The position numbers and the translations under genes are program-made. Below are positions 1 to 64,000 of a stretch of DNA of 64,000 nucleotides, in pieces (the first letter of the stretch is position 1; the number at the start of each line of letters is the position of its first letter). Below the pieces are notes generated by a model, which saw only the letters and a list, made by a program, of their open reading frames with translations, was not told where the DNA came from and made no database searches. The DNA is taken from assembly GCA_031761875.1 (NCBI GenBank), contig CP134492.1, positions 2,666,001 through 2,730,000 on the forward strand, in the 5' to 3' direction. This DNA comes from Bacillaceae bacterium IKA-2. GTDB taxonomy: Bacteria; Bacillota; Bacilli; Bacillales; Anaerobacillaceae.

Positions 1-255
1 CAATAATAATTTATCTGCTAATGGATCTAAAAATTTCCCGAAATTTGTTACTAAATTGTATTTTCTCGCATAATAACCGTCTAGCCAATCGGTACTAGCC
101 GCGAGAATAAACATTAATGCCCCAAAAAAATGGGCCAAAGGTAATTGATAATCGAAAATAAATAAGCTCCCTAAATCGATTGGCGCTAGGAAAAAAATTA
201 AAAATAGGGGAATAAGAAGAATTCTTGAAATTGTAATTTTATTCGGTATGTTCAC
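1..255 (-). CDS. pgsA: CDP-diacylglycerol-glycerol-3-phosphate 3-phosphatidyltransferase (PgsA), 5' part
   Basis: Only the first 85 codons are in the window; the gene continues past position 1. PgsA is a membrane enzyme that makes phosphatidylglycerol-phosphate from CDP-diacylglycerol and glycerol-3-phosphate. The translation begins MNIPNKITISRILLIP, followed by hydrophobic segments and the start of the CDP-alcohol phosphatidyltransferase signature (STDWLDGYYARK, then FGKFLDPLADK). The start is GTG at 255, six bases after GGGAGG. The ATG two bases upstream is followed at once by a stop, so it is not used. In Bacillus pgsA follows ymfM; here yajQ lies between them. Confidence 0.9.
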   Translation of the reverse strand, partial: MNIPNKITISRILLIPLFLIFFLAPIDLGSLFIFDYQLPLAHFFGALMFILAASTDWLDGYYARKYNLVTNFGKFLDPLADKLLL

Positions 256-329
256 ATGTATCCTCCCTATCTAACTGAATAAAACCTTACTTACTAGAAT
301 GAAATTGATAATACCAAAAACTAGCCACA

Positions 330-350
330 TCAAGTTACCAAGTAACTTGA
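330..350 (-). terminator. Possible terminator after yajQ
   Basis: A 9-bp perfect stem (TCAAGTTAC/GTAACTTGA) with a 3-nt loop lies between the yajQ stop and pgsA. It has no clear T-run, so termination is only possible. Part of the same sequence (CAAGTTACC) recurs near 360. Confidence 0.35.
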
Positions 351-425
351 ATCACTAACAAGTTACCTAGTGGCGCAGAATCTGTACTATGAAATTCATT
401 CACTTATCTAAAGAATAGATAGCTA

Positions 426-920
426 TTATCTCATATTTACATACTGAACTGGGAAATCTAAATCTAATTCCTTAACTAGTTGAATAACCGATTGTAAGTC
501 ATCAATACTTTTTGCAGTTACTCGAATCTGCTCATCCTGAATTTGTACTTTTATCTTTAACTTAGCATCACGAATCGCAACAGTAATTTTTTTTGCGCGA
601 TCAGAACTTATCCCGGCAACAAGCGTGATTACTTGCCGGACTGTGCCACCAGAAGCCTGCTCAACTTTTCCGAAATCCATTATTTTTTGAGATAAATCCC
701 GTTTAATAAATTTTATTTGCAAAATATCAATAACGCTTTCTAGTTTATAATCATCGTCAGAAGTGATTGTAATTTGGTGATCACCACTACGTTCAATGTT
801 ACTTTTTGAATTTTTAAAATCATAACGTGTTTTTATTTCTTTTAACGCCTGGGCAATCGCATTATCAACTTCTTGCATTTTCACTTCAGAAACGATATCA
901 AAAAAGTGTTCTTTTGCCAT
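426..920 (-). CDS. yajQ: YajQ family nucleotide-binding protein
   Basis: A 164-residue protein of the YajQ family (DUF520), the usual family length. Members bind RNA or nucleotides, and some bind cyclic-di-GMP. The role in Bacilli is poorly defined. The start [13 protein letters not shown] and the pattern around KTRYDFKNS are typical. The reading frame is open further upstream, but the family start is the last of four tandem ATG codons. GAGAGG directly abuts the first ATG, so the third or fourth (923 or 920) has the best spacing. The gene stands alone between the ymfM terminator and pgsA. Family assignment is firm; function in this organism is inferred. Confidence 0.9.
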
Positions 921-979
921 CATCATCATCCTCTCATTAAGCATACTAGTAATGCATGTTCTTTTTGCAACCTTAAATA

Positions 980-1009
980 ATTTTATCACATTACACTTTC
1001 AATGTGTAA
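980..1009 (-). promoter_or_regulatory. Candidate sigma-A promoter for yajQ
   Basis: An extended -10 (TGA-TAAAAT, 980-985) lies 18 bp after a poor -35 (TTACAC, 1004-1009). It sits just downstream of the ymfM terminator, which leaves yajQ in need of its own promoter. Confidence 0.4.
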
Positions 1010-1016
1010 TCCTAAC

Positions 1017-1057
1017 GTGTTAAAAAGAGTCATCGACGCGATGACTCTTTTTAACAC
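1017..1057 (-). terminator. Strong hairpin terminator after ymfM
   Basis: A perfect 19-bp stem with a 3-nt loop (ACG) begins 17 bp after the ymfM stop. A T-rich tract is built into the stem (GACTCTTTTTAACAC). It closes the ymfC/ymfF-to-ymfM gene group. Confidence 0.85.
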
Positions 1058-1073
1058 AAAAAATTAAATTCAT

Positions 1074-1943
1074 TTATTGATCAGCACTTTCCTGAATGAA
1101 ATGAAACGTTACTTTTTGATGGACAATATCTAAAGGAAACTCAAAAGGCTCTTCATTTATAAACAGTTTCACATTATTTGATGCACCAAAGTTAAACTGA
1201 ATTGTTTCCTCTTCTGAAAAATCAAACTTTAAAGTCTTACCACCATCTTCAGTAAGTGCATGAAACGTTTTTCCTTTACGATTATCAATTTCTACATAAC
1301 TCTTGCCCACAAGATCAATCTTAAATTTGAACTCCTTAGCGTTGATCAAGTTATATATCGTTTCCTTACCTTTTGTTTCGACAACTTCAACTTCTTGATT
1401 GACTTCCTCTTCTTCTTCTTCTATTATTTCTTCTTCAATTTCAATTGCCTCCTCACCACCTTTTGCTGGTTGAAGAGCATCATCATTTCTCCCACCTTCA
1501 ACGGAAGGTGAATGGGGTTGTTCATATTCAGTTGCTTCGTCTCTAGCTGAGTCATCCTGGAGGTAGAACCATGCCCCAATAAAAATCGAAATAATAAAAA
1601 CTACTACAATTACTAATGGGAGTACTGCTAAAAATCGAAGGGTTTTTTTTGTACCTCTTTTCTTTTTTTGCTGCACACGTGCTGGAATTTCCTCGACTCG
1701 CTTATTTATAGTTGGAAGTTCGCTTGCATGCTCTTCAAAAAGAATATCTGGATCGATCCCAACTGCATCAGCATAACTCTTTACAAACCCTCTTGCGTAA
1801 AAGGTTCCTGGCAATATATCTAGATTGCCTTCTTCAATTGCTTGTAAGTAACGTTTTTGTATTTTTGTAATACTTTGAAGTTCCTCTAGCGATATATTTT
1901 TTTCTGCCCTTGCATTTTTCAGCCGAAGCCCTAATTCTGACAA
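1074..1943 (-). CDS. ymfM: RodZ-like HTH membrane protein YmfM
   Basis: A protein of about 289 residues with the RodZ/YmfM layout. An N-terminal cro-type helix-turn-helix (HTH_25, residues 1-70; ITKIQKRYLQAIEEG, PGTFYARGFVKSYA) is followed by a basic stretch, one transmembrane helix (about 105-125), a very acidic linker with runs of Glu, and a C-terminal beta domain (DUF4115-like). RodZ proteins link MreB-type cell-shape machinery to the membrane. I take TTG at 1943 as the start because AGGTG lies six bases before it and the protein then begins MSELGLRLK like its relatives; GTG at 1952 is the alternative. It is the last gene of the ymf group. Confidence 0.88.
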   Translation of the reverse strand: MSELGLRLKNARAEKNISLEELQSITKIQKRYLQAIEEGNLDILPGTFYARGFVKSYADAVGIDPDILFEEHASELPTINKRVEEIPARVQQKKKRGTKKTLRFLAVLPLVIVVVFIISIFIGAWFYLQDDSARDEATEYEQPHSPSVEGGRNDDALQPAKGGEEAIEIEEEIIEEEEEEVNQEVEVVETKGKETIYNLINAKEFKFKIDLVGKSYVEIDNRKGKTFHALTEDGGKTLKFDFSEEETIQFNFGASNNVKLFINEEPFEFPLDIVHQKVTFHFIQESADQ

Positions 1944-1961
1944 TACTAACACCTACTAACT

Positions 1962-2735
1962 TTAACTAATATCAAATGAAGAAAAACCTGAGTCTATAAC
2001 TTCATAAGTAATCATTTCATCATGAGTATTTCTTAGCTCTATTATGTAATCAAAGTCATCTAACGTATATTCTGTTTCTCTTACAAAAATATCTGGATGT
2101 TCAATGACTTTTGTAGAACCAATCCTCATTATTTCGTCAACGAGCGTACGATGTTTTTCTGTTGCTCGCATCGTTGTCACAATACCATCAATGATATAGA
2201 TATTATTTTCAGTAAACTCATCATCTGCTAAGTGACTTCGAATCGTTTGCCTGAGTAATGTCGATGAAATAAAAGACCAGCGTTTATTAGCACAAACACT
2301 TGCAGCAACAATTGATTCTGTTTTACCCACTCTAGGCATTCCACGGATACCTATCAGTTTGTTGCCTTCCTTTTTGAAAAGCTCAGCCATAAAATCAACA
2401 AGTATTCCAAGCTCAGCGCGAACAAATCGAAAAACCTTTTTTTCGTCTTCATCACGTTCAATAAAATGACCATGCCTCACTGCTAGACGGTCACGAAGCT
2501 TTGGTTCCCTTACTTTCGTAACAGAAATATTGTCCATCGTATTTAAAATATTTGTAAGGCGCTCTATTTGTTCGTCATCTTCACTACGGATTAGCATTCC
2601 CCTCCGCATATGATCAACACCATTAATCGTTACGATATTGATTGATAACATCCCAAGGAGCGTTGCAATATCACCTAGTAAACCCGGTCTATTTTTATGT
2701 ATTTGATATTCTAAATACCATTCCTTCTTCTCCAT
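1962..2735 (-). CDS. ymfK: YmfK, DUF3388 protein with ACT-like N-terminus
   Basis: A 257-residue protein matching the Bacillus YmfK family (DUF3388) in length and position, between ymfJ and ymfM. The first 75 residues (EWYLEYQIHKNRPGLLGDIATLLGM) look like an ACT regulatory domain. The middle holds a Walker-A-like GMPRVGKTES, so nucleotide binding is plausible. No reaction is established. The motif and the gene order support the family call; function is unknown. Confidence 0.85.
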   Translation of the reverse strand: MEKKEWYLEYQIHKNRPGLLGDIATLLGMLSINIVTINGVDHMRRGMLIRSEDDEQIERLTNILNTMDNISVTKVREPKLRDRLAVRHGHFIERDEDEKKVFRFVRAELGILVDFMAELFKKEGNKLIGIRGMPRVGKTESIVAASVCANKRWSFISSTLLRQTIRSHLADDEFTENNIYIIDGIVTTMRATEKHRTLVDEIMRIGSTKVIEHPDIFVRETEYTLDDFDYIIELRNTHDEMITYEVIDSGFSSFDIS

Positions 2736-2895
2736 TGTTCAGCTCCTTTCTTTAAAACCAAAAAAAACTTTTTTTCTTTCATTTCTATCATAATCCTTTT
2801 TTTTCTTGAAAGAAAGTGATATTTATACGATAAGCAAGATAACTTCAGTAATTTTTTCTTTCATTTACTTAAAAAGACTCTTATGTAAGAAAAAA

Positions 2896-2923
2896 TGGGT
2901 GTTGCAAGTACATGCAACACCCA
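2896..2923 (-). terminator. Terminator after ymfJ
   Basis: An 11-bp perfect stem (TGGGTGTTGCA/TGCAACACCCA) with a 6-nt loop is followed on the minus strand by TTTTTC. It separates ymfJ from ymfK, about 12 bp after the ymfJ stop. Confidence 0.85.
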
Positions 2924-2934
2924 AACATTGATAC

Positions 2935-3180
2935 TTAATTATTGACTAGCTTAACCATCATATTTGCAATAGCATGTTGCTCCTCTTCTGAAGCAACATT
3001 CCAAAGGTCTAATAAGACTCGTTCTTGATCATTTTTTGGTTCTACTTGCTTTGACAAGTATTCTCCCACTTGGTAAGCAACATCATTGACAACCTGTTGA
3101 TCCATACCGTCTTGTTCCGCTTGTTGCAAGCGATCTCCTAAAAAGTCTTTCCATTGGTTCCAATTATCTAATACAGACAT
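2935..3180 (-). CDS. ymfJ: YmfJ, DUF3243 small protein
   Basis: An 81-residue acidic soluble protein (MSVLDNWNQWKDFLGDRL) of the DUF3243/YmfJ family, as long as its Bacillus relatives. AAGGAGG lies about six bases before the ATG. It has no membrane segment or catalytic motif that I recognise. It sits between ymfI and ymfK as in Bacillus subtilis and is followed by its own terminator. Function unknown. Confidence 0.88.
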   Translation of the reverse strand: MSVLDNWNQWKDFLGDRLQQAEQDGMDQQVVNDVAYQVGEYLSKQVEPKNDQERVLLDLWNVASEEEQHAIANMMVKLVNN

Positions 3181-3271
3181 TATTGTCCCTCCTTAAATTG
3201 TACTTCGTGATTATTTTGTCAAATGAGGGACAAAATTATGCGTCCTTAAGTTTTTTTTATAAATTAGTCAT

Positions 3272-3988
3272 TTAACAATGCCACCCACCATTTATACTGA
3301 TAATTTGGCCATTAATATATGTGGACTTATTCGAAACAAGAAAAGTCACCAAATCAGCTACTTCTTTTGCTTCACCAAGCCTCTGCATCGGAATTTCTTG
3401 ACACAATTCCAATAGTTCTTGATTAGAAAAATTAGCTAACATATTTGTATCAATGGCACCTGGAGCTACACCATTTACGCGAATTCCACTAGGTGCTACT
3501 TCCTTAGCAAGAGCTTTTACAAAAGTATTTAAGCCGCCTTTTACCATCGAATACAAAACTTCACATGATGCTCCTGTTAATCCCCAAATAGAGGATATCG
3601 CAACTATATTGCCTGCTTTATTTTTGATCATCGCCGGGAGCAATGCCTTTGTTAGTAAAAAAGGACTTGTAATATGAAGCTGGACCATTTCCTCAACCTG
3701 ATTTTCAGTCATATCCGTTATTAACCCAACGTAACTTGTGCCACTATTTAAAATAAGGCAATCAATTGGATGATGAATGCTGTTGAGCATTTCAGTATGT
3801 CCGGTCTTATTTGACAAATCTGCTTTCACTTTCCAAGTTTCGATATTTTTTAACTTTACCATCAACTGATCAATGGCTTCTTCATTTTCATGATAATGCA
3901 AGTACAAGCAATAACCTTCTTTTCCTAAGGCTAGCGCAATTTCACGACCGATCCCTCCACTTGCACCTGTAATTAACGCATACTTCAA
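3272..3988 (-). CDS. ymfI: YmfI, short-chain dehydrogenase/reductase
   Basis: A 238-residue classical SDR, similar to 3-oxoacyl-ACP reductases. Visible motifs are the N-terminal TGASGGIG nucleotide-binding loop (residues 7-14), the NSG variant of NNAG, catalytic Ser in AISSIWG, and YSMVKGG (Tyr-x3-Lys). The end (YINGQIISINGGWHC) is typical of FabG-like enzymes. The true substrate is unknown. The start overlaps the end of ymfH by 4 bp, so the two are translationally coupled. Confidence 0.88.
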   Translation of the reverse strand: MKYALITGASGGIGREIALALGKEGYCLYLHYHENEEAIDQLMVKLKNIETWKVKADLSNKTGHTEMLNSIHHPIDCLILNSGTSYVGLITDMTENQVEEMVQLHITSPFLLTKALLPAMIKNKAGNIVAISSIWGLTGASCEVLYSMVKGGLNTFVKALAKEVAPSGIRVNGVAPGAIDTNMLANFSNQELLELCQEIPMQRLGEAKEVADLVTFLVSNKSTYINGQIISINGGWHC

Positions 3989-5277
3989 TTTTTTCCTTTC
4001 GGGACAACTTGACAGATTGTAAACATGTCTGGATCAAAGTGATCTTTCATTTTTTGTTCAAGTTCGTCTTTTTTCAAACTTTCAAGTGTTTCGACAACAT
4101 CAAATAAATTCATATCGTTGAATTGATACCTTGTAAATTGATTGGCAATATATTCAGGTGAGTTAACTGCTCTCATAAATGCACCAATTTTTTTCTTGAT
4201 AATACTCTTAACGGCTTTGTCTTCTAAAGGTGTCTGAATAAACGAGCTAATCATCTCTTCAAGCGTCTCTACTAATTGGTCTGGATTTTTTGTGTCTCCA
4301 CCGATAATCGAAAAGCCAAAGCCCATTTCTGCTGAATAATCAAAGGAAAAAGAATTGTCTATTAGACCTTCATGATAAAGGCGCTCATAATTATTAGAAC
4401 TTTGACCCAACATTAAATCTAAGAGGATATTAATGCTTAATTCATGCTTCAAGAGCTCAACACCCTGTCTTGCTGAATTTTTCTCTTTAAATGCAACTAA
4501 ACATTTCGGTGTATTAACAGACATATTCAGTACCGTTTTCTTTTTGGCAACTTGCTTTGGTTCCTCGTCAAAAATCCGTTTAATGATTTCCATTTCTTTA
4601 AACGTCTTTTTATCTTGATTCGTTTTGACAAGCTTTATAATTTCATCAGGTTGTAAGGAACCGATGACAAATAAAACCATATTTTTCGGATGATAAAATG
4701 TTTCATAACATTTATAAAGTAGATCTTTGGTAATTTTATCAATTGATTCAACCGTTCCAGCGATATCAATGCGAACAGGATGATTTTCATACATATTTTC
4801 AATAATACCAAAATAAACGCGCCAATCTGGATTATCATCATACATAGTAATTTCCTGCCCGATAATACCCTTTTCTTTTTCGACACTTTTTTCTGTAAAA
4901 TAAGGGTGTTGGACAAAATCAAGCAAGGTTTCTAAGTTTTTATCCACTTCAGAAGTACTCGAAAACAAATAAGCCGTTCTCGTAAAGCTCGTAAATGCAT
5001 TAGCAGAAGCCCCTTGCTTACTAAAAAGCTGGAACACATCACCATCTTCATCTTCAAACATTTTATGCTCCAAAAAATGAGCAATACCATCAGGTACTTT
5101 TAATGGTTCACCTCCGTCTAGAGGGATAAAATGATTATCAATTGAGCCATATTTAGTTGTAAATGTAGCATAAGTTTTATTAAAGCCTTGTTTAGGTAAA
5201 ATATATACCTCTAATCCATTTGCCAATGTTTCGTGATATAATTTTTCATTTAGTTGCTCAAAAACAATTTCTTTCAT
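3985..5277 (-). CDS. ymfH: YmfH, M16 zinc peptidase
   Basis: A 430-residue M16 (pitrilysin/insulinase) family protein. The inverted zinc site is present as HFLEHKMF near residue 69, with the downstream Glu region and the usual two-domain layout, so it is probably catalytic. It lies directly behind ymfF (1 bp apart), which lacks the zinc site; such pairs often form one catalytic and one structural subunit. The substrate is unknown; roles in peptide processing are inferred from the family. Confidence 0.88.
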   Translation of the reverse strand: MKEIVFEQLNEKLYHETLANGLEVYILPKQGFNKTYATFTTKYGSIDNHFIPLDGGEPLKVPDGIAHFLEHKMFEDEDGDVFQLFSKQGASANAFTSFTRTAYLFSSTSEVDKNLETLLDFVQHPYFTEKSVEKEKGIIGQEITMYDDNPDWRVYFGIIENMYENHPVRIDIAGTVESIDKITKDLLYKCYETFYHPKNMVLFVIGSLQPDEIIKLVKTNQDKKTFKEMEIIKRIFDEEPKQVAKKKTVLNMSVNTPKCLVAFKEKNSARQGVELLKHELSINILLDLMLGQSSNNYERLYHEGLIDNSFSFDYSAEMGFGFSIIGGDTKNPDQLVETLEEMISSFIQTPLEDKAVKSIIKKKIGAFMRAVNSPEYIANQFTRYQFNDMNLFDVVETLESLKKDELEQKMKDHFDPDMFTICQVVPKGKN

Positions 5278-6573
5278 CTACTTTTCCTCCTTTCCAGTTA
5301 AAAAATAAATCGTATCTAAGTGAACATTACGTCCAACATTGATAATATCTTCCTTTGTAACGCTTTCAATTCCAAAAATCCAATCTTCAATTGACCTTAC
5401 CTTATTGGCGACTGCATTATGATATAACAATTCAACGTATCCTTTTGCTGCATCCACTGTTTCCAAAACTTGATTTTTTAAAACAGCTTTTGTTTGCTCG
5501 ATTTCACTATCTGAAAAATCACCATTTTGCATACTTTTAAGCTGTTCTTTAATAATCTTCACTGCCTGATCATAATTTTTAAATTCAATCCCCGACATAA
5601 CCATCAATAAACCTTTATGACTTTCATAGCGGGATGCTGCATAATAAGCTAAGCTTGCTTTTTCACGAACATTAATAAACAGCTTCGAGTGTGAAAAACC
5701 ACCGAATAATCCATTAAACATTTGCATCGCAAAATAATTCTCACTCTGAAATGTCGTACTAGTTCGAAAACCGATATGCAGCTTACCTCGTTTAATATCC
5801 TGCTCTTCAAATACGACTTTTTCTTTTTTAACGACTTTAGTTTCAGTTGATCCTTTTTGTTGGTCATCAATTACTTGAGATGTTTGGGCCGCTAGTGAAA
5901 AGTTAGTTTTAACAATTTTTTCAATTTCATTGCTATTAACATCGCCAACTACATATAAATCATATAAATCATTTGCTAAGATTTCCTTATATTGCTGATA
6001 AAGTTCTTGTGGCGTTACAGATTCAATTTCCTCCTCATAGCCCCAAACATTAATTCCGTATCGTTCATCTTTGCACATTTCCTCAGTTATTCGCATATTT
6101 GCATAACGCATCTTGTCATCAAAAATTGATTCAATCCGTTGCTTTAAATTACGTTTTTCGTTATCCACGATCGTACTTTGAAAAACACCATTTTCTGTAA
6201 TCGGCTTTAGAATAATTTCCGCTAATAGCTTTATTGCTTCTTCTAGCAAAGGTGTTTTATCTTTTAAGTACTTTTCATTAGCAATATCCATACGAAAAGA
6301 TAGGATTTGATTTTCACCTTTTTTACTCACATCAACAGAGAGACTTGCACCATATAACTCATCTAAATAACTTCTTATTTCTTGTCTAGACGTAAATTGC
6401 TCAGTACCACTCTGTAATACATATGGGAGCAATGCCCGCTTTGTAACCGTGTTTTTTCTAAGCGGGGCTCTTATATGTAAGACAATTGTATTAGTTTTAT
6501 ATTTATCTGTTTCGATAACGTGAAGATTAATTCGATCAACCTTAATATCCCGTACACTTGTGTTCAAATTCAT
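5278..6573 (-). CDS. ymfF: YmfF, M16 family protein without zinc motif
   Basis: A 431-residue M16-family protein. Where catalytic members have HxxEH, this one reads LPYVLQSGTEQF, so it is predicted to be the non-catalytic partner of YmfH. The C-terminal M16 domain is well preserved (FRTSTTFQSENYFAM, GGFSHSKLF, REKASLAYYA). It is first in the ymfF-H-I group, separated from ymfC by a 320-bp repeat-rich gap. Confidence 0.87.
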   Translation of the reverse strand: MNLNTSVRDIKVDRINLHVIETDKYKTNTIVLHIRAPLRKNTVTKRALLPYVLQSGTEQFTSRQEIRSYLDELYGASLSVDVSKKGENQILSFRMDIANEKYLKDKTPLLEEAIKLLAEIILKPITENGVFQSTIVDNEKRNLKQRIESIFDDKMRYANMRITEEMCKDERYGINVWGYEEEIESVTPQELYQQYKEILANDLYDLYVVGDVNSNEIEKIVKTNFSLAAQTSQVIDDQQKGSTETKVVKKEKVVFEEQDIKRGKLHIGFRTSTTFQSENYFAMQMFNGLFGGFSHSKLFINVREKASLAYYAASRYESHKGLLMVMSGIEFKNYDQAVKIIKEQLKSMQNGDFSDSEIEQTKAVLKNQVLETVDAAKGYVELLYHNAVANKVRSIEDWIFGIESVTKEDIINVGRNVHLDTIYFLTGKEEK

Positions 6574-6599
6574 TTTTCCTTCACTCCTTTTTTCATTTA

Positions 6600-6772
6600 A
6601 TTGATGGCCTTCCAGTGCTTGTCGTGGCTACCAAGGCGCTTGCGCTTTTCTTTGTCTAGCTCCAGCGCCTAGCCTCTCGATCACTTCAGGCCGTCAATAG
6701 CGGACAAAGTTCGGTCCGCTATTGATGGCCTTCCAGTGCTTGTCGTGGCTACCAAGGCGCTTGCGCTTTTCT
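6600..6772. repeat. Direct 52-bp duplication with internal palindrome
   Basis: Two identical 52-bp copies (6600-6651 and 6721-6772; each starts ATTGATGGCC and ends GCGCTTTTCT) are 121 bp apart. The segment between them forms a hairpin with the second copy: CAATAGCGGAC pairs with GTCCGCTATTG. The tract fills most of the gap between ymfF and ymfC. A 25-bp inverted fragment recurs at 32210-32234 and a degenerate one near 37680. It looks like a dispersed intergenic repeat of a type common in Bacillus. Confidence 0.8.
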
Positions 6773-6806
6773 AATTATACCCTTTATACTTTCCAATCTG
6801 CAAAAA

Positions 6807-6829
6807 AGAGACCCATTTTATGGATCTCT
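6807..6829 (-). terminator. Terminator after ymfC
   Basis: The stem AGAGACCCAT/ATGGATCTCT (one mismatch) has a 3-nt loop and is followed by TTTTTG on the minus strand. It lies 66 bp after the ymfC stop. Confidence 0.6.
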
Positions 6830-6894
6830 AATTTTTGAACTTCCTCTTTTAAGTTTATCCTGCTATGTCTAGTACTATGAGTTAACAATTATCT

Positions 6895-7614
6895 TCACGC
6901 TCGTTTTCGTAAGACGCGAAACTTAAACTTATCAGCTCGAAAATAATTAACAGAATAAAGAATTGGTCGGTCGGACTCATCGTAATGCAATTGTTTCAAT
7001 AGTAGCAATGCTGTTTCAGGATCGCACTGCAATATTTCAGATACTTTCTCATGATAACCCACTGGTTCTAATTGGGTTATTGCGTATGAAATTCTTGTAC
7101 CTTTTTTTTCTAGCTGTTCAAATATTGATTGGTCATCATGAGACGAGTAATTAGGTGAATATATTTCAGGTATTTTATCTAAACAATAGACAACTGGCTC
7201 ATTATCGGCCGTTCGGACTCGCTCGTTAACGATTAATTGATCCAATTCGTTTAACTTAAATTTATCCCGATCCTCTTCTGAGGCTGAAACAGCATTTGAA
7301 GAAAGAAAAATTGTCCCAGGTTTTTGATTACCCCGTTTAATCATTTCAGTTATACTAAACAACTCTTCAATACCTGAAGTAAATAATGGCTTACTACAAA
7401 TAAATGTCCCAACACCGTGACGCCTTTTAATAATATTCTCTTCTTCTAAAATTCTGAGTGCCTCACGTAAAGTAGCTCGACTGACGCCTAATTGCTTTGA
7501 TAACTCAAATTCGGAAGGAAGTCGCATTCCTGTCTCGTAAATCTCTGTTTCTATATCTAGTTTAATTTTATCAATAACTTGTAAATATAATGGTCGCTGA
7601 TCGGCTTTTATCAC
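6895..7614 (-). CDS. ymfC: GntR/HutC-type transcriptional regulator YmfC
   Basis: A 239-residue GntR-family regulator of the HutC/UTRA subfamily. The N-terminal winged helix is clear ([31 protein letters not shown], about residues 28-58), and the last 150 residues form the ligand-binding UTRA domain. The effector is unknown. It follows spoIIIE by 40 bp, the Bacillus order. Confidence 0.88.
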
Positions 7615-7654
7615 AACTTCCCCTCCAATTTACTACGATAATGAGTTAATTTAG

Positions 7655-10003
7655 TTACCCAGAAGAAATATCCTCCTCAGTTTTTTTTGAAACTAAAACT
7701 TCTCTAGGCTTACTTCCTTCGTAGGGTCCGACAATTCCACGGGCTTCTAACTCATCAATCAATCGAGCCGCTCTTGTATAGCCAATTCGAAAACGTCGTT
7801 GCAACATCGATACAGATGCCGTATTCATTTCTACTATTAAATTAACAGCATCATCATATAAATCATCCCCAGATTCACTACTGAGTTGATCTTCTTCCTT
7901 TGACATCATTTCTTCTGCATACTGCGCTTTTTGTTGGGCAATGACAAAGTTTACGATATTTTCAACTTCCTCATCAGAAACAAATGCTCCTTGAACTCGG
8001 ACCGGTTTTGATGCGCCGACAGGTAAAAATAACATGTCCCCTCGGCCTAAAAGCTTTTCTGCTCCACCCGTATCAAGAATCGTCCTTGAATCTGTTTGCG
8101 ATGATACACCAAAAGCAATTCGCGAAGGAATATTGGCTTTAATTACACCTGTAATAACATCTACTGAAGGGCGTTGAGTCGCAATAATTAAATGAATTCC
8201 TGCTGCACGTGCCATTTGCGCAAGTCTCATAATGCAATCTTCAACATCACTAGATGCCACCATCATTAAATCAGCAAGCTCGTCAATAATAACAACAATA
8301 TAGGGTAAATTAGGCTGTTTAGCCTCACTACTTTCATTTTGATTACGGATTAAAGTATTATATCCTTCGATATTTTTTGTTCCCGTATGAGCAAAAAGTT
8401 CATAACGACGTTCCATCTCATTAACTACTTTTTTTAAGGCTTGTGATGCTTTCTTCGGTTCAGTTACAACTGGTGCTAGTAGATGGGGAATACCATTATA
8501 AATATTAAGTTCTACCATTTTCGGATCAATCATGATCATTTTAACTTCGTGAGGTTTTGCCCTCATTAGGATACTAACAATAATTCCATTAATACAAACA
8601 CTTTTCCCACTACCTGTCGCTCCAGCAACGAGTAAATGTGGCATTTTATTTAACTCAGCTAAAATCGGATCTCCGGAAACATCTCTACCCAGTGCAATTA
8701 AAAGCTTAGAAGCTTCTGGCAGACCGCTAGTGGCCTCTAATACCTCTCTTAAGGTTACAATCGCAACTTCTTGATTCGGTACCTCAATTCCAATCGCTGA
8801 TTTGCCAGGAATAGGCGCTTCAATTCGAATATCTTTCGCCGCTAAGGCCAAAGCTAAATCATCAGCAAGATTGACAATTTTACTGACCTTTACACCAACA
8901 CTAGGATAAACTTCATATTTCGTTACTGCGGGACCTAAATGTACTTTTGAAACTTTAGCCTTTACCCCAAAACTTTCTAACGTCTGTTCAAGTTTTTTTG
9001 CATTTGCTGAAATATGTTGTTTTTCTAAAAATTGATTATTTTTCTTTGGGTTATTTAGTAACTCAAGCGTCGGTATTAAATAATTTTTGTTTGTTTCCAC
9101 TGCCACTATTAGCGACGCTTTTCCATCAATACTTGTTTTTATTTTTTCCATAGGAACTGCAACTTCTTCGGATACATTTACAGAAATACTATTTTCTTTA
9201 TCTCCTTGGACTGAACCATAGGCTTTCTTAGTAAAATCATAAATGATCGGTTCAGGTGGATTAGCTGTTTCACCGTTCACATCTTGGTCTTGGTTAATTT
9301 GTCTACTACTGCCTTCTAAATTTTCCTTTTCTTGTAATTTCTGCTGTTTAGCTTCACGTTTAGAAGTAAACTGATCTTTTAAAGTAGCTAGCTCTTGCTT
9401 TATTTTCGTTATGCTACTTGAAAAAAATGATCTGAATTGAGATACAAAATTTGCAATTAAATCAACAAAAGATTTTCCAGTAATTAGAATAAGTGCAGTA
9501 ATAATAATAAAAATCGCAAAAACAACCGTACCACTTGCCGCAAACAAAAAGTGTGAAATGGCAAAACCAATTGCACCAATCATACCTCCACCTAAATCAT
9601 CAATGGTAGTGCCCCCATTAATCTGGAGCCAATATAATTCCCAAGTATTGCGGATAACTGAGCCATCGATAAAATCACCTTGCTTTGAGAAAAGATCAAA
9701 TAATTTAATATGGCTGAGTAAGACCATTGCAAAAACTAATAAATAAATGCCAATAAGCCTTCTTGAAAAAAGGTTAGGCACTTGCCTTTTAATCATTATG
9801 TACAAGGAAAGAATAAATAATCCAATCGTTAATACTACTTGCCACTCACCCAGAAAAAAACGAAACAAATGAGTTAGACCTTGTCCGACACTTCCTAATT
9901 TAGCAAATGCAACTGAAGCTAGTACAATTAGAAATAAACCGATAAGTTCAAACGAAAGTTGCTTTTTCCATTCAACTTTCTTTTGCTTTTTTCTCGTCGC
10001 CAT
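7655..10003 (-). CDS. spoIIIE: DNA translocase FtsK/SpoIIIE
   Basis: A 782-residue FtsK/SpoIIIE ATPase that pumps DNA through the septum, including the chromosome into the forespore. Four to five N-terminal membrane helices span about residues 15-190, followed by a charged linker, the alpha-beta RecA-like motor with Walker A GATGSGKS and Walker [12 protein letters not shown], and a C-terminal gamma winged helix ([19 protein letters not shown]) that reads oriented DNA motifs. I start it at ATG 10003 (MATRKKQKK), seven bases after AGAGG; the frame is open 21 bp further. Length equals B. subtilis SpoIIIE within a few residues. Confidence 0.95.
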
Positions 10004-10075
10004 CGTTTCACCTCTATTTAGCAAAATCGTAAATTTTCAAGGGGGAAACTAGTTCATGCAACTAATGAAGAATGA

Positions 10076-10102
10076 AGAAGCAGCCGAGAAACGGCTGCTT
10101 CT
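10076..10102 (-). terminator. Terminator after ylzJ
   Basis: An 11-bp stem (AGAAGCAGCCG/CGGCTGCTTCT) with loop AGAAA lies about 90 bp after ylzJ. The following T-run is weak. Confidence 0.6.
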
Positions 10103-10191
10103 ATATTTGAACTTACTAGTTTTTACTTGAATATGTTTATTATACCATAATAACAACAGGAAAAACTAGCGAAAATGAGCGAACGAACAGT

Positions 10192-10404
10192 TCAAAACAG
10201 CGAGATCATTTTTCCTGGAGTGTAATTTTCATTTAAGAAAGCCATTGGATCTGAACTTATTAAACGAACTACTCTAAATTGTTGGTTTTCCATTGCCTCA
10301 ATAACCAACTGACCTTCTTTAATATCAATGTTCATTTGTTTTGCAAACTGAGATTCGTCATAGGGAAAAATCAACTCTTGCGGTACAGTTGTGTACAAGG
10401 TCAT
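10192..10404 (-). CDS. ylzJ: YlzJ-like small protein
   Basis: A 70-residue protein resembling YlzJ of Bacillus. It contains the conserved-looking [10 protein letters not shown] start and an SSDPMAFLN segment. It overlaps the end of tepA by 4 bp, so it is translationally coupled to it. No function is known. Family and position support the call. Confidence 0.82.
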
Positions 10405-11132
10405 TGCACTAAGTCTCCTTCTTTATTAAGTTTATTCGCTTCAATGAGCTCATTAAGTTTTTTAATCGCTTTACCGATTCCACCAACTTCATTAATCATT
10501 CCATATTCAACAGCATCTGGGCCTACTACATTTGTTCCAATGTCTCTCGTTAAATTACCTTTTGAAAACATTAATTCTTTGAATTTTTCATCAGTAATCG
10601 ATGAGTGGCTAGTTATAAAATTTACTACTCTATCTTGCATTTTGTCTAAATATTCAAAAGTTTGCGGTACACCAATAACTAAACCTGTTAACCTAACCGG
10701 GTGAATAGTCATTGTTGCAGTTTCAGCAATGTAACTATAATTCGCCGCAACAGCAATTGGAGCTCCTATTGAATGACCTCCTCCTAGAACAAGTGTTACT
10801 GTTGGCTTTGTCATTGAGGCAATCATTTCAGCAATTGCTAAACCGGCTTCAACGTCACCACCAACAGTATTCAAAATAACTAGCATCCCTTCAAGCTTTC
10901 TGTTTTGTTCAACCGCCACTAATTGTGGAATGATGTGCTCATATTTAGTTGTTTTGTTTTGAGGTGGTAATTGCATATGCCCCTCGATTTGTCCAATAAT
11001 TGTAATTACATGTATATTCGACTGTTCCATTTGCGGGACATTTGTTTGTCCTAACTGCTGAATTTTATCGACAATACTTGATTGTTTTTGATCCTTTTCT
11101 TCATCTGGACTTTCTGACATCTGATACCCCAT
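10401..11132 (-). CDS. tepA: TepA, ClpP-like translocation-enhancing peptidase
   Basis: A 243-residue ClpP-fold serine protease of the TepA/YmfB type. The nucleophile is expected in [15 protein letters not shown] (about residue 122), with a later His (MTIHPV) as in ClpP/SppA-type enzymes. TepA is a cytosolic peptidase implicated in presecretory protein handling and in spore protein degradation during outgrowth. It has no signal peptide. It is followed by ylzJ with a 4-bp overlap and precedes spoIIIE. Confidence 0.88.
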
Positions 11133-11308
11133 TTAAAATCCTCCTCAATATATTCAAGCTAATAGTAGTATGAGAAGAGTTGAATACAATTATGAATTAA
11201 ATTATCCGAGAAATGAATCTCCCAAGAGAGCCTATATATGAAAAAAGCTCAAATGATGTGTCTTGAAGCTAGACAGACATGAACATTTTATACTTTCTTA
11301 CCATAAAA

Positions 11309-11343
11309 AAAGTTGCTAAAGCAGTTACTGCCTTAACAACTTT
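11309..11343 (-). terminator. Terminator after rnjB
   Basis: A 17-bp stem with two mismatches (AAAGTTG...CAACTTT outermost) begins 3 bp past the rnjB stop. TTTTTTATGG follows on the minus strand. Confidence 0.68.
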
Positions 11344-11346
11344 CAT

Positions 11347-13014
11347 TTAAACTTCCATTATAATTGGTAAAATCATTGGACGCCGACGTGTTTTCTCATA
11401 TAGATACCGGCTTAAAACGTCTCTTATACTTCTCTTTAATGAAGACCATTCGTTAACATTTTCCTCGATGCATTTTGTTAATGTCTGAACGACTAGCTTA
11501 CTTGATTCATCAAGCAGTTCCTCACTTTCCCTAACATAAACGAATCCACGTGAAACAATATCTGGACCGGAAACAATCGCATTGCTACGCCTATTTAATG
11601 TTACGACAATAACTAATATCCCATCTTTTGATAGAAGGTGACGGTCTCTTAAGACAATGTTACCAACATCCCCGATACCTATTCCATCAATAAGAACATT
11701 ACCTGAAGTGACTTTACTACCCATTTTTCCTTCGCCATTTGAAAATTCAACAACATCGCCTTTATCGACTATGAAAATATTTTCTTGTTTTATCCCGCAA
11801 GATTTAGCAAGTGCACTGTGGGCATGTTGCACTCTAATTTCACCTTGAATTGGGATGAAATATTTCGGTTTCATTAAATTAATCATCATTTTAAGTTCTT
11901 CTTGTAAGCCATGACCAGTTGTGTGGACATTTCTTTTCCCAAAAATAACTTCTGCTCCAGTTCTAAATAATAAATCGACTATTCTAGTAACCGATTTTTC
12001 ATTACCGGGGATTGGAGTCGCAGAAATAATAATTGTATCGGTTGATTTAATTGTTATTTGTTTGTGAGCTCCTTTTGCCATTCTCGAAAGAGCTGACATC
12101 GGTTCACCTTGACTGCCTGTCGCAAGAATGACAATTTCTTGATCATCATAGTTATGAATATCAGCTACATTAATTAGCGTATCTTTGTCGACGTGTAAGT
12201 AGCCTAATTCGATCGCAATAGATATTATTTTCACCATGCTACGCCCAGATACAGTTACTTTTCGATTCACTTCAACAGCTGCATTAATCACTTGTTGAAT
12301 ACGGTTAACATTAGAATCAAATGTAGCAACAATTATTCTTCCTTTCGCAACCTGAAAAGCTTCTTTAATTCCTTGACCAACAACACTATCTGACTGGGAT
12401 AAACCAGGTCTTTCTGCATTCATACTGTCTGATAATAAGCATAAAACTCCATTTTCACCAATTTCGGACATTTTTCCGATGTCAGACAAAATACCATCAA
12501 CTGGATTTTGGTCAAACTTAAAGTCCCCGGTATGAACGATGGCCCCTTGTGTTGTCTCAATACATACACCAACAGAGTCTGGAATACTGTGATTAGTCCT
12601 AAAAAAACTAACTGTTGTTGTACCTATTTTTAACTGTGACTTATTATCAATTTCATTTAAGTTTGCTTCTTTACCTAAGGAACTTTCAGCTAATTTCGCC
12701 TTGACAATTCCTAGTGTTAATTTTGTTCCATAAACAGGGACATTGAGCTTTTTTAATACATAGGGAAGAGCACCAATATGATCTTCATGACCATGTGTTA
12801 AAATAATTGCTTTTACACGGGACGCATTTTCTTCTAAATAGCTAATATCAGGTATAACAAAATCAACCCCGAGCATATCTTCACTAGGAAACATTAATCC
12901 TGAGTCGATAACAATGAGATCATTGTCTACCTCGACAACATACATATTTTTTCCATTTTCACCTACACCGCCCAGTGAAAAAACACGTATTTTTTCTAAA
13001 GTTTTTTTTATCAA
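11347..13014 (-). CDS. rnjB: Ribonuclease J2
   Basis: A 555-residue metallo-beta-lactamase/beta-CASP ribonuclease. It has the zinc motif LTHGHEDHIGALPY, then NHSIPDS, HTGDFKFD, a beta-CASP domain and the C-terminal dimerisation domain. It acts with RNase J1 in mRNA turnover and rRNA maturation. The HGHEDH motif is complete, while B. subtilis RnjB is degenerate here by my recollection, so full activity is plausible. I start it at TTG 13014: GGGAGG sits nine bases upstream, and the ATG further up would overlap that ribosome-binding site. Length then equals B. subtilis RnjB. Confidence 0.88.
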   Translation of the reverse strand: MIKKTLEKIRVFSLGGVGENGKNMYVVEVDNDLIVIDSGLMFPSEDMLGVDFVIPDISYLEENASRVKAIILTHGHEDHIGALPYVLKKLNVPVYGTKLTLGIVKAKLAESSLGKEANLNEIDNKSQLKIGTTTVSFFRTNHSIPDSVGVCIETTQGAIVHTGDFKFDQNPVDGILSDIGKMSEIGENGVLCLLSDSMNAERPGLSQSDSVVGQGIKEAFQVAKGRIIVATFDSNVNRIQQVINAAVEVNRKVTVSGRSMVKIISIAIELGYLHVDKDTLINVADIHNYDDQEIVILATGSQGEPMSALSRMAKGAHKQITIKSTDTIIISATPIPGNEKSVTRIVDLLFRTGAEVIFGKRNVHTTGHGLQEELKMMINLMKPKYFIPIQGEIRVQHAHSALAKSCGIKQENIFIVDKGDVVEFSNGEGKMGSKVTSGNVLIDGIGIGDVGNIVLRDRHLLSKDGILVIVVTLNRRSNAIVSGPDIVSRGFVYVRESEELLDESSKLVVQTLTKCIEENVNEWSSLKRSIRDVLSRYLYEKTRRRPMILPIIMEV

Positions 13015-13101
13015 TTTACATTTTCCTCCCATATTAAGTTTATAAGTTTAAGTTGATTGTTACTCATTTTCTTTTTAGCCCCGAACCAATCACTTGTTTG
13101 T

Positions 13102-13131
13102 AGTATAACTTATCTTATAAAAGAAGGACAA
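13102..13131 (-). promoter_or_regulatory. Candidate sigma-A promoter for rnjB
   Basis: TTGTCC (13126-13131), an 18-bp spacer and TATACT (13102-13107) lie about 90 bp before the TTG start of rnjB. Confidence 0.5.
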
Positions 13132-13239
13132 GCACAATTAAGGACAATTGGAAAAATATTTAAATAAGCAGGCGATTTTTTTTGCAAAACCTATTATGAA
13201 GTAGTTCATTGATATGACTTGGAGCTAGACTAGACAATC

Positions 13240-13285
13240 AGAAAAGAACCCTACTAATCATTTAGATGACTAAGGTTCCTTTTCT
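13240..13285 (-). terminator. Terminator after dapA
   Basis: AGAAAAGAACC pairs with GGTTCCTTTTCT (one bulge) across a 23-nt loop, 43 bp after the dapA stop. It marks the end of the spoVF-asd-dapG-dapA operon. Confidence 0.58.
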
Positions 13286-13327
13286 AATTATTGAAAACCA
13301 ATCCTTTAGATAGTTTTATTGAGTGGA

Positions 13328-14200
13328 TTACCTTATCACTCTAGCTAGCGCTTCTTGCTCGATTTCCGTTAGGGGGATTAATGGTAATCTCACACCTCCA
13401 ACTTTTACACCTTTAAGCTCTAATGCTGCTTTTAACGCACATGGATTAGGGGCCATAAATATCGCTTTTACAATTGGCAATATTTGTTGATGAAGTATGG
13501 CCGCTTCTTTATTTTTTCCTGCTTTAAACGCGTTGATCATTTCTTGCAATTCCCTACCAATAATATGAGCACAAACAGAAACGACGCCAACTCCACCAAC
13601 AGCAAGAATTGGTAATGTTAGTCCATCGTCACCACTATACACATGAAAATCATCGTCAGTATTAGTAATGATAGACGTGATTTGATCTAAACTACCGCTA
13701 GCCTCTTTCATCGCAACTATGTTTTTAATTTTTGACAAGTCGCAGACTAATTCCACAGACATATTCACAATTGAACGGCTTGGGATATTATAAAGCATGA
13801 CTGGTAAGACTGTTGCATTTGCTATTGTTTTAAAATGTTCATACATTCCTCGTTGCGAAGGTTTATTGTAGTAAGGAGCAACTAACATCACCCCATCTAC
13901 ACCAACTTCTTCCGCTTTTTTCGTAAGCTCAATAGAACGAGTAGTATTATTGTTTCCTGTACCTGCAATAACTGGAACTCGTCCTTGTACAACATTCACA
14001 GTGTGTGCAAATAAAGCTAGCTTTTCATCAAAAGACAGTGTTGGTGATTCACCTGTTGTTCCTGCAACAACTAATGCATCAGTTCCATTACTAATTAAGT
14101 GTTCAATAAGTAATGTTGTTTTTAAAAAATCAATTTGGCCACTAGTATCAAAAGGTGTTACCATCGCCGTAACTACTTGCCCAAAATCCACATTATTCAA
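13328..14200 (-). CDS. dapA: 4-hydroxy-tetrahydrodipicolinate synthase
   Basis: A 290-residue TIM-barrel enzyme that condenses pyruvate with aspartate semialdehyde, the entry to the lysine, diaminopimelate and dipicolinate pathway. Visible features are GTTGESPTLSF (substrate loop), the catalytic Tyr in MLYNIPSR (about residue 136), the Schiff-base Lys in IVAMKEASG (about 164) and YSGDD. It is last in the operon after dapG; its product is converted by SpoVFA/SpoVFB to DPA in the sporulating mother cell. Confidence 0.96.
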   Translation of the reverse strand: MNNVDFGQVVTAMVTPFDTSGQIDFLKTTLLIEHLISNGTDALVVAGTTGESPTLSFDEKLALFAHTVNVVQGRVPVIAGTGNNNTTRSIELTKKAEEVGVDGVMLVAPYYNKPSQRGMYEHFKTIANATVLPVMLYNIPSRSIVNMSVELVCDLSKIKNIVAMKEASGSLDQITSIITNTDDDFHVYSGDDGLTLPILAVGGVGVVSVCAHIIGRELQEMINAFKAGKNKEAAILHQQILPIVKAIFMAPNPCALKAALELKGVKVGGVRLPLIPLTEIEQEALARVIR

Positions 14201-14301
14201 CCCCTTTATTTAAGTCAACATTTTAAAAATTCCATATTGAAATCTAATTACACTTTGATTATCCTTTTCATAGTGTAGAAAGTTTTTAAAGATTGCTCGC
14301 C

Positions 14302-15525
14302 TTAATAAATTTGATCTAATTTAAAAATTCTATGCAATGCGTTAACAGCTTTAGCTTTTTCATCTTCTTTAACTAAAACCCAAATTGTTGTGTGAGAGTC
14401 TGCCGATTGTAAAATAGAAATATTTTCATCTACAAGACTTCCAACGATTTTTGCAGTAACCCCTGGTACACCAGCCATACCAGCACCGATAGCAGATACT
14501 TTGGCACAATTTCTCGTAACAATAGGATCATAACCTAACTCTTGCAATACTGCTATTGCCCGGTCTGTATTTTCATCAATGACTGTATAGACAACACCCA
14601 TTAGATTTATATTGATAAAATCAACGCTAATCCCAGCATTTGCCATCGCTTTAAAAACTTGTGATTGGAGTTTATAATCACCATCTTTAGCGAGCACTTT
14701 AATTTGTGAAACATTTGAAACGTAGGCAATACCTGTCACTAATCGTTCTTCAACATCCATACCGGCTTGTCGATTAGTTCCTGAAGTTACCAGCGTGCCT
14801 TCTAGATTTGAAAACGTCGAGCGGATTCTAAGTGGTACTTTGGCATTCATCGCTATTTCTACTGCACGAGGGTGGATTACTTTTGCTCCTTGATAGGCCA
14901 TATTACAAACCTCAGTATAAGTCACAGTGTCGATTGCCCTAGCATCAGATACAATCCTGGGATCAGCAGTCATTAACCCTTCAACATCAGTAAAAATATC
15001 AACCCATTCAGCGCCAATTGCAGCGCCAATTGCCGTTGCCGAAGTATCACTTCCACCCCGACCTAACGTAGTTAGCTCACCATTAGTTGACATGCCTTGA
15101 AACCCAGTCACAACAACGCAATCATATTCATTTAATTTATTTAGTAGATCATCACATTTCATCTCGATGATTTTCGCCTCAGAAAAATCTTCATTTGTCC
15201 GAAATCCTGCTTGCGCACCTGTCATAGCGATAGATTTCAGGTTGAGACTTCCTAGTAAATTAGCAAATGTAATCGAAGAGATTAATTCTCCACAAGACAT
15301 TAACAAATCCAACTCTCGTTTTGAAACAAATGCGTCTTTTTGACCGCCAACTAAGTTAAGAAGCGTATCTGTTGCATATGGATCTCCTTTTCTGCCAATA
15401 GCAGAAACGACTACAACTACTTTATTACCTTTTTCAATAGCCATTTTGACATGATGGGCTGCTTGTAATCTTGATGTTTCATCTTTTAATGAAGTACCTC
15501 CAAATTTTTGAACAATGATTTTCAT
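14302..15525 (-). CDS. dapG: Aspartate kinase I
   Basis: A 407-residue aspartokinase giving aspartyl phosphate, the first step to diaminopimelate, lysine and DPA. It has the N-terminal VQKFGGTSL motif, TGFQGMSTNGELTTLGRGGSD, and two C-terminal ACT domains (VKVLAKDGDYKLQ... and VSAIGAGMAGVPG). The length fits DapG of the spoVF operon, the diaminopimelate-sensitive isozyme in B. subtilis. The start at 15525 gives MKIIVQKFGG, with AAGAGGTG four bases upstream; the longer frame has no family support. A structured 180-bp gap precedes it. Confidence 0.93.
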   Translation of the reverse strand: MKIIVQKFGGTSLKDETSRLQAAHHVKMAIEKGNKVVVVVSAIGRKGDPYATDTLLNLVGGQKDAFVSKRELDLLMSCGELISSITFANLLGSLNLKSIAMTGAQAGFRTNEDFSEAKIIEMKCDDLLNKLNEYDCVVVTGFQGMSTNGELTTLGRGGSDTSATAIGAAIGAEWVDIFTDVEGLMTADPRIVSDARAIDTVTYTEVCNMAYQGAKVIHPRAVEIAMNAKVPLRIRSTFSNLEGTLVTSGTNRQAGMDVEERLVTGIAYVSNVSQIKVLAKDGDYKLQSQVFKAMANAGISVDFININLMGVVYTVIDENTDRAIAVLQELGYDPIVTRNCAKVSAIGAGMAGVPGVTAKIVGSLVDENISILQSADSHTTIWVLVKEDEKAKAVNALHRIFKLDQIY

Positions 15526-15618
15526 GTAACACCTCTTCGTTACCTTTTTAAACACACATTATTTTTTTCATCTATCTAAACTTTTTAATTGATGACAAGA
15601 GAAAAAAGAGAAAAGACT

Positions 15619-15729
15619 GACCAAAAGAGCTTAGCTCCTCCCAAAAGATAGACGATGATTTATCCATGTTCACCGAAGTATTGTTGATGGGCGATAGTGC
15701 ACTTTTAACGTCAGCCTTAAGCTCTTATT
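15619..15729 (-). ncRNA. Structured asd-dapG intercistronic region, class unknown
   Basis: Between asd and dapG, AAGAGCTTA (near 15728-15720) can pair with TAAGCTCTT about 85 nt later. Overlapping it, CTGAC near the 5' arm can pair with GTCAG past the 3' arm, which makes the two helices crossing or mutually exclusive. A local hairpin (AGGAGC TAA GCTCTT) is followed by U-rich sequence. I do not recognise a known riboswitch class. It could be an attenuator or an mRNA processing site. Confidence 0.35.
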
Positions 15730-15736
15730 TAATTAT

Positions 15737-16786
15737 TTATTTTAATAAACCTAGTTTTACTAGACTTTCAGAAATTTGAACTGAATTCCAGGCTGCTCCC
15801 TTTAATAGGTTGTCAGATACAACCCACATGTGAAAGCCTTTTTTATTATCGAGATCTTCTCTAACTCTACCAACAAATACATCATTTTTGCCTACTGAAT
15901 TAACTGCAAGTGGATAAACTTGGTTATCTGGGTCATCTTCTAAAACAACACCAGGTGCTTCTCGAAGTAAAGCTTTCATTTTTTCAGCTGTTAAGCCTAA
16001 CTCCTCAACTTCTAAAAATACAGACTCGGAATGACCTGTTTCAACAGGAATTCTAACGCAAGTTGCTGCCACACTTAGGTCTGCTTGATTCATAATCTTT
16101 TTCGTTTCATTAATCATCTTCATTTCTTCAAATGTAAATCCATTATCTTGAAATTTATCGATTTGTGGTATCGCATTAAAAGCAATTTGGTAAAACTTTT
16201 TATCACTACCACAAGGTAAAATTTCTGGTGTAAACTCTTTTCCTTCTAAAATTGCTGCTGTTTGCTCGTTCATTTCATTAACTGCATTTATACCAGCACC
16301 ACTAACAGCTTGATACGTTGAAACGATAACTTTTTTCAAGCCATACTGTTTTCGGATCGGCTCTAGTGCGACAACCATTTGAATGGTTGAACAATTTGGA
16401 TTAGCGATAATACCATTGTGATTGTGTAAATCTGCTTCGTTTACTTCAGGTACGACTAGAGGGATTTCTGGAACCATTCGAAATGCACTCGTATTATCAA
16501 CAACAATCGCGCCTCTTTTGACAGCTTCTGGTGCTAACGCTTGTGATACTGAACCACCTGCACTAAATAAAGCTAATTGAACACCTTCAAAACTTTCAGG
16601 CGTTGCTTCTTGAATTACTATTTCTTCACCTTTATATTTAAGGATTTTACCTGCTGAACGTTTTGATGATAGTAATGTTAGTTTTGAGATTGGGAAATTA
16701 CGTTCTGCTAATGTCAGAAGCATTTGTTCACCTACTGCTCCTGTTGCTCCAACTACTGCTACATGATAACCTGTTTCCTTTGCCAT
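15737..16786 (-). CDS. asd: Aspartate-semialdehyde dehydrogenase
   Basis: A 349-residue enzyme reducing aspartyl phosphate to aspartate semialdehyde with NADPH. It shows the N-terminal GATGAVGEQML nucleotide-binding loop, the catalytic Cys in IANPNCSTIQM (about residue 131) and the His region in RIPVETGHSESV. It lies about 150 bp after spoVFB, in the Bacillus order spoVFA-spoVFB-asd-dapG-dapA. In the integrated state the 11-kb element separates it from the spoVFA promoter, so vegetative expression must come from a nearer promoter, which I could not place. Confidence 0.96.
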   Translation of the reverse strand: MAKETGYHVAVVGATGAVGEQMLLTLAERNFPISKLTLLSSKRSAGKILKYKGEEIVIQEATPESFEGVQLALFSAGGSVSQALAPEAVKRGAIVVDNTSAFRMVPEIPLVVPEVNEADLHNHNGIIANPNCSTIQMVVALEPIRKQYGLKKVIVSTYQAVSGAGINAVNEMNEQTAAILEGKEFTPEILPCGSDKKFYQIAFNAIPQIDKFQDNGFTFEEMKMINETKKIMNQADLSVAATCVRIPVETGHSESVFLEVEELGLTAEKMKALLREAPGVVLEDDPDNQVYPLAVNSVGKNDVFVGRVREDLDNKKGFHMWVVSDNLLKGAAWNSVQISESLVKLGLLK

Positions 16787-16899
16787 TTTGAAAGACTCCC
16801 TTCTTGTATTTCAACGATTAATGTCAGTTTTATACACATTTACGCATATGCATAACATCTTAACATAATCTAATGCAATTGAAAACGGTTCCTACTATC

Positions 16900-16919
16900 T
16901 TCTAACTAGATTGTTAGAA
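16900..16919 (-). other. Small hairpin between spoVFB and asd
   Basis: A 7-bp perfect stem (TTCTAAC/GTTAGAA) with a 6-nt loop lies 14 bp after the spoVFB stop, without a T-run. It may act as an mRNA end-protecting or attenuating structure. Confidence 0.35.
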
Positions 16920-16932
16920 TCCTGGATTTTTC

Positions 16933-17271
16933 CTAGCTGTCTCTATATTTTTCTACAAGGACTGGCTGAAATTGCTTTCCTTCTAACGCTGCTTCTACTG
17001 TTTCCTGTAAAGAGGTCATTCTTGCAACAAGCGAATTCGGCTTTTTAAAAGGATCATCTTGACCGTAAGGAATAAAATAGATATTTTTCGTCGCCATCAA
17101 TTTCATCAAATTGATCCCATTCAAGCCTAAAGCGTCATTTGTTGAAATTCCTAGTACAACCGGCTTTGAATTTCGTAGTGTTGCTTTCGCTGCCATCAAC
17201 ACAGGTGAATCGGTAAGCGCATTTGCAAACTTACTCGTTGAATTTCCTGTTAACGGGGCAATGACCATGCA
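16933..17271 (-). CDS. spoVFB: Dipicolinate synthase subunit B, C-terminal segment of split spoVFB
   Basis: This segment encodes residues 87-198 of SpoVFB: CMVIAPLTGNSTSKFANALTDSP, then GISTNDALGLNGINLMKLM and FIPYGQDDPFKKPNS, ending at 16933. SpoVFB is the flavoprotein-like subunit that, with SpoVFA, makes dipicolinic acid in the mother cell. The segment has no start codon with a ribosome-binding site; the only early ATG is the internal Met-88 codon, and a stop lies a few codons upstream across the junction. It is therefore silent unless joined to 28263..28520. The joint codons would be GAT (Asp) and TGC (Cys), rebuilding a continuous 198-residue gene. It shows no internal decay. Confidence 0.93.
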   Translation of the reverse strand, partial: CMVIAPLTGNSTSKFANALTDSPVLMAAKATLRNSKPVVLGISTNDALGLNGINLMKLMATKNIYFIPYGQDDPFKKPNSLVARMTSLQETVEAALEGKQFQPVLVEKYRDS

Positions 17272-17274
17272 ATC
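17270..17274 (-). other. Left attachment core (GATTG)
   Basis: A pentamer shared with 28261-28265. Element-side sequence (GTGTG TAGT TCATAAAA...) mirrors the right element arm around the central TC of this core, as expected for half of attP. The chromosome side is spoVFB codon 87 onward. Confidence 0.75.
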
Positions 17275-17308
17275 GTGTGTAGTTCATAAAAGGCACCATA
17301 ATAAAAGG

Positions 17309-17345
17309 TGAAATTCATTCGGTTTACCGAACCGAATGAATTTCA
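17309..17345 (-). terminator. 16-bp hairpin just inside the left end of the element
   Basis: A perfect 16-bp inverted repeat with a 5-nt loop (TACCG) lies 35 bp inside the element. On the minus strand it is followed by CACCTTTTATT. It would terminate transcripts of the GDYXXLXY gene before they enter the spoVFB 3' part, asd and dapG. An accessory recombination site is an alternative. Confidence 0.62.
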
Positions 17346-17426
17346 TTCAAGTTAATTCTTTTAAATAAATTAGTAAACCTAGTTCCTTCATATTTTAATT
17401 GATCCGCTACCTTTACGGCTGTTTTA

Positions 17427-19592
17427 TTATTTATTTAAAAGTTTTGTTAATAGGGCATTCCCATCTTTTGCTACTTTTACAATTGCATATTTTGCATTTT
17501 CTTCGACTTCAAGTCCTGTGCCTTCAGGTACAAAGTAGCTTTCAATGCCAAAGTGGACTCGGTTATAGCCATTGTATCTTCCTGTTATGATAACGTCCTC
17601 AGCTTCTGGTTGGTAGTCCTTGTTCCATTTCTTGTGGTGGTGATAATACCCTGCATACTGATAGAGATTTGTTCCATCTTTTCGGAGAACCAGCTTAACA
17701 CGTTCATTATCGGTGCCATTTGGTATTTCGAGGTTACCAACTGTATAAGCTAATATCACATAATCTCCTTGAATAAGTGACCGTGGATCGATTGGTTGTA
17801 ACTCCAAGATGACAGTTTCGCCTTGTTGTAGAATGATTTCACTTTTAATGACTTGAACACTTAAAATTGAAAGTTGTATAAGAATAATTAAGAAAATTGG
17901 TTTCCATGAAAAAATGGTAGCTGCTGACTTTGTATCATAGGTATTTTTTTGCTCGATATAGCTTGCAATCAGTAAGAAAATAATTCCAAGGACAATCATT
18001 AATATCGATTTGTGGAGCAAATCCCAGGCCAAGTCATAATATTTAAAGCCAAGGAAAACAAACCATAAAGCCAAGCTAAGCTTCTGTTCGAAACGTTTTT
18101 CGTGTTTGTGTGAAGCATATAATAAGAACGTAACAAAACCAAAAAATCCGAAGTTATAGATTATATTTAAGGTTGCGATTTCTTTGATGAAAGTTAATCC
18201 AAAAAGTGATAGTAGTGCCAATGTTAAGCCATTTTTGCGGGTCGTTTCCTGAACAGGTGCTAGGTAATACACCAAAAGGTTTACAATAAACAAACCAAGT
18301 AGAAAATATTCAAATTCAAAATAAGCTTCGACGAACATTTTACCCGTAATCATACCCATAAATAATGAATAAAATAGCATGCTTACGCCGCGATTCGGAG
18401 AAATTTTTAATAAAAATAAATAAAAACTTAAAAGTAAATAAAAGAACAGATCATTGGTAAAAAAAGCAGTCACGGTCGCTAGTATTAGGCCCATCGTCAA
18501 AAACGTATATTTCACCGTCGGAATATCCTTTTTTATCATAAAAAACAATCCGATACAGATGATCCCTACTAGATAAATGAAGGACTCGTTAAATGTATCA
18601 AATGTCAAACTGACAAAAGCAATAATCGCTCCAATTCCCATCCAAGAGGCTACAACAGTAAAGAAAATGATGATTATTTTTTTCAAAAAGATGATCTTTT
18701 TGTATTGCTTTTCGTGTTGATCTCTCGTTTTTAAAGATTTTGCTAGCCATTTCAAAACATAGATGCTTCCGATAACTAATCCGATCGTTGAACTCATACT
18801 TATGATCACGTAACCAGCTTCTCCAAAATTCGTAAGAAAAGAAAAGAATTTTTGAAGAAATAAAAGACTAGAAAACAAAATACTAAATGTGATAATGTTT
18901 TTTTGTAACTTTATCTTCCCAAAATAATAAATACTCCCAATCAATAGTCCAATATAGACAATCAGTATGACATAGAATATATCAAGGTTTGCTAAAAACA
19001 GTTTTTCTTGACCAAACATTGAAATGCCTACCAAAACCACATGAGCAACAAATAACGAAAGATTTTGCAAAATAGCGGAACGAACAATCTCAAAATAGGT
19101 AATCGTAAAAATAAATAGATTGATAGCCGCAATCGCTAAAAACATGACCATTAATTTGCTATCTGTGTGGACAACTTGTATCGAACTTGGGTTCATGTAA
19201 AACCAAAACGCTAAGTGAAACAACACAAATGAATTCACATAAAAAGGAGAATATCGAGTAAAAATACTAAATAAAATCATCGGAACTAACCAAATCAAAA
19301 AAAGCAAATAGCTGTCTGCATGTGAGTTGTAAATTTGTCCAAGCAATCCAACAGAAACTCCAAATATGATACTTCCTGAAACGAGCAACCACTGGTTTAA
19401 AAACGGTTGGTTTGACAAAAATCTGCGTACAAAATAGGAAGAACTGTAAAATAAAAGCATCAGTAAAATACTTAACGCAATTTTTGTAAAACGATCGAAA
19501 CCTTGCCAATTTGATGCAAAAAAATAAATAATGCCAGCTAAAATCAATGATAACCCCAGCAGATAACTTAGCTTCACTGAATAGTGTTTCAT
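17427..19592 (-). CDS. Multi-pass membrane protein, DUF2157/DUF4401/GDYXXLXY type
   Basis: A 721-residue integral membrane protein with about 18 hydrophobic helices. The N-terminus (FFASNWQGFDRFTKIALSIL) resembles DUF2157. The C-terminal extramembrane part carries the name-giving motif of the GDYXXLXY family (RSLIQGDYVILAY, about residue 625), followed by a beta-rich tail. Biochemical function is unknown; the fused arrangement is seen in scattered bacteria. GGGAGTGAT precedes the ATG. It is the leftmost gene of the spoVFB element, ending 82 bp from a strong hairpin, and is cargo rather than a recombination gene. Confidence 0.8.
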   Translation of the reverse strand: MKHYSVKLSYLLGLSLILAGIIYFFASNWQGFDRFTKIALSILLMLLFYSSSYFVRRFLSNQPFLNQWLLVSGSIIFGVSVGLLGQIYNSHADSYLLFLIWLVPMILFSIFTRYSPFYVNSFVLFHLAFWFYMNPSSIQVVHTDSKLMVMFLAIAAINLFIFTITYFEIVRSAILQNLSLFVAHVVLVGISMFGQEKLFLANLDIFYVILIVYIGLLIGSIYYFGKIKLQKNIITFSILFSSLLFLQKFFSFLTNFGEAGYVIISMSSTIGLVIGSIYVLKWLAKSLKTRDQHEKQYKKIIFLKKIIIIFFTVVASWMGIGAIIAFVSLTFDTFNESFIYLVGIICIGLFFMIKKDIPTVKYTFLTMGLILATVTAFFTNDLFFYLLLSFYLFLLKISPNRGVSMLFYSLFMGMITGKMFVEAYFEFEYFLLGLFIVNLLVYYLAPVQETTRKNGLTLALLSLFGLTFIKEIATLNIIYNFGFFGFVTFLLYASHKHEKRFEQKLSLALWFVFLGFKYYDLAWDLLHKSILMIVLGIIFLLIASYIEQKNTYDTKSAATIFSWKPIFLIILIQLSILSVQVIKSEIILQQGETVILELQPIDPRSLIQGDYVILAYTVGNLEIPNGTDNERVKLVLRKDGTNLYQYAGYYHHHKKWNKDYQPEAEDVIITGRYNGYNRVHFGIESYFVPEGTGLEVEENAKYAIVKVAKDGNALLTKLLNK

Positions 19593-19667
19593 ATCATCAC
19601 TCCCATGTACTTACTTTACATATTGAAAGAAAAAAACATTTGATTGAGCAATAGATGAGTTAAAAAG

Positions 19668-19724
19668 AATAACAGTTCCCTAACGAACACGATGTTTGTC
19701 AAGGTAGTGACAACTCCTGTTATT
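19668..19724. other. Nested inverted repeats in a 270-bp gap
   Basis: AATAACAG pairs with CTGTTATT as an outer stem. Inside are GTTC/GAAC and TTGTCA/TGACAA hairpins, giving a three-way-junction-like arrangement. The gap 19593-19863 holds no gene. It may be the transcription end of the SDR gene or a structured leader of the membrane protein gene. Confidence 0.4.
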
Positions 19725-19863
19725 GAGATCAAGCACCAGTTAACCTAAGAAGGATATTTACGTATGGACGTATCGTTCAAAGGTGGAATTTTAAATCGAA
19801 AGGCACGATCTTGCCATAATCGTTATGATATTTAAACAAACTCTGTTCTTCAATTAACTTTCA

Positions 19864-20553
19864 TTAAGGCCTAATAATAACATCAATTGCTGCGGCGTCT
19901 TTACCTGCTTTTATCACAGATAAAACTTGCTCGGCTACAGTTTCCACGATTAAGCCTGCCGTCTTTATTGAGGCCGAAACACCGCCAAAATCGGTTTGGA
20001 CAAGACCTGGAGATACCGATGTTACACGAATACCGTATTTCTTTCCTTCTTTATTCATTGTATGGGACAAACCTAAAAGTCCCCATTTACTGGCGCAATA
20101 AGCAGACGCCTTTTCGGTCGTATTGTACGCCAGGTCTGAAGCAATATTGACAATTTGTCCCCCTTGGCCAACCATCATAATTTTATAAACGGCTTGACTA
20201 CATAAGAAAGCACCCTTTAAATTTGTATTTAATTGACTATCCCAATCTTCCTCGGTCATTTCTTCTAATGGCTTCCACACACCTACACCAGCATTATTTA
20301 CTAACGTGTCAATTCGCCCATACTTTTTAAAGATAGATTCAATAACCGTTGAAACTTGTTCACTCAAAGTAATATCACATTGATAGGTATCTAAGTCATC
20401 AATCCCAACCATAGTTTCCTGAAGTCTAGCAAGCGATTCTTTATTTTTCGCTAATACGATTGTTTTTGCTCCCTCTTTTAATAGAAGCTTAACAATACCC
20501 TCACCAATTCCCCTAGAACCACCTGTTACAATGACAACTTGATTTTTCAGCAT
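19864..20553 (-). CDS. SDR family oxidoreductase
   Basis: A 229-residue classical short-chain dehydrogenase. It has TGGSRGIG near the N-terminus (residues 11-18), NNAGVGV, the catalytic Ser in NIASDLAYN, and AYCASKWG with Tyr-x3-Lys. The C-terminus (AAAIDVIIRP) is like enzymes of the YdfG/3-ketoacyl reductase type. The substrate is not predictable. ATG at 20553 follows GGAGTGGGG. It is cargo of the spoVFB element with its own ribosome-binding site. Confidence 0.85.
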   Translation of the reverse strand: MLKNQVVIVTGGSRGIGEGIVKLLLKEGAKTIVLAKNKESLARLQETMVGIDDLDTYQCDITLSEQVSTVIESIFKKYGRIDTLVNNAGVGVWKPLEEMTEEDWDSQLNTNLKGAFLCSQAVYKIMMVGQGGQIVNIASDLAYNTTEKASAYCASKWGLLGLSHTMNKEGKKYGIRVTSVSPGLVQTDFGGVSASIKTAGLIVETVAEQVLSVIKAGKDAAAIDVIIRP

Positions 20554-20614
20554 AATTCCCCACTCCTTTTTCTACTTTTATTATTTCTTTAAACCAAAAA
20601 CCTCTTCTCCCGAA

Positions 20615-20716
20615 CTAGTAAGGGCCATAAGCAATAATACCAATTTGCTCCCGGCAGCTTGTATCTTCCCAAACTTCAACTATTGCATTTCGTGACATGT
20701 TAGATTGTATAACCAT
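20615..20716 (-). CDS. Possible 33-residue small protein
   Basis: ATG at 20716 follows GGGGGTGTCAAA and opens a 33-codon frame (MVIQSNMSRNAIVEVWEDTS..., ending IIAYGPY). The ribosome-binding site is good and the composition looks protein-like rather than random. I do not recognise it. It could be a free small protein, perhaps an accessory factor of the element, or a remnant of a longer gene. Confidence 0.35.
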   Translation of the reverse strand: MVIQSNMSRNAIVEVWEDTSCREQIGIIAYGPY

Positions 20717-20817
20717 TTTGACACCCCCAAATCTGCAGAACAGTTCTGAAATAGCTTCCCAATAGAAAAGGCGTTCCTGCTTGTTACAGAAATGATTCCT
20801 CTGGTTTAATAGCGTAT

Positions 20818-21255
20818 TTACTTTAAAGTTGTTTTAAATACATAACTTACTTTGTCATAATTCATCCTATCTTCATAAAAATGATGTGCCTCTGTACGCT
20901 GTAACCCTGAAGAAAGAGCAACACTTTCATAATTATTTTCTCTTGCCCATTCGTGAATATAGGAAAGTAGCTTCTCCCCGTATCCTTTTGAACGTTTATT
21001 AGTATCTGTTACTAAATCACAAACCCAAACAAATCTACCATAATAGAGCGTTATCATTGGCTTAAAACCTGAAACTGCAACAATTTCATTTTTATCAAGT
21101 AAAGCAAATAATTTATATCTATCTTTTTCTTGCGCTTCAATAACTAGTTCAAGATATATACTTTCATCAAGGTGTGATCGCAACTGCTTCATCACTGGAA
21201 AAGCTTCTAAAATTTCTTTTCGTGATTGAAGTTCCTTAATTGTTAAATCATCCAT
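20818..21255 (-). CDS. GNAT family N-acetyltransferase
   Basis: A 145-residue single-domain GNAT. The acetyl-CoA-binding motif A is visible as [21 protein letters not shown] (about residues 82-102), preceded by the beta-strand [10 protein letters not shown] and followed by [17 protein letters not shown]. The substrate is unknown. It has AAGGGGA before the ATG and is a separate unit within the spoVFB element. Confidence 0.85.
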
Positions 21256-21386
21256 AAGAATTTTCCCCTTTTATCATTATTCTGATTCGTTAGTGAAGGT
21301 CACTTTAAATAAATTAGATTAACTCCAAAAAGATGAACAACTACTATAAAACAAAGGAGACAAACCTTCCATTAGTATTTAAATCA

Positions 21387-21423
21387 ATAAACACTAGGAA
21401 TTTAAACTTTTCCTAGTGTTTAT
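21387..21423 (-). terminator. Hairpin between purC-like gene and GNAT gene
   Basis: A 14-bp perfect stem (ATAAACACTAGGAA/TTCCTAGTGTTTAT) with a 9-nt loop lies about 140 bp after the purC stop. The T-run is weak. Confidence 0.5.
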
Positions 21424-21562
21424 CACTTAATAAATCCCATCTATTTTCCCTAGCTTCATAGCTAAGCCCATTTTTTCAGCAATATTGTTTTTGGGCTGCT
21501 GCTTCAACTAAGCAAACCTTTATTTGAAGAATATATTGAAACACATCAGATTTGAAGATAGA

Positions 21563-22249
21563 TTATTTTTCTAACATTAATTTTTCTAACAGTAATGGCT
21601 CAATGTATTCTCCTTCTTTGTAGGCTCTCATATTTCCACCTGAGATTTCATCGATAAGGACAATTTCTTTACTGTCACCAACAGAGCCAAATTCAAACTT
21701 AATATCATACAATTCAATGCCTTTTTTTGCTAATTCTTCCTTGACGACACTTCCAATTTTCTTTGTTAGGTCTTTTAGCACCTTGTATTCATCTTTTGAA
21801 AGAAGTCCTAACATATCAAGAGCATCTTCAGAAATTGGTGGGTCCTGACGATCGTCGTCTTTTAACGTCACTTCTACAAATGCATCTAATTCCTGTCCTT
21901 CCACAGCATACATCCCGTAACGACGTAAGAAACTTCCTACTGCTCTATAACGACATATTACTTCAAGCCCTTTACCAAACACCTCTGCTGGCTTTACTGT
22001 CATTGTTCCTTCATCTATATTCGCATCTATGTAGTGTGTCGGAATTTCTTTTGCCTTTAAAGCTTCAAAAAAGAATGCTGTTAATCGAAGTCCGGCCTTC
22101 CCAGCTCCTTCAATCGAAAGTCCAACTGTGTTGGCCCCAGGGTCAAATACCCCATTTGCTCCCGTCACATCATCTTTAAATTTTAATAAGTAATTTCCGT
22201 CCTCTAAAGCATAAACATCCTTCGTCTTACCTGTATACCTAAGCTTCAT
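21563..22249 (-). CDS. purC: PurC-like phosphoribosylaminoimidazole-succinocarboxamide synthase
   Basis: A 228-residue SAICAR synthetase. Typical motifs are YTGKTKDVY at the N-terminus (the ATP loop), CRYRAVGSFLRRYG and DIKFEFGSVGD followed by IVLIDEISGGNMR. The usual Bacillus operon PurC reads DEISPDTCR in that last motif, so this is a divergent type. It probably makes SAICAR from CAIR and aspartate. It lies alone in the spoVFB element, away from any purine operon, and is likely a second copy. ATG 22249 is preferred over TTG 22252. Confidence 0.85.
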   Translation of the reverse strand: MKLRYTGKTKDVYALEDGNYLLKFKDDVTGANGVFDPGANTVGLSIEGAGKAGLRLTAFFFEALKAKEIPTHYIDANIDEGTMTVKPAEVFGKGLEVICRYRAVGSFLRRYGMYAVEGQELDAFVEVTLKDDDRQDPPISEDALDMLGLLSKDEYKVLKDLTKKIGSVVKEELAKKGIELYDIKFEFGSVGDSKEIVLIDEISGGNMRAYKEGEYIEPLLLEKLMLEK

Positions 22250-22495
22250 CAAAATTCATCCTTTCTCATTTTAAACTATTTTTCAAAAAATTATTAGGGA
22301 CTAAATCGTCAAATAAATTTGTGTACACCTCTGTTAGAGGAATATGAATGCCTCTCACATCATTTATATGTATTACAGTTATAATATTATTGTATCATTT
22401 TTGATTAAAAAAGTTTGATTATTTTAACTATTCTTATTGGAATTATATAAACATGTAATGACATACTTTTTCACTAATCGTCTTATTTTTAAACT
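22250..22495. other. Gap upstream of the purC-like gene
   Basis: About 245 bp without a gene. It contains a short inverted repeat (CCTCT GTT AGAGG) and AT-rich sequence with poor promoter matches (TACAAT without a good -35). No riboswitch was recognised. Confidence 0.4.
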
Positions 22496-22530
22496 ACAAA
22501 ACCCATTCTCATCCAAGGAATGGGTTTTGT
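22496..22530 (-). terminator. Terminator overlapping the tgl stop
   Basis: A 13-bp perfect stem (ACAAAACCCATTC/GAATGGGTTTTGT) with a 9-nt loop has its 3' arm just beyond the tgl stop codon. The last tgl codons form the 5' arm. Confidence 0.62.
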
Positions 22531-23381
22531 AAAGTTGTCTGAGTGTACAGCTTATTTAAATAAAATAGATATCGATCACTTGGAATCGAACTTTCTTTAT
22601 GGAGTATTACGACATGTTGAATTTTATAAGCAACATAACTTCGTGGCATCATCGAAAATTTCGCCAAATTTTTAACAGCCGGCCTTGTTACTAAATTTGT
22701 CAGATAGGCTGATTGATTACTCCACGGTTTTCTAGTATTATTAAGTGCCTCAATTATTTGTTCTGCAGTCTTTATTCCTAATCCATGTCCAAAATACGTA
22801 CCATCTCCGAGCACAACGGCATTTACTCCTTTCCACCAAGGGGTTTGCAGATGAAAGTCCGGGTTGTTAAAATACAAAACGTCGCCAGGTAAAAAATGGT
22901 CCGTATAAATTGAGTTTACTCCAAGATCAGGATCAGAGTGCCAGCTGTATAAATAAATGTTTTGAAATAATAGATTAAACGCATGTTCGCCAATACTGTT
23001 TAGCACTGCATGGTAATAAATAATGATCATTGCCGTTGCACATTCAAACGCATATAGTGAACTGTTCCTGTAAATGTCGCGAATCGCATCAGAGGGTTTT
23101 ACACCAGGCCGCAACTGAAATCCACCGGTATACATCAGATCCCAGTAGTGAGGGTTACAACGGGACGTTTCAAATGGTTCAAATTGTACATTACTTTGAT
23201 TCATAGCTCTAGCACTTACCGTGATCTGTTTTCGTAAGTTAATTTCAAATGATAATTCGTCTATCAATTGATACGAATAAGCGATCGGACCTTCATTCAT
23301 TCGTTGAAAGATCATCTTTTCAACACTTCCAGATGACCACATGTCACCTTGTTCAAAGGGCATCTCTGATAGTTGAATCAT
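22509..23381 (-). CDS. tgl: Protein-glutamine gamma-glutamyltransferase (spore coat transglutaminase)
   Basis: A 290-residue Tgl homologue. B. subtilis Tgl (245 residues) cross-links spore coat proteins through epsilon-(gamma-glutamyl)-lysine bonds late in sporulation. The catalytic Cys is kept in YAFECATAMIIIYYHA, and the catalytic His in YFGHGLGI. The Glu that I recall as the third residue (Glu187, in GENV) aligns here with Val in WKGVNAVVLG; the codon is GTA where GAA would give Glu, so activity is doubtful. The C-terminus is about 45 residues longer than in B. subtilis, as in cereus-group enzymes. AGAGG precedes the ATG. A sporulation gene as cargo of a sporulation-gene element is notable. 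Confidence 0.88.
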   Translation of the reverse strand: MIQLSEMPFEQGDMWSSGSVEKMIFQRMNEGPIAYSYQLIDELSFEINLRKQITVSARAMNQSNVQFEPFETSRCNPHYWDLMYTGGFQLRPGVKPSDAIRDIYRNSSLYAFECATAMIIIYYHAVLNSIGEHAFNLLFQNIYLYSWHSDPDLGVNSIYTDHFLPGDVLYFNNPDFHLQTPWWKGVNAVVLGDGTYFGHGLGIKTAEQIIEALNNTRKPWSNQSAYLTNLVTRPAVKNLAKFSMMPRSYVAYKIQHVVILHKESSIPSDRYLFYLNKLYTQTTLQNPFLG

Positions 23382-23856
23382 CCTATACCTCTTTTCAACT
23401 TTAGTAGTAATTTTTTATGATTACCAAGCACATAAAGATCGTTATAATTGGATAACTTTCGCAAATAACACAACCAACTGAACTTTTTCAGGCGAATTAT
23501 AGGAAGTGTTAAGAGCCTCATTCAAGGCGAACCGATTACTTCTGTTTAGTGAGATAATATGTTCTTATCTGAGGAATATTCCATTATTTAATTTTTTTTC
23601 TGAAGGGAAGATGAAAGTGATAACTTCTCCTCATTTGAAATTGAAATAAGTGCAGTTGAAATAACATTTTTACATTGCTTGACAAAGGATTAGACATCGA
23701 TAACTGAAGGGTATTAATGAGGGTAGCAATTGGGAGGTTAAACTGTTCTTTGTTACTAAAATAGAAAATGTATAGGATATGTAATCAAATTTATCCAATA
23801 AAAAGGAACATCATAAACAAAAATGGGTTTTAACCATTAACTTTTTTTCATTATAA
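23382..23856. other. 475-bp gap upstream of tgl
   Basis: No gene was found. The part near tgl should hold its promoter, but no convincing sigma-E or sigma-K match is visible; the best -10-like sequence is CATAAAAAA. Near 23821-23836 a short AATGG/CCATT hairpin with a T-tract could end the upstream transcript. Confidence 0.4.
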
Positions 23857-24531
23857 CTAATCTTCTTCAAAACAATTCGCTTGATGCCCGCAGCTAAAAC
23901 AATTGGAATTAACCATTCTCTCTACCTTATAATCATTCGGATTGAACGTATACTTTCTGCCATTATCTAATGAGATAACTTCGATACGTTCTGGTATTTT
24001 CCCAAATGCCATTTGAGAAAAGTATGTTACTGACTTCCAATACGATTCAAGCATTTTCTCATCTGCCTCAACTAAATATTTTTTTATGATAAAAGAGGTA
24101 GGTGAGCATGAATCAACATCAATGGTTAAATTAAATAAGCGATTCATCTGACATATTGACTTTTTCTCGAACAAAAAAAGTGGTGTCTTTGAATCTCTTT
24201 CTAACAACAAATGTGTCATCAAATAATCTGTCATCTTTGCAAGTACAGTATAATAATGGACCTTAGAGTAAAACAATTCAATATCTATTTGCTCAAAATG
24301 ATTGTTAATCAATCTAAGTATTTCTAATGGGATACGCTTATCATAACTAAGTTGAAAAAAATCGGAAGCAATATCATTAACAACTACTTGTGTTAATGAG
24401 AGCCAACCAAATTCAATTTCTTCTGAAATAAACTGATTATTCCGATTAAAGTAGTGCGGACAAGATATATAATTACTTATTTTCTTTAAATTTAATTTCT
24501 CTAACGGTGCATGAAATTTAAAGTGGGGCAA
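23857..24531 (-). CDS. Cas4/AddB-like Fe-S protein with degenerate nuclease core
   Basis: A 224-residue protein of unknown function. It has the four-Cys pattern of Cas4/AddB-type iron-sulfur nucleases: one Cys in ISNYISCPHYF (about residue 24) and C-x2-C-x5-C at the C-terminus (CFSCGHQANC). The stretch YWKSVTYFSQMAFG...ERIEVISL matches the helix-strand segment after the active site of PD-(D/E)XK family 1. The GxxD and (D/E)xK residues themselves are not clear (FIIKKY), so nuclease activity is doubtful. It starts at TTG 24531, 18 bp after the DUF2325 gene, and shares its Fur-box region. Confidence 0.55.
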   Translation of the reverse strand: MPHFKFHAPLEKLNLKKISNYISCPHYFNRNNQFISEEIEFGWLSLTQVVVNDIASDFFQLSYDKRIPLEILRLINNHFEQIDIELFYSKVHYYTVLAKMTDYLMTHLLLERDSKTPLFLFEKKSICQMNRLFNLTIDVDSCSPTSFIIKKYLVEADEKMLESYWKSVTYFSQMAFGKIPERIEVISLDNGRKYTFNPNDYKVERMVNSNCFSCGHQANCFEED

Positions 24532-24549
24532 TTTCCCTCTTCCTTTCTA

Positions 24550-24882
24550 CTAGCAATTTTGGCTATACATTTTACAGGTACCTTTAGCGATACACTGCTG
24601 CTCTTCACATTTTCCAATTGCTTGATAAATGGAACACCATGAACGTTTTGCATAGCAAATCGGAACCGACTGCTCATTTGCTTTCTTTTTTAATACTGTT
24701 GACAAATTATGGTTAACATAATCTGTTAACACTAGGATTAAATCAATGTGATTCGGAATTTCTTTTTTGACCTGTTGAACCTTCCTTCCACTAATATGGA
24801 TGATTTCTTTAAACCCAATGCCCTCTAGCTTACTAGGAATTTTCCCTAAATGATCTGCACCAACAATTAATAATGACGACAT
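24550..24882 (-). CDS. DUF2325 domain Cys-rich protein
   Basis: A 110-residue DUF2325 protein: a Rossmann-like N-terminus (MSSLLIVGADHLGKIPSKL) and a Cys-rich tail (CEEQQC-x4-GTC-x5-C) that could bind metal or an Fe-S cluster. Function unknown. The start at 24882 follows a perfect AAGGAGG; the open frame further upstream runs through two Fur boxes and is not coding. It is first in a two-gene unit with the Cas4-like gene. Iron repression is predicted from the operators. Confidence 0.82.
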   Translation of the reverse strand: MSSLLIVGADHLGKIPSKLEGIGFKEIIHISGRKVQQVKKEIPNHIDLILVLTDYVNHNLSTVLKKKANEQSVPICYAKRSWCSIYQAIGKCEEQQCIAKGTCKMYSQNC

Positions 24883-24916
24883 ATTCTTCCTCCTTTTCAA
24901 TATAAAACGACTCAAA

Positions 24917-24931
24917 TGAAAATCATTATCA
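24917..24931. promoter_or_regulatory. Fur box 1
   Basis: TGAAAATCATTATCA matches the 7-1-7 Fur consensus TGATAAT-n-ATTATCA at 13 of 14 positions. It lies 35 bp before the DUF2325 start codon. Confidence 0.82.
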
Positions 24932-24950
24932 CTCATAGATTCATTATAAT

Positions 24951-24965
24951 TGAAAATGATTATCA
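24951..24965. promoter_or_regulatory. Fur box 2
   Basis: TGAAAATGATTATCA matches TGATAAT-n-ATTATCA at 13 of 14 positions. Its centre is 34 bp from that of box 1, so two dimers could bind on a similar helix face. Confidence 0.82.
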
Positions 24966-25073
24966 ATGTCAATATTAGTTTTTACTATTTTGCATATAAT
25001 AAAACTTCCCTGAAATAATTTTCTCGCAGCTTCAGACGGCTAACGCAAAAAGACTATGAATGGGTAGATTAGA

Positions 25074-26345
25074 TTAGGCGATATTAGGTTTACGTTCTCT
25101 ATCCTGACGTTTTTCCTTAATAAGAATTACTCCAATCAAACCAATCATCGAGAAGATAACTGGAATGATGAAACCATAGAAGTATCCATCACCAAAACTA
25201 CCTGATGCAGACTCAAAATGATCCAATATATATCCAAAAATAATAGGTAGCAATACGGCACTTAGGAATCCACCTGTATTTGCAAATCCAGAGACAATAC
25301 CAGATTCTATAATAGGAAACGATTGACGTACGATAGCAAAAGTAAGGGCACTTGCCCCGAATCCAAAACCAATGATAAAGAAAAGGATAATTAGCAAAGA
25401 AAATGGCGGATTTCCATTAAATAAAAGAAATGAAGTCCAACTCATTAAAATAGTGATATGAACAACAACATAAGGACGCTTGATTGTTTCTAACCGACTT
25501 GAAATCCAACTAGTTAATGGCGCTCCAATAAGTGCCCCGATAAGACCAATCATTATGAGCTGACTCGCACCTGAACGTGTCATTTCATATACATTCATCC
25601 CATAGGGCACTGCCCACGAACTGATAAATCCTAGATACCCGCCGACAAGCCCAAAGTGACAAAAGAATAAAGCCCACGCTTGCTGGTTTGAAAATATTCT
25701 CCGCAGTAAAACCAATACTTTTTCCTGTTGTATTTTGTTTTCTACAACCACAGGTTCGCTCGGAAAGAGTTGTTTTGGTTTTTTGAAGAGTACATAGTAA
25801 AGGAGAATACCACATAAACATAATAGTAGACCTGCTAAAAAAAATACTACTCTCCAACCTAGTAAGTTAATCCATGCGGAAAAAGGGACTGTCGCCAAAA
25901 GAAAACCAAGGCTTCCTGTCATTCCCGCCAACCCAATTAATCGTACAAATTCTTTTTCATTAAACCATTGACTCAAAATTAGGACCATATTGACCCAGAT
26001 CGTCGCATCCCCCGTCCCCGTAAGTATTCTGGAAAAAAAAAGGACGAATTCATGCGTACCAAGGCTATAAATGATTGTACCTAAACCTGTAAGTATTGCA
26101 CCAATAATTAGAAAAAAATTGGGACCATAACGATCAGCCAAAATACCCATAGGAATTTGTAGCCCAGCGTATACAAAAAATTGTATACTTGTCAGTAACC
26201 CAATCGTTGATGCTGTTACATTGAAATCCGTCATCAATTGATCTGTAATCAATCCAGGAGCCGTTCTTTGGCTCGCCATTAATAAATAAGTAAACATGAC
26301 AGAAGCAAATACTACCCATCTAAATCTGCTATTTTGTTTTTCCAA
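25074..26345 (-). CDS. MFS transporter
   Basis: A 423-residue 12-helix major facilitator. The first-loop signature is present as GILADRYGPNF (about residues 67-77), and the helix-5-type GMTGSLGFLLAT is visible. The basic C-terminal tail (KEKRQDRERK) is cytoplasmic. The substrate is unknown. The start is TTG at 26345, with a moderate AGGGG site. It lies between the Fur-controlled pair and the recombinase in the element; 100 bp separates it from the Fur boxes, so it is not obviously part of that unit. Confidence 0.85.
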   Translation of the reverse strand: MEKQNSRFRWVVFASVMFTYLLMASQRTAPGLITDQLMTDFNVTASTIGLLTSIQFFVYAGLQIPMGILADRYGPNFFLIIGAILTGLGTIIYSLGTHEFVLFFSRILTGTGDATIWVNMVLILSQWFNEKEFVRLIGLAGMTGSLGFLLATVPFSAWINLLGWRVVFFLAGLLLCLCGILLYYVLFKKPKQLFPSEPVVVENKIQQEKVLVLLRRIFSNQQAWALFFCHFGLVGGYLGFISSWAVPYGMNVYEMTRSGASQLIMIGLIGALIGAPLTSWISSRLETIKRPYVVVHITILMSWTSFLLFNGNPPFSLLIILFFIIGFGFGASALTFAIVRQSFPIIESGIVSGFANTGGFLSAVLLPIIFGYILDHFESASGSFGDGYFYGFIIPVIFSMIGLIGVILIKEKRQDRERKPNIA

Positions 26346-26557
26346 TGATCTCTACCCCTGTTAGTTTTTACTTTATTTATATGAATCAACGGCATGATGA
26401 TAACCAATATTTTATTGTTCTACAAATGAAACTTTTATTTGAAGCAGCCTATCTACGAATTAAATGAACATCAACCTCCTCGATATATTTCTTCTAGGTG
26501 CTCATTTCCTAGTAATAAACATTCGTTGGTTCAAGGTTATCGTTGTTAACCACGCCT

Positions 26558-28075
26558 TTACACAAAATGAATTTTTACCCTCGGTTTGGTCTCTCCCCCG
26601 CGATTATTAAACAACTCCATTTTTTTGATAAAAACTTTTAATCGACTGTTTAATTGCTTTTGACTTAAAGTTTGATAGTCATCTAAAAATATAGTTAATT
26701 CCGCTAAAACTTCTTTTTTTTCTTCGCTACCTTTCTTTACAACGATTTGTTCAACAAACTTTCTTTCTTCGTTTAGGCTCTTTTTTTGTTCGAAAAAATT
26801 TTTACGTTTTAGTTTGTATTCTTCCACATTGATAATTGCCTCTTCAAAGGCAATATCAATTTGTTGGATTGCTTTATCGATCTTTTTTAACAAACTTTCG
26901 AGCGTTACATATTTTAGCTTTTGATCTTTTTGCACATCACTTTCTTGAATTTCTAACTTTAGAATTTCCTCTATTAACGTTTCTTCGTAAACTCGTAATT
27001 CGCCCATGATCGCGTTGATTACTGTATAATATGAAATACTACCATTTTTACAAATCTCACCGGTTGGATATTTTCGATGACAGCCTCTAATCACTAAATT
27101 CGTTTTTCTATCCTTTCTTTTCATAACAGACAGTGAATATCCACAATATCCGCATTTAACTAACCCAGTAAGTCCGAATGTACTGGCTCTAATTCTCATT
27201 GGCTCTTTCGACCTTCGATTTAACTCATCATTTGCTTGTTCCCAAATCTCTTCACTTACGATTGCCCAAAAAGCATCTTTCACAATGACCCAATTATTTG
27301 TTGGGTGTATTTCTTTTTTCTTTCCATTCCACCTGATTCTATGCCTTACTAGATAGCCTTTATAGGTTTCATTTCGAATTATTCGACGAATCGCGACTTC
27401 TGAAAAAGCATGCTTATTTTTTGTCTTGCATCCTAAGCGATTTAATTCATTGGCGATCCAAGTCGATCCTTTTTTCTCGTTCGTCCAGCTAAAAATCATT
27501 CGTACTATCATCGCTTGTTCTTCAATAATAACTAACTTTTTACTTTCTTTATCTACTTGATAACCAAACGGTGCCACACCATTATTCCACTCGCCCTTTT
27601 GGGCACCCGCACGTTTGCCTCTCATCAATCTTTTTCGTATTTGCTTATATTCAAAGCTTGATAGAACGTCCATAAAATCACTGACAAGGCTATCATTATC
27701 TACATTTAAATCGATCACTTGCAAGTCTGCTGTAATAATTAACACATCATTTTCAGCAAGTATTGCCTTTATGATGGCGGAGTCTTTGACACTTCTTGAC
27801 AAACGATCTACATCAATCACTAAAACAGCATCATAACGAGCTGTTTTCATTTGTTTAAGCATATTTGTAAGCTCAATTCTACTATCCATATCAATCGAAC
27901 TGGCGACTTCTTCATAAATGTCATAGTTCCAATTTTGCTGATCGGCTATTTCAGTTAATATTCTGCGATGATTGGCTAGTGTTGCTTCTGTTTCAAGCCC
28001 TTCATCTTGCCTTGATTTACGAAGATAAATCGCTATTTGTTTGACACGCTCTAATTTGTTAGTAAACCTCAACAT
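26558..28075 (-). CDS. Large serine recombinase of the spoVFB element
   Basis: A 505-residue large serine recombinase. The resolvase domain has the nucleophile Ser21 in IYLRKSRQDEG and the DRLSR motif (about residue 95). The recombinase domain follows (GVAPFGYQVD, IIRNETYKGYLV), then a zinc ribbon (GLVKCGYCGYSLSV with later Cys pairs) and a coiled-coil region rich in Lys and Glu (about 375-465). It resembles SpoIVCA, which excises skin from sigK. The frame is intact. Its start is 186 bp inside the right core, with AGAGGTGAT before the ATG contributed by a repeated sequence. I see no separate directionality factor. It is predicted to cut spoVFB at the GATTG cores. Confidence 0.92.
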   Translation of the reverse strand: MLRFTNKLERVKQIAIYLRKSRQDEGLETEATLANHRRILTEIADQQNWNYDIYEEVASSIDMDSRIELTNMLKQMKTARYDAVLVIDVDRLSRSVKDSAIIKAILAENDVLIITADLQVIDLNVDNDSLVSDFMDVLSSFEYKQIRKRLMRGKRAGAQKGEWNNGVAPFGYQVDKESKKLVIIEEQAMIVRMIFSWTNEKKGSTWIANELNRLGCKTKNKHAFSEVAIRRIIRNETYKGYLVRHRIRWNGKKKEIHPTNNWVIVKDAFWAIVSEEIWEQANDELNRRSKEPMRIRASTFGLTGLVKCGYCGYSLSVMKRKDRKTNLVIRGCHRKYPTGEICKNGSISYYTVINAIMGELRVYEETLIEEILKLEIQESDVQKDQKLKYVTLESLLKKIDKAIQQIDIAFEEAIINVEEYKLKRKNFFEQKKSLNEERKFVEQIVVKKGSEEKKEVLAELTIFLDDYQTLSQKQLNSRLKVFIKKMELFNNRGGETKPRVKIHFV

Positions 28076-28080
28076 TCGCG

Positions 28081-28109
28081 ATCACCTCTGGTGTCTGACA
28101 CCATGTGAA
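28081..28109. repeat. 29-bp direct repeat, copy 1
   Basis: Identical to 28166-28194. It contains the palindrome GGTGTC-T-GACACC. Read on the minus strand the palindrome is followed at once by AGAGGTGAT, which serves as the recombinase ribosome-binding site. Confidence 0.85.
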
Positions 28110-28165
28110 TTCCTCCTAAAAACATTGGTATAGCAATCTTTAGATTTCACAAACCTTGTGTAATA

Positions 28166-28194
28166 ATCACCTCTGGTGTCTGACACCATGTGAA
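28166..28194. repeat. 29-bp direct repeat, copy 2
   Basis: Identical to copy 1, with starts 85 bp apart. It lies in the predicted recombinase mRNA leader, between the sigma-E-like promoter and the start codon. Confidence 0.85.
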
Positions 28195-28232
28195 GTTTTC
28201 ACATTATTAATCAACTTAACTCTAATACTAAG

Positions 28233-28261
28233 AATCTATGCGGTGCATTTGTCGACTATTC
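28233..28261 (-). promoter_or_regulatory. Sigma-E-like promoter of the recombinase
   Basis: GAATAGT (28255-28261) matches the sigma-E -35 (KMATATT) at 6 of 7 positions. After a 14-bp spacer, CATAGATT (28233-28240) matches the -10 (CATACAnT) at 7 of 8. The -35 uses the last base of the attachment core. The start codon is about 150 nt downstream. Sigma-E control would limit excision to the mother cell before sigma-K acts on spoVFA. Confidence 0.55.
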
Positions 28262-28265
28262 AATC
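28261..28265 (-). other. Right attachment core (GATTG)
   Basis: Second copy of the pentamer. It joins spoVFB codon 86 (GAT, Asp) to the element, where the next codon becomes TGA and truncates the protein. Confidence 0.75.
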
Positions 28266-28520
28266 AAGTGGTGTCTTTGGTCCAAATGGTTCTGCTTTGA
28301 CGATGGAATCAACAATTTCCTCATCTGTGATTGCTTTTATTTGAGCAAGCCATTCTTCACTAGCACCAAATTTTGTTTCTGTTGTACTCATTGTATGTGT
28401 AACAAATGGTGTCACCTTAGCGCCGGCGGCAACCAATTTTTTCATTTCAGGAATAACGGCACTATACGTACAATGAGAGCCTGTTAAGCCAAAACCAATA
28501 TGCAAACCTGTTAATTTCAT
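28263..28520 (-). CDS. spoVFB: Dipicolinate synthase subunit B, N-terminal segment of split spoVFB
   Basis: This segment encodes residues 1-86: MKLTGLHIGFGLTGSHCTY (the flavoprotein-type nucleotide loop), then VTPFVTHTM and IVKAEPFGPKTPLD. In the integrated state the next triplet is TGA at 28260-28262, so an 86-residue truncated product would be made. It lies 44 bp after spoVFA with its own ribosome-binding site, as in Bacillus. Joined to 16933..17271 it gives 198 residues, close to the 200 of B. subtilis. There is no other lesion, which argues for a gene kept under selection. Confidence 0.93.
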
Positions 28521-28564
28521 TATCGTTCCTCCTCGTATTATATATTTAAGGACTTATGATTGAT

Positions 28565-29440
28565 TTATTTTCCTACTAGCAATTTGGAAAGAACATTGGC
28601 AATAATTCGTCCAGCTGTTTTCGGGGCGACAATACCTGGTAACCCCGGAGCTAGCATTGCCTTAATCCCTCTCTTTTCGGCATAACGAAAATCTGTACCA
28701 CCTGGCTTTGACGCTAAGTCAATAATGAGCGTACGAGTCGGCATTTTTGATAAAATATTTGCAGTCAAAACTTGAGCGGGAATGGTATTCACGCATACAT
28801 CTATATCATCAACTTCATTAGCTAACTTTGCCAATTCAATCGGCTGTAAACCCATTTCATAAATTCTTGCTAAATGAGAACTTTCAATGACTGCTACTTT
28901 TACGTTAGCTCCTAATGCATGCAATGCCCTGGCCACTGTTATTCCAACTCTTCCGAATCCCAGCACAACGACCTTTGAGTCATGGATCGTTATATCTGTA
29001 TTTTGGATCATCATCATTAAGGTTCCTTCCATCGTTGGAATCGAGTTATAAATAGCGACGTCATCACGCTCAAAAAGTTCAACTAGCTTGCGGTCTGCTT
29101 CTTGAACTATTTTCTTTAAATATTGATTACTAATTCCTGAGTAAATTGTACATTGTTTTTCTGTTGCTTTTATATGTTCTCCTTTTAAAACAATTTTTTC
29201 ATTAGAAAAAATTGTTTCCACTTCGCCATCAGCACTGGTACCACTAACTGGTAAAATTAAAGCTTTAACTTGACTGAAATCAATGTGCTCAAGTTGAACT
29301 TTACTCGCACCTACAAAACCTTCATCTAATTGATCAAATCCAATAAGTGAAATTTTCGCATCAAGTTCAATTAGCTTTCGAATCACTTCTAACTGTCTTG
29401 CGTCTCCACCAATAATTGCAATATGTTGTCCTGTTAACAT
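28565..29440 (-). CDS. spoVFA: Dipicolinate synthase subunit A
   Basis: A 291-residue dehydrogenase-like subunit that, with SpoVFB, oxidises the DapA product to dipicolinic acid in the mother cell. DPA with calcium fills the spore core and gives heat resistance. An N-terminal Rossmann-like part (HIAIIGGDARQLEVIRKL) precedes a second NAD-binding motif VVLGFGRVGITVARAL (about residues 150-165). Other conserved parts are INTIPAQVLTA and DLASKPGGTDF. GGGGAGGAAT precedes the ATG. It is first in the operon, under a sigma-K-like promoter. Confidence 0.95.
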   Translation of the reverse strand: MLTGQHIAIIGGDARQLEVIRKLIELDAKISLIGFDQLDEGFVGASKVQLEHIDFSQVKALILPVSGTSADGEVETIFSNEKIVLKGEHIKATEKQCTIYSGISNQYLKKIVQEADRKLVELFERDDVAIYNSIPTMEGTLMMMIQNTDITIHDSKVVVLGFGRVGITVARALHALGANVKVAVIESSHLARIYEMGLQPIELAKLANEVDDIDVCVNTIPAQVLTANILSKMPTRTLIIDLASKPGGTDFRYAEKRGIKAMLAPGLPGIVAPKTAGRIIANVLSKLLVGK

Positions 29441-29517
29441 TATTCCTCCCCTTTCTCACTGTTGTTTCGTTTCAATAAACGTTACACAGGGGAAATATCC
29501 TATTTTCAATTCAAAAT

Positions 29518-29545
29518 TATATTATGTATATTTTGCCTAATCGGT
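29518..29545 (-). promoter_or_regulatory. Sigma-K promoter of spoVFA
   Basis: AC (29544-29545), 17 bp, then CATAATATA (29518-29526) is a full match to the sigma-K pattern AC-N17-CATAnnnTA. It lies between the ymxH terminator and spoVFA, about 80 bp before the start codon. Confidence 0.68.
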
Positions 29546-29576
29546 GATTAAGAAATCTCGAAACACTAAAACAAAA

Positions 29577-29600
29577 AAAGCCATGCCTCAGCACGACTTT
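29577..29600 (-). terminator. Terminator after ymxH
   Basis: A 10-bp stem including G-U pairs (AAAGTCGTGC/GCATGGCTTT) has loop TGAG and is followed by TTTTTG on the minus strand. It isolates spoVFA from the ylxY-mlpA-ymxH unit. Confidence 0.7.
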
Positions 29601-29615
29601 AAAAATTAGCTTATT

Positions 29616-29852
29616 TTATTTTTCGACGTCAATAATAATCATATCTGTGCCAATTTTAATAATTTGCCGCCAATGAACGGTAACTTCTTTTTCTTTTTTC
29701 CCTAGTCCAAACCATTTCATGGAAGGAATAATAAATGATTCAATTTGTCCCGTTTCTTCATCTATTACAAGATCAGTCTCCCCTAAAATACCTAACCGTT
29801 CACCTTTATCATAATCAATAATTTCTTTACCACTAATTTCACTTAACCTCAT
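29616..29852 (-). CDS. ymxH: YlmC/YmxH family sporulation protein
   Basis: A 78-residue protein with a PRC-barrel-like fold: MRLSEISGKEIIDYDKGERLG and IIPSMKWFGLGKKEKEVTVHW are typical of the YlmC/YmxH family, usually 80-85 residues. The start at 29852 follows AGGGGG; an upstream open frame lacks family support. It lies between mlpA and spoVFA, the Bacillus order. Function is poorly known; a sporulation link is inferred from its relatives. Confidence 0.87.
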   Translation of the reverse strand: MRLSEISGKEIIDYDKGERLGILGETDLVIDEETGQIESFIIPSMKWFGLGKKEKEVTVHWRQIIKIGTDMIIIDVEK

Positions 29853-29945
29853 CCTCGTTTCCCCCTGTCCCGTTTTTATATTTTTATGAAGCAGAATCAA
29901 AAAAATACCAACGAATTGGTATTTTTCTAATATCCAGATCACACC

Positions 29946-31187
29946 TTAAGCTTTAATACCTTTTGGTAAATCGCCATTTGGACTAATCAAAGCTAGCGAA
30001 TAAGGTTTACTTAGAATATCTCTACTTAATTTATTTGTACTAGCCATTGTTACGTTGTTTATTTCTAGAATAATTTCATCTAGAGAGCGATGACGTTTTA
30101 ATAACAATTCATTTTTTCCATTTCTACTCATCCGACTATTTGTACTTTCTAAACTCAACATTAAATTTCCTTTTAACTGCTCTTTTCCTTTGTTTAACTC
30201 TTTTTCTGTTATCCCAATATCTTTCATGCTATTTAGCGTTTCCATCATTGTTTCATACAGTTCATCAAGCTGATTTGGAGCAGTACCACTATAAACCGTT
30301 AACATTCCGCTATCATGGAAAGATGAATGATAAGAAAAGACAGAATAGGCTAGCCCCTTCTTTTCTCTTACTTCTTGGAACAATCTACTGCTCATACTCC
30401 CACCTAAAATATTATTTAAGATGACAAGACTATAGATATCATCAGCACCAATTTGGAGGCCATTAAAACCTAGACATAGATGAGCCTGTTCCGTTTTTTT
30501 CTTTCTTACGAGCTTATTAGCTAAAAAATTAGGTGTCGTAAATTGGCGAGCTTGTTCATTTTTCTTGACGTCTTTAAAAATTGATTCCACTTTTTCAATA
30601 AAGGATTCATCAACATTACCAGCCACAGAAACAACAACTTTTTCTGCCGTGTACTCGTCCTCCATATATCCTCTTAAAGTTTGATTTGTAAAAGACTTAA
30701 GCGTTTCTTGTGTCCCTAAGATTGGGAGTCCAAGTGCATGTCCTCCATAACTTGCTTGAGCTAATAAATCGTGGACAATATCGTCTGGCGCGTCCTCATA
30801 CATTTTAATTTCTTCAAGAACAACATTTTTTTCTTTTTCTAGTTCTTTTTCTTCAAAAACGGAATTAAAAAACATATCTGATAAAACGTCTATGGCAATC
30901 TCGGCATGTTCATCTAACACTTTAGCATAATAACAAGTATATTCTTTTGAAGTAAAAGCATTAACTTGACCACCAATGCCATCAAATGCTTCGGCAATTT
31001 CTTGAGCGGAACGTGTGTGCGTTCCTTTAAAAAACATATGCTCAATAAAGTGCGAAATACCATTTACCTCTTTTGATTCAAAACGAGAGCCTGTACCGAT
31101 CCAAATACCGATAGAAACCGATCTTACAGTAGGGATTTTTTCCAAAATTATTCTTAAACCGTTGCGAGTTTCAAATTTTTGTACCAA
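29946..31187 (-). CDS. mlpA: M16 zinc protease MlpA (YmxG)
   Basis: A 413-residue single-chain M16 peptidase related to mitochondrial processing peptidases. The inverted zinc motif HFIEHMFFKGT lies near residue 47, with the distal Glu region EKEKNVVLEEIKM. The C-terminal M16 domain (ILGGSMSSRLFQEVREKKGLAYSV) is complete. It is expected to be cytosolic, with peptide substrates. It lies about 20 bp downstream of ylxY. Confidence 0.93.
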   Translation of the reverse strand: MVQKFETRNGLRIILEKIPTVRSVSIGIWIGTGSRFESKEVNGISHFIEHMFFKGTHTRSAQEIAEAFDGIGGQVNAFTSKEYTCYYAKVLDEHAEIAIDVLSDMFFNSVFEEKELEKEKNVVLEEIKMYEDAPDDIVHDLLAQASYGGHALGLPILGTQETLKSFTNQTLRGYMEDEYTAEKVVVSVAGNVDESFIEKVESIFKDVKKNEQARQFTTPNFLANKLVRKKKTEQAHLCLGFNGLQIGADDIYSLVILNNILGGSMSSRLFQEVREKKGLAYSVFSYHSSFHDSGMLTVYSGTAPNQLDELYETMMETLNSMKDIGITEKELNKGKEQLKGNLMLSLESTNSRMSRNGKNELLLKRHRSLDEIILEINNVTMASTNKLSRDILSKPYSLALISPNGDLPKGIKA

Positions 31188-31205
31188 ATTATTATTCCTC
31201 CTAAT

Positions 31206-32192
31206 TCAAAAAGCCTCTGGGATTTCACTATCAACTATTCTATGTTCGCTTAAAAGATTTGTTACTGTGTTAATTTGATATCCCTGTGCTTTTATTCCGG
31301 TAATTAACTGCTCTAATCCACCTGTTGCGCTAGCAGTTGGATGCATTAAAATCATCGCTCCTGGCTCTATTTTCTGCAAAACTTTTTGTGCCATTGCGCT
31401 TGGTTCAGGGTTACGCCAATCAACTGTATCAACAGTCCAAAGAATTGTGTACAAATCTAAACTACTAGCGATATCTACAACATCTTGGCGAAAGCTACCA
31501 CTTGGTGGAGCAAACCATTTCGACTTTACATCAACAGTAGCACTTATTACTTCATTCGTTCTTCTTATTTCTTCGCTAATTTGTGCCTTAGTTAATTTCT
31601 TCATATCTGGGTGAGAATAAGCATGATTTCCAATTTCATGACCTTCATCAACAATCATTTTTGCCAATGTAGGATTTTTTTTAGTCCAAGACCCATCTAA
31701 AAAAAATGTTGTTTTGACATTATGAGCGTTCATTATTTTCAACATTGAAGGAAGATACTCATTTCCCCAAGCCACATTAACGAGTAAAGAAACCATATTT
31801 TTTTCAGGGTTACCACGATAAATCGGTGATGCTGGCAAGTCAGCCAAATGTATATCTGGAGAAACTTGTTTATAAACGATTTTTCTTTCAAAAAATTCCC
31901 CATCTTTACTCATTTTCTCATATGATGCTTCAATGTCAACTTCGAGACCATTAATCCCTGGAATAGCTTTCCAAACTTTATCAACCACAGCGTTAATAGC
32001 GGGCTTATTATATTGATCTGCATAATTTTGAAGTTGGATAAAAAGGGGATCACTAAAAATTGCAACTGCCTTGCTTTCCTTGTTAATTTCTTGCATATAA
32101 TTCGTTGTATACGGATTTTGGATTGCACCTAACGACAAGACAACTATAATAAAAAAACTGCAAACTTGTAAAATAAATTTCATCAACATCAT
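31206..32192 (-). CDS. ylxY: YlxY, membrane-anchored polysaccharide deacetylase-like protein
   Basis: A 328-residue protein with an N-terminal signal-anchor (residues 1-22) and a NodB-homology domain. The motifs TTFFLDGSW, GHEIGNHAYSHPDM, FAPPSGSF and HPTAS are visible. The first motif has Asp in an odd place (FLDGSW for TFDDG), so zinc-dependent activity is uncertain, as in other YlxY proteins. It belongs to the Bacillus pnp-ylxY-mlpA-ymxH order. The start may be ATG 32192 or 32189, after AAGGGGGA. Confidence 0.88.
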   Translation of the reverse strand: MMLMKFILQVCSFFIIVVLSLGAIQNPYTTNYMQEINKESKAVAIFSDPLFIQLQNYADQYNKPAINAVVDKVWKAIPGINGLEVDIEASYEKMSKDGEFFERKIVYKQVSPDIHLADLPASPIYRGNPEKNMVSLLVNVAWGNEYLPSMLKIMNAHNVKTTFFLDGSWTKKNPTLAKMIVDEGHEIGNHAYSHPDMKKLTKAQISEEIRRTNEVISATVDVKSKWFAPPSGSFRQDVVDIASSLDLYTILWTVDTVDWRNPEPSAMAQKVLQKIEPGAMILMHPTASATGGLEQLITGIKAQGYQINTVTNLLSEHRIVDSEIPEAF

Positions 32193-32209
32193 CAGTCCCC
32201 CTTGTACTA

Positions 32210-32234
32210 AGAAAAGCGCAAGCGCCTTGGTAGC
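32210..32234. repeat. Inverted fragment of the 6600/6721 repeat
   Basis: These 25 bp are the exact reverse complement of part of the 52-bp repeat (GCTACCAAGGCGCTTGCGCTTTTCT in that orientation, split here as GCTACCAAGGCG + CTTGCGCTTTTCT). It lies just upstream of ylxY. Confidence 0.85.
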
Positions 32235-32426
32235 TGCAAAATTTCTTATCTCTTAAAAAATATGCAACGAGTAGACAAGTTAGAACATAACGTAACAAAA
32301 GGTATCTCCAAAAAAATAAGCAATAGCGTCTTTGCTAAGTTCGAATGTTAGGAAGCTTAAAGACTATAGGAACTGGTAATTTAGCTTTTGGCTTTTCCTT
32401 TCCGACTTTCCTTATAAAAAAAAGAA

Positions 32427-32453
32427 GAGACTGGTCAAATATCCCAGTCCCTC
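32427..32453 (-). terminator. Terminator after pnp
   Basis: GACTGG pairs with CCAGTC, extended by GA/TC beyond a mismatch. An eight-T run follows on the minus strand. It begins at the pnp stop. Confidence 0.7.
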
Positions 32454-32456
32454 AGT

Positions 32457-34559
32457 TTAACTTCCTTGCTTTTGTTCTTGTAGTACTGCTTTTCTAGATA
32501 AATTCACTCTACCTTGGTTGTCAACTTCTGTAACTTTAACAAGAATTTCGTCTCCAAGTGCAATAATGTCTTCCACTTTGTTTACACGTTCTTCTGCAAG
32601 TTGAGAAATGTGAACTAGACCATCTTTTCCTTTAAAGATCTCCACGAAGGCTCCAAACTTTTCAATTCGCTTGACTGTTCCTAAATAGGTTTCACCAACT
32701 TGAACTTCACGAATAATGTCTTCAATAATTTGCTTCGCTTTCTCGTTCATTTCTTGATTAGTTGACGCAATAAACACAGTTCCCTCTTGATCAATATCAA
32801 TTTTTACACCGGTTTCTTCAATGATCTTATTGATGATTTTACCGCCTGGTCCAATAACATCACGAATTTTATCTGGCTTAATTGATAGCATTAAGATTTT
32901 CGGTGCGTATGCAGAAAGTTCCTCTCTCGGCTCACTAATTGCTTCTATCATATTATTTAAAATATGTAGTCTGCCATGACGAGCTTGTTCTAAGGCTTCT
33001 TCTAAGATAGCACGGTTAATACCCGAAATCTTAATGTCCATTTGTAAAGCAGTCACACCATCTTTAGTACCTGCTACTTTAAAGTCCATATCTCCAAGGT
33101 GATCTTCCATACCTTGAATGTCTGTAAGAACTGTATAATCTTCACCCTCGGCGATTAAACCCATTGCTATACCTGCAACTGGTTTTTTAATTGGAACACC
33201 TGCAGCCATCATTGCTAATGTGCTGGCACAAATACTCGCTTGTGAAGTTGAACCGTTAGATTCTAACACTTCTGAAACAAGACGAATCGTGTAAGGGAAA
33301 GTTTTTTCTGAAGGTAGAATTGGTGTTAAGGCTCTTTCACCTAAAGCTCCGTGACCAATTTCTCTTCGACCTGGACCACGAATTGGGCCAGTTTCACCAA
33401 CACTAAATAATGGGAAGTTATAGTGATGCATAAATCGCTTTGTTTTTTCAATTCCAATTCCATCTAATATTTGCACATCACCCAAAGGCCCTAATGTACA
33501 AATACTTAACGCCTGAGTTTGGCCTCTAGTAAACAAGCCTGATCCGTGCGTTCTTGGTAAAATATCAATTTGAGAAGAAAGCGGGCGAATCTCATCTTTT
33601 GCACGACCGTCGGGTCGAATTTTTTCTTTCGTAATTAAACGCCTTACTTCTTCTTTAATAATCTTTTGCAAAACTTCTTTTACTTCACCTATATTAACTT
33701 CTTCATCCATTTCAAAATGAGCTACTGTTTTATCTGATACCTCGTCAATAGCATTTTGTCTTGCATGCTTTTCCATGACTTGTACAGCTTCTCTTAATTC
33801 TGAATCTGCAAATTTACGAACAGACGCTTCAAGATCTTCATCAATTTTGTTAACAATAATTTCCATTTTTTTAATTGGGCCTAGTTTGTTAATAATTTCT
33901 TCTTGAAAAGCAACTAAGCGTTTAATTTCTTCGTGACCGTACATAATTGCTTCTAACATAACTTCTTCTGATACCTCATCAGCACCAGCTTCAACCATGT
34001 TAATCGCATCTTTCGTACCAGCAACTACTAAGTTAATATCGCTTTTTTCTAGTTGATCTGTAGTAGGGTTAATCATGAACTGCTCGTCAATACGTCCTAC
34101 CGTGACACCAGCAATTGGACCATCAAACGGAATATCTGAAATCGATAATGCGAGTGACGACCCAATCATTGCCGCCATTTCAGACGAACAGTTTTGATCA
34201 CTACTCATAACAATACTGATAACTTGTACTTCATTTCGAAAACCTTCTGGAAAGAGCGGACGAATCGGTCGATCTATTAATCGACATGTAAGAATCGCAT
34301 TATCACTTGGGCGACCTTCTCTTTTAATAAAACCACCAGGTATTTTACCAGCAGCATATAAACGTTCTTCATAGTTTACTGTTAGGGGAAAGAACGGAAG
34401 CGACTTCGGTGTTTTGGAAGCAGTAACAGTTGAAAGTACAACTGTCTCGCCATATCTAACCATCACAGCACCATTTGCTTGCTTTGCAAATTCGCCAATT
34501 TCAAAAGATAACTCTCGACCTGCCCAATTAATTGAAAATTTCTGTGTTTCATGTTCCAT
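32457..34559 (-). CDS. pnp: Polyribonucleotide nucleotidyltransferase (PNPase)
   Basis: A 700-residue phosphorolytic 3'-5' exoribonuclease. Two RNase PH domains ([20 protein letters not shown] in the first; [16 protein letters not shown] and [13 protein letters not shown] in the second) flank a helical domain. A KH domain ([17 protein letters not shown], about 560) and an S1 domain ([16 protein letters not shown], about 625) complete it. It works in mRNA decay and degradosome-like complexes. It follows rpsO by 186 bp after a strong terminator, so it probably has its own promoter. Confidence 0.97.
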
Positions 34560-34710
34560 AATACAAGCACTCCTCTCAAATTCTAAATTTCAAAAAAATA
34601 ACTAGCTTACCTTTTATTATTTCCATAAGTATGTAATTTCAAAAGTGTTTTTCTATGACAATATAGATTAAGCATTAATTAGTAAAAATTATCCTTTGTA
34701 AATGTACAAA

Positions 34711-34732
34711 AAAGCGGGAATAATCCCGCTTT
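34711..34732 (-). terminator. Terminator after rpsO
   Basis: A 9-bp stem (AAAGCGGGA/TCCCGCTTT) has a 4-nt loop and is followed by TTTTTTG on the minus strand, 14 bp after the rpsO stop. Confidence 0.9.
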
Positions 34733-34745
34733 CCATAATACTAAA

Positions 34746-35015
34746 TTATCGACGTAAACCAAGCTTATCAACTAAACTACGGTAACGTACAACGTTATTA
34801 TTACGTAAATACGTTAGTAAGTTACGACGTTGTCCAACCATTTTTAAAAGACCACGACGTGAGTGATGATCCTTCTTATGTGTAAGTAAATGATCGTTTA
34901 ACGTAACAATTTGCTCCGTTAGGATAGCGATCTGTACTTCTGGAGAACCAGTGTCAGTATCGTGCACTTTATACGTATCAATTAATTCATTTTTACGTTC
35001 TTGAGTTAATGCCAT
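34746..35015 (-). CDS. rpsO: 30S ribosomal protein S15
   Basis: An 89-residue S15, the exact usual length. It includes the conserved [19 protein letters not shown] and [22 protein letters not shown], which bind the 16S rRNA central domain. AAAGGAGGTGA precedes the ATG. A roughly 110-nt leader separates it from ribF and may carry an S15 autoregulatory structure. Confidence 0.98.
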
Positions 35016-35110
35016 CCTAAATTCACCTCCTTTTTAATATCCCCTATTCCCTAGCAAACGTCGGTGATTCGATTTTGCCAAGCAACGGTTTTGTACAAAC
35101 GTACTTAATA
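35016..35110 (-). other. Leader region of rpsO
   Basis: It contains a TTTGTACAAA palindrome, and CGTTG can pair with CGACG 19 nt later, giving a hairpin ahead of the ribosome-binding site. S15 represses its own synthesis in several bacteria through unrelated leader folds, so autoregulation is plausible here. No clear sigma-A promoter was found. Confidence 0.35.
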
Positions 35111-35123
35111 AGAATACATTGTT

Positions 35124-36092
35124 TTAGTATGAATTGCAAGAACACATATTTTTCTTGCTGAAAATACGTTTTGCTTGCTCTTTATCTTCCTGAATTTGAG
35201 TAACTAATTGTTCAATAGAATCAAATTTCTGTTCACTTCTTATTCGTTCAATCCATTGAAGCTCAACTTCTTCACCATAGATAGATTCATTAAAATCAAA
35301 TAAGTGGACTTCAACCGTTTCCTGATGTTTGTTGTCTTTGTGAAACGTCGGTTTATAGCCGACGTTACAAACACCTTCAAAATTTCGACCGTTTAAGTTA
35401 GCGCAAACAGCATAAACCCCTGTACAAGGAAGTATATATCGATCTGTTTCAATATTTGCTGTTGGGAAGCCTAGCTTTGTGCCTAGCTTTTCACCATGGA
35501 CTACCTCGCCTTTTACTTGATAATATCTTCCTAAAAATTCGGGTATTAACGAGACCTTACCATCATTTAATAACGATCGGATAAAAGTAGAACTAATTTT
35601 ATCGATTCCTCTTTCTACTTTTGAAATCGTTGTTTGAGTAAACTCTTCTCTTGAATGAAAAGGTAAGGTTTCCATTGTTCCCTTGCCTAGTTTCCCATAA
35701 GAATAATCGAATCCAGCAACAATATGCTTTACATGTAAACCAATTAAATAGTCATCAACAAACTGCTGTGGTGTCAAGTTGGCGAAATCTAAAGTAAACT
35801 CAACAATATAGAGGACATCAATACCTAATTTTTCAAATAACTTTTGTTTTTCAGGCAATGGACTTAAGTAATTTAATTGTCCTTCATGCTTCCCTAACAC
35901 CTCTTTTGGATGTGGATTAAAGGTCATCACCGCAGATTTCATTTGCTTTTTCTCTGCCATTTGTTTAGCTGTTAAGATAACTCTTTGATGACCTAAATGA
36001 ACACCATCAAAGAAACCTAATGCCAAAACTGACGGTTTAATCATGTCCTTCTTAAGTTGATGAGGGTGTGACAGCATAATTGTTTCCAACAT
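35124..36092 (-). CDS. ribF: Bifunctional riboflavin kinase/FAD synthetase
   Basis: A 322-residue enzyme that phosphorylates riboflavin to FMN and adenylylates it to FAD. The N-terminal nucleotidyltransferase part shows ALGFFDGVHLGHQRVI and VAGFDYSYG; the C-terminal kinase part shows KLGFPTANI and GVCNVGYKPTF. I choose ATG 36092 because GAGG lies five bases upstream; GTG 36098 overlaps the ribosome-binding site. It is 40 bp after truB, as in Bacillus, where the gene is called ribC. Confidence 0.95.
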   Translation of the reverse strand: MLETIMLSHPHQLKKDMIKPSVLALGFFDGVHLGHQRVILTAKQMAEKKQMKSAVMTFNPHPKEVLGKHEGQLNYLSPLPEKQKLFEKLGIDVLYIVEFTLDFANLTPQQFVDDYLIGLHVKHIVAGFDYSYGKLGKGTMETLPFHSREEFTQTTISKVERGIDKISSTFIRSLLNDGKVSLIPEFLGRYYQVKGEVVHGEKLGTKLGFPTANIETDRYILPCTGVYAVCANLNGRNFEGVCNVGYKPTFHKDNKHQETVEVHLFDFNESIYGEEVELQWIERIRSEQKFDSIEQLVTQIQEDKEQAKRIFSKKNMCSCNSY

Positions 36093-36132
36093 TTCCACCT
36101 CAATCTAAATTTAATCAAGTACGACAAACTAC

Positions 36133-37053
36133 TTATGATCCAACAATTTTTAATATTTTTTCGGGTTTCATTAGCCCTTCTTTTGTCGGATGCTTGATAT
36201 AAATGGCTAAACAATCTCCTATTTGATTATAAATGGTAAATCGGTTAGCTTCTAACCCATCTGGGAGAGGAAGTACGGAACCGTTGACGACCTTAAAAGC
36301 ATCTGTTTCATCAACGACGATTCTGTCTAAAAAGGCTAACGCTTCATCTGTTTTTAATAATGAGTCTTGAAGCTCACCATTCTCCATTTTAAATTCTATT
36401 TCTTCAAACGTTAAGCAGTCAGCTAATGTGAAAGGGCCACTTGAGGTTCGAACAAGTGCTGACATATGGGCTGGATAACCTAATTTCTCCCCAATATCTA
36501 CTGCTAATGTTCTTACATATGTTCCTTTACTACAGTGAACACGAAAAGAAAATTTGATTTTATCTTCGTCTACAACGATAGGATCACTAAGCAAAATAAG
36601 CTCATGTATGATAACTAGACGCTTAGGTCGTTCTATTGTTTTTCCTTCTCTAGCATATTCATAAAGTTTTTTCCCTTTTATCTTTACAGCAGAATACATT
36701 GGCGGTGTTTGCTCAATTTCTCCTATAAAAGAGTTTAATACGGTTTCAATATCTTGTCTAGAAAAAAACGTTTTTATTGGTTTCCTTTCTAGCACTTCCC
36801 CCGTAAAATCTTCCGTCGTTGTTGAAAAACCAATTGTTGCTTCGCCTTCATAGGTCTTCGAGTAATTTGACATATACTCGGCAACTTTTGTTGCTCGGCC
36901 AATGCAAATAGGAAGAACACCAGTAACTTCAGGATCTAGAGTTCCAGTATGACCAATTTTTTTTGTTTTTAAAATTTTTCTTAATTTTGCAACACAGTCG
37001 TGTGACGTCATCTTCTTGGGCTTATGTAAAGGTAATATTCCTTGTAATTCCAT
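36133..37053 (-). CDS. truB: tRNA pseudouridine-55 synthase
   Basis: A 306-residue pseudouridine synthase that modifies U55 in the T-loop of tRNAs. LHKPKKMTSHDCV and the catalytic Asp in HTGTLDPEVTGVLP (about residue 40) are intact, and the C-terminal PUA-like domain is present. The family start MELQGILPLHKP corresponds to ATG 37053, after GTGGTGA. Confidence 0.95.
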   Translation of the reverse strand: MELQGILPLHKPKKMTSHDCVAKLRKILKTKKIGHTGTLDPEVTGVLPICIGRATKVAEYMSNYSKTYEGEATIGFSTTTEDFTGEVLERKPIKTFFSRQDIETVLNSFIGEIEQTPPMYSAVKIKGKKLYEYAREGKTIERPKRLVIIHELILLSDPIVVDEDKIKFSFRVHCSKGTYVRTLAVDIGEKLGYPAHMSALVRTSSGPFTLADCLTFEEIEFKMENGELQDSLLKTDEALAFLDRIVVDETDAFKVVNGSVLPLPDGLEANRFTIYNQIGDCLAIYIKHPTKEGLMKPEKILKIVGS

Positions 37054-37198
37054 CAAAATCACCACTTTTATCTATTTTACATTAGCTATTTCAATAACAT
37101 GATTGCATTTAAACGTCTTTTGACATAGGAAAGGAGATAGCAGTATCACTATCCCCTTCTCATTATTTCCCTTAGAAAAACAGGCATCTATAAGAGGA

Positions 37199-37283
37199 TA
37201 TTCAAAAAGACCAGTAATCATAGCGAGCAATGCTCTCACGCTGACTTAATCTTCTCTACTCTAATAATCCACCTTTTTGAACA
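37199..37283. repeat. Dispersed inverted-terminus repeat, copy A
   Basis: About 85 bp bounded by TATTCAAAAAG and CTTTTTGAACA, containing GTAATCATAGC. It is related to 42555-42619 and 49206-49278. It fills the rbfA-truB gap. Confidence 0.72.
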
Positions 37284-37300
37284 AGCACGATAAACACTAC

Positions 37301-37654
37301 TTATTGTTGATCTTTTTGACGATTAATATCATGTATTAGCGTTGCGATTTTGTTCCCGTATTCCGTTGACTCGTCAAATTTAAACAGTAACTCCGGAGTT
37401 TTTCTAAGTCTAATTCTCTTCCCAATTTCTAAACGAATAAAACCTGTTGCTTTTGATAACCCCTGAAGTGTTGACTCTCTTTGGTCATCATCTCCAAGAA
37501 CTGTAATAAAAACAGTTGCTTGCTGCAAGTCACCTGTTACTTCTACATCAGTAACCGTAACAAAGCCTATTCGTGGATCATTCAATTCTCTTTGGAGAAT
37601 ATCAGTCATTTCCTTTTTTATTTGTTCAGCTACACGATTTACCCGAACACTCAT
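37301..37654 (-). CDS. rbfA: 30S ribosome-binding factor A
   Basis: A 117-residue KH-fold assembly factor for the small subunit, the same length as in B. subtilis. [33 protein letters not shown] and [15 protein letters not shown] are typical. Two tandem ATGs follow GAGGTGAA; the second (37654) has better spacing. It belongs to the rimP-to-pnp superoperon. Confidence 0.95.
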
Positions 37655-37675
37655 CATTTCACCTCATTAATTAAA

Positions 37676-37712
37676 AATGTGCAAGGCGCCCGGCTATCGG
37701 CGACAACCACTG
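37676..37712. repeat. Degenerate piece of the 52-bp repeat family
   Basis: The stretch AAGGCGC...CGACAACCACTGGAAGC is similar to the reverse complement of the repeat at 6600 (CGACAAGCACTGGAAGG). It lies between ylxP and rbfA. Confidence 0.4.
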
Positions 37713-37759
37713 GAAGCTCAAAATTGATTATTAATCCAGTCTACACCCATTTAAAGTAT

Positions 37760-38038
37760 CTAAAACCACTCAAAATTTGTAATGGTTCGCTCTATTTCAG
37801 GAATCGAATCAATCATTGCTAAAGCTTTACTGAGTTCTTTTTCAGCAACTACCCGATTTGTGGCAACAGCTACAATCGTTATCTCTGTTCGTTGCCACAA
37901 ATCTTGAAATCCAGTTTCTGATACAGATACGTTTAGTCTCTGCTTTAACTTAGTTATTATGCTTTTTAAGACTGATCGCTTCTCTTTTAGTGATTGTGCA
38001 TCATAAATCAACAATTCAGAGGTAACCGCTCCAATCAT
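37760..38038 (-). CDS. ylxP: YlxP, DUF503 protein
   Basis: A 92-residue DUF503 protein ([27 protein letters not shown]), as long as B. subtilis YlxP. It has a ferredoxin-like fold and unknown function; a role in ribosome maturation is suggested by its constant location between infB and rbfA. Its ATG overlaps the infB stop by 4 bp. Confidence 0.92.
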
Positions 38039-40158
38039 GAACGCTTAATTTCCTCCATCACGTATGCTTCGATAATGTCGCCTTCTTTAATATCATTGAA
38101 TTTATCAAGCGTTATTCCACACTCATAGTTTTTGGCAACTTCTTTTGCATCATCTTTAAAACGTTTCAAGGCATCAATCTTCCCCTCATAAATAACAACC
38201 CCGTCACGAATTAAACGGACTGTCGAAACTCGAGTAATTTTGCCTTCTGTTACATAACAACCTGCAATTGTACCAACTTTTGAAACTTTAAATATAGTAC
38301 GAATTTCTACTTGACCAATTACTTTTTCCTCAAATTCAGGATCAAGCATTCCTTTCATCGCTGCCTCAATTTCATCAATAGCATTGTAAATAATACGATG
38401 AAGGCGAATATCGACTTTTTCAACGGCAGCAGTACGCTTCGCATTGACATCAGGACGAACATTGAAACCAATCACAATAGCATTAGAGGCACTTGCTAAG
38501 ATAATATCAGATTCAGAAATTGCTCCTACCCCTGTATGAATAATGTTAACTTTAACACCTTCAACATCAATTTTTTCTAGTGAACCCTTCATTGCTTCAA
38601 CAGAGCCTTGGACGTCACCTTTAATAATCACATTTATCTCTTTAATTTCGCCTTCTTGAATGCGATTAAATAAGTCTTCTAAACTTACCCTACTCGATTC
38701 AGAACGCTCAGCTACTCGTTGCTTGTCAGCCCGAGACTCACCTACTGAACGTGCAGTTTTTTCATCTTTAAATACCAAAAACTGATCTCCTGCTTGCGGA
38801 ACATCACTTAACCCTGTAATTTCAACAGGCGCGGAAGGTCCAACTGTTTTCACACGTTGTCCTAAATCATTGACCATAGCTCGAACTTTTCCAAACGTAT
38901 TTCCAACAACGATAGGATCACCTACATGTAGAGTTCCAGATTGAACAAGAAGTGTTGCAACGGCACCACGACCTTTATCTAACTCAGCTTCAACTACCGT
39001 TCCACGAGCAAATGCTGTAGGATTAGCTTTATATTCTTCTACTTCTGAAACGAGTAAGATCATTTCTAATAAGTCATCGATACCTTCACCTTTAAGCGCT
39101 GAAACGGAAACAAAAATCGTATCGCCACCCCATGCTTCAGAAAGTAATCCGTGCTCAGTTAACTCTTGCATAACCTTATCTGGGTTTGCGCCTTCTTTAT
39201 CCATTTTATTTACTGCAACTATAATTGGTACCTCAGCTGCTTTTGCATGGTTAATGGCTTCTACTGTTTGTGGCATAACACCGTCATCAGCAGCAACAAC
39301 TAAGACTGTAATATCAGTGCATTGTGCGCCACGTGCACGCATTGTTGTAAATGCCGCGTGTCCTGGAGTATCCAAAAAAGTAATTTTTTTACCTTTAACT
39401 TCAACTTGGTAAGCACCAATATGCTGCGTAATGCCTCCAGCTTCACCAGCTGTCACTTTTGTATGGCGGATCGAGTCTAGTAATGTTGTTTTACCGTGGT
39501 CAACATGCCCCATTATTGTCACTACTGGTGGTCTTTCTTTGATATCTTTTGGATCCTCTATTTCTTCATATCTTTCAAAATCAGTTTCCTCTAAGATGAT
39601 TTCCTCTTCAACTTCAACTCCATAATCACTTGCAATTAATTCAATCGAGTCTTTATCTAATTCTTGATTAATTGTCGTCATGACACCTAAAAGTAATAAT
39701 TTTTTTATTATTTCTGAAGGTTCTTTATTAAGTTTTTTAGCAAGTTCCCCCAAAGTGACTGAACCTGAATAGACAATCTTTGTTGGCATAGGTTTCACAA
39801 TAACTTTCTTCTCTTCTTGTGGCGGGACATTGCTATTATTATTGGTATTTTTGTTTCTTTTTTTATCATTTTTTTTAGTAAAAGCAGGTTTATTGGCGAC
39901 TGCTTTATTTTGAAACGGTTTTTTTGCCGGTCGTTGTGCTACTTCGTTTTTCTTTGCAGTCTTGACAGGTTGATCTTTCTTTTCTTGGTTCGGTTTCGGT
40001 GTTTCTTTTACAGTTCCTTCTAGTTTCTTAATTGTATCTTCAGTAATGACTGACATATGATTGGTTACCTCGATGTTTAACGACTTTAGCTTCTCAATAA
40101 TCTCTTTGCTTGATATGTTTTTTTCTTTTGCATATTCATAAACGCGCATTTTCTTCAT
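38035..40158 (-). CDS. infB: Translation initiation factor IF-2
   Basis: A 707-residue GTPase that places initiator tRNA on the 30S subunit. The N-terminal IF2N domain is followed by a Lys/Asn-rich linker (about 55-130). The G domain has [14 protein letters not shown] (about residue 217), DTPGHAAF and NKMD. C-terminal beta barrels complete it. It overlaps ylxP and follows ylxQ. Confidence 0.97.
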
Positions 40159-40213
40159 GTGCTTTCCTCCCTTGTGAACATCATTATGTTCATCTGCATT
40201 TCTATAAGCCTAT

Positions 40214-40513
40214 TTAAAGAATTGAAATGAGCTTCTGAGCAAAACCCTTGTCAATAATACCCACAACTACTCGCCCATGTTTGCCAATTGCAGAACCAAT
40301 CATATCTCGATCTGCTGTAAATATTAATGGGACTTTGTTAAAATTGCATTTATCTTGTAATTTCTTCTTCGTTGCATCTGAGGCATCGTTTGCAGCTATG
40401 ACCAGATAGACACTTTTATTTCTGACTCCTTTAATCACAAGCTCTTCTCCAGTAACTAGCTTTCTAGCTCTAGCACAAAGACCTAAAAGAGAGACCCATT
40501 GTGGTTGTATCAT
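40214..40513 (-). CDS. ylxQ: YlxQ, L7Ae-family K-turn RNA-binding protein
   Basis: A 99-residue L7Ae/L30e-fold protein. GLCARARKLVTGEELVIKGV and VIAANDASDATKKKL match the K-turn RNA-binding surface. It overlaps rnpM by 4 bp and precedes infB, the standard order. The cellular RNA target is not known with certainty. Confidence 0.92.
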   Translation of the reverse strand: MIQPQWVSLLGLCARARKLVTGEELVIKGVRNKSVYLVIAANDASDATKKKLQDKCNFNKVPLIFTADRDMIGSAIGKHGRVVVGIIDKGFAQKLISIL

Positions 40514-40785
40514 TGTTTGTCTCCTTTTTTTCGATCCTTGATAAGTTGATCATAAATATCTATACTGACTTTAACACTTAAGTGTTTAGAGAAAATATCT
40601 TTCTTTTTTGCTTCTTCAAAGCATTGCTGATTATTGCTAACATATGCCCCTCTGCCAGACTTTTTCCCAGTTAAATCAATAACAACTTCTCCTTCAGGCG
40701 TACGAACAATACGAATTAATTCTTTTTTTAGCTTCATTTCATTTGTAACTACACATTTACGAAGTGGAACTTTACGGTTTTTCAT
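40510..40785 (-). CDS. rnpM: YlxR/RnpM, RNA-binding protein
   Basis: A 91-residue YlxR-family protein with the motifs KVPLRKCVVTNEMKLKKEL and KSGRGAYVSNNQQCF. Recent work, as I recall, links YlxR to RNase P and names it RnpM. It lies between nusA and ylxQ with overlaps or short gaps, in the transcription-translation operon. Confidence 0.92.
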   Translation of the reverse strand: MKNRKVPLRKCVVTNEMKLKKELIRIVRTPEGEVVIDLTGKKSGRGAYVSNNQQCFEEAKKKDIFSKHLSVKVSIDIYDQLIKDRKKGDKQ

Positions 40786-40803
40786 AATCGCTCCAATCCC
40801 TTA

Positions 40804-41934
40804 TTACTCTAAATCTTGATAATCTTCTTGATCTTCTACATCATCTGTATTGAGTTCATTTCCTTCAGTATTAACCTGATTGGGGTCATATAAGCCTAAA
40901 CTTTCAGCGTCTGATTGGCTCTTAATATCAATTTTCCAACCTGTTAATTTTGCAGCTAAGCGGGCATTTTGACCTTTTTTTCCAATCGCTAGTGACAACT
41001 GATAATCTGGAACAATAACTTGTGTCATTTTTTCTTTTTCACTCACTTTAACATGAACAACTTTTGCTGGACTTAAAGCATTAGCCACATAAACAACAGG
41101 GTCATCTGACCAGCGAACGATATCAATTTTTTCACCTTTTAACTCATTAACGATTGTTTGGACCCTTTGACCTTTTGGTCCTACACAAGAACCAACCGGG
41201 TCAACCTCTGTATTTTCTGCATGAACAGCAATTTTTGAGCGATCACCAGCCTCACGAGCAATTGATTTTAACTCAACCGTACCATCAAATATTTCAGGAA
41301 CCTCTAACTCAAATAAGCGTTTAAGTAACCCCGGATGTGTTCGTGAAATTAAAATCTGTGGTCCTTTTGTTGTTTTTTCAACTTTCGTTATGTAGGCTTT
41401 GATCCGATCATTATGTTTATATGATTCATTAGGCATTTGCTCACTTAAAGGAAGTAGTGCCTCGACTTTACCTAAATCGACATAAATAAAACGACTATCT
41501 TGTCGTTGAACAATCCCAGTCATAATGTCTTCTTCACGATCAATAAAGTCTGCATAAATTATTCCGCGCTCAGCCTCACGTACTCTTTGCGTAACTACTT
41601 GCTTTGCTGTTTGCGCTGCAATACGACCAAAATCTTTCGGAGTTACTTCTATTTCGACAATATCATCTACCTCATATTGAGGATTCATTGCCTTTGCTGC
41701 ATCCTCAGAAATTTCTAAACGAGAATCAAACACTTCTTCAACTACCTGTTTTCTAGCAAATACACGAATGCTCCCATTTTCTCGGTTTATATCAACTCGT
41801 ACATTTTGTGCTTGACTAAAATTGCGTTTATAACCAGAAATCAATGCTGCCTCAATAGCTTCAATAATGATTTCTTTCCCTATTCCTTTTTCTTTTTCTA
41901 AAGTTTTTAATGCATCCATAAAATCAGTATTCAT
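40804..41934 (-). CDS. nusA: Transcription factor NusA
   Basis: A 376-residue elongation/termination factor. An N-terminal RNA-polymerase-binding domain, an S1 domain (MTGIVQRQDSRFIYVDLGKVEALLP) and two KH domains (CVGPKGQRVQTIVNELKGEKIDIV and LAIGKKGQNARLAAKLTGWKIDI) are visible. The acidic C-terminal tail (TDDVEDQEDYQDLE) lacks the extra repeats of enterobacterial NusA, as normal for Bacilli. It follows rimP. Confidence 0.96.
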   Translation of the reverse strand: MNTDFMDALKTLEKEKGIGKEIIIEAIEAALISGYKRNFSQAQNVRVDINRENGSIRVFARKQVVEEVFDSRLEISEDAAKAMNPQYEVDDIVEIEVTPKDFGRIAAQTAKQVVTQRVREAERGIIYADFIDREEDIMTGIVQRQDSRFIYVDLGKVEALLPLSEQMPNESYKHNDRIKAYITKVEKTTKGPQILISRTHPGLLKRLFELEVPEIFDGTVELKSIAREAGDRSKIAVHAENTEVDPVGSCVGPKGQRVQTIVNELKGEKIDIVRWSDDPVVYVANALSPAKVVHVKVSEKEKMTQVIVPDYQLSLAIGKKGQNARLAAKLTGWKIDIKSQSDAESLGLYDPNQVNTEGNELNTDDVEDQEDYQDLE

Positions 41935-42024
41935 GAAGCTTCTCTCCCCCTTTCAAATTAGAAGAGCATAGCCGTTAGTCATTTTACTACTCAATTTGGC
42001 TTATGCTCATTTTTGGTGCAGTTT

Positions 42025-42495
42025 TTAAAAAACAACTGCAAGTCTTGCACTAGCAACTTTTTGATAGGAAAGTTTTACTTCAATAGTTCTCGTTTTTTGT
42101 TTGGTGGCAATTGATAGTTCTTTACCATCGAAAGCTACTAATTTTCCTTCAAAAGATTTTTCGCCGTCGATTGGCTCATATAAAGTAACATGAATATTTT
42201 TACCGACCGCTTTCTCGATATCTTTTTCTTTCTTTAACGGGCGTTCAGCTCCTGGTGAAGAAACTTCAAGAAAATAAGCTTGGGGAATTGGGTCCGTTTC
42301 ATCTAAACGATCACTCAAGCGACCACTGACGATTCCACAATCTTCAATATCTACACCTTTTTCAGAGTCAATGTACACACGTAAAAACCAGTTTTTTCCT
42401 TCTTTCTTCAATTCAATATCCACTAGCTCTAGCTTTATTTCATCTAGAATAGGCTTCACTAGTTCTTCCACTACTGTTATCGCATTTTTACTCAC
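42025..42495 (-). CDS. rimP: Ribosome maturation factor RimP
   Basis: A 156-residue 30S maturation factor, equal in length to B. subtilis RimP. Features include [26 protein letters not shown] and [15 protein letters not shown]. The start is GTG at 42495, six bases after AAGGAGGG; the longer frame reading upstream enters a dispersed repeat and is not coding. It heads the nusA operon. Confidence 0.94.
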
Positions 42496-42554
42496 AATTA
42501 TCCCTCCTTGTACACGAGTAGACTTACAAAACAGTTTCTTTATGTACTTGAGGG

Positions 42555-42619
42555 TGTTCAAAAAGTCTCGTAATCATAGCTGTCGAATCTAGGCTCTGAA
42601 TAAGCCTCCTTTTTAAACA
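42555..42619. repeat. Dispersed inverted-terminus repeat, copy B
   Basis: About 65 bp bounded by TGTTCAAAAAG and CTTTTTAAACA with GTAATCATAGC and GTCGAATCT inside. It has the same orientation as copy A and lies directly upstream of rimP. Confidence 0.75.
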
Positions 42620-43013
42620 CGTACTATTTAGAAATTGTCAGTAAACTTATATGTTATGGATAAGTGGTTTTAATAATATTATTATACCCAAATAAACAAG
42701 GTAATCATTAGAAAACTTGTCGTTTCTTCCACTTTTACCTCTTAAAGTAAAACGAAAGAGTGGGTTTCCCCACTCTTTTTGTATACCTATTCTAATTATT
42801 ACCTCAAAAATATAACATAAACCCTAAATTTATGCAAGTTAATGAATTTCATAAAGTAGATTTTGTCTGAATTGGATACTACACCTAGTTAAAGTGAAAT
42901 ATTTTCAGCTATATCTAGCTAGGCGTTGCCAGTTTATTGGTATTATGAATTTCATTCAAGTTCACTGTGATTATTAGAATTTATTTTGCTACATAGTTAT
43001 TGATATTCTTTTC
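42620..43013. other. Gap between polC and rimP
   Basis: No gene was found. It holds a terminator (42755-42778) and a perfect TATAAT (42681-42686) that may be the rimP operon -10, though no good -35 is seen. The remainder is AT-rich and unexplained. Confidence 0.5.
42755..42778 (-). terminator. Terminator downstream of polC
   Basis: A 10-bp stem (AAAGAGTGGG/CCCACTCTTT) with a 4-nt loop and T-rich sequence on both sides lies about 235 bp after the polC stop. It may act in both directions. Confidence 0.7.
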
Positions 43014-46000
43014 TTAGAAAAGTGATAACTGGTTAGAATCAGGTAATCCTTCTAAACAACCATGTTCGTCTAAACTTTCTAGAACTGTCTTGGTAATTTT
43101 ACTTCGTTTCTGCAAGTCTTCTTTTGATAAAAATTCACCGTTTTCACGAACTTTGACAACATTGATTGCAGCATTCGTCCCTACACCAGTAATTGCATTA
43201 AATGGGGGGAGTAGTGAATTACCTTCTACTAAAAATTCATCTGCACTTGAACGATAGAGATCTGCCTTTTGAAATGAAAAACCTCGTTCAGACATTTCTA
43301 AGGATAGTTCAAGAACAGTTAATAGGCTTTTTTCTTTTGGCGTGGCATCTAAGCCTTTTGAAATTATTTCCTCAATTTTGCTGCGAAGCGAGGCAGACCC
43401 ACGAACCATCGTATCTAAATCAAAATCATCAGCTCTTACTGTAAAATATGCTGCATAAAAAAGAATTGGGTGATGGACTTTAAAGTAGGCAATTCGAACA
43501 GCCATCAGTACGTATGCTGCAGCATGGGCTTTTGGGAACATATACTTTATTTTTAAGCAAGATCCAATATACCAATCAGGAACATTATTTTTTTTCATTT
43601 CTTCGATCCATTCATCACTTAGTCCTTTGCCTTTACGAACACTTTCCATAATTTTAAAAGCCAATGAATGTTCGAGCCCTTTATAGATAAGGTACACCAT
43701 AATATCGTCACGACAGCCTATTACTTCCTTAAGGACACAAGTTCCATTATAAATAAGTTCATTGGCATTGTTTAACCAGACGTCAGTTCCATGTGATAAA
43801 CCTGAAATTTGGACAAGTTCACTAAATGAGGACGGTTTTGTTTCTTCAAGCATCTGTCTGACGAATCTCGTTCCAAATTCTGGTATACCATATGTGCCTG
43901 TTTTACACATGATTTGCTTCTCGGTTACCCCTAGTACTTCTGTTCCACTAAAAAGCTTAAATACATCAGGATCATCAGTTGGAATTGTCTTTGGTTCAAT
44001 TCCACTCAAATCTTGTAGCATCCGTATGACTGTTGGATCATCGTGTCCTAAAATATCTAACTTTAAGAGATTATCATGAATTGAATGAAAGTCGAAATGA
44101 GTTGTTTTCCATTCTGACGCTTTATCATCTGCTGGAAATTGAATCGGTGTAAAATCATAAATCTCCATATAATCAGGAACAACGATAATTCCACCTGGAT
44201 GTTGTCCTGTTGTTCTTTTTACACCTGTGCAGCCTGAGACGAGTCGATCAATTTCTGCTCCACGCATCTCTAAATCAAAATCATTTTGATAACCCTTTAC
44301 ATAGCCGTAGGCTGTTTTTTCGGCAACTGTACCGATTGTACCCGCTTTATATACGTTATCAACACCAAACAATTCCTTCGTGTAGTTATGCGCTTTTGAC
44401 TGATATGCACCAGAAAAGTTAAGATCAATATCAGGCACTTTATCCCCTTTAAAACCAAGAAACGTTTCGAATGGGATATCATGCCCATCTTTTAAATATT
44501 TCGCTTCGCACTGTGGACAATCTTTATCGGGTAAATCAAACCCCGAACCTACAGAACCATCATAAATAAAGTGTGAATGCTGACAGTTAGGACATACATA
44601 ATGAGGTGGCAAAGGGTTAACCTCAGTTATTTCTGTCATCGTGGCTACAAGTGATGACCCAACTGAGCCACGTGATCCTACTAAATAACCATCATCCAAT
44701 GATTTTTTAACTAGCTTGTGTGAAATTAAATAGATAACGGCAAATCCATGACCGATAATACTAGTCAATTCCTTTTCAATCCTTGCTTCAACAATTTCCG
44801 GTAAAGTCTCTCCGTATATGCTCCTAGCACGATTATAGGTCATCTTACGGACTTCCTCGTCAGCACCTTCAATTTTCGGTGTGAAAAGTTCATCTGGAAC
44901 TGGTTTAATTATTTCAATGTCATCGGCAATTTTTTGTGTATTTGTGACAACAACTTCTTTAGCTTTTTCTGCTCCCAAAAATTGAAAGCACGCCAACATT
45001 TCATCCGTCGTTCGAAAATGAACTTCAGGAAGCGTTTGTCTATTCAAGGGGTTAGCACCACCTTGACTGCCAATTAAAATTTTACGGTAAATCGCATCAT
45101 TAGGATGTAAATAATGGACATTTCCAGTAGCTACCACCGGCTTATCGAGTTTTGCTGCCAATGTAACGATTTTTGAGATGATATCCTTTAAAGCTAGTTC
45201 ATCTCGAACAGACTCTCTTTCAATTAAATGATTGTAATTTGAAGGAGGTTGAATTTCTAGGTAATCATAAAACTTAGCCCGTTCTTCTACTTCCTCACTA
45301 GATTTTTGCATCATGCCTTCAAAGACTTCGCCTTTATCACAAGCTGAACCTACAATAATTCCTTCGCGATACTTTTCTAATAACGACCTTGGAATCCGCG
45401 CCGTACGATGGAAAAATTCTAAATGAGAAAGCGAAATAAGCTTGTATAAATTTTTTAAACCAGTTTGGTTTTTAACTAGCAAAATGCAATGAAATGGACG
45501 CAAACGATGAAAATCACTTTTGCCCATATTATCATTTAACTGATCATGAAATTCGATTTCTCGTTCAAGACAGTCTTTGATCAGCTTCGTTAATAAATAT
45601 CCTGTTGCCTCAGCATCATAGATAGCGCGGTGATGACTGACAAGCTCAATTTCAAACTTTTTACAAAGTGTATTCAAACGATGATTTTTAAACTGAGGAT
45701 ATAAAAATCTCGCTAACTCTAACGTATCTATAACCGGATTTTCAGCATCAGTAAAGCCTATTTTTCGAAAGCCTGCATTTATAAAACCCATATCAAAGCT
45801 AGCATTATGAGCTACTAAAATATCGTCAGCTATCCACTTTTTAAAATCTGTTAAAACGTCTTTTATCTCGGGAGCGTTAACAAGCATGTCATCAGTGATC
45901 CCTGTTAAGTTAATGATTGTACTTGTTAATTTTTCATGTGGATTAGCAAATGACTCAAAACGATCAATAACTTCACCATTTTTTATCTTTACGGCCGCAA

Positions 46001-47318
46001 GCTCAGTAATTTTATTGTAAACAGCAGATAATCCAGTTGTCTCCACGTCAAAAACGACATATGTCTCATCACTAAGCGCCCGCTTTTGGATGTTATAGGC
46101 AATCGGTACTCCATCATCTACTATGTTCGCTTCAAGTCCATACAAAATTTTAATCCCATGCTTTTTCCCAGCAGCACAAGCCTCTGGGTACGATTGCACG
46201 ATACCGTGATCTGTAATCGCTATTGCCTTATGCCCCCACTTACTTGCTTGCTCAACTAAGCTGCTACATGAACTAATCGCATCCATTTGACTCATAGGTG
46301 TATGCAGATGTAATTCAACCCTTTTTTCATCCTCTGGTGCTAAGTCTTGTTTTTCAGCAGGTTTTATTTCGTTTATATCTTTAGCGATCATCACTAAATC
46401 ACGAACAAACGTATCGTGCTGAATTCCACCGCGAACTTTGACCCACATCCCCTTTTCGACAGCTTTCATTGCAGGAACATCTTCTTTATCGGTAGAAAAT
46501 ATTTTTATTAAGATTGAATCTGTATAATCTGTAATTTTAAACTGCAATAAAGTTCGCCCACTTCGCAGCTCTCTTGTTTCAGCAAAAAAAACATAACCTT
46601 GAATTGCTACTCTTTTTTCTTCATCTTGAATTGTTTCAATAGGAATGATCGTATCTTTTATTTGAGAGCCAATCATTAATGATGCACCGGAATAGCCTAA
46701 TTTGTCCGCTCTTTTTTCTTGCTTTTCTTTTTCAATCAAGGCTGCGACCGCTTTTGAATCGTCTTCTTCAGCTTTTTTTTCGATAAATTCTTGGTACTCT
46801 TGCTTCGACTGTTTAATTTCAGTCTCAAGTTGATAGTTTTGAAATCCTAGTTTTAAAAACGTTTCTTTAAAAGGTGCTTTTAGTTTTCGGATTAAAGCCG
46901 TTGCTTCGGTTTCGTTCCTTACTGAAATAATTAGCTTTTGTCCACTAATCATTGGTGTTTGCCCTCTTAAAAAGAGCATTATTGATGGTGAAAATCCTTC
47001 TAGACTGTCTACTAAATAAGGCCAGTAGTCAGCTACTATTTTTTCATCAGTAGTGGGATTAGAATACTGGAAAGTCGATGATACAACAGCAATATGTCCA
47101 AAAGCTTGTCCCAATCGTTCGCTGAAAAGTTGGAACACTTGATAAGGTAACGGTTTTTCTAATTGAAAATCAAATTGCCATTTTTTTTCATTTTTATAGA
47201 TTGAAAGTTTTTGGATAAGTCCATTTTGAAGAAATTGCTGCACTAAATCTTCTGGAAATAAAATTTGCTGGAGGAGTAGTTGGAATCGTTCTTCTCGGAT
47301 CCTTTTCTCTTCACTCAT
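43014..47318 (-). CDS. polC: DNA polymerase III alpha subunit, PolC type
   Basis: A 1434-residue replicative polymerase of the Gram-positive type. An OB region (about 240-320) is followed by the PHP domain ([17 protein letters not shown], about 335), with the DEDD proofreading exonuclease ([16 protein letters not shown], about 422) embedded in it. The polymerase palm and thumb have [13 protein letters not shown] and [11 protein letters not shown], with a zinc motif (CPNCQHSH...CPQCEAKY). The length matches the family. It follows proS. Confidence 0.98.
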
Positions 47319-47452
47319 TAAAGGCCCCCCTTTATCTTTTTAAAGTAAAATAAAGTGTCACTCACCTCAGTTCGATATACAAGTCGTGTTGTTTTAAGTA
47401 ACAGTCCGTATATAGTTCACTTGAAGTGAGCAAACACTTATGAGCTTACTGA

Positions 47453-49162
47453 TTATTTTATTCGGTCGAACAAATCTTCAATTGTAGTAAGAATTTCCAT
47501 CGTTTCTACTTCTAAAACTTCATTCGTTTTTCTTATTTTCACTTCAACAATACCTTCAGAAATGTTTTTTCCAACAGTTATTCGCACAGGTAAGCCAATC
47601 AGATCAGCATCCGTAAACTTTACACCGGCCCGCTCATTGCGGTCATCGAAAAGAACATCAAAACCAGCCTTTTGTAGTTTCTTATATATTTCTTCCGAGG
47701 CCAACTTTTGTTCATCCTTTTTCATATTAACTGCAATCAAATGGATGTCAAATGGTGCTACAGATTTGGGCCAGACAATACCTTTTTCGTCATGATTTTG
47801 CTCAATAATTGCTGCAACCGTTCTAGTTACACCGATTCCATAACAACCCATAATCATTGGTTTCGATTTTCCGTTTTCATCAAGAAAAGATGCACCCATT
47901 GCTTCACTATACCTAGTACCTAACTTAAAGACGTGACCCACTTCAATACCTTCAGCGAATTTAATTGTTCCTTGTCCGTCAGGAGATGGATCACCCACTT
48001 CTACAAACCGTAAATCTAAATATTCTTTAACAGTTATATCTCGCTCTGGATTTATATTTTTATAATGCATGTCCGCTTCATTTGCACCACAGATCCCATT
48101 AACAATTGCCCGAACAGCAAAGTCTGCCACCACAGTTACATTTGTAGAAGTATGCATTGGTCCAATAAATCCTGGTTCACAGTTCATATATTGAATCGTT
48201 TCTGCTTTTGTTGCTAACTCAACAACTTTAGCGTCAAAAAAATGTTTAATTTTCACATCATTGACTTGATGGTCACCGCGAACCAATGCTAGGACAGGAT
48301 TTTCATCAACGATAAACAGAACAGCTTTTAGTAATTTTTCTTTACTAATTGATAAAGTCTCCGCTAATTCTACAATCGTTTTAAGTTCTGGAGTAGCAAA
48401 TTTTTCAAGGTCCAGTAATGCTTCTTCAGTTTTTTGATACCGGTCTACAACTTCCGCAATTTCAATATTAGCAGCATACGTACTTGTATCAGAGTAGGCA
48501 ATGGTATCTTCACCAATACTAGATAAAACCATAAATTCATGGGTATCTTTTCCACCCATCGCTCCTGAATCTGCTACAACAGCTCGAAAATCTAGGCTAC
48601 ATCTAGTAAAGATATTCGTATATGCTCGGTACATTTTCTGATAACTATCATCTAAACCTTGTTGAGTTGTATCAAAGGAGTAAGCATCTTTCATAATAAA
48701 CTCTCTCGATCTTAACACACCAAAACGCGGCCTTCTTTCATCCCTAAACTTCGTTTGGATTTGATATAACGTCATTGGTAACTTTTTATATGACTTTATA
48801 TCGTCTCTTACTAATGTAGTAATAACTTCCTCATGGGTTGGGCCTAAAGCAAATTCGCGATTATGGCGATCTTTAAAGCGCATTAACTCTGGTCCATAAG
48901 CTTCCCAACGTCCACTTTCTTGCCAAAGTTCCGCTGGTTGAACAGTTGGCATAAGCACTTCCTGAGCACCGGTCTCATCCATTTCTTCTCTAACTATTGC
49001 TTGAACTTTCTGTAACGCTCGCACACCCAACGGCAAAAAAGAGTACACTCCTGAAGCAGTTTGACGGATTAACCCTGCGCGAAGCATTAATTGATGACTA
49101 CTGACTTCGGCATCAGAAGGAACGTCCCTGAGCGTTGGACTTAAAAAATGGTTTTGCCTCAT
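47453..49162 (-). CDS. proS: Prolyl-tRNA synthetase
   Basis: A 569-residue class II synthetase of the bacterial form, with the editing domain inserted (about 225-405). Motif 2 [21 protein letters not shown] and motif 3 [14 protein letters not shown] are clear. The start at 49162 ([15 protein letters not shown]) follows GAGGTG; eight extra codons upstream lack family support. It lies downstream of rseP; a dispersed repeat sits between. No T-box is visible. Confidence 0.95.
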
Positions 49163-49205
49163 AAAAAACACCTCGATTATTTTCAATTAAATTAATAAAA
49201 TTACG

Positions 49206-49278
49206 TGTTCAAAAAGAAGAGAATTAGAGCAAGCCAACGCAGAGATTCGACTGCTATGATTACCGGACTTTTTGAACA
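49206..49278. repeat. Dispersed inverted-terminus repeat, copy C
   Basis: A 73-bp copy bounded by TGTTCAAAAAG and CTTTTTGAACA. Its reverse complement reads TCCGGTAATCATAGCAGTCG, matching copies A and B, so it is inserted in the opposite orientation. It fills the rseP-proS gap. Confidence 0.78.
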
Positions 49279-49282
49279 TCTT

Positions 49283-50539
49283 CTACAAGAAAAATTTATT
49301 TATGTCATTCCATGTTACAACAAGCATAAGGACCATCAGGAGGGCAAAGCCAACAAAATGAACAATGCCTTCTTTTTGAGGGTCAATTGGTTTACCGCGA
49401 ATTGCTTCTAAACCGATAAAAATCAGTCTGCCACCATCCAGGGCTGGAAGCGGTAGTAAATTAATAATTCCTAAATTAATACTTAGAATTGCCGCCCACT
49501 GCATTAACACAAAAATCCCCATTTCTGCAGCTTGACCGGTATAATTATAGATACCAACAGGTCCAGATAAATGATCAAGTGTAAATTGTCCTGTAATGAG
49601 CATTCCTAAGCTTTCAATAATTAAGACAATATATTCGTACGTTTGAGTGAACCCAAACATAAGTGATCCTACAACTGAAAATTCTGTTGGTGGATAGATG
49701 CCTATGTAACCATCTCTTTCCTCAGTAGGACTAATTCGCTCATCCGGGACAATCGCTACCTTAAAATTTTCACCATTGCGATTAACTGTAAATATAAGTT
49801 CTTGATTCGCACTTCTTTGAATGATGCTTGTTAAGTCTGACCACGTATCTAGTGGCACGCCATCAATCGCTGCAACTAGATCTCCTTTTTCAAGGCCTAC
49901 TTCAAGTGCTGCTCCCTCTGGGATTAGATCGCCTACCATTGGTTTATCAACAGGCATTCCTTGGAGTAAAGCAAAAGTTATTAAAATAACTGCCGCTAAA
50001 GCGAAATTCATAAATGGTCCAGCAAAAATGGCTATTGCCCGTTGTGATAATGATTTTGAATTGAATTGACGGTTATGTGGTGCAATTTGCGTTCGTTGTT
50101 CATCAAAAATATAATCTGCTTTTGGGTCAACACTGTATGTTTGAAGCTGGTCATCTTCATCATAACCTTGAATAACTAACTGATGCTCAATATCTATTTT
50201 TTCAATTGTTACTACTTTGGCATTCGGGTGCTTAGATTTATTATTAATGACAATATCTTTGACTTTTCCAGTCGCAGAAAAAACAAGCCCAATTTGAAAT
50301 CCTGGTTTTATTTCAATTGTCTCTGGATCTTCTCCAGCCATTCGTACAAATCCACCTAATGGTAAAAGTCGAATTGTATAAACCGTCTCATCTCTTTTAA
50401 ACGAAAATAACTTAGGGCCAAATCCAATTGCAAATTCCCTACATAAAATACCTGCCCTTTTTGCAAAGATTAAGTGACCAAGCTCATGAATGAATACGAG
50501 CAAGCCAAAGATGATAATGATAGAAATAAAGGTATTCAC
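49283..50539 (-). CDS. rseP: Site-2 metalloprotease RseP (RasP)
   Basis: A 418-residue intramembrane zinc protease. The zinc motif [12 protein letters not shown] is in the first helix (about residue 18), one PDZ domain follows (about 195-265), and the third motif [13 protein letters not shown] lies near 355. In Bacillus it cleaves anti-sigma factors such as RsiW and also FtsL and signal-peptide remnants. It lies 49 bp after dxr. Confidence 0.95.
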
Positions 50540-50587
50540 CGTATCACAACCTTTTAAAATTAATTTTACGACTAAGCTTACTTTGAC

Positions 50588-51742
50588 CTATCTATTTAGC
50601 ATGACCATTTTAACAAAGTTTCGTGTTTCTTTATCTATTTCTTGAATTGTCTCTAACGACGGCAAAGCAATATTTTGATGCGCATTTAAAGCTCGTTCTA
50701 TTGCTTCCTCGATTTGTAAAAAAGTAATCGCTCCAGCTAAAAATAAAGCAACTGCTTCTTCATTAGCGGCGTTTAAAACTGTTGGTAACGTGCCACCCTG
50801 TTTTCCAACCTCATAAGCAAAGTGAAGGCATCGATAACGATCAAAAGATGGTTGGGAAAAATGTAACTTGCCTATTTCCCAAAGTTTCAAGCGTTTTCTA
50901 TCTTTCAATTGTAGACGGTCTGGGTATGTTAATGCAAACTGTATTGGTACTTTCATGTCAGGCGAACCTAATTGGGCCATTACGCTCCCATCAATAAATT
51001 CTACTAAAGAATGAATAATACTTTCTTGATGCAGTAAAACATCGATTTGTTCATAGGGCATTTTAAATAACCAATGAGCCTCAATCACTTCAAGTCCCTT
51101 ATTCATCATCGTCGCAGAATCTATCGTTATTTTTGCACCCATAGTCCAGTTCGGATGATTTAAGGCATCTTTGACTGTGACGTTTGCTAATTGAGTTCGG
51201 TCTTTATCTCGAAAACTACCCCCAGAGGCAGTTAAAATCAGTTTCTCAACTTCAGATAACCGTTCTCCTTGTAGACATTGAAAAATCGCTGAATGTTCAC
51301 TGTCAACGGGTAAAAGTTGAACCCCGTATTTTTCAGCTTCTTTCGTTACAATATGCCCCGCTGTTACAAGTGTCTCTTTATTAGCTATCGCAATCGTCTT
51401 TCCAGCTTTTATTGCAGCTAAAGTTGGCTTTAAACCAACGCTACCAATGACCGCATTCACCAAAATCTCTGCATCATTTTCAGCAGCAACTTCTGATAAT
51501 CCATCATTTCCATATACTAGTCTTACGTTGTCTGGCACTTCCTTCAAGATTTTATCATAATCCTCTTTAAATTGTACGGAAACAAGCTTAGGTTTATACT
51601 TAATTATTTGTTTTAGACCTAGGTCAATATTTTTGCCGATTGAAATTGCTTCAAGACAAAATTTGTCTGGATGACTTTCAATTACTTCAAGAGTCTGAGT
51701 ACCTATTGAACCAGTTGCCCCTAACAAACTAATTTTTTTCAT
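50588..51742 (-). CDS. dxr: 1-deoxy-D-xylulose-5-phosphate reductoisomerase
   Basis: A 384-residue enzyme of the MEP isoprenoid pathway, making MEP with NADPH. The motifs [26 protein letters not shown] and [19 protein letters not shown] are intact. The start is ATG 51742 after GAGAGGAGA; eight codons of open frame upstream are ignored. It feeds UppS in the same cluster. Confidence 0.96.
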
Positions 51743-51850
51743 AAAATCTCCTCTCAAGAAAAGCACCCTTCTGAAGTTGCTTAGGCTTTAGTTGGTTAGT
51801 TGGTTAGGAAAGTCAAAAGCTTTAAGAACTTTTGGTTTTGACTTTGACTT

Positions 51851-51895
51851 TGACATTTTAGCTTTTGACCTTCAGCTCTTCCTTTCCAACTTTCC
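51851..51895. repeat. Short pyrimidine-rich repeat shared with 32378-32411
   Basis: The pattern ATTTTAGCTTTTGAC...CTTTCCAACTTTCC resembles AATTTAGCTTTTGGC...CTTTCCGACTTTCC at 32378. Adjacent AAGTCAAAA/TTTTGACTT segments are inverted repeats. It lies between cdsA and dxr. Confidence 0.45.
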
Positions 51896-51923
51896 ACTTT
51901 CGACTTTCTCTTTTATGTATCAT

Positions 51924-52718
51924 TTAAATAAATTGAAATAAGTACAAAACTGGCATCACAAAAATTAAGCTATCAAAACGATCTAAAATACCACCGTGTC
52001 CTGGTAAAATTGTACCTGAATCTTTCACAGAATAATGACGCTTTAACGCTGACTCAACAAGATCGCCTAATTGTCCGATTATAGAAATAATAATAATCAT
52101 CATGATGACTTTAAAGTTAGAATCAAAAATCGGGAGAAAAATACTATAAAGAAGTCCAACTACAAGGGCTGACAATAGTCCTCCAATTGCTCCTTCAATT
52201 GTTTTTTTGGGGCTTATTTCAGGCCATAATTTTCGCTTCCCAAACGATCTACCTGCAAAATAGGCACCTGTATCTGTCGACCAAATTAATAACAAAATAA
52301 AAATGACTAAGCTTAATCCTTGCTCGAGCAGTCTCGTTTCGATTAAAAAATGAAATCCAAAACCAGCGTAAAAAGAAGCCAAAATCACGAAGCCAACGTC
52401 ATCAAAAGTGACCGAATTTTTTGTGAAAACTGTTAAAGCAAGAAAAATAACGATAAATATTAGCAGCAGATCAATCCGAGCTATATTTGCAAGGACATCT
52501 AGTTGTAACCAGTAATTAGGTATAACTATTACTATCACTAATAGCAAACTTAAAATTCCTAATAAAGAATAAAAATTGATGTTTTTCATTCTTAATAATT
52601 CCATCATTGCAATGACTGCTAAAAGCGTGATCAATAAGGTAAAGGGTATCCCCCCAAAAATTATCATGCCGATAAACAAAATCCCCGCAATAACTCCAGT
52701 GATAATTCTTTGTTTCAC
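51924..52718 (-). CDS. cdsA: Phosphatidate cytidylyltransferase
   Basis: A 264-residue membrane enzyme with about seven helices that makes CDP-diacylglycerol, the substrate of PgsA. The C-terminal signature is visible: SPKKTIEGAIGG, then VKDSGTILPGHGGILDRFDSL. It is 15 bp after uppS. Confidence 0.95.
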   Translation of the reverse strand: MKQRIITGVIAGILFIGMIIFGGIPFTLLITLLAVIAMMELLRMKNINFYSLLGILSLLLVIVIVIPNYWLQLDVLANIARIDLLLIFIVIFLALTVFTKNSVTFDDVGFVILASFYAGFGFHFLIETRLLEQGLSLVIFILLLIWSTDTGAYFAGRSFGKRKLWPEISPKKTIEGAIGGLLSALVVGLLYSIFLPIFDSNFKVIMMIIIISIIGQLGDLVESALKRHYSVKDSGTILPGHGGILDRFDSLIFVMPVLYLFQFI

Positions 52719-52733
52719 AGGAAGTTCTCCCTT

Positions 52734-53507
52734 CTATATACCTCCATACCGCCTTGTACGTTGTTGATAGACGTTAACGGCTTCTATGAAGTGTTGATCA
52801 GTGAAATCTGGCCAGAGTATTTCTGTAAACCAAAATTCTGTGTATGCTAGTTGCCAGAGCATAAAATTACTTAACCGAATTTCGCCACTTGTCCTAATTA
52901 ATAAATCAGGATCTCGGAGCTCTTTTGTCATTAAATGTTCTGCTACTATCGTATCGTTAATATCAGAAACATTTATTTCTCCGGCCGCAACTTCTCTAGC
53001 AATACTTTGGATAGCAGCTACCATTTCATCGCGACTACCGTAATTTAAAGCGAAGTTCAGGACTAGACCTGTGTTATTTTTTGTTTTTTCGATTGCATTA
53101 TCAACTGCTCGAATTGTATGGTCAGGTAAACTTTCTTTACAGCCCATTAGACGAACTTTTACATTTTCTTCAACCAACTTCGGTAACTCAACACTCAAAA
53201 AACGTTCAGGTAGCCGCATTAAAAAATCCACTTCATTTTTAGGACGATTCCAATTTTCAGTAGAAAAAGCATATAAAGTTAACACTTCGACACCTAATTC
53301 ATTAGCCTTTTTAACAATTTTATTGATGACATTCATACCTTCTCGATGACCGGCGATCCGCGGTAACCCACGTTTTTTAGCCCATCGTCCATTTCCATCC
53401 ATAATAATTGCGACGTGCTTAGGAATATTTCCTTGCTTATCAACTGTTGTTGTTTTTTCTTGTTCAGCTTTTACCTTCCAGTTCGAGAATTTTTCAAGCA
53501 TATCCAA
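52734..53507 (-). CDS. uppS: Undecaprenyl diphosphate synthase
   Basis: A 257-residue cis-prenyltransferase producing the C55 carrier for cell wall synthesis. IIMDGNGRWAKKRGLPRIAGHREG holds the catalytic Asp, and RTSGEIRLSNFMLWQLAYTEFWF the second binding motif. It leads the uppS-cdsA-dxr-rseP-proS-polC group under a good sigma-A promoter. Confidence 0.96.
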   Translation of the reverse strand: MDMLEKFSNWKVKAEQEKTTTVDKQGNIPKHVAIIMDGNGRWAKKRGLPRIAGHREGMNVINKIVKKANELGVEVLTLYAFSTENWNRPKNEVDFLMRLPERFLSVELPKLVEENVKVRLMGCKESLPDHTIRAVDNAIEKTKNNTGLVLNFALNYGSRDEMVAAIQSIAREVAAGEINVSDINDTIVAEHLMTKELRDPDLLIRTSGEIRLSNFMLWQLAYTEFWFTEILWPDFTDQHFIEAVNVYQQRTRRYGGI

Positions 53508-53535
53508 GTCCCCCCGATATTAACACACTTAAATA

Positions 53536-53564
53536 ATTGTATCTAAAAAAAACTGGTTTCACAA
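53536..53564 (-). promoter_or_regulatory. Sigma-A promoter of the uppS operon
   Basis: TTGTGA (53559-53564), a 17-bp spacer and TACAAT (53536-53541) lie about 30 bp before uppS and downstream of the frr terminator. Confidence 0.72.
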
Positions 53565-53619
53565 CGTAAAACTAACTATCATAGCAATTATTTAATTTAT
53601 CTTTCTCAAATAGTAGAAA

Positions 53620-53646
53620 AAAGCCCCTTGTAAAATTAGGGCCTTT
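53620..53646 (-). terminator. Terminator after frr
   Basis: AAAGGCCC pairs with GGGGCTTT with one mismatch across an 11-nt loop, followed by TTTTC on the minus strand. Confidence 0.7.
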
Positions 53647-53695
53647 AATCCTTATTCTATTTTACATGAATGAAATTCAATCTCAATGGATAAGT

Positions 53696-54253
53696 TTACA
53701 CTTCCATAATTTCTTTTTCTTTTTCGGCAGTTACATTGTCAACTTTTAAAATTTCTTTATCTGTCAACTTTTGTACTTCTTCATTGCTGCGACGAAGTTC
53801 GTCTTCTGTCATTTCTCCATCTTTTTGACCTTTTTTTAAATCATCGTTAGCATCACGACGAATATTACGAATGCCAACCTTTGCTTCTTCAGCATATTTT
53901 TTTATCAACTTTACTAGATCACGACGTCTTTCCTCCGTTAAAGTTGGTATTGTAATTCTAATAACAGTACCATCATTAGTTGGACTTAAGCCCAAATCAG
54001 ACTTTTGGATTGCTCGATCGATATCAGAAAGAGTAGATTTATCATAAGGTTGGATTAATAATAACCTTGCTTCTGGTACTGTAATCGAAGCTAACTGATT
54101 TATCGGAGTTGCGGCTCCGTAGTAATCAACTTGAAGTTTATCTAAAATTGCAGGGTTCGCTCTCCCCGCTCTTAAAGTTGATAATTCACGACGTAAAGCT
54201 TCAATTGCTTTATTCATTTTATCTTCAGTTGATTTTAATACTTCCTTACTCAT
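53696..54253 (-). CDS. frr: Ribosome recycling factor
   Basis: A 185-residue factor that splits post-termination ribosomes with EF-G. Typical segments are [48 protein letters not shown] and [15 protein letters not shown]. It follows pyrH by 1 bp and ends the rpsB-tsf-pyrH-frr unit. Confidence 0.98.
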
Positions 54254-54254
54254 C

Positions 54255-54977
54255 CTAATTCCCCCTCACAATTGTTCCAATATTTTCGCCTAAAACAACT
54301 CGTTTAATATTTCCTTCTTCCATAATTGAAAATACAATAAGTGGAATATCGTTGTCCATACATAATGATGAAGCAGTAGAATCCATAACTCCTAATCCTT
54401 CTTTTAAAACATCTAAGTACGTTAGCGTTTCATATTTTATCGCATTTTCATCAACAGAGGGATCTGCATTATATACCCCGTCAACTTTATTTTTTGCCAT
54501 TAAGATAACATCTGCTTCAATTTCAGCAGCTCTTAAAGCAGCTGTAGTATCGGTTGAAAAATAAGGGTTTCCTGTACCTCCGGCAAAAATAACCACACGT
54601 CCTTTTTCTAGGTGACGAATCGCCTTTCTTCTTATGTAAGGCTCAGCAATTTGTCTCATCTCAATTGAAGACTGGACCCTTGTAGGAACTTCAATATTTT
54701 CTAAACTATCTTGAAGAGCTAAAGAGTTCATTACTGTTGCGAGCATGCCCATGTAATCTGCTGTGGCTCGATCCATACCCTTAGCACTACCTGCCAATCC
54801 GCGCCAAATATTTCCACCACCAACAATAATAACAACTTCTACATCCAAGGCAACAATTTCTTTAATCTGTTGGGCAATTGATTGAATAACTATTGGGTCA
54901 ATTCCATATCCAACATCTCCCGCTAAAGCTTCACCACTTAATTTTAAGACAATTCTTTTATATTTAGGTTTTTCCAT
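54255..54977 (-). CDS. pyrH: Uridylate kinase
   Basis: A 240-residue hexameric UMP kinase of the amino-acid kinase fold. [24 protein letters not shown] and [20 protein letters not shown] are the conserved nucleotide and substrate motifs. It follows tsf after a terminator-like hairpin that probably sets its level relative to the ribosomal genes. Confidence 0.97.
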
Positions 54978-55031
54978 ATTAACCTCCAGTACGTTGTTTA
55001 AAGTTCGGACTATGATTACTCAACTATTTGG

Positions 55032-55058
55032 AAATAGGGACACTAAGTGCCCCTATTT
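55032..55058 (-). terminator. Hairpin between tsf and pyrH
   Basis: A 12-bp stem with one mismatch (AAATAGGG-CACT/AGTG-CCCTATTT) begins 5 bp after the tsf stop. It probably causes partial termination before pyrH. Confidence 0.7.
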
Positions 55059-55063
55059 AATGT

Positions 55064-55942
55064 CTATTTATTTACTTGAGACCTTACTTCTTCTGCAAAA
55101 TTATCTGCACGCTTTTCCATACCTTCGCCTACTTCATAACGAATAAAAGAAAGAATAGAAGCTCCTTTGCTAGTCACATACTTACCTACTTTTTGATCTC
55201 CGTCTTTTACAAACGGTTGATCAAGTAAACAAACATCTTCGAAAAATTTGCTTAGTCGGCCTTCAACCATTTTTGCAACAATTTTTTCGGGCTTTCCTTC
55301 ATTCAGTGCTTGTTGAGTCAGGACTTCACGTTCACGTGTTACTACCTCCTGGGAAACTTGATCACGTGAAATGTACAAAGGATTAATAGCAGCAACGTGC
55401 ATTGCAACGTCTTTTGCTAGATCTTCTTCTTTTGTACCATCAACCACAGCTAAAACACCAATTTTTCCACCCATGTGTAAATACGCACCGAACACAGCAG
55501 AATCTGCTTTTTCAACGATTTCAAAACGGCGTAAAGAGAGCTTTTCTCCAATTTTAGCAATTTGTGTGTTAAGGTGATTTTCTAGTGTGGCCTCTTCATA
55601 AGCTTGTCCTAACGCTTCTTCAACCGTTTTCGAAGAGTGTTTAATAATATGTTTTGCTATATTTGCAACTAGATTTTTAAAGTTTTCATTTTTCGAAACA
55701 AAATCTGTTTCTGAATTAAGTTCAACAATTACCGCTTTGTTTCCTTGAACTTCTACAAAAGTTAAACCTTCAGCAGCGATTCGGTCAGCTTTTTTAGCTG
55801 CCTTTGCAATTCCTTTTTCACGAAGAAGGTCAATTGCATTATCAATATCCCCACCTGTTTCAGTTAATGCATTTTTACAATCCATCATGCCTGCACCTGT
55901 TTTTTCACGTAATTGTTTTACCATACTTGCAGTAATAGTCAT
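55064..55942 (-). CDS. tsf: Elongation factor Ts
   Basis: A 292-residue nucleotide-exchange factor for EF-Tu. The N-terminal UBA-like domain ([37 protein letters not shown]) and the conserved [12 protein letters not shown] and [13 protein letters not shown] segments are present. It is second in the rpsB operon. Confidence 0.98.
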
Positions 55943-55991
55943 TATTTATTCCTCCTTAAAATTATGTAATTTATGTTTACTTAGTTTCAAA

Positions 55992-56028
55992 AAAGGATGA
56001 TAAAGGGTAAATCCCTTTACCACCCTTT
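55992..56028 (-). terminator. Attenuator between rpsB and tsf
   Basis: A 16-bp stem with two mismatches (AAAGGATGATAAAGGG/CCCTTTACCACCCTTT) and loop TAAAT, with T-rich sequence after it, lies between two co-transcribed genes. Confidence 0.7.
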
Positions 56029-56049
56029 TTTTAGAGTTCTTTTATTTTA

Positions 56050-56748
56050 TTAAGCAGATGTTTCTTCGCTTTGGTTACCGTCGATAATTGCATCAGCCAT
56101 TTTAGCAGTAAGAAGTTTTACTGCTCGAATTGCATCGTCATTACCTGGGATTATATAATCAATCTCATCAGGATCACAGTTTGTGTCAACAATCGCAACA
56201 ATTGGAATGTTTAACTTATGTGCTTCTGCAATTGCAATACGCTCTTTACGTGGATCAATAATGAATAAAGCATCAGGAATGCCCTTCATATTCTTAATTC
56301 CACCTAGGAATTTTTCAAGACGATTTTTTTCCTTATTAAGAATAATTACTTCTTTTTTAGGAAGTACTTCAAAAGTACCATCTTCTTCCATTTTCTCTAA
56401 TTGCTTTAAACGAGAAATACGCTTTTGAATTGTCTCAAAGTTTGTTAACGTACCACCTAACCATCTTTGGTTAATAAAGTACATACCACAACGCTCTGCT
56501 TCGTCTTTTACAGAGTCTTGTGCTTGTTTTTTCGTACCTACAAAAAGTACTTTCCCGCCTTTTGCAGCTAAATCTCTTACGAAGTAGTAAGCTTCGTCAA
56601 CCTTTTTGACCGTCTTTTGAAGGTCAATAATATAAATACCGTTTCTTTCGGTGAAGATGTAGCGATCCATTTTAGGATTCCAACGACGAGTTTGATGACC
56701 GAAGTGTACTCCTGCTTCTAGTAATTGTTTCATGGAGATAACGCCCAT
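56050..56748 (-). CDS. rpsB: 30S ribosomal protein S2
   Basis: A 232-residue S2. [48 protein letters not shown] and [25 protein letters not shown] are standard. AAGGAGGTG precedes the ATG. It has its own strong promoter just behind swrB and a 120-nt leader with possible autoregulatory structure. Confidence 0.98.
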
Positions 56749-56867
56749 TCTTCACACCTCCTTTTAAATTGGTTTTTTTTATCCTCCGTTCGCATCTTCT
56801 TTAAATAAAACTACAATGTAGCACCGTTATTTAAATCAACGAACGTGTGTAATTAACACCAAAATTT
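56749..56867 (-). other. Structured leader of rpsB
   Basis: The 5' part CGTTCG...ATTTAAAT can pair with ATTTAAA...CGAACG about 50 nt later, giving a long imperfect helix ahead of the ribosome-binding site. S2 leaders are autoregulatory in other bacteria; that role here is inferred. Confidence 0.4.
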
Positions 56868-56896
56868 ACTATACCATAATGTTTTTTTAATGGCAA
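56868..56896 (-). promoter_or_regulatory. Sigma-A promoter of rpsB
   Basis: TTGCCA (56891-56896), a 17-bp spacer and TATAGT (56868-56873), preceded by TGG (extended -10). It starts 14 bp after the swrB stop, a near-consensus promoter as expected for a ribosomal gene. Confidence 0.82.
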
Positions 56897-56909
56897 GTAG
56901 TTGTCTTGT

Positions 56910-57440
56910 TTATTTATGAAATTTTAATAATAATTCCACTTCCCCATCACCAATACTTAGTCTTTTTGCAATTACTTTTGCTGAATAACCTTGTTTAGCG
57001 AGTGATAAGATTTGTGCGGTTGATGATTGTTCAACAATATCTTCAGTTCCTTCAACAATAGGCGGGATAAATGAATCCTGATCGGTTTGGGTTTGGTAAT
57101 TTCTTTTTGGAGAAGGCTTCAATAGACCTGATTGTTCAATCTTCATCTCTGCCTCATTCGTTTGACCCCGAGTTTTTTCATATGTTTTAACCGTCTCGAT
57201 TTTGACTCGTTCTTGTGTTTTTCGTTTCTGGACAAGTTTATTAATTAGTTTTTCATTTTCTTCTTTCATTTCAATTGTATAAGCTACTAATAAATCTTCA
57301 ATCTCTTGTTTTAACTTTTCTTGCTCTTGGACATTAGAATGCTGCGAAGGCTTGATAATATTTGTTTTTTGAACTAAAACGACAATAATAAACAAAGTTA
57401 TCAGATGTAGTAAAAAACTAATTGCTAGAAAATAAGCCAT
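56910..57440 (-). CDS. swrB: SwrB-like protein, DUF6115 domain
   Basis: A 176-residue protein with an N-terminal membrane helix (residues 3-24), a charged coiled-coil middle (about 40-90) and a C-terminal helix-turn-helix-like segment (AKQGYSAKVIAKRLSIGDGEVELLLKF). This is the layout of SwrB (YlxL), which supports flagellar basal-body maturation in B. subtilis. It lies between sigD/fapA and rpsB, where swrB belongs. Sequence similarity away from the C-terminal segment is low, so the symbol rests partly on position. Confidence 0.72.
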   Translation of the reverse strand: MAYFLAISFLLHLITLFIIVVLVQKTNIIKPSQHSNVQEQEKLKQEIEDLLVAYTIEMKEENEKLINKLVQKRKTQERVKIETVKTYEKTRGQTNEAEMKIEQSGLLKPSPKRNYQTQTDQDSFIPPIVEGTEDIVEQSSTAQILSLAKQGYSAKVIAKRLSIGDGEVELLLKFHK

Positions 57441-57532
57441 ATTTCCCCCCTAGAAAACTAAAGGAATTGACCATTGTTTACGGACAATTCCAAGTTAAAA
57501 ATTTATTATTATCATAAACACATCTCTTCATC

Positions 57533-57853
57533 CTAACCTGAGAAATCAACGAAATTACCTTTAAATGGATGTTTAGCGTTCTCACTTTCCTGCCGTTCAT
57601 GCTTCTGTTGCTTGTTCTGTTTGTCTTGTTTGGAGTTACCACCACTACTGCTTTCATCATCATTATTTAGACGTTTTTTCTCGGTTTCATTGGTTCCTAA
57701 TACTTGTTTTCGACTTTTTTCATCTTCTTTATTTTGTTCCATTCCAATATGATCTTGAACTACTTGACCTCTTTGCTGCAGCTGGTCTTGAATTTTCCCG
57801 GCAATTGGGGTACGGGGTATTGCGACTTGCATTTCAATAGCTTTTAAACTCAT
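57533..57853 (-). CDS. Conserved hypothetical in the che operon
   Basis: A 106-residue hydrophilic protein: the ordered N-terminus (MSLKAIEMQVAIPRTPIAG) is followed by a low-complexity tail rich in Gln, Lys, Asp, Ser and Asn. It has no membrane segment or catalytic motif. It lies between fapA and swrB. I do not know its function; a flagellar or sporulation-neutral structural role would be a guess. Confidence 0.72.
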   Translation of the reverse strand: MSLKAIEMQVAIPRTPIAGKIQDQLQQRGQVVQDHIGMEQNKEDEKSRKQVLGTNETEKKRLNNDDESSSGGNSKQDKQNKQQKHERQESENAKHPFKGNFVDFSG

Positions 57854-57897
57854 GAAATCCCCTCCACTTTAGATGCCTATCACATTACGAACTAGTT

Positions 57898-59277
57898 TTA
57901 TAAAGGCCCAATAATAATTTCTTTATTTTCAAGGAAAATTTTTACATTGTGATGAGCGCTAATGATTTTTCGGCGATACTTCCCAAAATGAACATCTACA
58001 TTTGAATATATTTGTTTTTCGACAGTTAGTGTCGAGTTATCAAATTCAGAATAAATATCTTTAAAATCTTCTAATTTTTCTTTCGCTTCTTCCATTGTTT
58101 CAGTCGTAATACTGAGGGTATTACGAACTCTCAATTTCATGATTTTCTCTTTGGTCGTTAACGTATTATTTTTTTCTTTTTCATCTAAAAAATTAAATAA
58201 AACTGTTAACTTTTTTAACTCATCCTCAGCTTTCTTTAAATTATCACAATAATTTTTTTCTTTTTTCATTATATCTTGATGCACACCTAAAAAGAGTGCC
58301 GTTTTTGTAAAATGAGAATTACCTACATCTTTTACAAAAATATCTTTCCCGGCTGAAATATCACCACCTACAATATTTCCTTTTCCTTTATGACAATATA
58401 CACTTCCACCGGCTTGAATTTTACTCTGTAAAATGGATTGAGTAACATTCACATCACCCTCCACTTCAACAATTCCTTGATTAATAAAAGCAGTATGCAG
58501 ATCTCCTTTTGCTTTAATTAATCCTTTGCCTTGCCCAACAATCCCAGCGGATACAAAAATAGAGCCTTCTGAAATAAGGACAGCACTTTCCACAGTCCCG
58601 TGTATTTTTATATCCCCTTTTGATTTAATTTCAAAACCTGCTGGAACATTACCACGAATATTAACTGTTCCTACGAAAGATATATTACCTACTTTTAAAT
58701 CTAAGTCTCCATTAACATCAAAGGTAGGATATACATGAATTACCTTTGATTCTACAGAGATTTGTCCATCTACTGTTGCATACAATTTTAAGTTCTCTGC
58801 TTCGACACGAGTATTTTTCCCCGCCCGAAGTCGAAAATCCTTACCCGGTTTTTGGGCTAATTCTTCCCCCATAATATTCATTCCAGTTTTACCACTGGTG
58901 ACTGGAATCTTTTTACCTATTAGTTGGCCACATGTTACGGAAGGTATATTAATTACTTGCTTTAAATCAACTTTGCGTAAATCTTCTTTGTTTTCTATTT
59001 CCTCTATTTCAGGAAAAATCGGCTTTAAGACAGCATGGTCACCATTTATAGGCTGAATCCCTTCAGCAATTACTTGAGGCAATAATTTTTCGTCTGTGAG
59101 TATTTTTGTCAATAGCTCTTCCTTGATTCCAAAAACAATACCATGTTCACCAATAAAAGATTTGATATCTTCTACTGTAATGGTAGTCTCATCATCAAAG
59201 TGTTTTTTAGCCGTCATTGTTGCTTTCATTTTACCTTTATCTACATGTATTTCTAAAAAATCGTCAAGTGCAATCAT
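57898..59277 (-). CDS. fapA: FapA, DUF342 polymer-like protein
   Basis: A 459-residue FapA/DUF342 protein. The N-terminal part is followed by a right-handed beta-helix built of repeated VNIRGNVP, KGDIKIHGTVE and EGDVNVTQS-type coils (about 170-325), then a coiled coil (about 330-395). Family members bind membranes or are called flagellar assembly protein A; the exact role is unsettled. The in-frame ATG 59277 lies nine bases after GGAGG. It is co-directional with sigD, between it and swrB; B. subtilis lacks it at this place by my recollection. Confidence 0.85.
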   Translation of the reverse strand: MIALDDFLEIHVDKGKMKATMTAKKHFDDETTITVEDIKSFIGEHGIVFGIKEELLTKILTDEKLLPQVIAEGIQPINGDHAVLKPIFPEIEEIENKEDLRKVDLKQVINIPSVTCGQLIGKKIPVTSGKTGMNIMGEELAQKPGKDFRLRAGKNTRVEAENLKLYATVDGQISVESKVIHVYPTFDVNGDLDLKVGNISFVGTVNIRGNVPAGFEIKSKGDIKIHGTVESAVLISEGSIFVSAGIVGQGKGLIKAKGDLHTAFINQGIVEVEGDVNVTQSILQSKIQAGGSVYCHKGKGNIVGGDISAGKDIFVKDVGNSHFTKTALFLGVHQDIMKKEKNYCDNLKKAEDELKKLTVLFNFLDEKEKNNTLTTKEKIMKLRVRNTLSITTETMEEAKEKLEDFKDIYSEFDNSTLTVEKQIYSNVDVHFGKYRRKIISAHHNVKIFLENKEIIIGPL

Positions 59278-59337
59278 TTCATCAAACCTCCTCACCCAGA
59301 ACGAACACGTTATCAGAAACTAAAACTAGTAATAAAA

Positions 59338-60099
59338 TTATTTACCTTTTGTCAGTACTTGTTTAAGTCGAAAAAGGGCTTTTGAATGAATTTGCGATAT
59401 TCTTGATGTCGAAAGTCCCAATACTTGACCGATTTCAGTTAATGTTAGCTCATCAAAGTAAAATAAACTGATTACAAGCTGTTCTTTGTCATTTAGATCT
59501 TCAATCACATGCACCAATTCTTCTCGAGTACTTTTTTTTACCATTTGATCTTCAGGTGTTGCTATATTTTTGTCCATTAGCGTATTTTTATAAGTTTCTT
59601 CTCGCTTTGAATCATTGGTTTCTTCATCTATAGATAACAAATTTGCAACAAAGCTCTCACTCATTACTTGGAGAACCTCATCTTCTGAAAGCTCTAATTC
59701 ATCGGCAACCTCTTTTGCAGTTACATAACGACCATATTTTTGTTCGAGTTTTTCAGTAGTCGATTCAACTTTTTTTGACCGTTCCCTTAAAGAGCGCGGT
59801 AGCCAATCTTCCTGCCGCAATCCATCGATGATTGAACCACGAATTCGAAACGAGGCATATGTATCAAATTTCAAATCTCTTGTATAATCAAATTTTTCAA
59901 TGGCGTCATATAATCCCATTAAGGCGTGGCTTTTTAGGTCTTCTTTACTTACATTACGAGGCAAACCGACTGATATTCTTTGAACATGATAATCTACAAG
60001 TGGAAAGTACATTCTAATGAGTTCATCACAAGCATCATCATCTCGATTTTCAACCCATTTTTTCCATAAATGACGATCTTTTTCTCGGATTTGAGGCAT
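59338..60099 (-). CDS. sigD: RNA polymerase sigma-D (FliA family)
   Basis: A 253-residue sigma-28 factor for flagellin, motility and autolysin genes. Region 2 (KFDTYASFRIRGSIIDGLRQEDWLPRSLR) and region 4 (LTLTEIGQVLGLSTSRISQIHSKALFRLKQVL) are intact. It follows cheD by about 85 bp near the end of the fla/che operon. Confidence 0.97.
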   Translation of the reverse strand: MPQIREKDRHLWKKWVENRDDDACDELIRMYFPLVDYHVQRISVGLPRNVSKEDLKSHALMGLYDAIEKFDYTRDLKFDTYASFRIRGSIIDGLRQEDWLPRSLRERSKKVESTTEKLEQKYGRYVTAKEVADELELSEDEVLQVMSESFVANLLSIDEETNDSKREETYKNTLMDKNIATPEDQMVKKSTREELVHVIEDLNDKEQLVISLFYFDELTLTEIGQVLGLSTSRISQIHSKALFRLKQVLTKGK

Positions 60100-60185
60100 T
60101 ATTCCCCCCCTTAATCAATTATAAGACCTATAACACATTGACTTGCCACTATACTTATTATTATTAAGCTACGATCCAATAAACA

Positions 60186-60677
60186 TTAAATTTCTGAAAC
60201 TCCATGACTAACAGTGCGTATCAAAAGTTTACTAGTTATTGGGTCAAATTCGATTGTCCTTCCACTTGTACCACCAACATCTTCAGCTAAAACTCGGATT
60301 CTTAATTCTTTCAGCTTTTCTCTTACAGCCTCTACATTTCGTGGGCCTATTCTCATCATATCACTCGATGATGAGAACTTAAACATCTGTGCGCCCCCTG
60401 CTAGCTTTGCTTTAAAATATGTAGGCTTTGCGCCCAACCTTTTTAGCTGCACTATCAATAGATCTAAAGCTGTATCTGCATACTTGGCTTTATTCATTGT
60501 TTCAGCTTTTCCTAGTGATGAATTAGGTAACATTACATGAGCCATACCACAAATTTTTGTTGTTTCATCATATATGACAACACCAACACAAGAACCTAGG
60601 CCTGATGTACGAATTTTTTGGGGTGATTTTGCCACATTTAAATCGGCCATGCCAACTTTAACGATCTCATTCATCAA
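60186..60677 (-). CDS. cheD: Chemoreceptor glutamine deamidase CheD
   Basis: A 163-residue CheD that deamidates receptor glutamines and stimulates CheC. The catalytic Cys is in TSGLGSCVGVVIYD (about residue 30) and the His in CGMAHVMLP (about 47). AKLAGGAQMF is typical. It overlaps cheC by 11 bp. Confidence 0.96.
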   Translation of the reverse strand: MMNEIVKVGMADLNVAKSPQKIRTSGLGSCVGVVIYDETTKICGMAHVMLPNSSLGKAETMNKAKYADTALDLLIVQLKRLGAKPTYFKAKLAGGAQMFKFSSSSDMMRIGPRNVEAVREKLKELRIRVLAEDVGGTSGRTIEFDPITSKLLIRTVSHGVSEI

Positions 60678-61308
60678 TAGATACTCCTAATGCATGAAAT
60701 ATTTTTTCATAGGAACCTGGATCAGGTAGCAAAAAGAAATGTCCAGTTGTTCTATGTGAATTTTCGTCTACCTTTTCTAAAATCTCTGTTTCAATTACAA
60801 TAGCACAATCGCCAACTCGAGAAAGTTCCAATAATCCATAACTTAAAATTGCTATCGCCATATCAACACTTAACGCCGGAACAGATGGATGCATGTTTAG
60901 TTTTGTGAAATCTGAAAATGCTGATAGATAAGAACCTGCTAAAATATTTCCAACTTCGTGTAGAGCTGATATTCCTAACTCTGAACAAGGGGGCACCTCT
61001 AAATCAAAATCTTCTTCACCCGTTAAAGTTTGGATGAGGATAGAAGCTTCCTCCACTGGTAGCATAAAAAACATGTTTCCAGGGGCGTCCCCTTCGATTC
61101 GCAAATAGATAGCAGCAACAACATTTTCTGAGCCCCCAACTAACTCTGTAATCTCTTCAAATGAAACTACTCGAACAGCAGGGACCTTCATATCGATTGT
61201 TTTATTTAATAGCCTTGATAAGGCTGTCGCTGCATGACCAGCACCGATATTGCCAACTTCTTTCAAAACATCTAAATGGTAGGGTTGGATATGATTAATA
61301 AAACTCAT
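60667..61308 (-). CDS. cheC: CheY-P phosphatase CheC
   Basis: A 213-residue CheC with two pseudo-symmetric active-site motifs: LKEVGNIGAGHAATALS (about 15) and LHEVGNILAGSYLSAFS (about 120), each with the Glu-x2-Asn pair. It removes phosphate from CheY and binds CheD for adaptation. Its start overlaps the end of cheW by 1 bp. Confidence 0.96.
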   Translation of the reverse strand: MSFINHIQPYHLDVLKEVGNIGAGHAATALSRLLNKTIDMKVPAVRVVSFEEITELVGGSENVVAAIYLRIEGDAPGNMFFMLPVEEASILIQTLTGEEDFDLEVPPCSELGISALHEVGNILAGSYLSAFSDFTKLNMHPSVPALSVDMAIAILSYGLLELSRVGDCAIVIETEILEKVDENSHRTTGHFFLLPDPGSYEKIFHALGVSIDE

Positions 61309-61787
61309 TATCCATTAGCCTTAAAGAATTTGGTTTCTTTCAATTCAGTTGAATTTAATACTTTATCTAAGTTTAATAATATTAATAGTCGTTTATCCAT
61401 TTTCGCTACTCCGCGAAGATAATCTACTTCAACACCACCGACAACTTCTGGTGGGGGTTCAACGACATTATTGGGTATGTCGACAACATCATTGGCTGCA
61501 TCAACAATCAAACCCACTTCCAGATTACCAGCAGCAACAATAATGATCCTAGTGCTATCAGTTGTCTCAATTTCTTCAATCCCGAATCTCTTTCTTAATT
61601 CAATGATCGGAGTAACAACACCTCTTAAATTGATAACACCTTTTACAAAGTCAAGTGTTCTAGGTACTCTTGTAATATGCTGCATTCGTTCAATAGAACG
61701 AACCTGGTCAACTTCAACACCGTATTCCTCGTCTTTTAGCTGAAAAACAATCACTTTTACTTCCTTCACTAAGTTCCCGTCACTCAT
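61308..61787 (-). CDS. cheW: Chemotaxis coupling protein CheW
   Basis: A 159-residue CheW that links receptors to CheA. VFQLKDEEYGVEVDQVRSIERMQHITRVPRTLDFVKGVINLRGVVTPIIELR is the classic SH3-like CheW domain (about residues 10-65). It lies 51 bp after cheA. Confidence 0.97.
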   Translation of the reverse strand: MSDGNLVKEVKVIVFQLKDEEYGVEVDQVRSIERMQHITRVPRTLDFVKGVINLRGVVTPIIELRKRFGIEEIETTDSTRIIIVAAGNLEVGLIVDAANDVVDIPNNVVEPPPEVVGGVEVDYLRGVAKMDKRLLILLNLDKVLNSTELKETKFFKANG

Positions 61788-61838
61788 TTTGTCCCCTCCT
61801 CTAAGCGTTGATTTACGTTTTTATGCACATCTAGTTTT

Positions 61839-63902
61839 TTATTTAATTAGCGCATTACAATCAACAATTAAAGCAACTTGACCGTCCCCTAAAATTGTTG
61901 CACCGGAAATTGCAAAGACGTTTGTTAAATAGTTTCCTAGGGACTTTAGGACAATTTCTTGTTGACCAATAAAGGAGTCTACTACTAACCCTGCCATTTT
62001 TTCACCTTTACGAATAACAATAATGGAGTGGTATGAGTCTTGTTTCAGTGTTTTTGGTACATCAAAAAAGTCAGTTAAGTTAATAAGCGGTATAATATTT
62101 CCTCTGAAATCAATTACTTTTTGATTATGTGCAGCTAAGATGTCTTTATCTTTTACAATAGCTGTTTCAATAATTGTTGAAAGTGGAATTGCATATTTCT
62201 CCTTTTGTACTTCAACAAGCATGACAGAAATTATCGACAATGTTAACGGCAATTGAATTGAGAATGTCGTTCCTTCTCCCAAAACTGAATCAACCGCAAC
62301 ATGACCACCAAGCGATTCAATTTTATTTTTAACTACATCTAAACCTACTCCACGCCCAGAGACATCTGAAATTACATCCACTGTACTAAACCCTGAGGAG
62401 AACAACAATTCATATACTTGCTTATCTGTTAAATTATGTCCGTTTTCTTCTGAAACGACACCAGACTCAATCGCTTTTTTCAGTACCTTATCTCGATTTA
62501 TTCCTGCACCATCATCCGAAACCTCAATGAACACGTGGTTCCCACTATGATAAGCCTTCAATGTAATCTTACCTTCATCACTTTTTTCAGCATTTTGCCG
62601 CTGCTCTGGTTTTTCTACACCGTGGTCAATGGAATTTCTTAGTAAGTGAACAAGAGGGTCTCCAATTTCATCAATAACTGTACGATCTAGTTCAGTTTCT
62701 GCACCGATAATTTCTAAGTTTACCTTCTTATTCAAATCTTTAGCTAAGGCTCGAATCATCCTTGGAAAACGATTGAAAACTTGTTCCACGGGTACCATTC
62801 TCATATTTAAGATAATACTTTGGAGGTCACCAGAGATTCTTGACATATGTTCGACTGTTTCGGTTAGTTCTGAGCTTTTTAAATCACTAGCTATTTGCTC
62901 TAATCTACCTCGATCAATAACTAATTCTTCAAATAAATTCATTAAAATATCGAGTCTTTCAATATTTACACGAATTGTTTTGCTTCCAGGACTATGTACT
63001 TTTTCCTTATTCGAAGTTGTTTCAACTGAATTGTTTTGTTTTTGTCTTTTTGTGGGCGCTTGTTGAGCTGTTTCTTTTTTAGTTTCCTCTATATGTACCT
63101 CGCTGTCGATTGTTTTTCGTTTGTAGGATTCTAAGTCTAACGTTATAACTGCTACTTTCTCAACCTCAGAAACTTTTAAAATACGATTACGAACATCATC
63201 ATTTGTCTCTTTTGTAATAAGTGTAACCGTAAATTCAAGATCAAAATTTTCTTCTTCTAATGCATCCACAGTTGGTGTCGATTTGATAACTTCACCGATT
63301 TGCTCTAACACTTGAAAAATCATATAAACACGAGCAGCTTTTAAAATACAATCTTCTCGTAATGAAATTTTTATTTGATTAGCATTAAATCCTTGTTCAG
63401 TTGCTTGGGATAAAACTGTCACTTCAAAATCATCATATAATTCCAAACTAGCGGGTATGCCACTAATGATAGACTCTTGAGTCGAAGCCACCTCTGTTTG
63501 ATTCATATGAACACCCACAGATTCCCCTTTTTCAATTTTTTCAAATTTCGCTACTGTTTTCGTAACATCACGCTTACCGTCACCACCGCTTGCAATCGAC
63601 ATTACCATTGCTTCTAGATCGTCAACTGATTCAAAAACTACATCTAAAATTTCCGTTGAGACGAAAATTTTATGATTCCTTATTCCATCAAGAACATTTT
63701 CCATGATATGTGTTAAGCTAGCTAAATCTTCATAACCCATCGTTGCAGCCATACCTTTTAGCGTATGGGCAGAACGGAAAATTTCATTTACAATTGCCAC
63801 ATTTTCAGGTTCATTTTCTAACTTTAAAAGATTATCATTCACAGCTTGTAAATGCTCTTTACTTTCATCAATAAACATATCTAAGTACTGACTTTTATCC
63901 AT
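61839..63902 (-). CDS. cheA: Chemotaxis histidine kinase CheA
   Basis: A 687-residue CheA. The P1 domain holds the phosphorylated His46 in SAHTLKGMAATMG. The P2 CheY/CheB-docking region follows (about 150-250), then the P3 dimerisation helices, the P4 kinase with HLLRNSIDHG, VSDDGAGINRD and GRGVGLDVVKNKIE, and a P5 CheW-like end. TAGGAGGT precedes the ATG. Confidence 0.97.
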   Translation of the reverse strand: MDKSQYLDMFIDESKEHLQAVNDNLLKLENEPENVAIVNEIFRSAHTLKGMAATMGYEDLASLTHIMENVLDGIRNHKIFVSTEILDVVFESVDDLEAMVMSIASGGDGKRDVTKTVAKFEKIEKGESVGVHMNQTEVASTQESIISGIPASLELYDDFEVTVLSQATEQGFNANQIKISLREDCILKAARVYMIFQVLEQIGEVIKSTPTVDALEEENFDLEFTVTLITKETNDDVRNRILKVSEVEKVAVITLDLESYKRKTIDSEVHIEETKKETAQQAPTKRQKQNNSVETTSNKEKVHSPGSKTIRVNIERLDILMNLFEELVIDRGRLEQIASDLKSSELTETVEHMSRISGDLQSIILNMRMVPVEQVFNRFPRMIRALAKDLNKKVNLEIIGAETELDRTVIDEIGDPLVHLLRNSIDHGVEKPEQRQNAEKSDEGKITLKAYHSGNHVFIEVSDDGAGINRDKVLKKAIESGVVSEENGHNLTDKQVYELLFSSGFSTVDVISDVSGRGVGLDVVKNKIESLGGHVAVDSVLGEGTTFSIQLPLTLSIISVMLVEVQKEKYAIPLSTIIETAIVKDKDILAAHNQKVIDFRGNIIPLINLTDFFDVPKTLKQDSYHSIIVIRKGEKMAGLVVDSFIGQQEIVLKSLGNYLTNVFAISGATILGDGQVALIVDCNALIK

Positions 63903-63917
63903 GATTTAGACCTCCTA

Positions 63918-64000
63918 TCAACAATATCTTTCAATGGCCGAGGCAATTTCATCCAAATGAACTACTTCATCTACTTTGTTCGTTTTTATTGCTGCACGGG
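63918..64000 (-). CDS. cheB: CheB methylesterase, 3' end only
   Basis: Only the last 27 codons are present, ending KTNKVDEVVHLDEIASAIERYC with TGA at 63918. The call rests on position directly upstream of cheA and a CheB-like end; the catalytic domain is outside the window. Confidence 0.75.
   Translation of the reverse strand, partial: RAAIKTNKVDEVVHLDEIASAIERYC

Follow-up and report, generated by a model that had tools for sequence, protein, structure and literature searches.

The analysed window, a single stretch of 64,000 nucleotides, contains spoVFA (28565..29440) and, directly downstream of it, spoVFB, the gene for dipicolinate synthase subunit B. We confirm that spoVFB is interrupted, at codon PLD|C, by a precisely removable element of 10,991 bp (17272..28262; G+C 34.4%). 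The 5' half of the gene (28263..28520, minus strand) has 86 codons and runs in frame into a TGA that the junction creates, such that the ORF at 28260..28520 (minus strand) reads MKLTGLHIGFGLTGSHC...FGPKTPLD with its stop right at the junction, while the 3' half (16933..17271, minus strand) includes an ORF at 16933..17268 (minus strand) that reads MVIAPLTGNSTSKFAN.... The 5' half is named dipicolinate synthase subunit B by NCBIfam TIGR02852 (6e-30), and the 3' half matches positions 79-187 of the same profile. Indeed, as the preliminary description had proposed, the halves are clean and the insert can be removed precisely: both are open, the joint across them reads TPLD / CMVIAPL, and two copies of the pentamer GATTG lie 10,991 bp apart. 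The sequence TPLDCM(V/I)IAPL is uninterrupted at the same place in all six same-genus relatives, the split being found in one of the seven genomes of the genus that were compared. A second complete spoVFB, which would have made excision needless, is ruled out, because Flavoprotein and TIGR02852 searches of the single-contig 4.42-Mb genome found no complete copy; TIGR02852 matched the two halves alone, and the Flavoprotein profile matched three places, namely two other genes and the spoVFB 3' half. The locus has three features of the sporulation gene-intervening elements of the skin/vfbin/gin class: clean halves with a short core, an intact recombinase inside, and the lack of a further complete spoVFB, so that a functional gene would depend on excision.

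The element carries one large serine recombinase, beside the spoVFB 5' half, and eight other genes, all on the minus strand. The intact recombinase claimed earlier at one end of the element is indeed present (26558..28075, 505 aa) and complete, with three Pfam domains, Resolvase, Recombinase and Zn-ribbon. Its residues 11-485 align with the SPbeta integrase (PDB 9dxh), with YLRKSRQD opposite YLRRSRQD, and we take the aligned serine to be catalytic. By this alignment and its domain content, the protein is classed as a recombinase of the SPbeta SprA/YokA type. It belongs to phrog_95, a phage integrase family, and in phage records its closest relatives, at 33-34% identity over 70%, are those of SPbeta and phi3T phages. 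All of the 706 phage and 250 plasmid records fall below 60% identity to it, a single scan of genome_contigs gave two distant relatives (26-27%), and a scan of viral_contigs gave none.

Beyond the recombinase lie genes for an MFS transporter (25074..26345), which is 84-86% identical to genes in four same-genus genomes, a DUF2325 protein (24550..24972), a 224-aa protein with no family match (23857..24531), the spore-coat protein-glutamine gamma-glutamyltransferase Tgl (22509..23381), the sole copy found in the genome, a PurC-like SAICAR synthetase that scores under the NCBIfam purC cut-off (21563..22252), a GNAT acetyltransferase (20818..21255), a short-chain dehydrogenase (19864..20553), and a 721-aa DUF2157 / GDYXXLXY membrane protein (17427..19592). 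Eight of the nine element proteins were included in a PHROG scan, Tgl having been identified outside it; matches were to an integrase/invertase, FabG-like, acetyltransferase and PurC families and, for the MFS protein, a family of unknown function, with three proteins matchless. Phage structural, packaging, lysis and replication families were absent among these eight proteins, which bears out the earlier statement that the element lacks recognizable phage structural genes and leaves the idea of a prophage remnant unsupported. Similarly, family profile scans recognized no transfer, replication or packaging genes in the element. Composition gives no support for a recent foreign island, the G+C content of 34.4% comparing with 33-38% in 2-kb windows.

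We found a relative of this element in a genome of another family, G066, where an element of 21,273 bp interrupts spoVFB at the identical codon and both halves are likewise open. The two recombinases are 64.6% identical over 505 residues. Strong DNA matches between the elements are confined to the recombinase gene and a 41-bp stretch at one end (17352..17392, minus strand; 83% identical, E 3e-5), and the cargo differs. The 41-bp stretch probably derives from a retropepsin-like gene, as what is left of its 3' end; in the G066 element that gene is open at the corresponding end.

The comparison with G066 also bears on the site of crossover. The GATTG core lies at 28261..28265 at the 5' junction and at 17270..17274 at the 3' junction (both minus strand). 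The pentamer had been described as shared by both halves, which holds, and as the exact point where each stops, but it does no more than bracket the crossover. At the core, G066 has GA in common with the window, and also AT, with four bases between. Crossover at AT in the window would create an in-frame TGA, and thus GA is the sole dinucleotide that fits both elements; taken together, the two elements make crossover at GA within GATTG probable (28265-28264 and 17274-17273). A five-base core alone might be due to chance, but insertion at the same codon in G066 by a related recombinase makes chance untenable. At the 3' junction, the att arm on the element side (17275..17297, minus strand) is identical to that of G066 at 18 of 23 bases, a match equaled by at most 1 in 200,000 random pairs, while the element-side arm at the 5' junction (28242..28263, minus strand) is weakly conserved (12 of 22 bases, a level reached by 1,512 of 200,000 random pairs). 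Inverted symmetry of attP (12 of 24 and 12 of 25 bases, which 6% and 9% of random positions matched) was non-significant in two tests and was dropped as evidence.

Upstream of the recombinase there is a weak sigma-E-like promoter candidate (28233..28261, minus strand; GAATAGT-N14-CATAGATT), scored against what we take to be the sigma-E consensus. With up to three mismatches this pattern occurs at 66 sites on the two strands of the window, and the assignment of a sigma-E promoter to the recombinase is only suggestive. A tighter pattern was not counted as evidence because it was fitted after both sites had been seen. No recombination directionality factor (RDF) was recognized in the window element, either by homology, since strong matches between the window and G066 elements comprised no more than the gene for the recombinase and that stretch of 41 bp, or among small ORFs beside sigma-type -10 boxes, where there was no convincing candidate.

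To our knowledge, there are few cases in which a sporulating bacterium repairs a gene by programmed excision, and most of the elements are prophages or prophage-like; the window element would add a phage-free case in spoVFB. In Bacillus subtilis, skin sits in sigK and SPbeta in spsM; both have a large serine recombinase, of a type like that in the window, and precise excision restores the gene, but skin is a defective and SPbeta an active prophage, and their targets differ from spoVFB. The element vfbin of Bacillus weihenstephanensis KBAB4, credited to Abe et al. 2013, is described as interrupting spoVFB (PMC4191935, PMC10747680, PMC6957869, PMC5595907) and shares its target gene with the window element; its recombinase is reported to be sporulation-specific and vfbin is said to carry phage-related genes, whereas we recognized none in the window element. 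In structure the window element resembles gin, which interrupts gerE in Bacillus cereus ATCC10987 (PMC5595907); both are phage-gene-free islands in a mother-cell sporulation gene with a serine recombinase and a short common core. However, gin is 28.6 kb, with the three recombinases girA, girB and girC, a core of 9 bp and GirX as its RDF (PMC5595907), while the window element is 11 kb, with one recombinase, another target, other cargo and no recognized RDF. In yin, which is described as interrupting yabG in Clostridium botulinum V73 (PMC10747680), the recombinase is likewise the first ORF past the 5' end of the split sporulation gene, but yin is prophage-like, has a 14-bp repeat and lies in another gene.

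Between the window and its six intact relatives, pN/pS is 0.175 for the 5' half, 0.089 for the 3' half and 0.162 for spoVFA. The 5' half thus exceeds the value for intact-intact pairs (0.086), while spoVFA rises merely from 0.132 to 0.162, with synonymous differences near saturation. These ratios point to purifying selection on both halves, the 3' half resembling that of intact relatives and the 5' half evolving somewhat faster. Strong selection is also seen in a third lineage, g23, in which spoVFB is split, at a different codon from that in the window, in 9 of 11 sampled genomes. Here, pN/pS in split-split pairs is 0.014 and 0.072 for the two halves and 0.072 for spoVFA (eight genomes, 28 pairs), and distances between recombinases track those of spoVFA with r = 0.99 (nine genomes, 36 pairs; 0 of 5,000 permutations). 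The g23 recombinase has, by this measure, diverged in step with spoVFA, as expected of a vertically inherited split spoVFB; together with strong purifying selection on both halves, this co-divergence argues that the split gene is still used.

We consider it very probable that the window element is a phage-free sporulation gene-intervening element that its own recombinase excises in the mother cell. The developmental excision proposed in the preliminary description gains indirect support from the intact recombinase, the same-site relative in G066, purifying selection on the halves and strong selection on the split gene in g23. A mobile or formerly mobile phage-free element would have entered an attB site within spoVFB, and the large serine recombinase beside the 5' junction would recombine both att sites, probably at GA, so that an 11-kb circle is set free and spoVFB becomes whole again. 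The precedents of skin, vfbin, gin and SPbeta lead us to infer that excision occurs in the mother cell during sporulation, when synthesis of the spore protectant dipicolinic acid (DPA) requires spoVFB, and that a directionality factor takes part; the forespore, we propose, would retain the inserted copy, and the element would thus be inherited.

It is improbable, if worth weighing, that the insertion is instead dead, the directionality factor having been lost and spoVFB recently knocked out and not yet decayed, in which case spores would be DPA-poor or sporulation absent. Such a history would account for the unfound RDF candidate, the somewhat faster 5' half and the presence of the split in a single genome of seven, but neither half has a frameshift or stop, the recombinase is complete, and the same-site relative in another family also has open halves. 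Moreover, the RDFs described so far are short proteins with no motif in common (GirX has 42 aa and no conserved motif), so failure to find one is weak evidence. We regard as very unlikely an ordinary integrative element, excised upon transfer or stress and restoring spoVFB incidentally. The phage integrase family of the recombinase and its want of a recognized strong sporulation promoter would fit such an element, but no transfer, replication or packaging genes were recognized, g23 shows selection on a split spoVFB, and DPA synthesis in a host with no second spoVFB would need excision. The likelihood of an assembly artefact or chimera at spoVFB is negligible, given a single-contig genome, open cargo reading frames and the same-site split with a homologous recombinase in the separate assembly of G066.

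Comparison across species suggests that inserts of this kind are excised at the time the gene is required and that they can persist over very long periods. We lean toward the view that spoVFB is a recurrent home of small non-phage excisable elements that have become lasting parts of the sporulation program: two related integrase modules occupy one codon in different families with differing cargo, one with the host's only tgl, and in g23 a distantly related element, 2.8-3.0 kb in seven of the eight genomes measured, would have passed by vertical descent into nine species as they diverged, serving as a domesticated DNA switch in development. In PMC6957869, movement of integrase-att modules between elements is proposed, and the G066 relative with its other cargo is a natural test of that idea. 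Since g23 offers a genus with a small, vertically inherited element inside a gene under selection, the phage-free case, its same-site relative and g23 together make the choice between parasite and domesticated switch directly testable in small, tractable units.

The eight g23 elements measured range from 2.8 to 9.2 kb, seven of them being 2.8-3.0 kb, and the small ones carry the recombinase, a frame of 61-65 aa and an ORF of 178-182 aa. Relatives of the 178-aa protein were absent from viral_contigs, phages, plasmids, Pfam and PHROGs; the predicted structure of the small frame has three strands and a helix, with confidence (mean pLDDT 68.5, pTM 0.40) too weak for comparison. Other apparent cases of split spoVFB were rejected: the gene has frame breaks with no insert in G038 and G564, has two stops at one place in G186, and ends at contig ends in G473 and G621.

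The window carries a genuine, precisely bounded, phage-free element that intervenes in spoVFB, the gene for dipicolinate synthase subunit B. The 5' piece of the gene (28520..28263, minus strand) directly follows spoVFA and is closed by a TGA created at the junction, and the 3' piece (17271..16933, minus strand) begins CMVIAPL; the gap between them is 10,991 bp, and both ends of the element bear GATTG. Both the coordinates of the pieces and the GATTG at the two junctions, claimed in the preliminary description, were confirmed on the window sequence. That description had also named a second complete spoVFB as a finding that would speak against such an element; a search of the same genome with TIGR02852, the NCBIfam profile of the SpoVFB family, returned no complete gene, only the two pieces, and the broader Flavoprotein family picked up two further genes besides the 3' piece. 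All six other genomes of the genus compared have one uninterrupted copy of spoVFB each, which reads TPLDCM(V/I)IAPL through the insertion site. We consider excision during sporulation most likely, in which the element's own serine recombinase would cut it out of spoVFB.

Splits of spoVFB by insertion are found in at least 11 of 397 genomes of the order: the window's genome, G066 (a genome of another family) and nine genomes of g23, a genus of a third lineage. TIGR02852 had a match in 388 of the 397, above the cut-off in 379; close inspection covered G066 and 13 and 11 further chosen genomes, and genomes whose best match was close to full length mostly lay outside it. In a class-level sample of 398 genomes, which overlaps the order sample, there was a match in 303 (261 above the cut-off), and no further insertion split was confirmed among six inspected; the split counts of both surveys are lower bounds.

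The element of G066 is inserted at the same codon as that of the window. Recombinases at E <= 1e-60 occur in 7 of 299 genomes of the order, own genome counted, and that of G066 is the only close one of the seven (64.6% identical over 505 residues). It stands right behind the spoVFB 5' half, with the 3' half ∼21.3 kb further on (21,273 bp between GA copies), and G066 has no spoVFB match above the family cut-off. The G066 junctions (TTTAGAAAGCATAG at the 5' and ACACGATTGTATGG at the 3' side) share two dinucleotides separated by four bases, GA and AT, as do the window junctions. Because exchange at AT would keep the TGA in frame in the window, GA is the single frame-restoring exchange point for both, and, as read from the sequence, GA would be the crossover dinucleotide of the two elements. 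The element-side arms agree at 18 of 23 positions at the 3' junction, a level reached by 0 of 200,000 random pairs, and more weakly, at 12 of 22, at the 5' junction (reached by 1,512 of 200,000). The att arms show no significant inverted symmetry, as 6% of random positions scored equally well. Apart from the recombinase gene, the two elements share a single strong DNA match, which is 41 bp long and lies close to the right end (E 3e-5); the remaining matches have E values of 0.2 or worse. This short stretch forms the 3' terminus of a retropepsin-like gene in G066, and its window counterpart looks like a remnant of that gene. Our reading is that the element ends share a common descent and that the cargo has been replaced.

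The spoVFB gene is split in 9 of the 11 g23 genomes sampled (loci L085-L092, L094 and L095, from G028, G295, G356, G182, G104, G336, G230, G315 and G252) and intact in the other two. The insertion site, NGTNLM|RLMST, lies ∼50 codons beyond that of the window; the core is AATTTAATG (one side in G295 is ATTTTAATG), and the facing arms, for example TGACTTAGATGGTAATACC and GGTATTATCCTCTAAGTCA, differ slightly among genomes. Seven of these elements are 2,795 to 3,042 bp long, and that of G295 is 9,227 bp; G252 gives no size, its spoVFB halves being on two contigs, and for that reason it was left out of the pN/pS comparison, which used the other eight genomes (28 pairs). In these pairs pN/pS was 0.014 for the spoVFB 5' half, 0.072 for the 3' half, 0.072 for spoVFA and 0.166 for the recombinase. 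Across all nine genomes (36 pairs), recombinase and spoVFA distances were correlated with r = 0.99, and with 0.975 when G295 was removed (0 of 5,000 permutations in each case). The correlation and the low pN/pS together indicate that the element descended with its host and that both halves stayed constrained, which suggests that a spoVFB interrupted in this way is in use, with the element hence excised. Of the evidence available, this supports such use, and with it excision, most strongly.

In the window lineage, pN/pS against the six intact relatives was 0.175 for the 5' half, 0.089 for the 3' half and 0.162 for spoVFA, compared to 0.086, 0.071 and 0.132 among the intact relatives (15 pairs), values that are rough since synonymous differences are near saturation. 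By these ratios both window halves are constrained, with the 5' half evolving at roughly double the rate seen among intact relatives. The faster 5' half would also be expected from a recent or less efficient state.

The nearest solved relative of the window recombinase by sequence is the SPbeta integrase (9dxh, E 5e-32), and its nearest phage relatives are in SPbeta and phi3T phages. In gin, the integrase alone integrates and a small recombination directionality factor (RDF), GirX, switches it to excision; a like division is reported for SPbeta and C. difficile skin. The recombinase is described as sporulation-specific in skin, vfbin and gin, and the RDF as sporulation-specific in SPbeta and C. 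difficile skin (PMC5595907). For the SPbeta RDF gene sprB, the -10 is reported to match the sigma-E type perfectly and the -35 imperfectly (PMC4191935). No RDF was recognised in the window element. A GAATAGT-N14-CATAGATT site lies upstream of the window recombinase, with a similar one at the same place in G066; since such sites are common (66 with <=3 mismatches on both strands of the 64 kb), it is a lead only. A palindromic repeat with the core TGGTGTCTGACACCA occurs twice upstream of the recombinase, at 28089 and 28174, and the stretch bearing it also matches places in the genomes G003 and G005.

The g23 recombinases are distant from that of the window (31.5% identity over 330 residues for G028). 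Divergent from them, a frame of 61-65 amino acids is open in all nine elements, with an ATG start in eight and ACG in G356; our first guess is that it encodes the RDF. Its predicted structure is of low confidence. Directly upstream, 7 of the 9 have CATACAAT, which we take to be a sigma-E-type -10; a scan for sigma-E-like sites with an acceptable -35 before the frame found none except in G295. All nine also have an ORF of 178-182 codons, of unknown family, near the other att end. The G252 assembly (L094/L095) is broken at the att core, as could happen if the sequenced DNA held both the excised and the inserted form. The large G295 element (L086, 5187-9459, reverse complement) carries cargo that we presume to be surface-protein-like from its WxL and DUF916 likeness.

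After the spoVFB 5' half, the window element encodes, all on the minus strand, the 505-aa large serine recombinase, an MFS transporter, a DUF2325 protein, a 224-aa protein without family, Tgl, a PurC-like protein, a GNAT protein, a short-chain dehydrogenase (SDR) and a DUF2157/GDYXXLXY membrane protein. A PHROGs scan of eight of these nine proteins (Tgl left out) found no structural, packaging, lysis or replication family, in keeping with the earlier label ‘phage-gene-free’. The recombinase matched integrase and DNA invertase, the SDR, GNAT and PurC proteins matched metabolic or general families, the MFS protein matched a family of unknown function, and the remaining three had no match. Among the loci compared, the MFS protein shares 84-86% identity with its counterparts in four same-genus genomes; the identity of PurC to one of another family is 82%, and that of Tgl to the seven compared is 52-58%. 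The element-borne Tgl is the sole one found in its genome. Full-length tgl is present in five of six same-genus relatives, one of which (G001) has two broken matches besides, and none was found in the sixth (62% complete). In the 3.7 kb examined in each of the five, a small hydrophobic ORF precedes or follows tgl, and no recombinase of the window type is nearby. The element is not compositionally distinct, its G+C being no different from that of its surroundings.

The window element shares its target gene with vfbin and its phage-free state with gin, and its membership in either type is incomplete. Our comparison drew on PMC5595907, PMC4191935, PMC10747680, PMC6957869, PMC5025042 and PMC10373932; in searches of the open-licence literature we found no description of a phage-free spoVFB element or of a g23-type element. 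The window element gains in interest from its same-site relative, whose cargo differs, and from the long-resident small g23 elements.

Related recombinases also adjoin other genes. Three that are 33-36% identical (L054, L055 and L056, ∼9.7-11.8 kb; G185, G116 and G246) adjoin a gene, which we take to be comGA-like, that stops at the Walker A motif, so an insertion like that in spoVFB may have split a competence gene there. Others, at 10.8-12.7 kb in L057 (G103) and 9.8-13.5 kb in L058 (G251), adjoin pieces of a presumably yyaL-like gene, the N-terminal piece, with the end SIGYSTCH, in L057 and the rest of the gene in L058. Another serine recombinase of the window's own genome (L013, 285322-289404) overlaps the 3' end of a gene that we assume to be rlmH-like; the rlmH 3' end is a known type of integration site.
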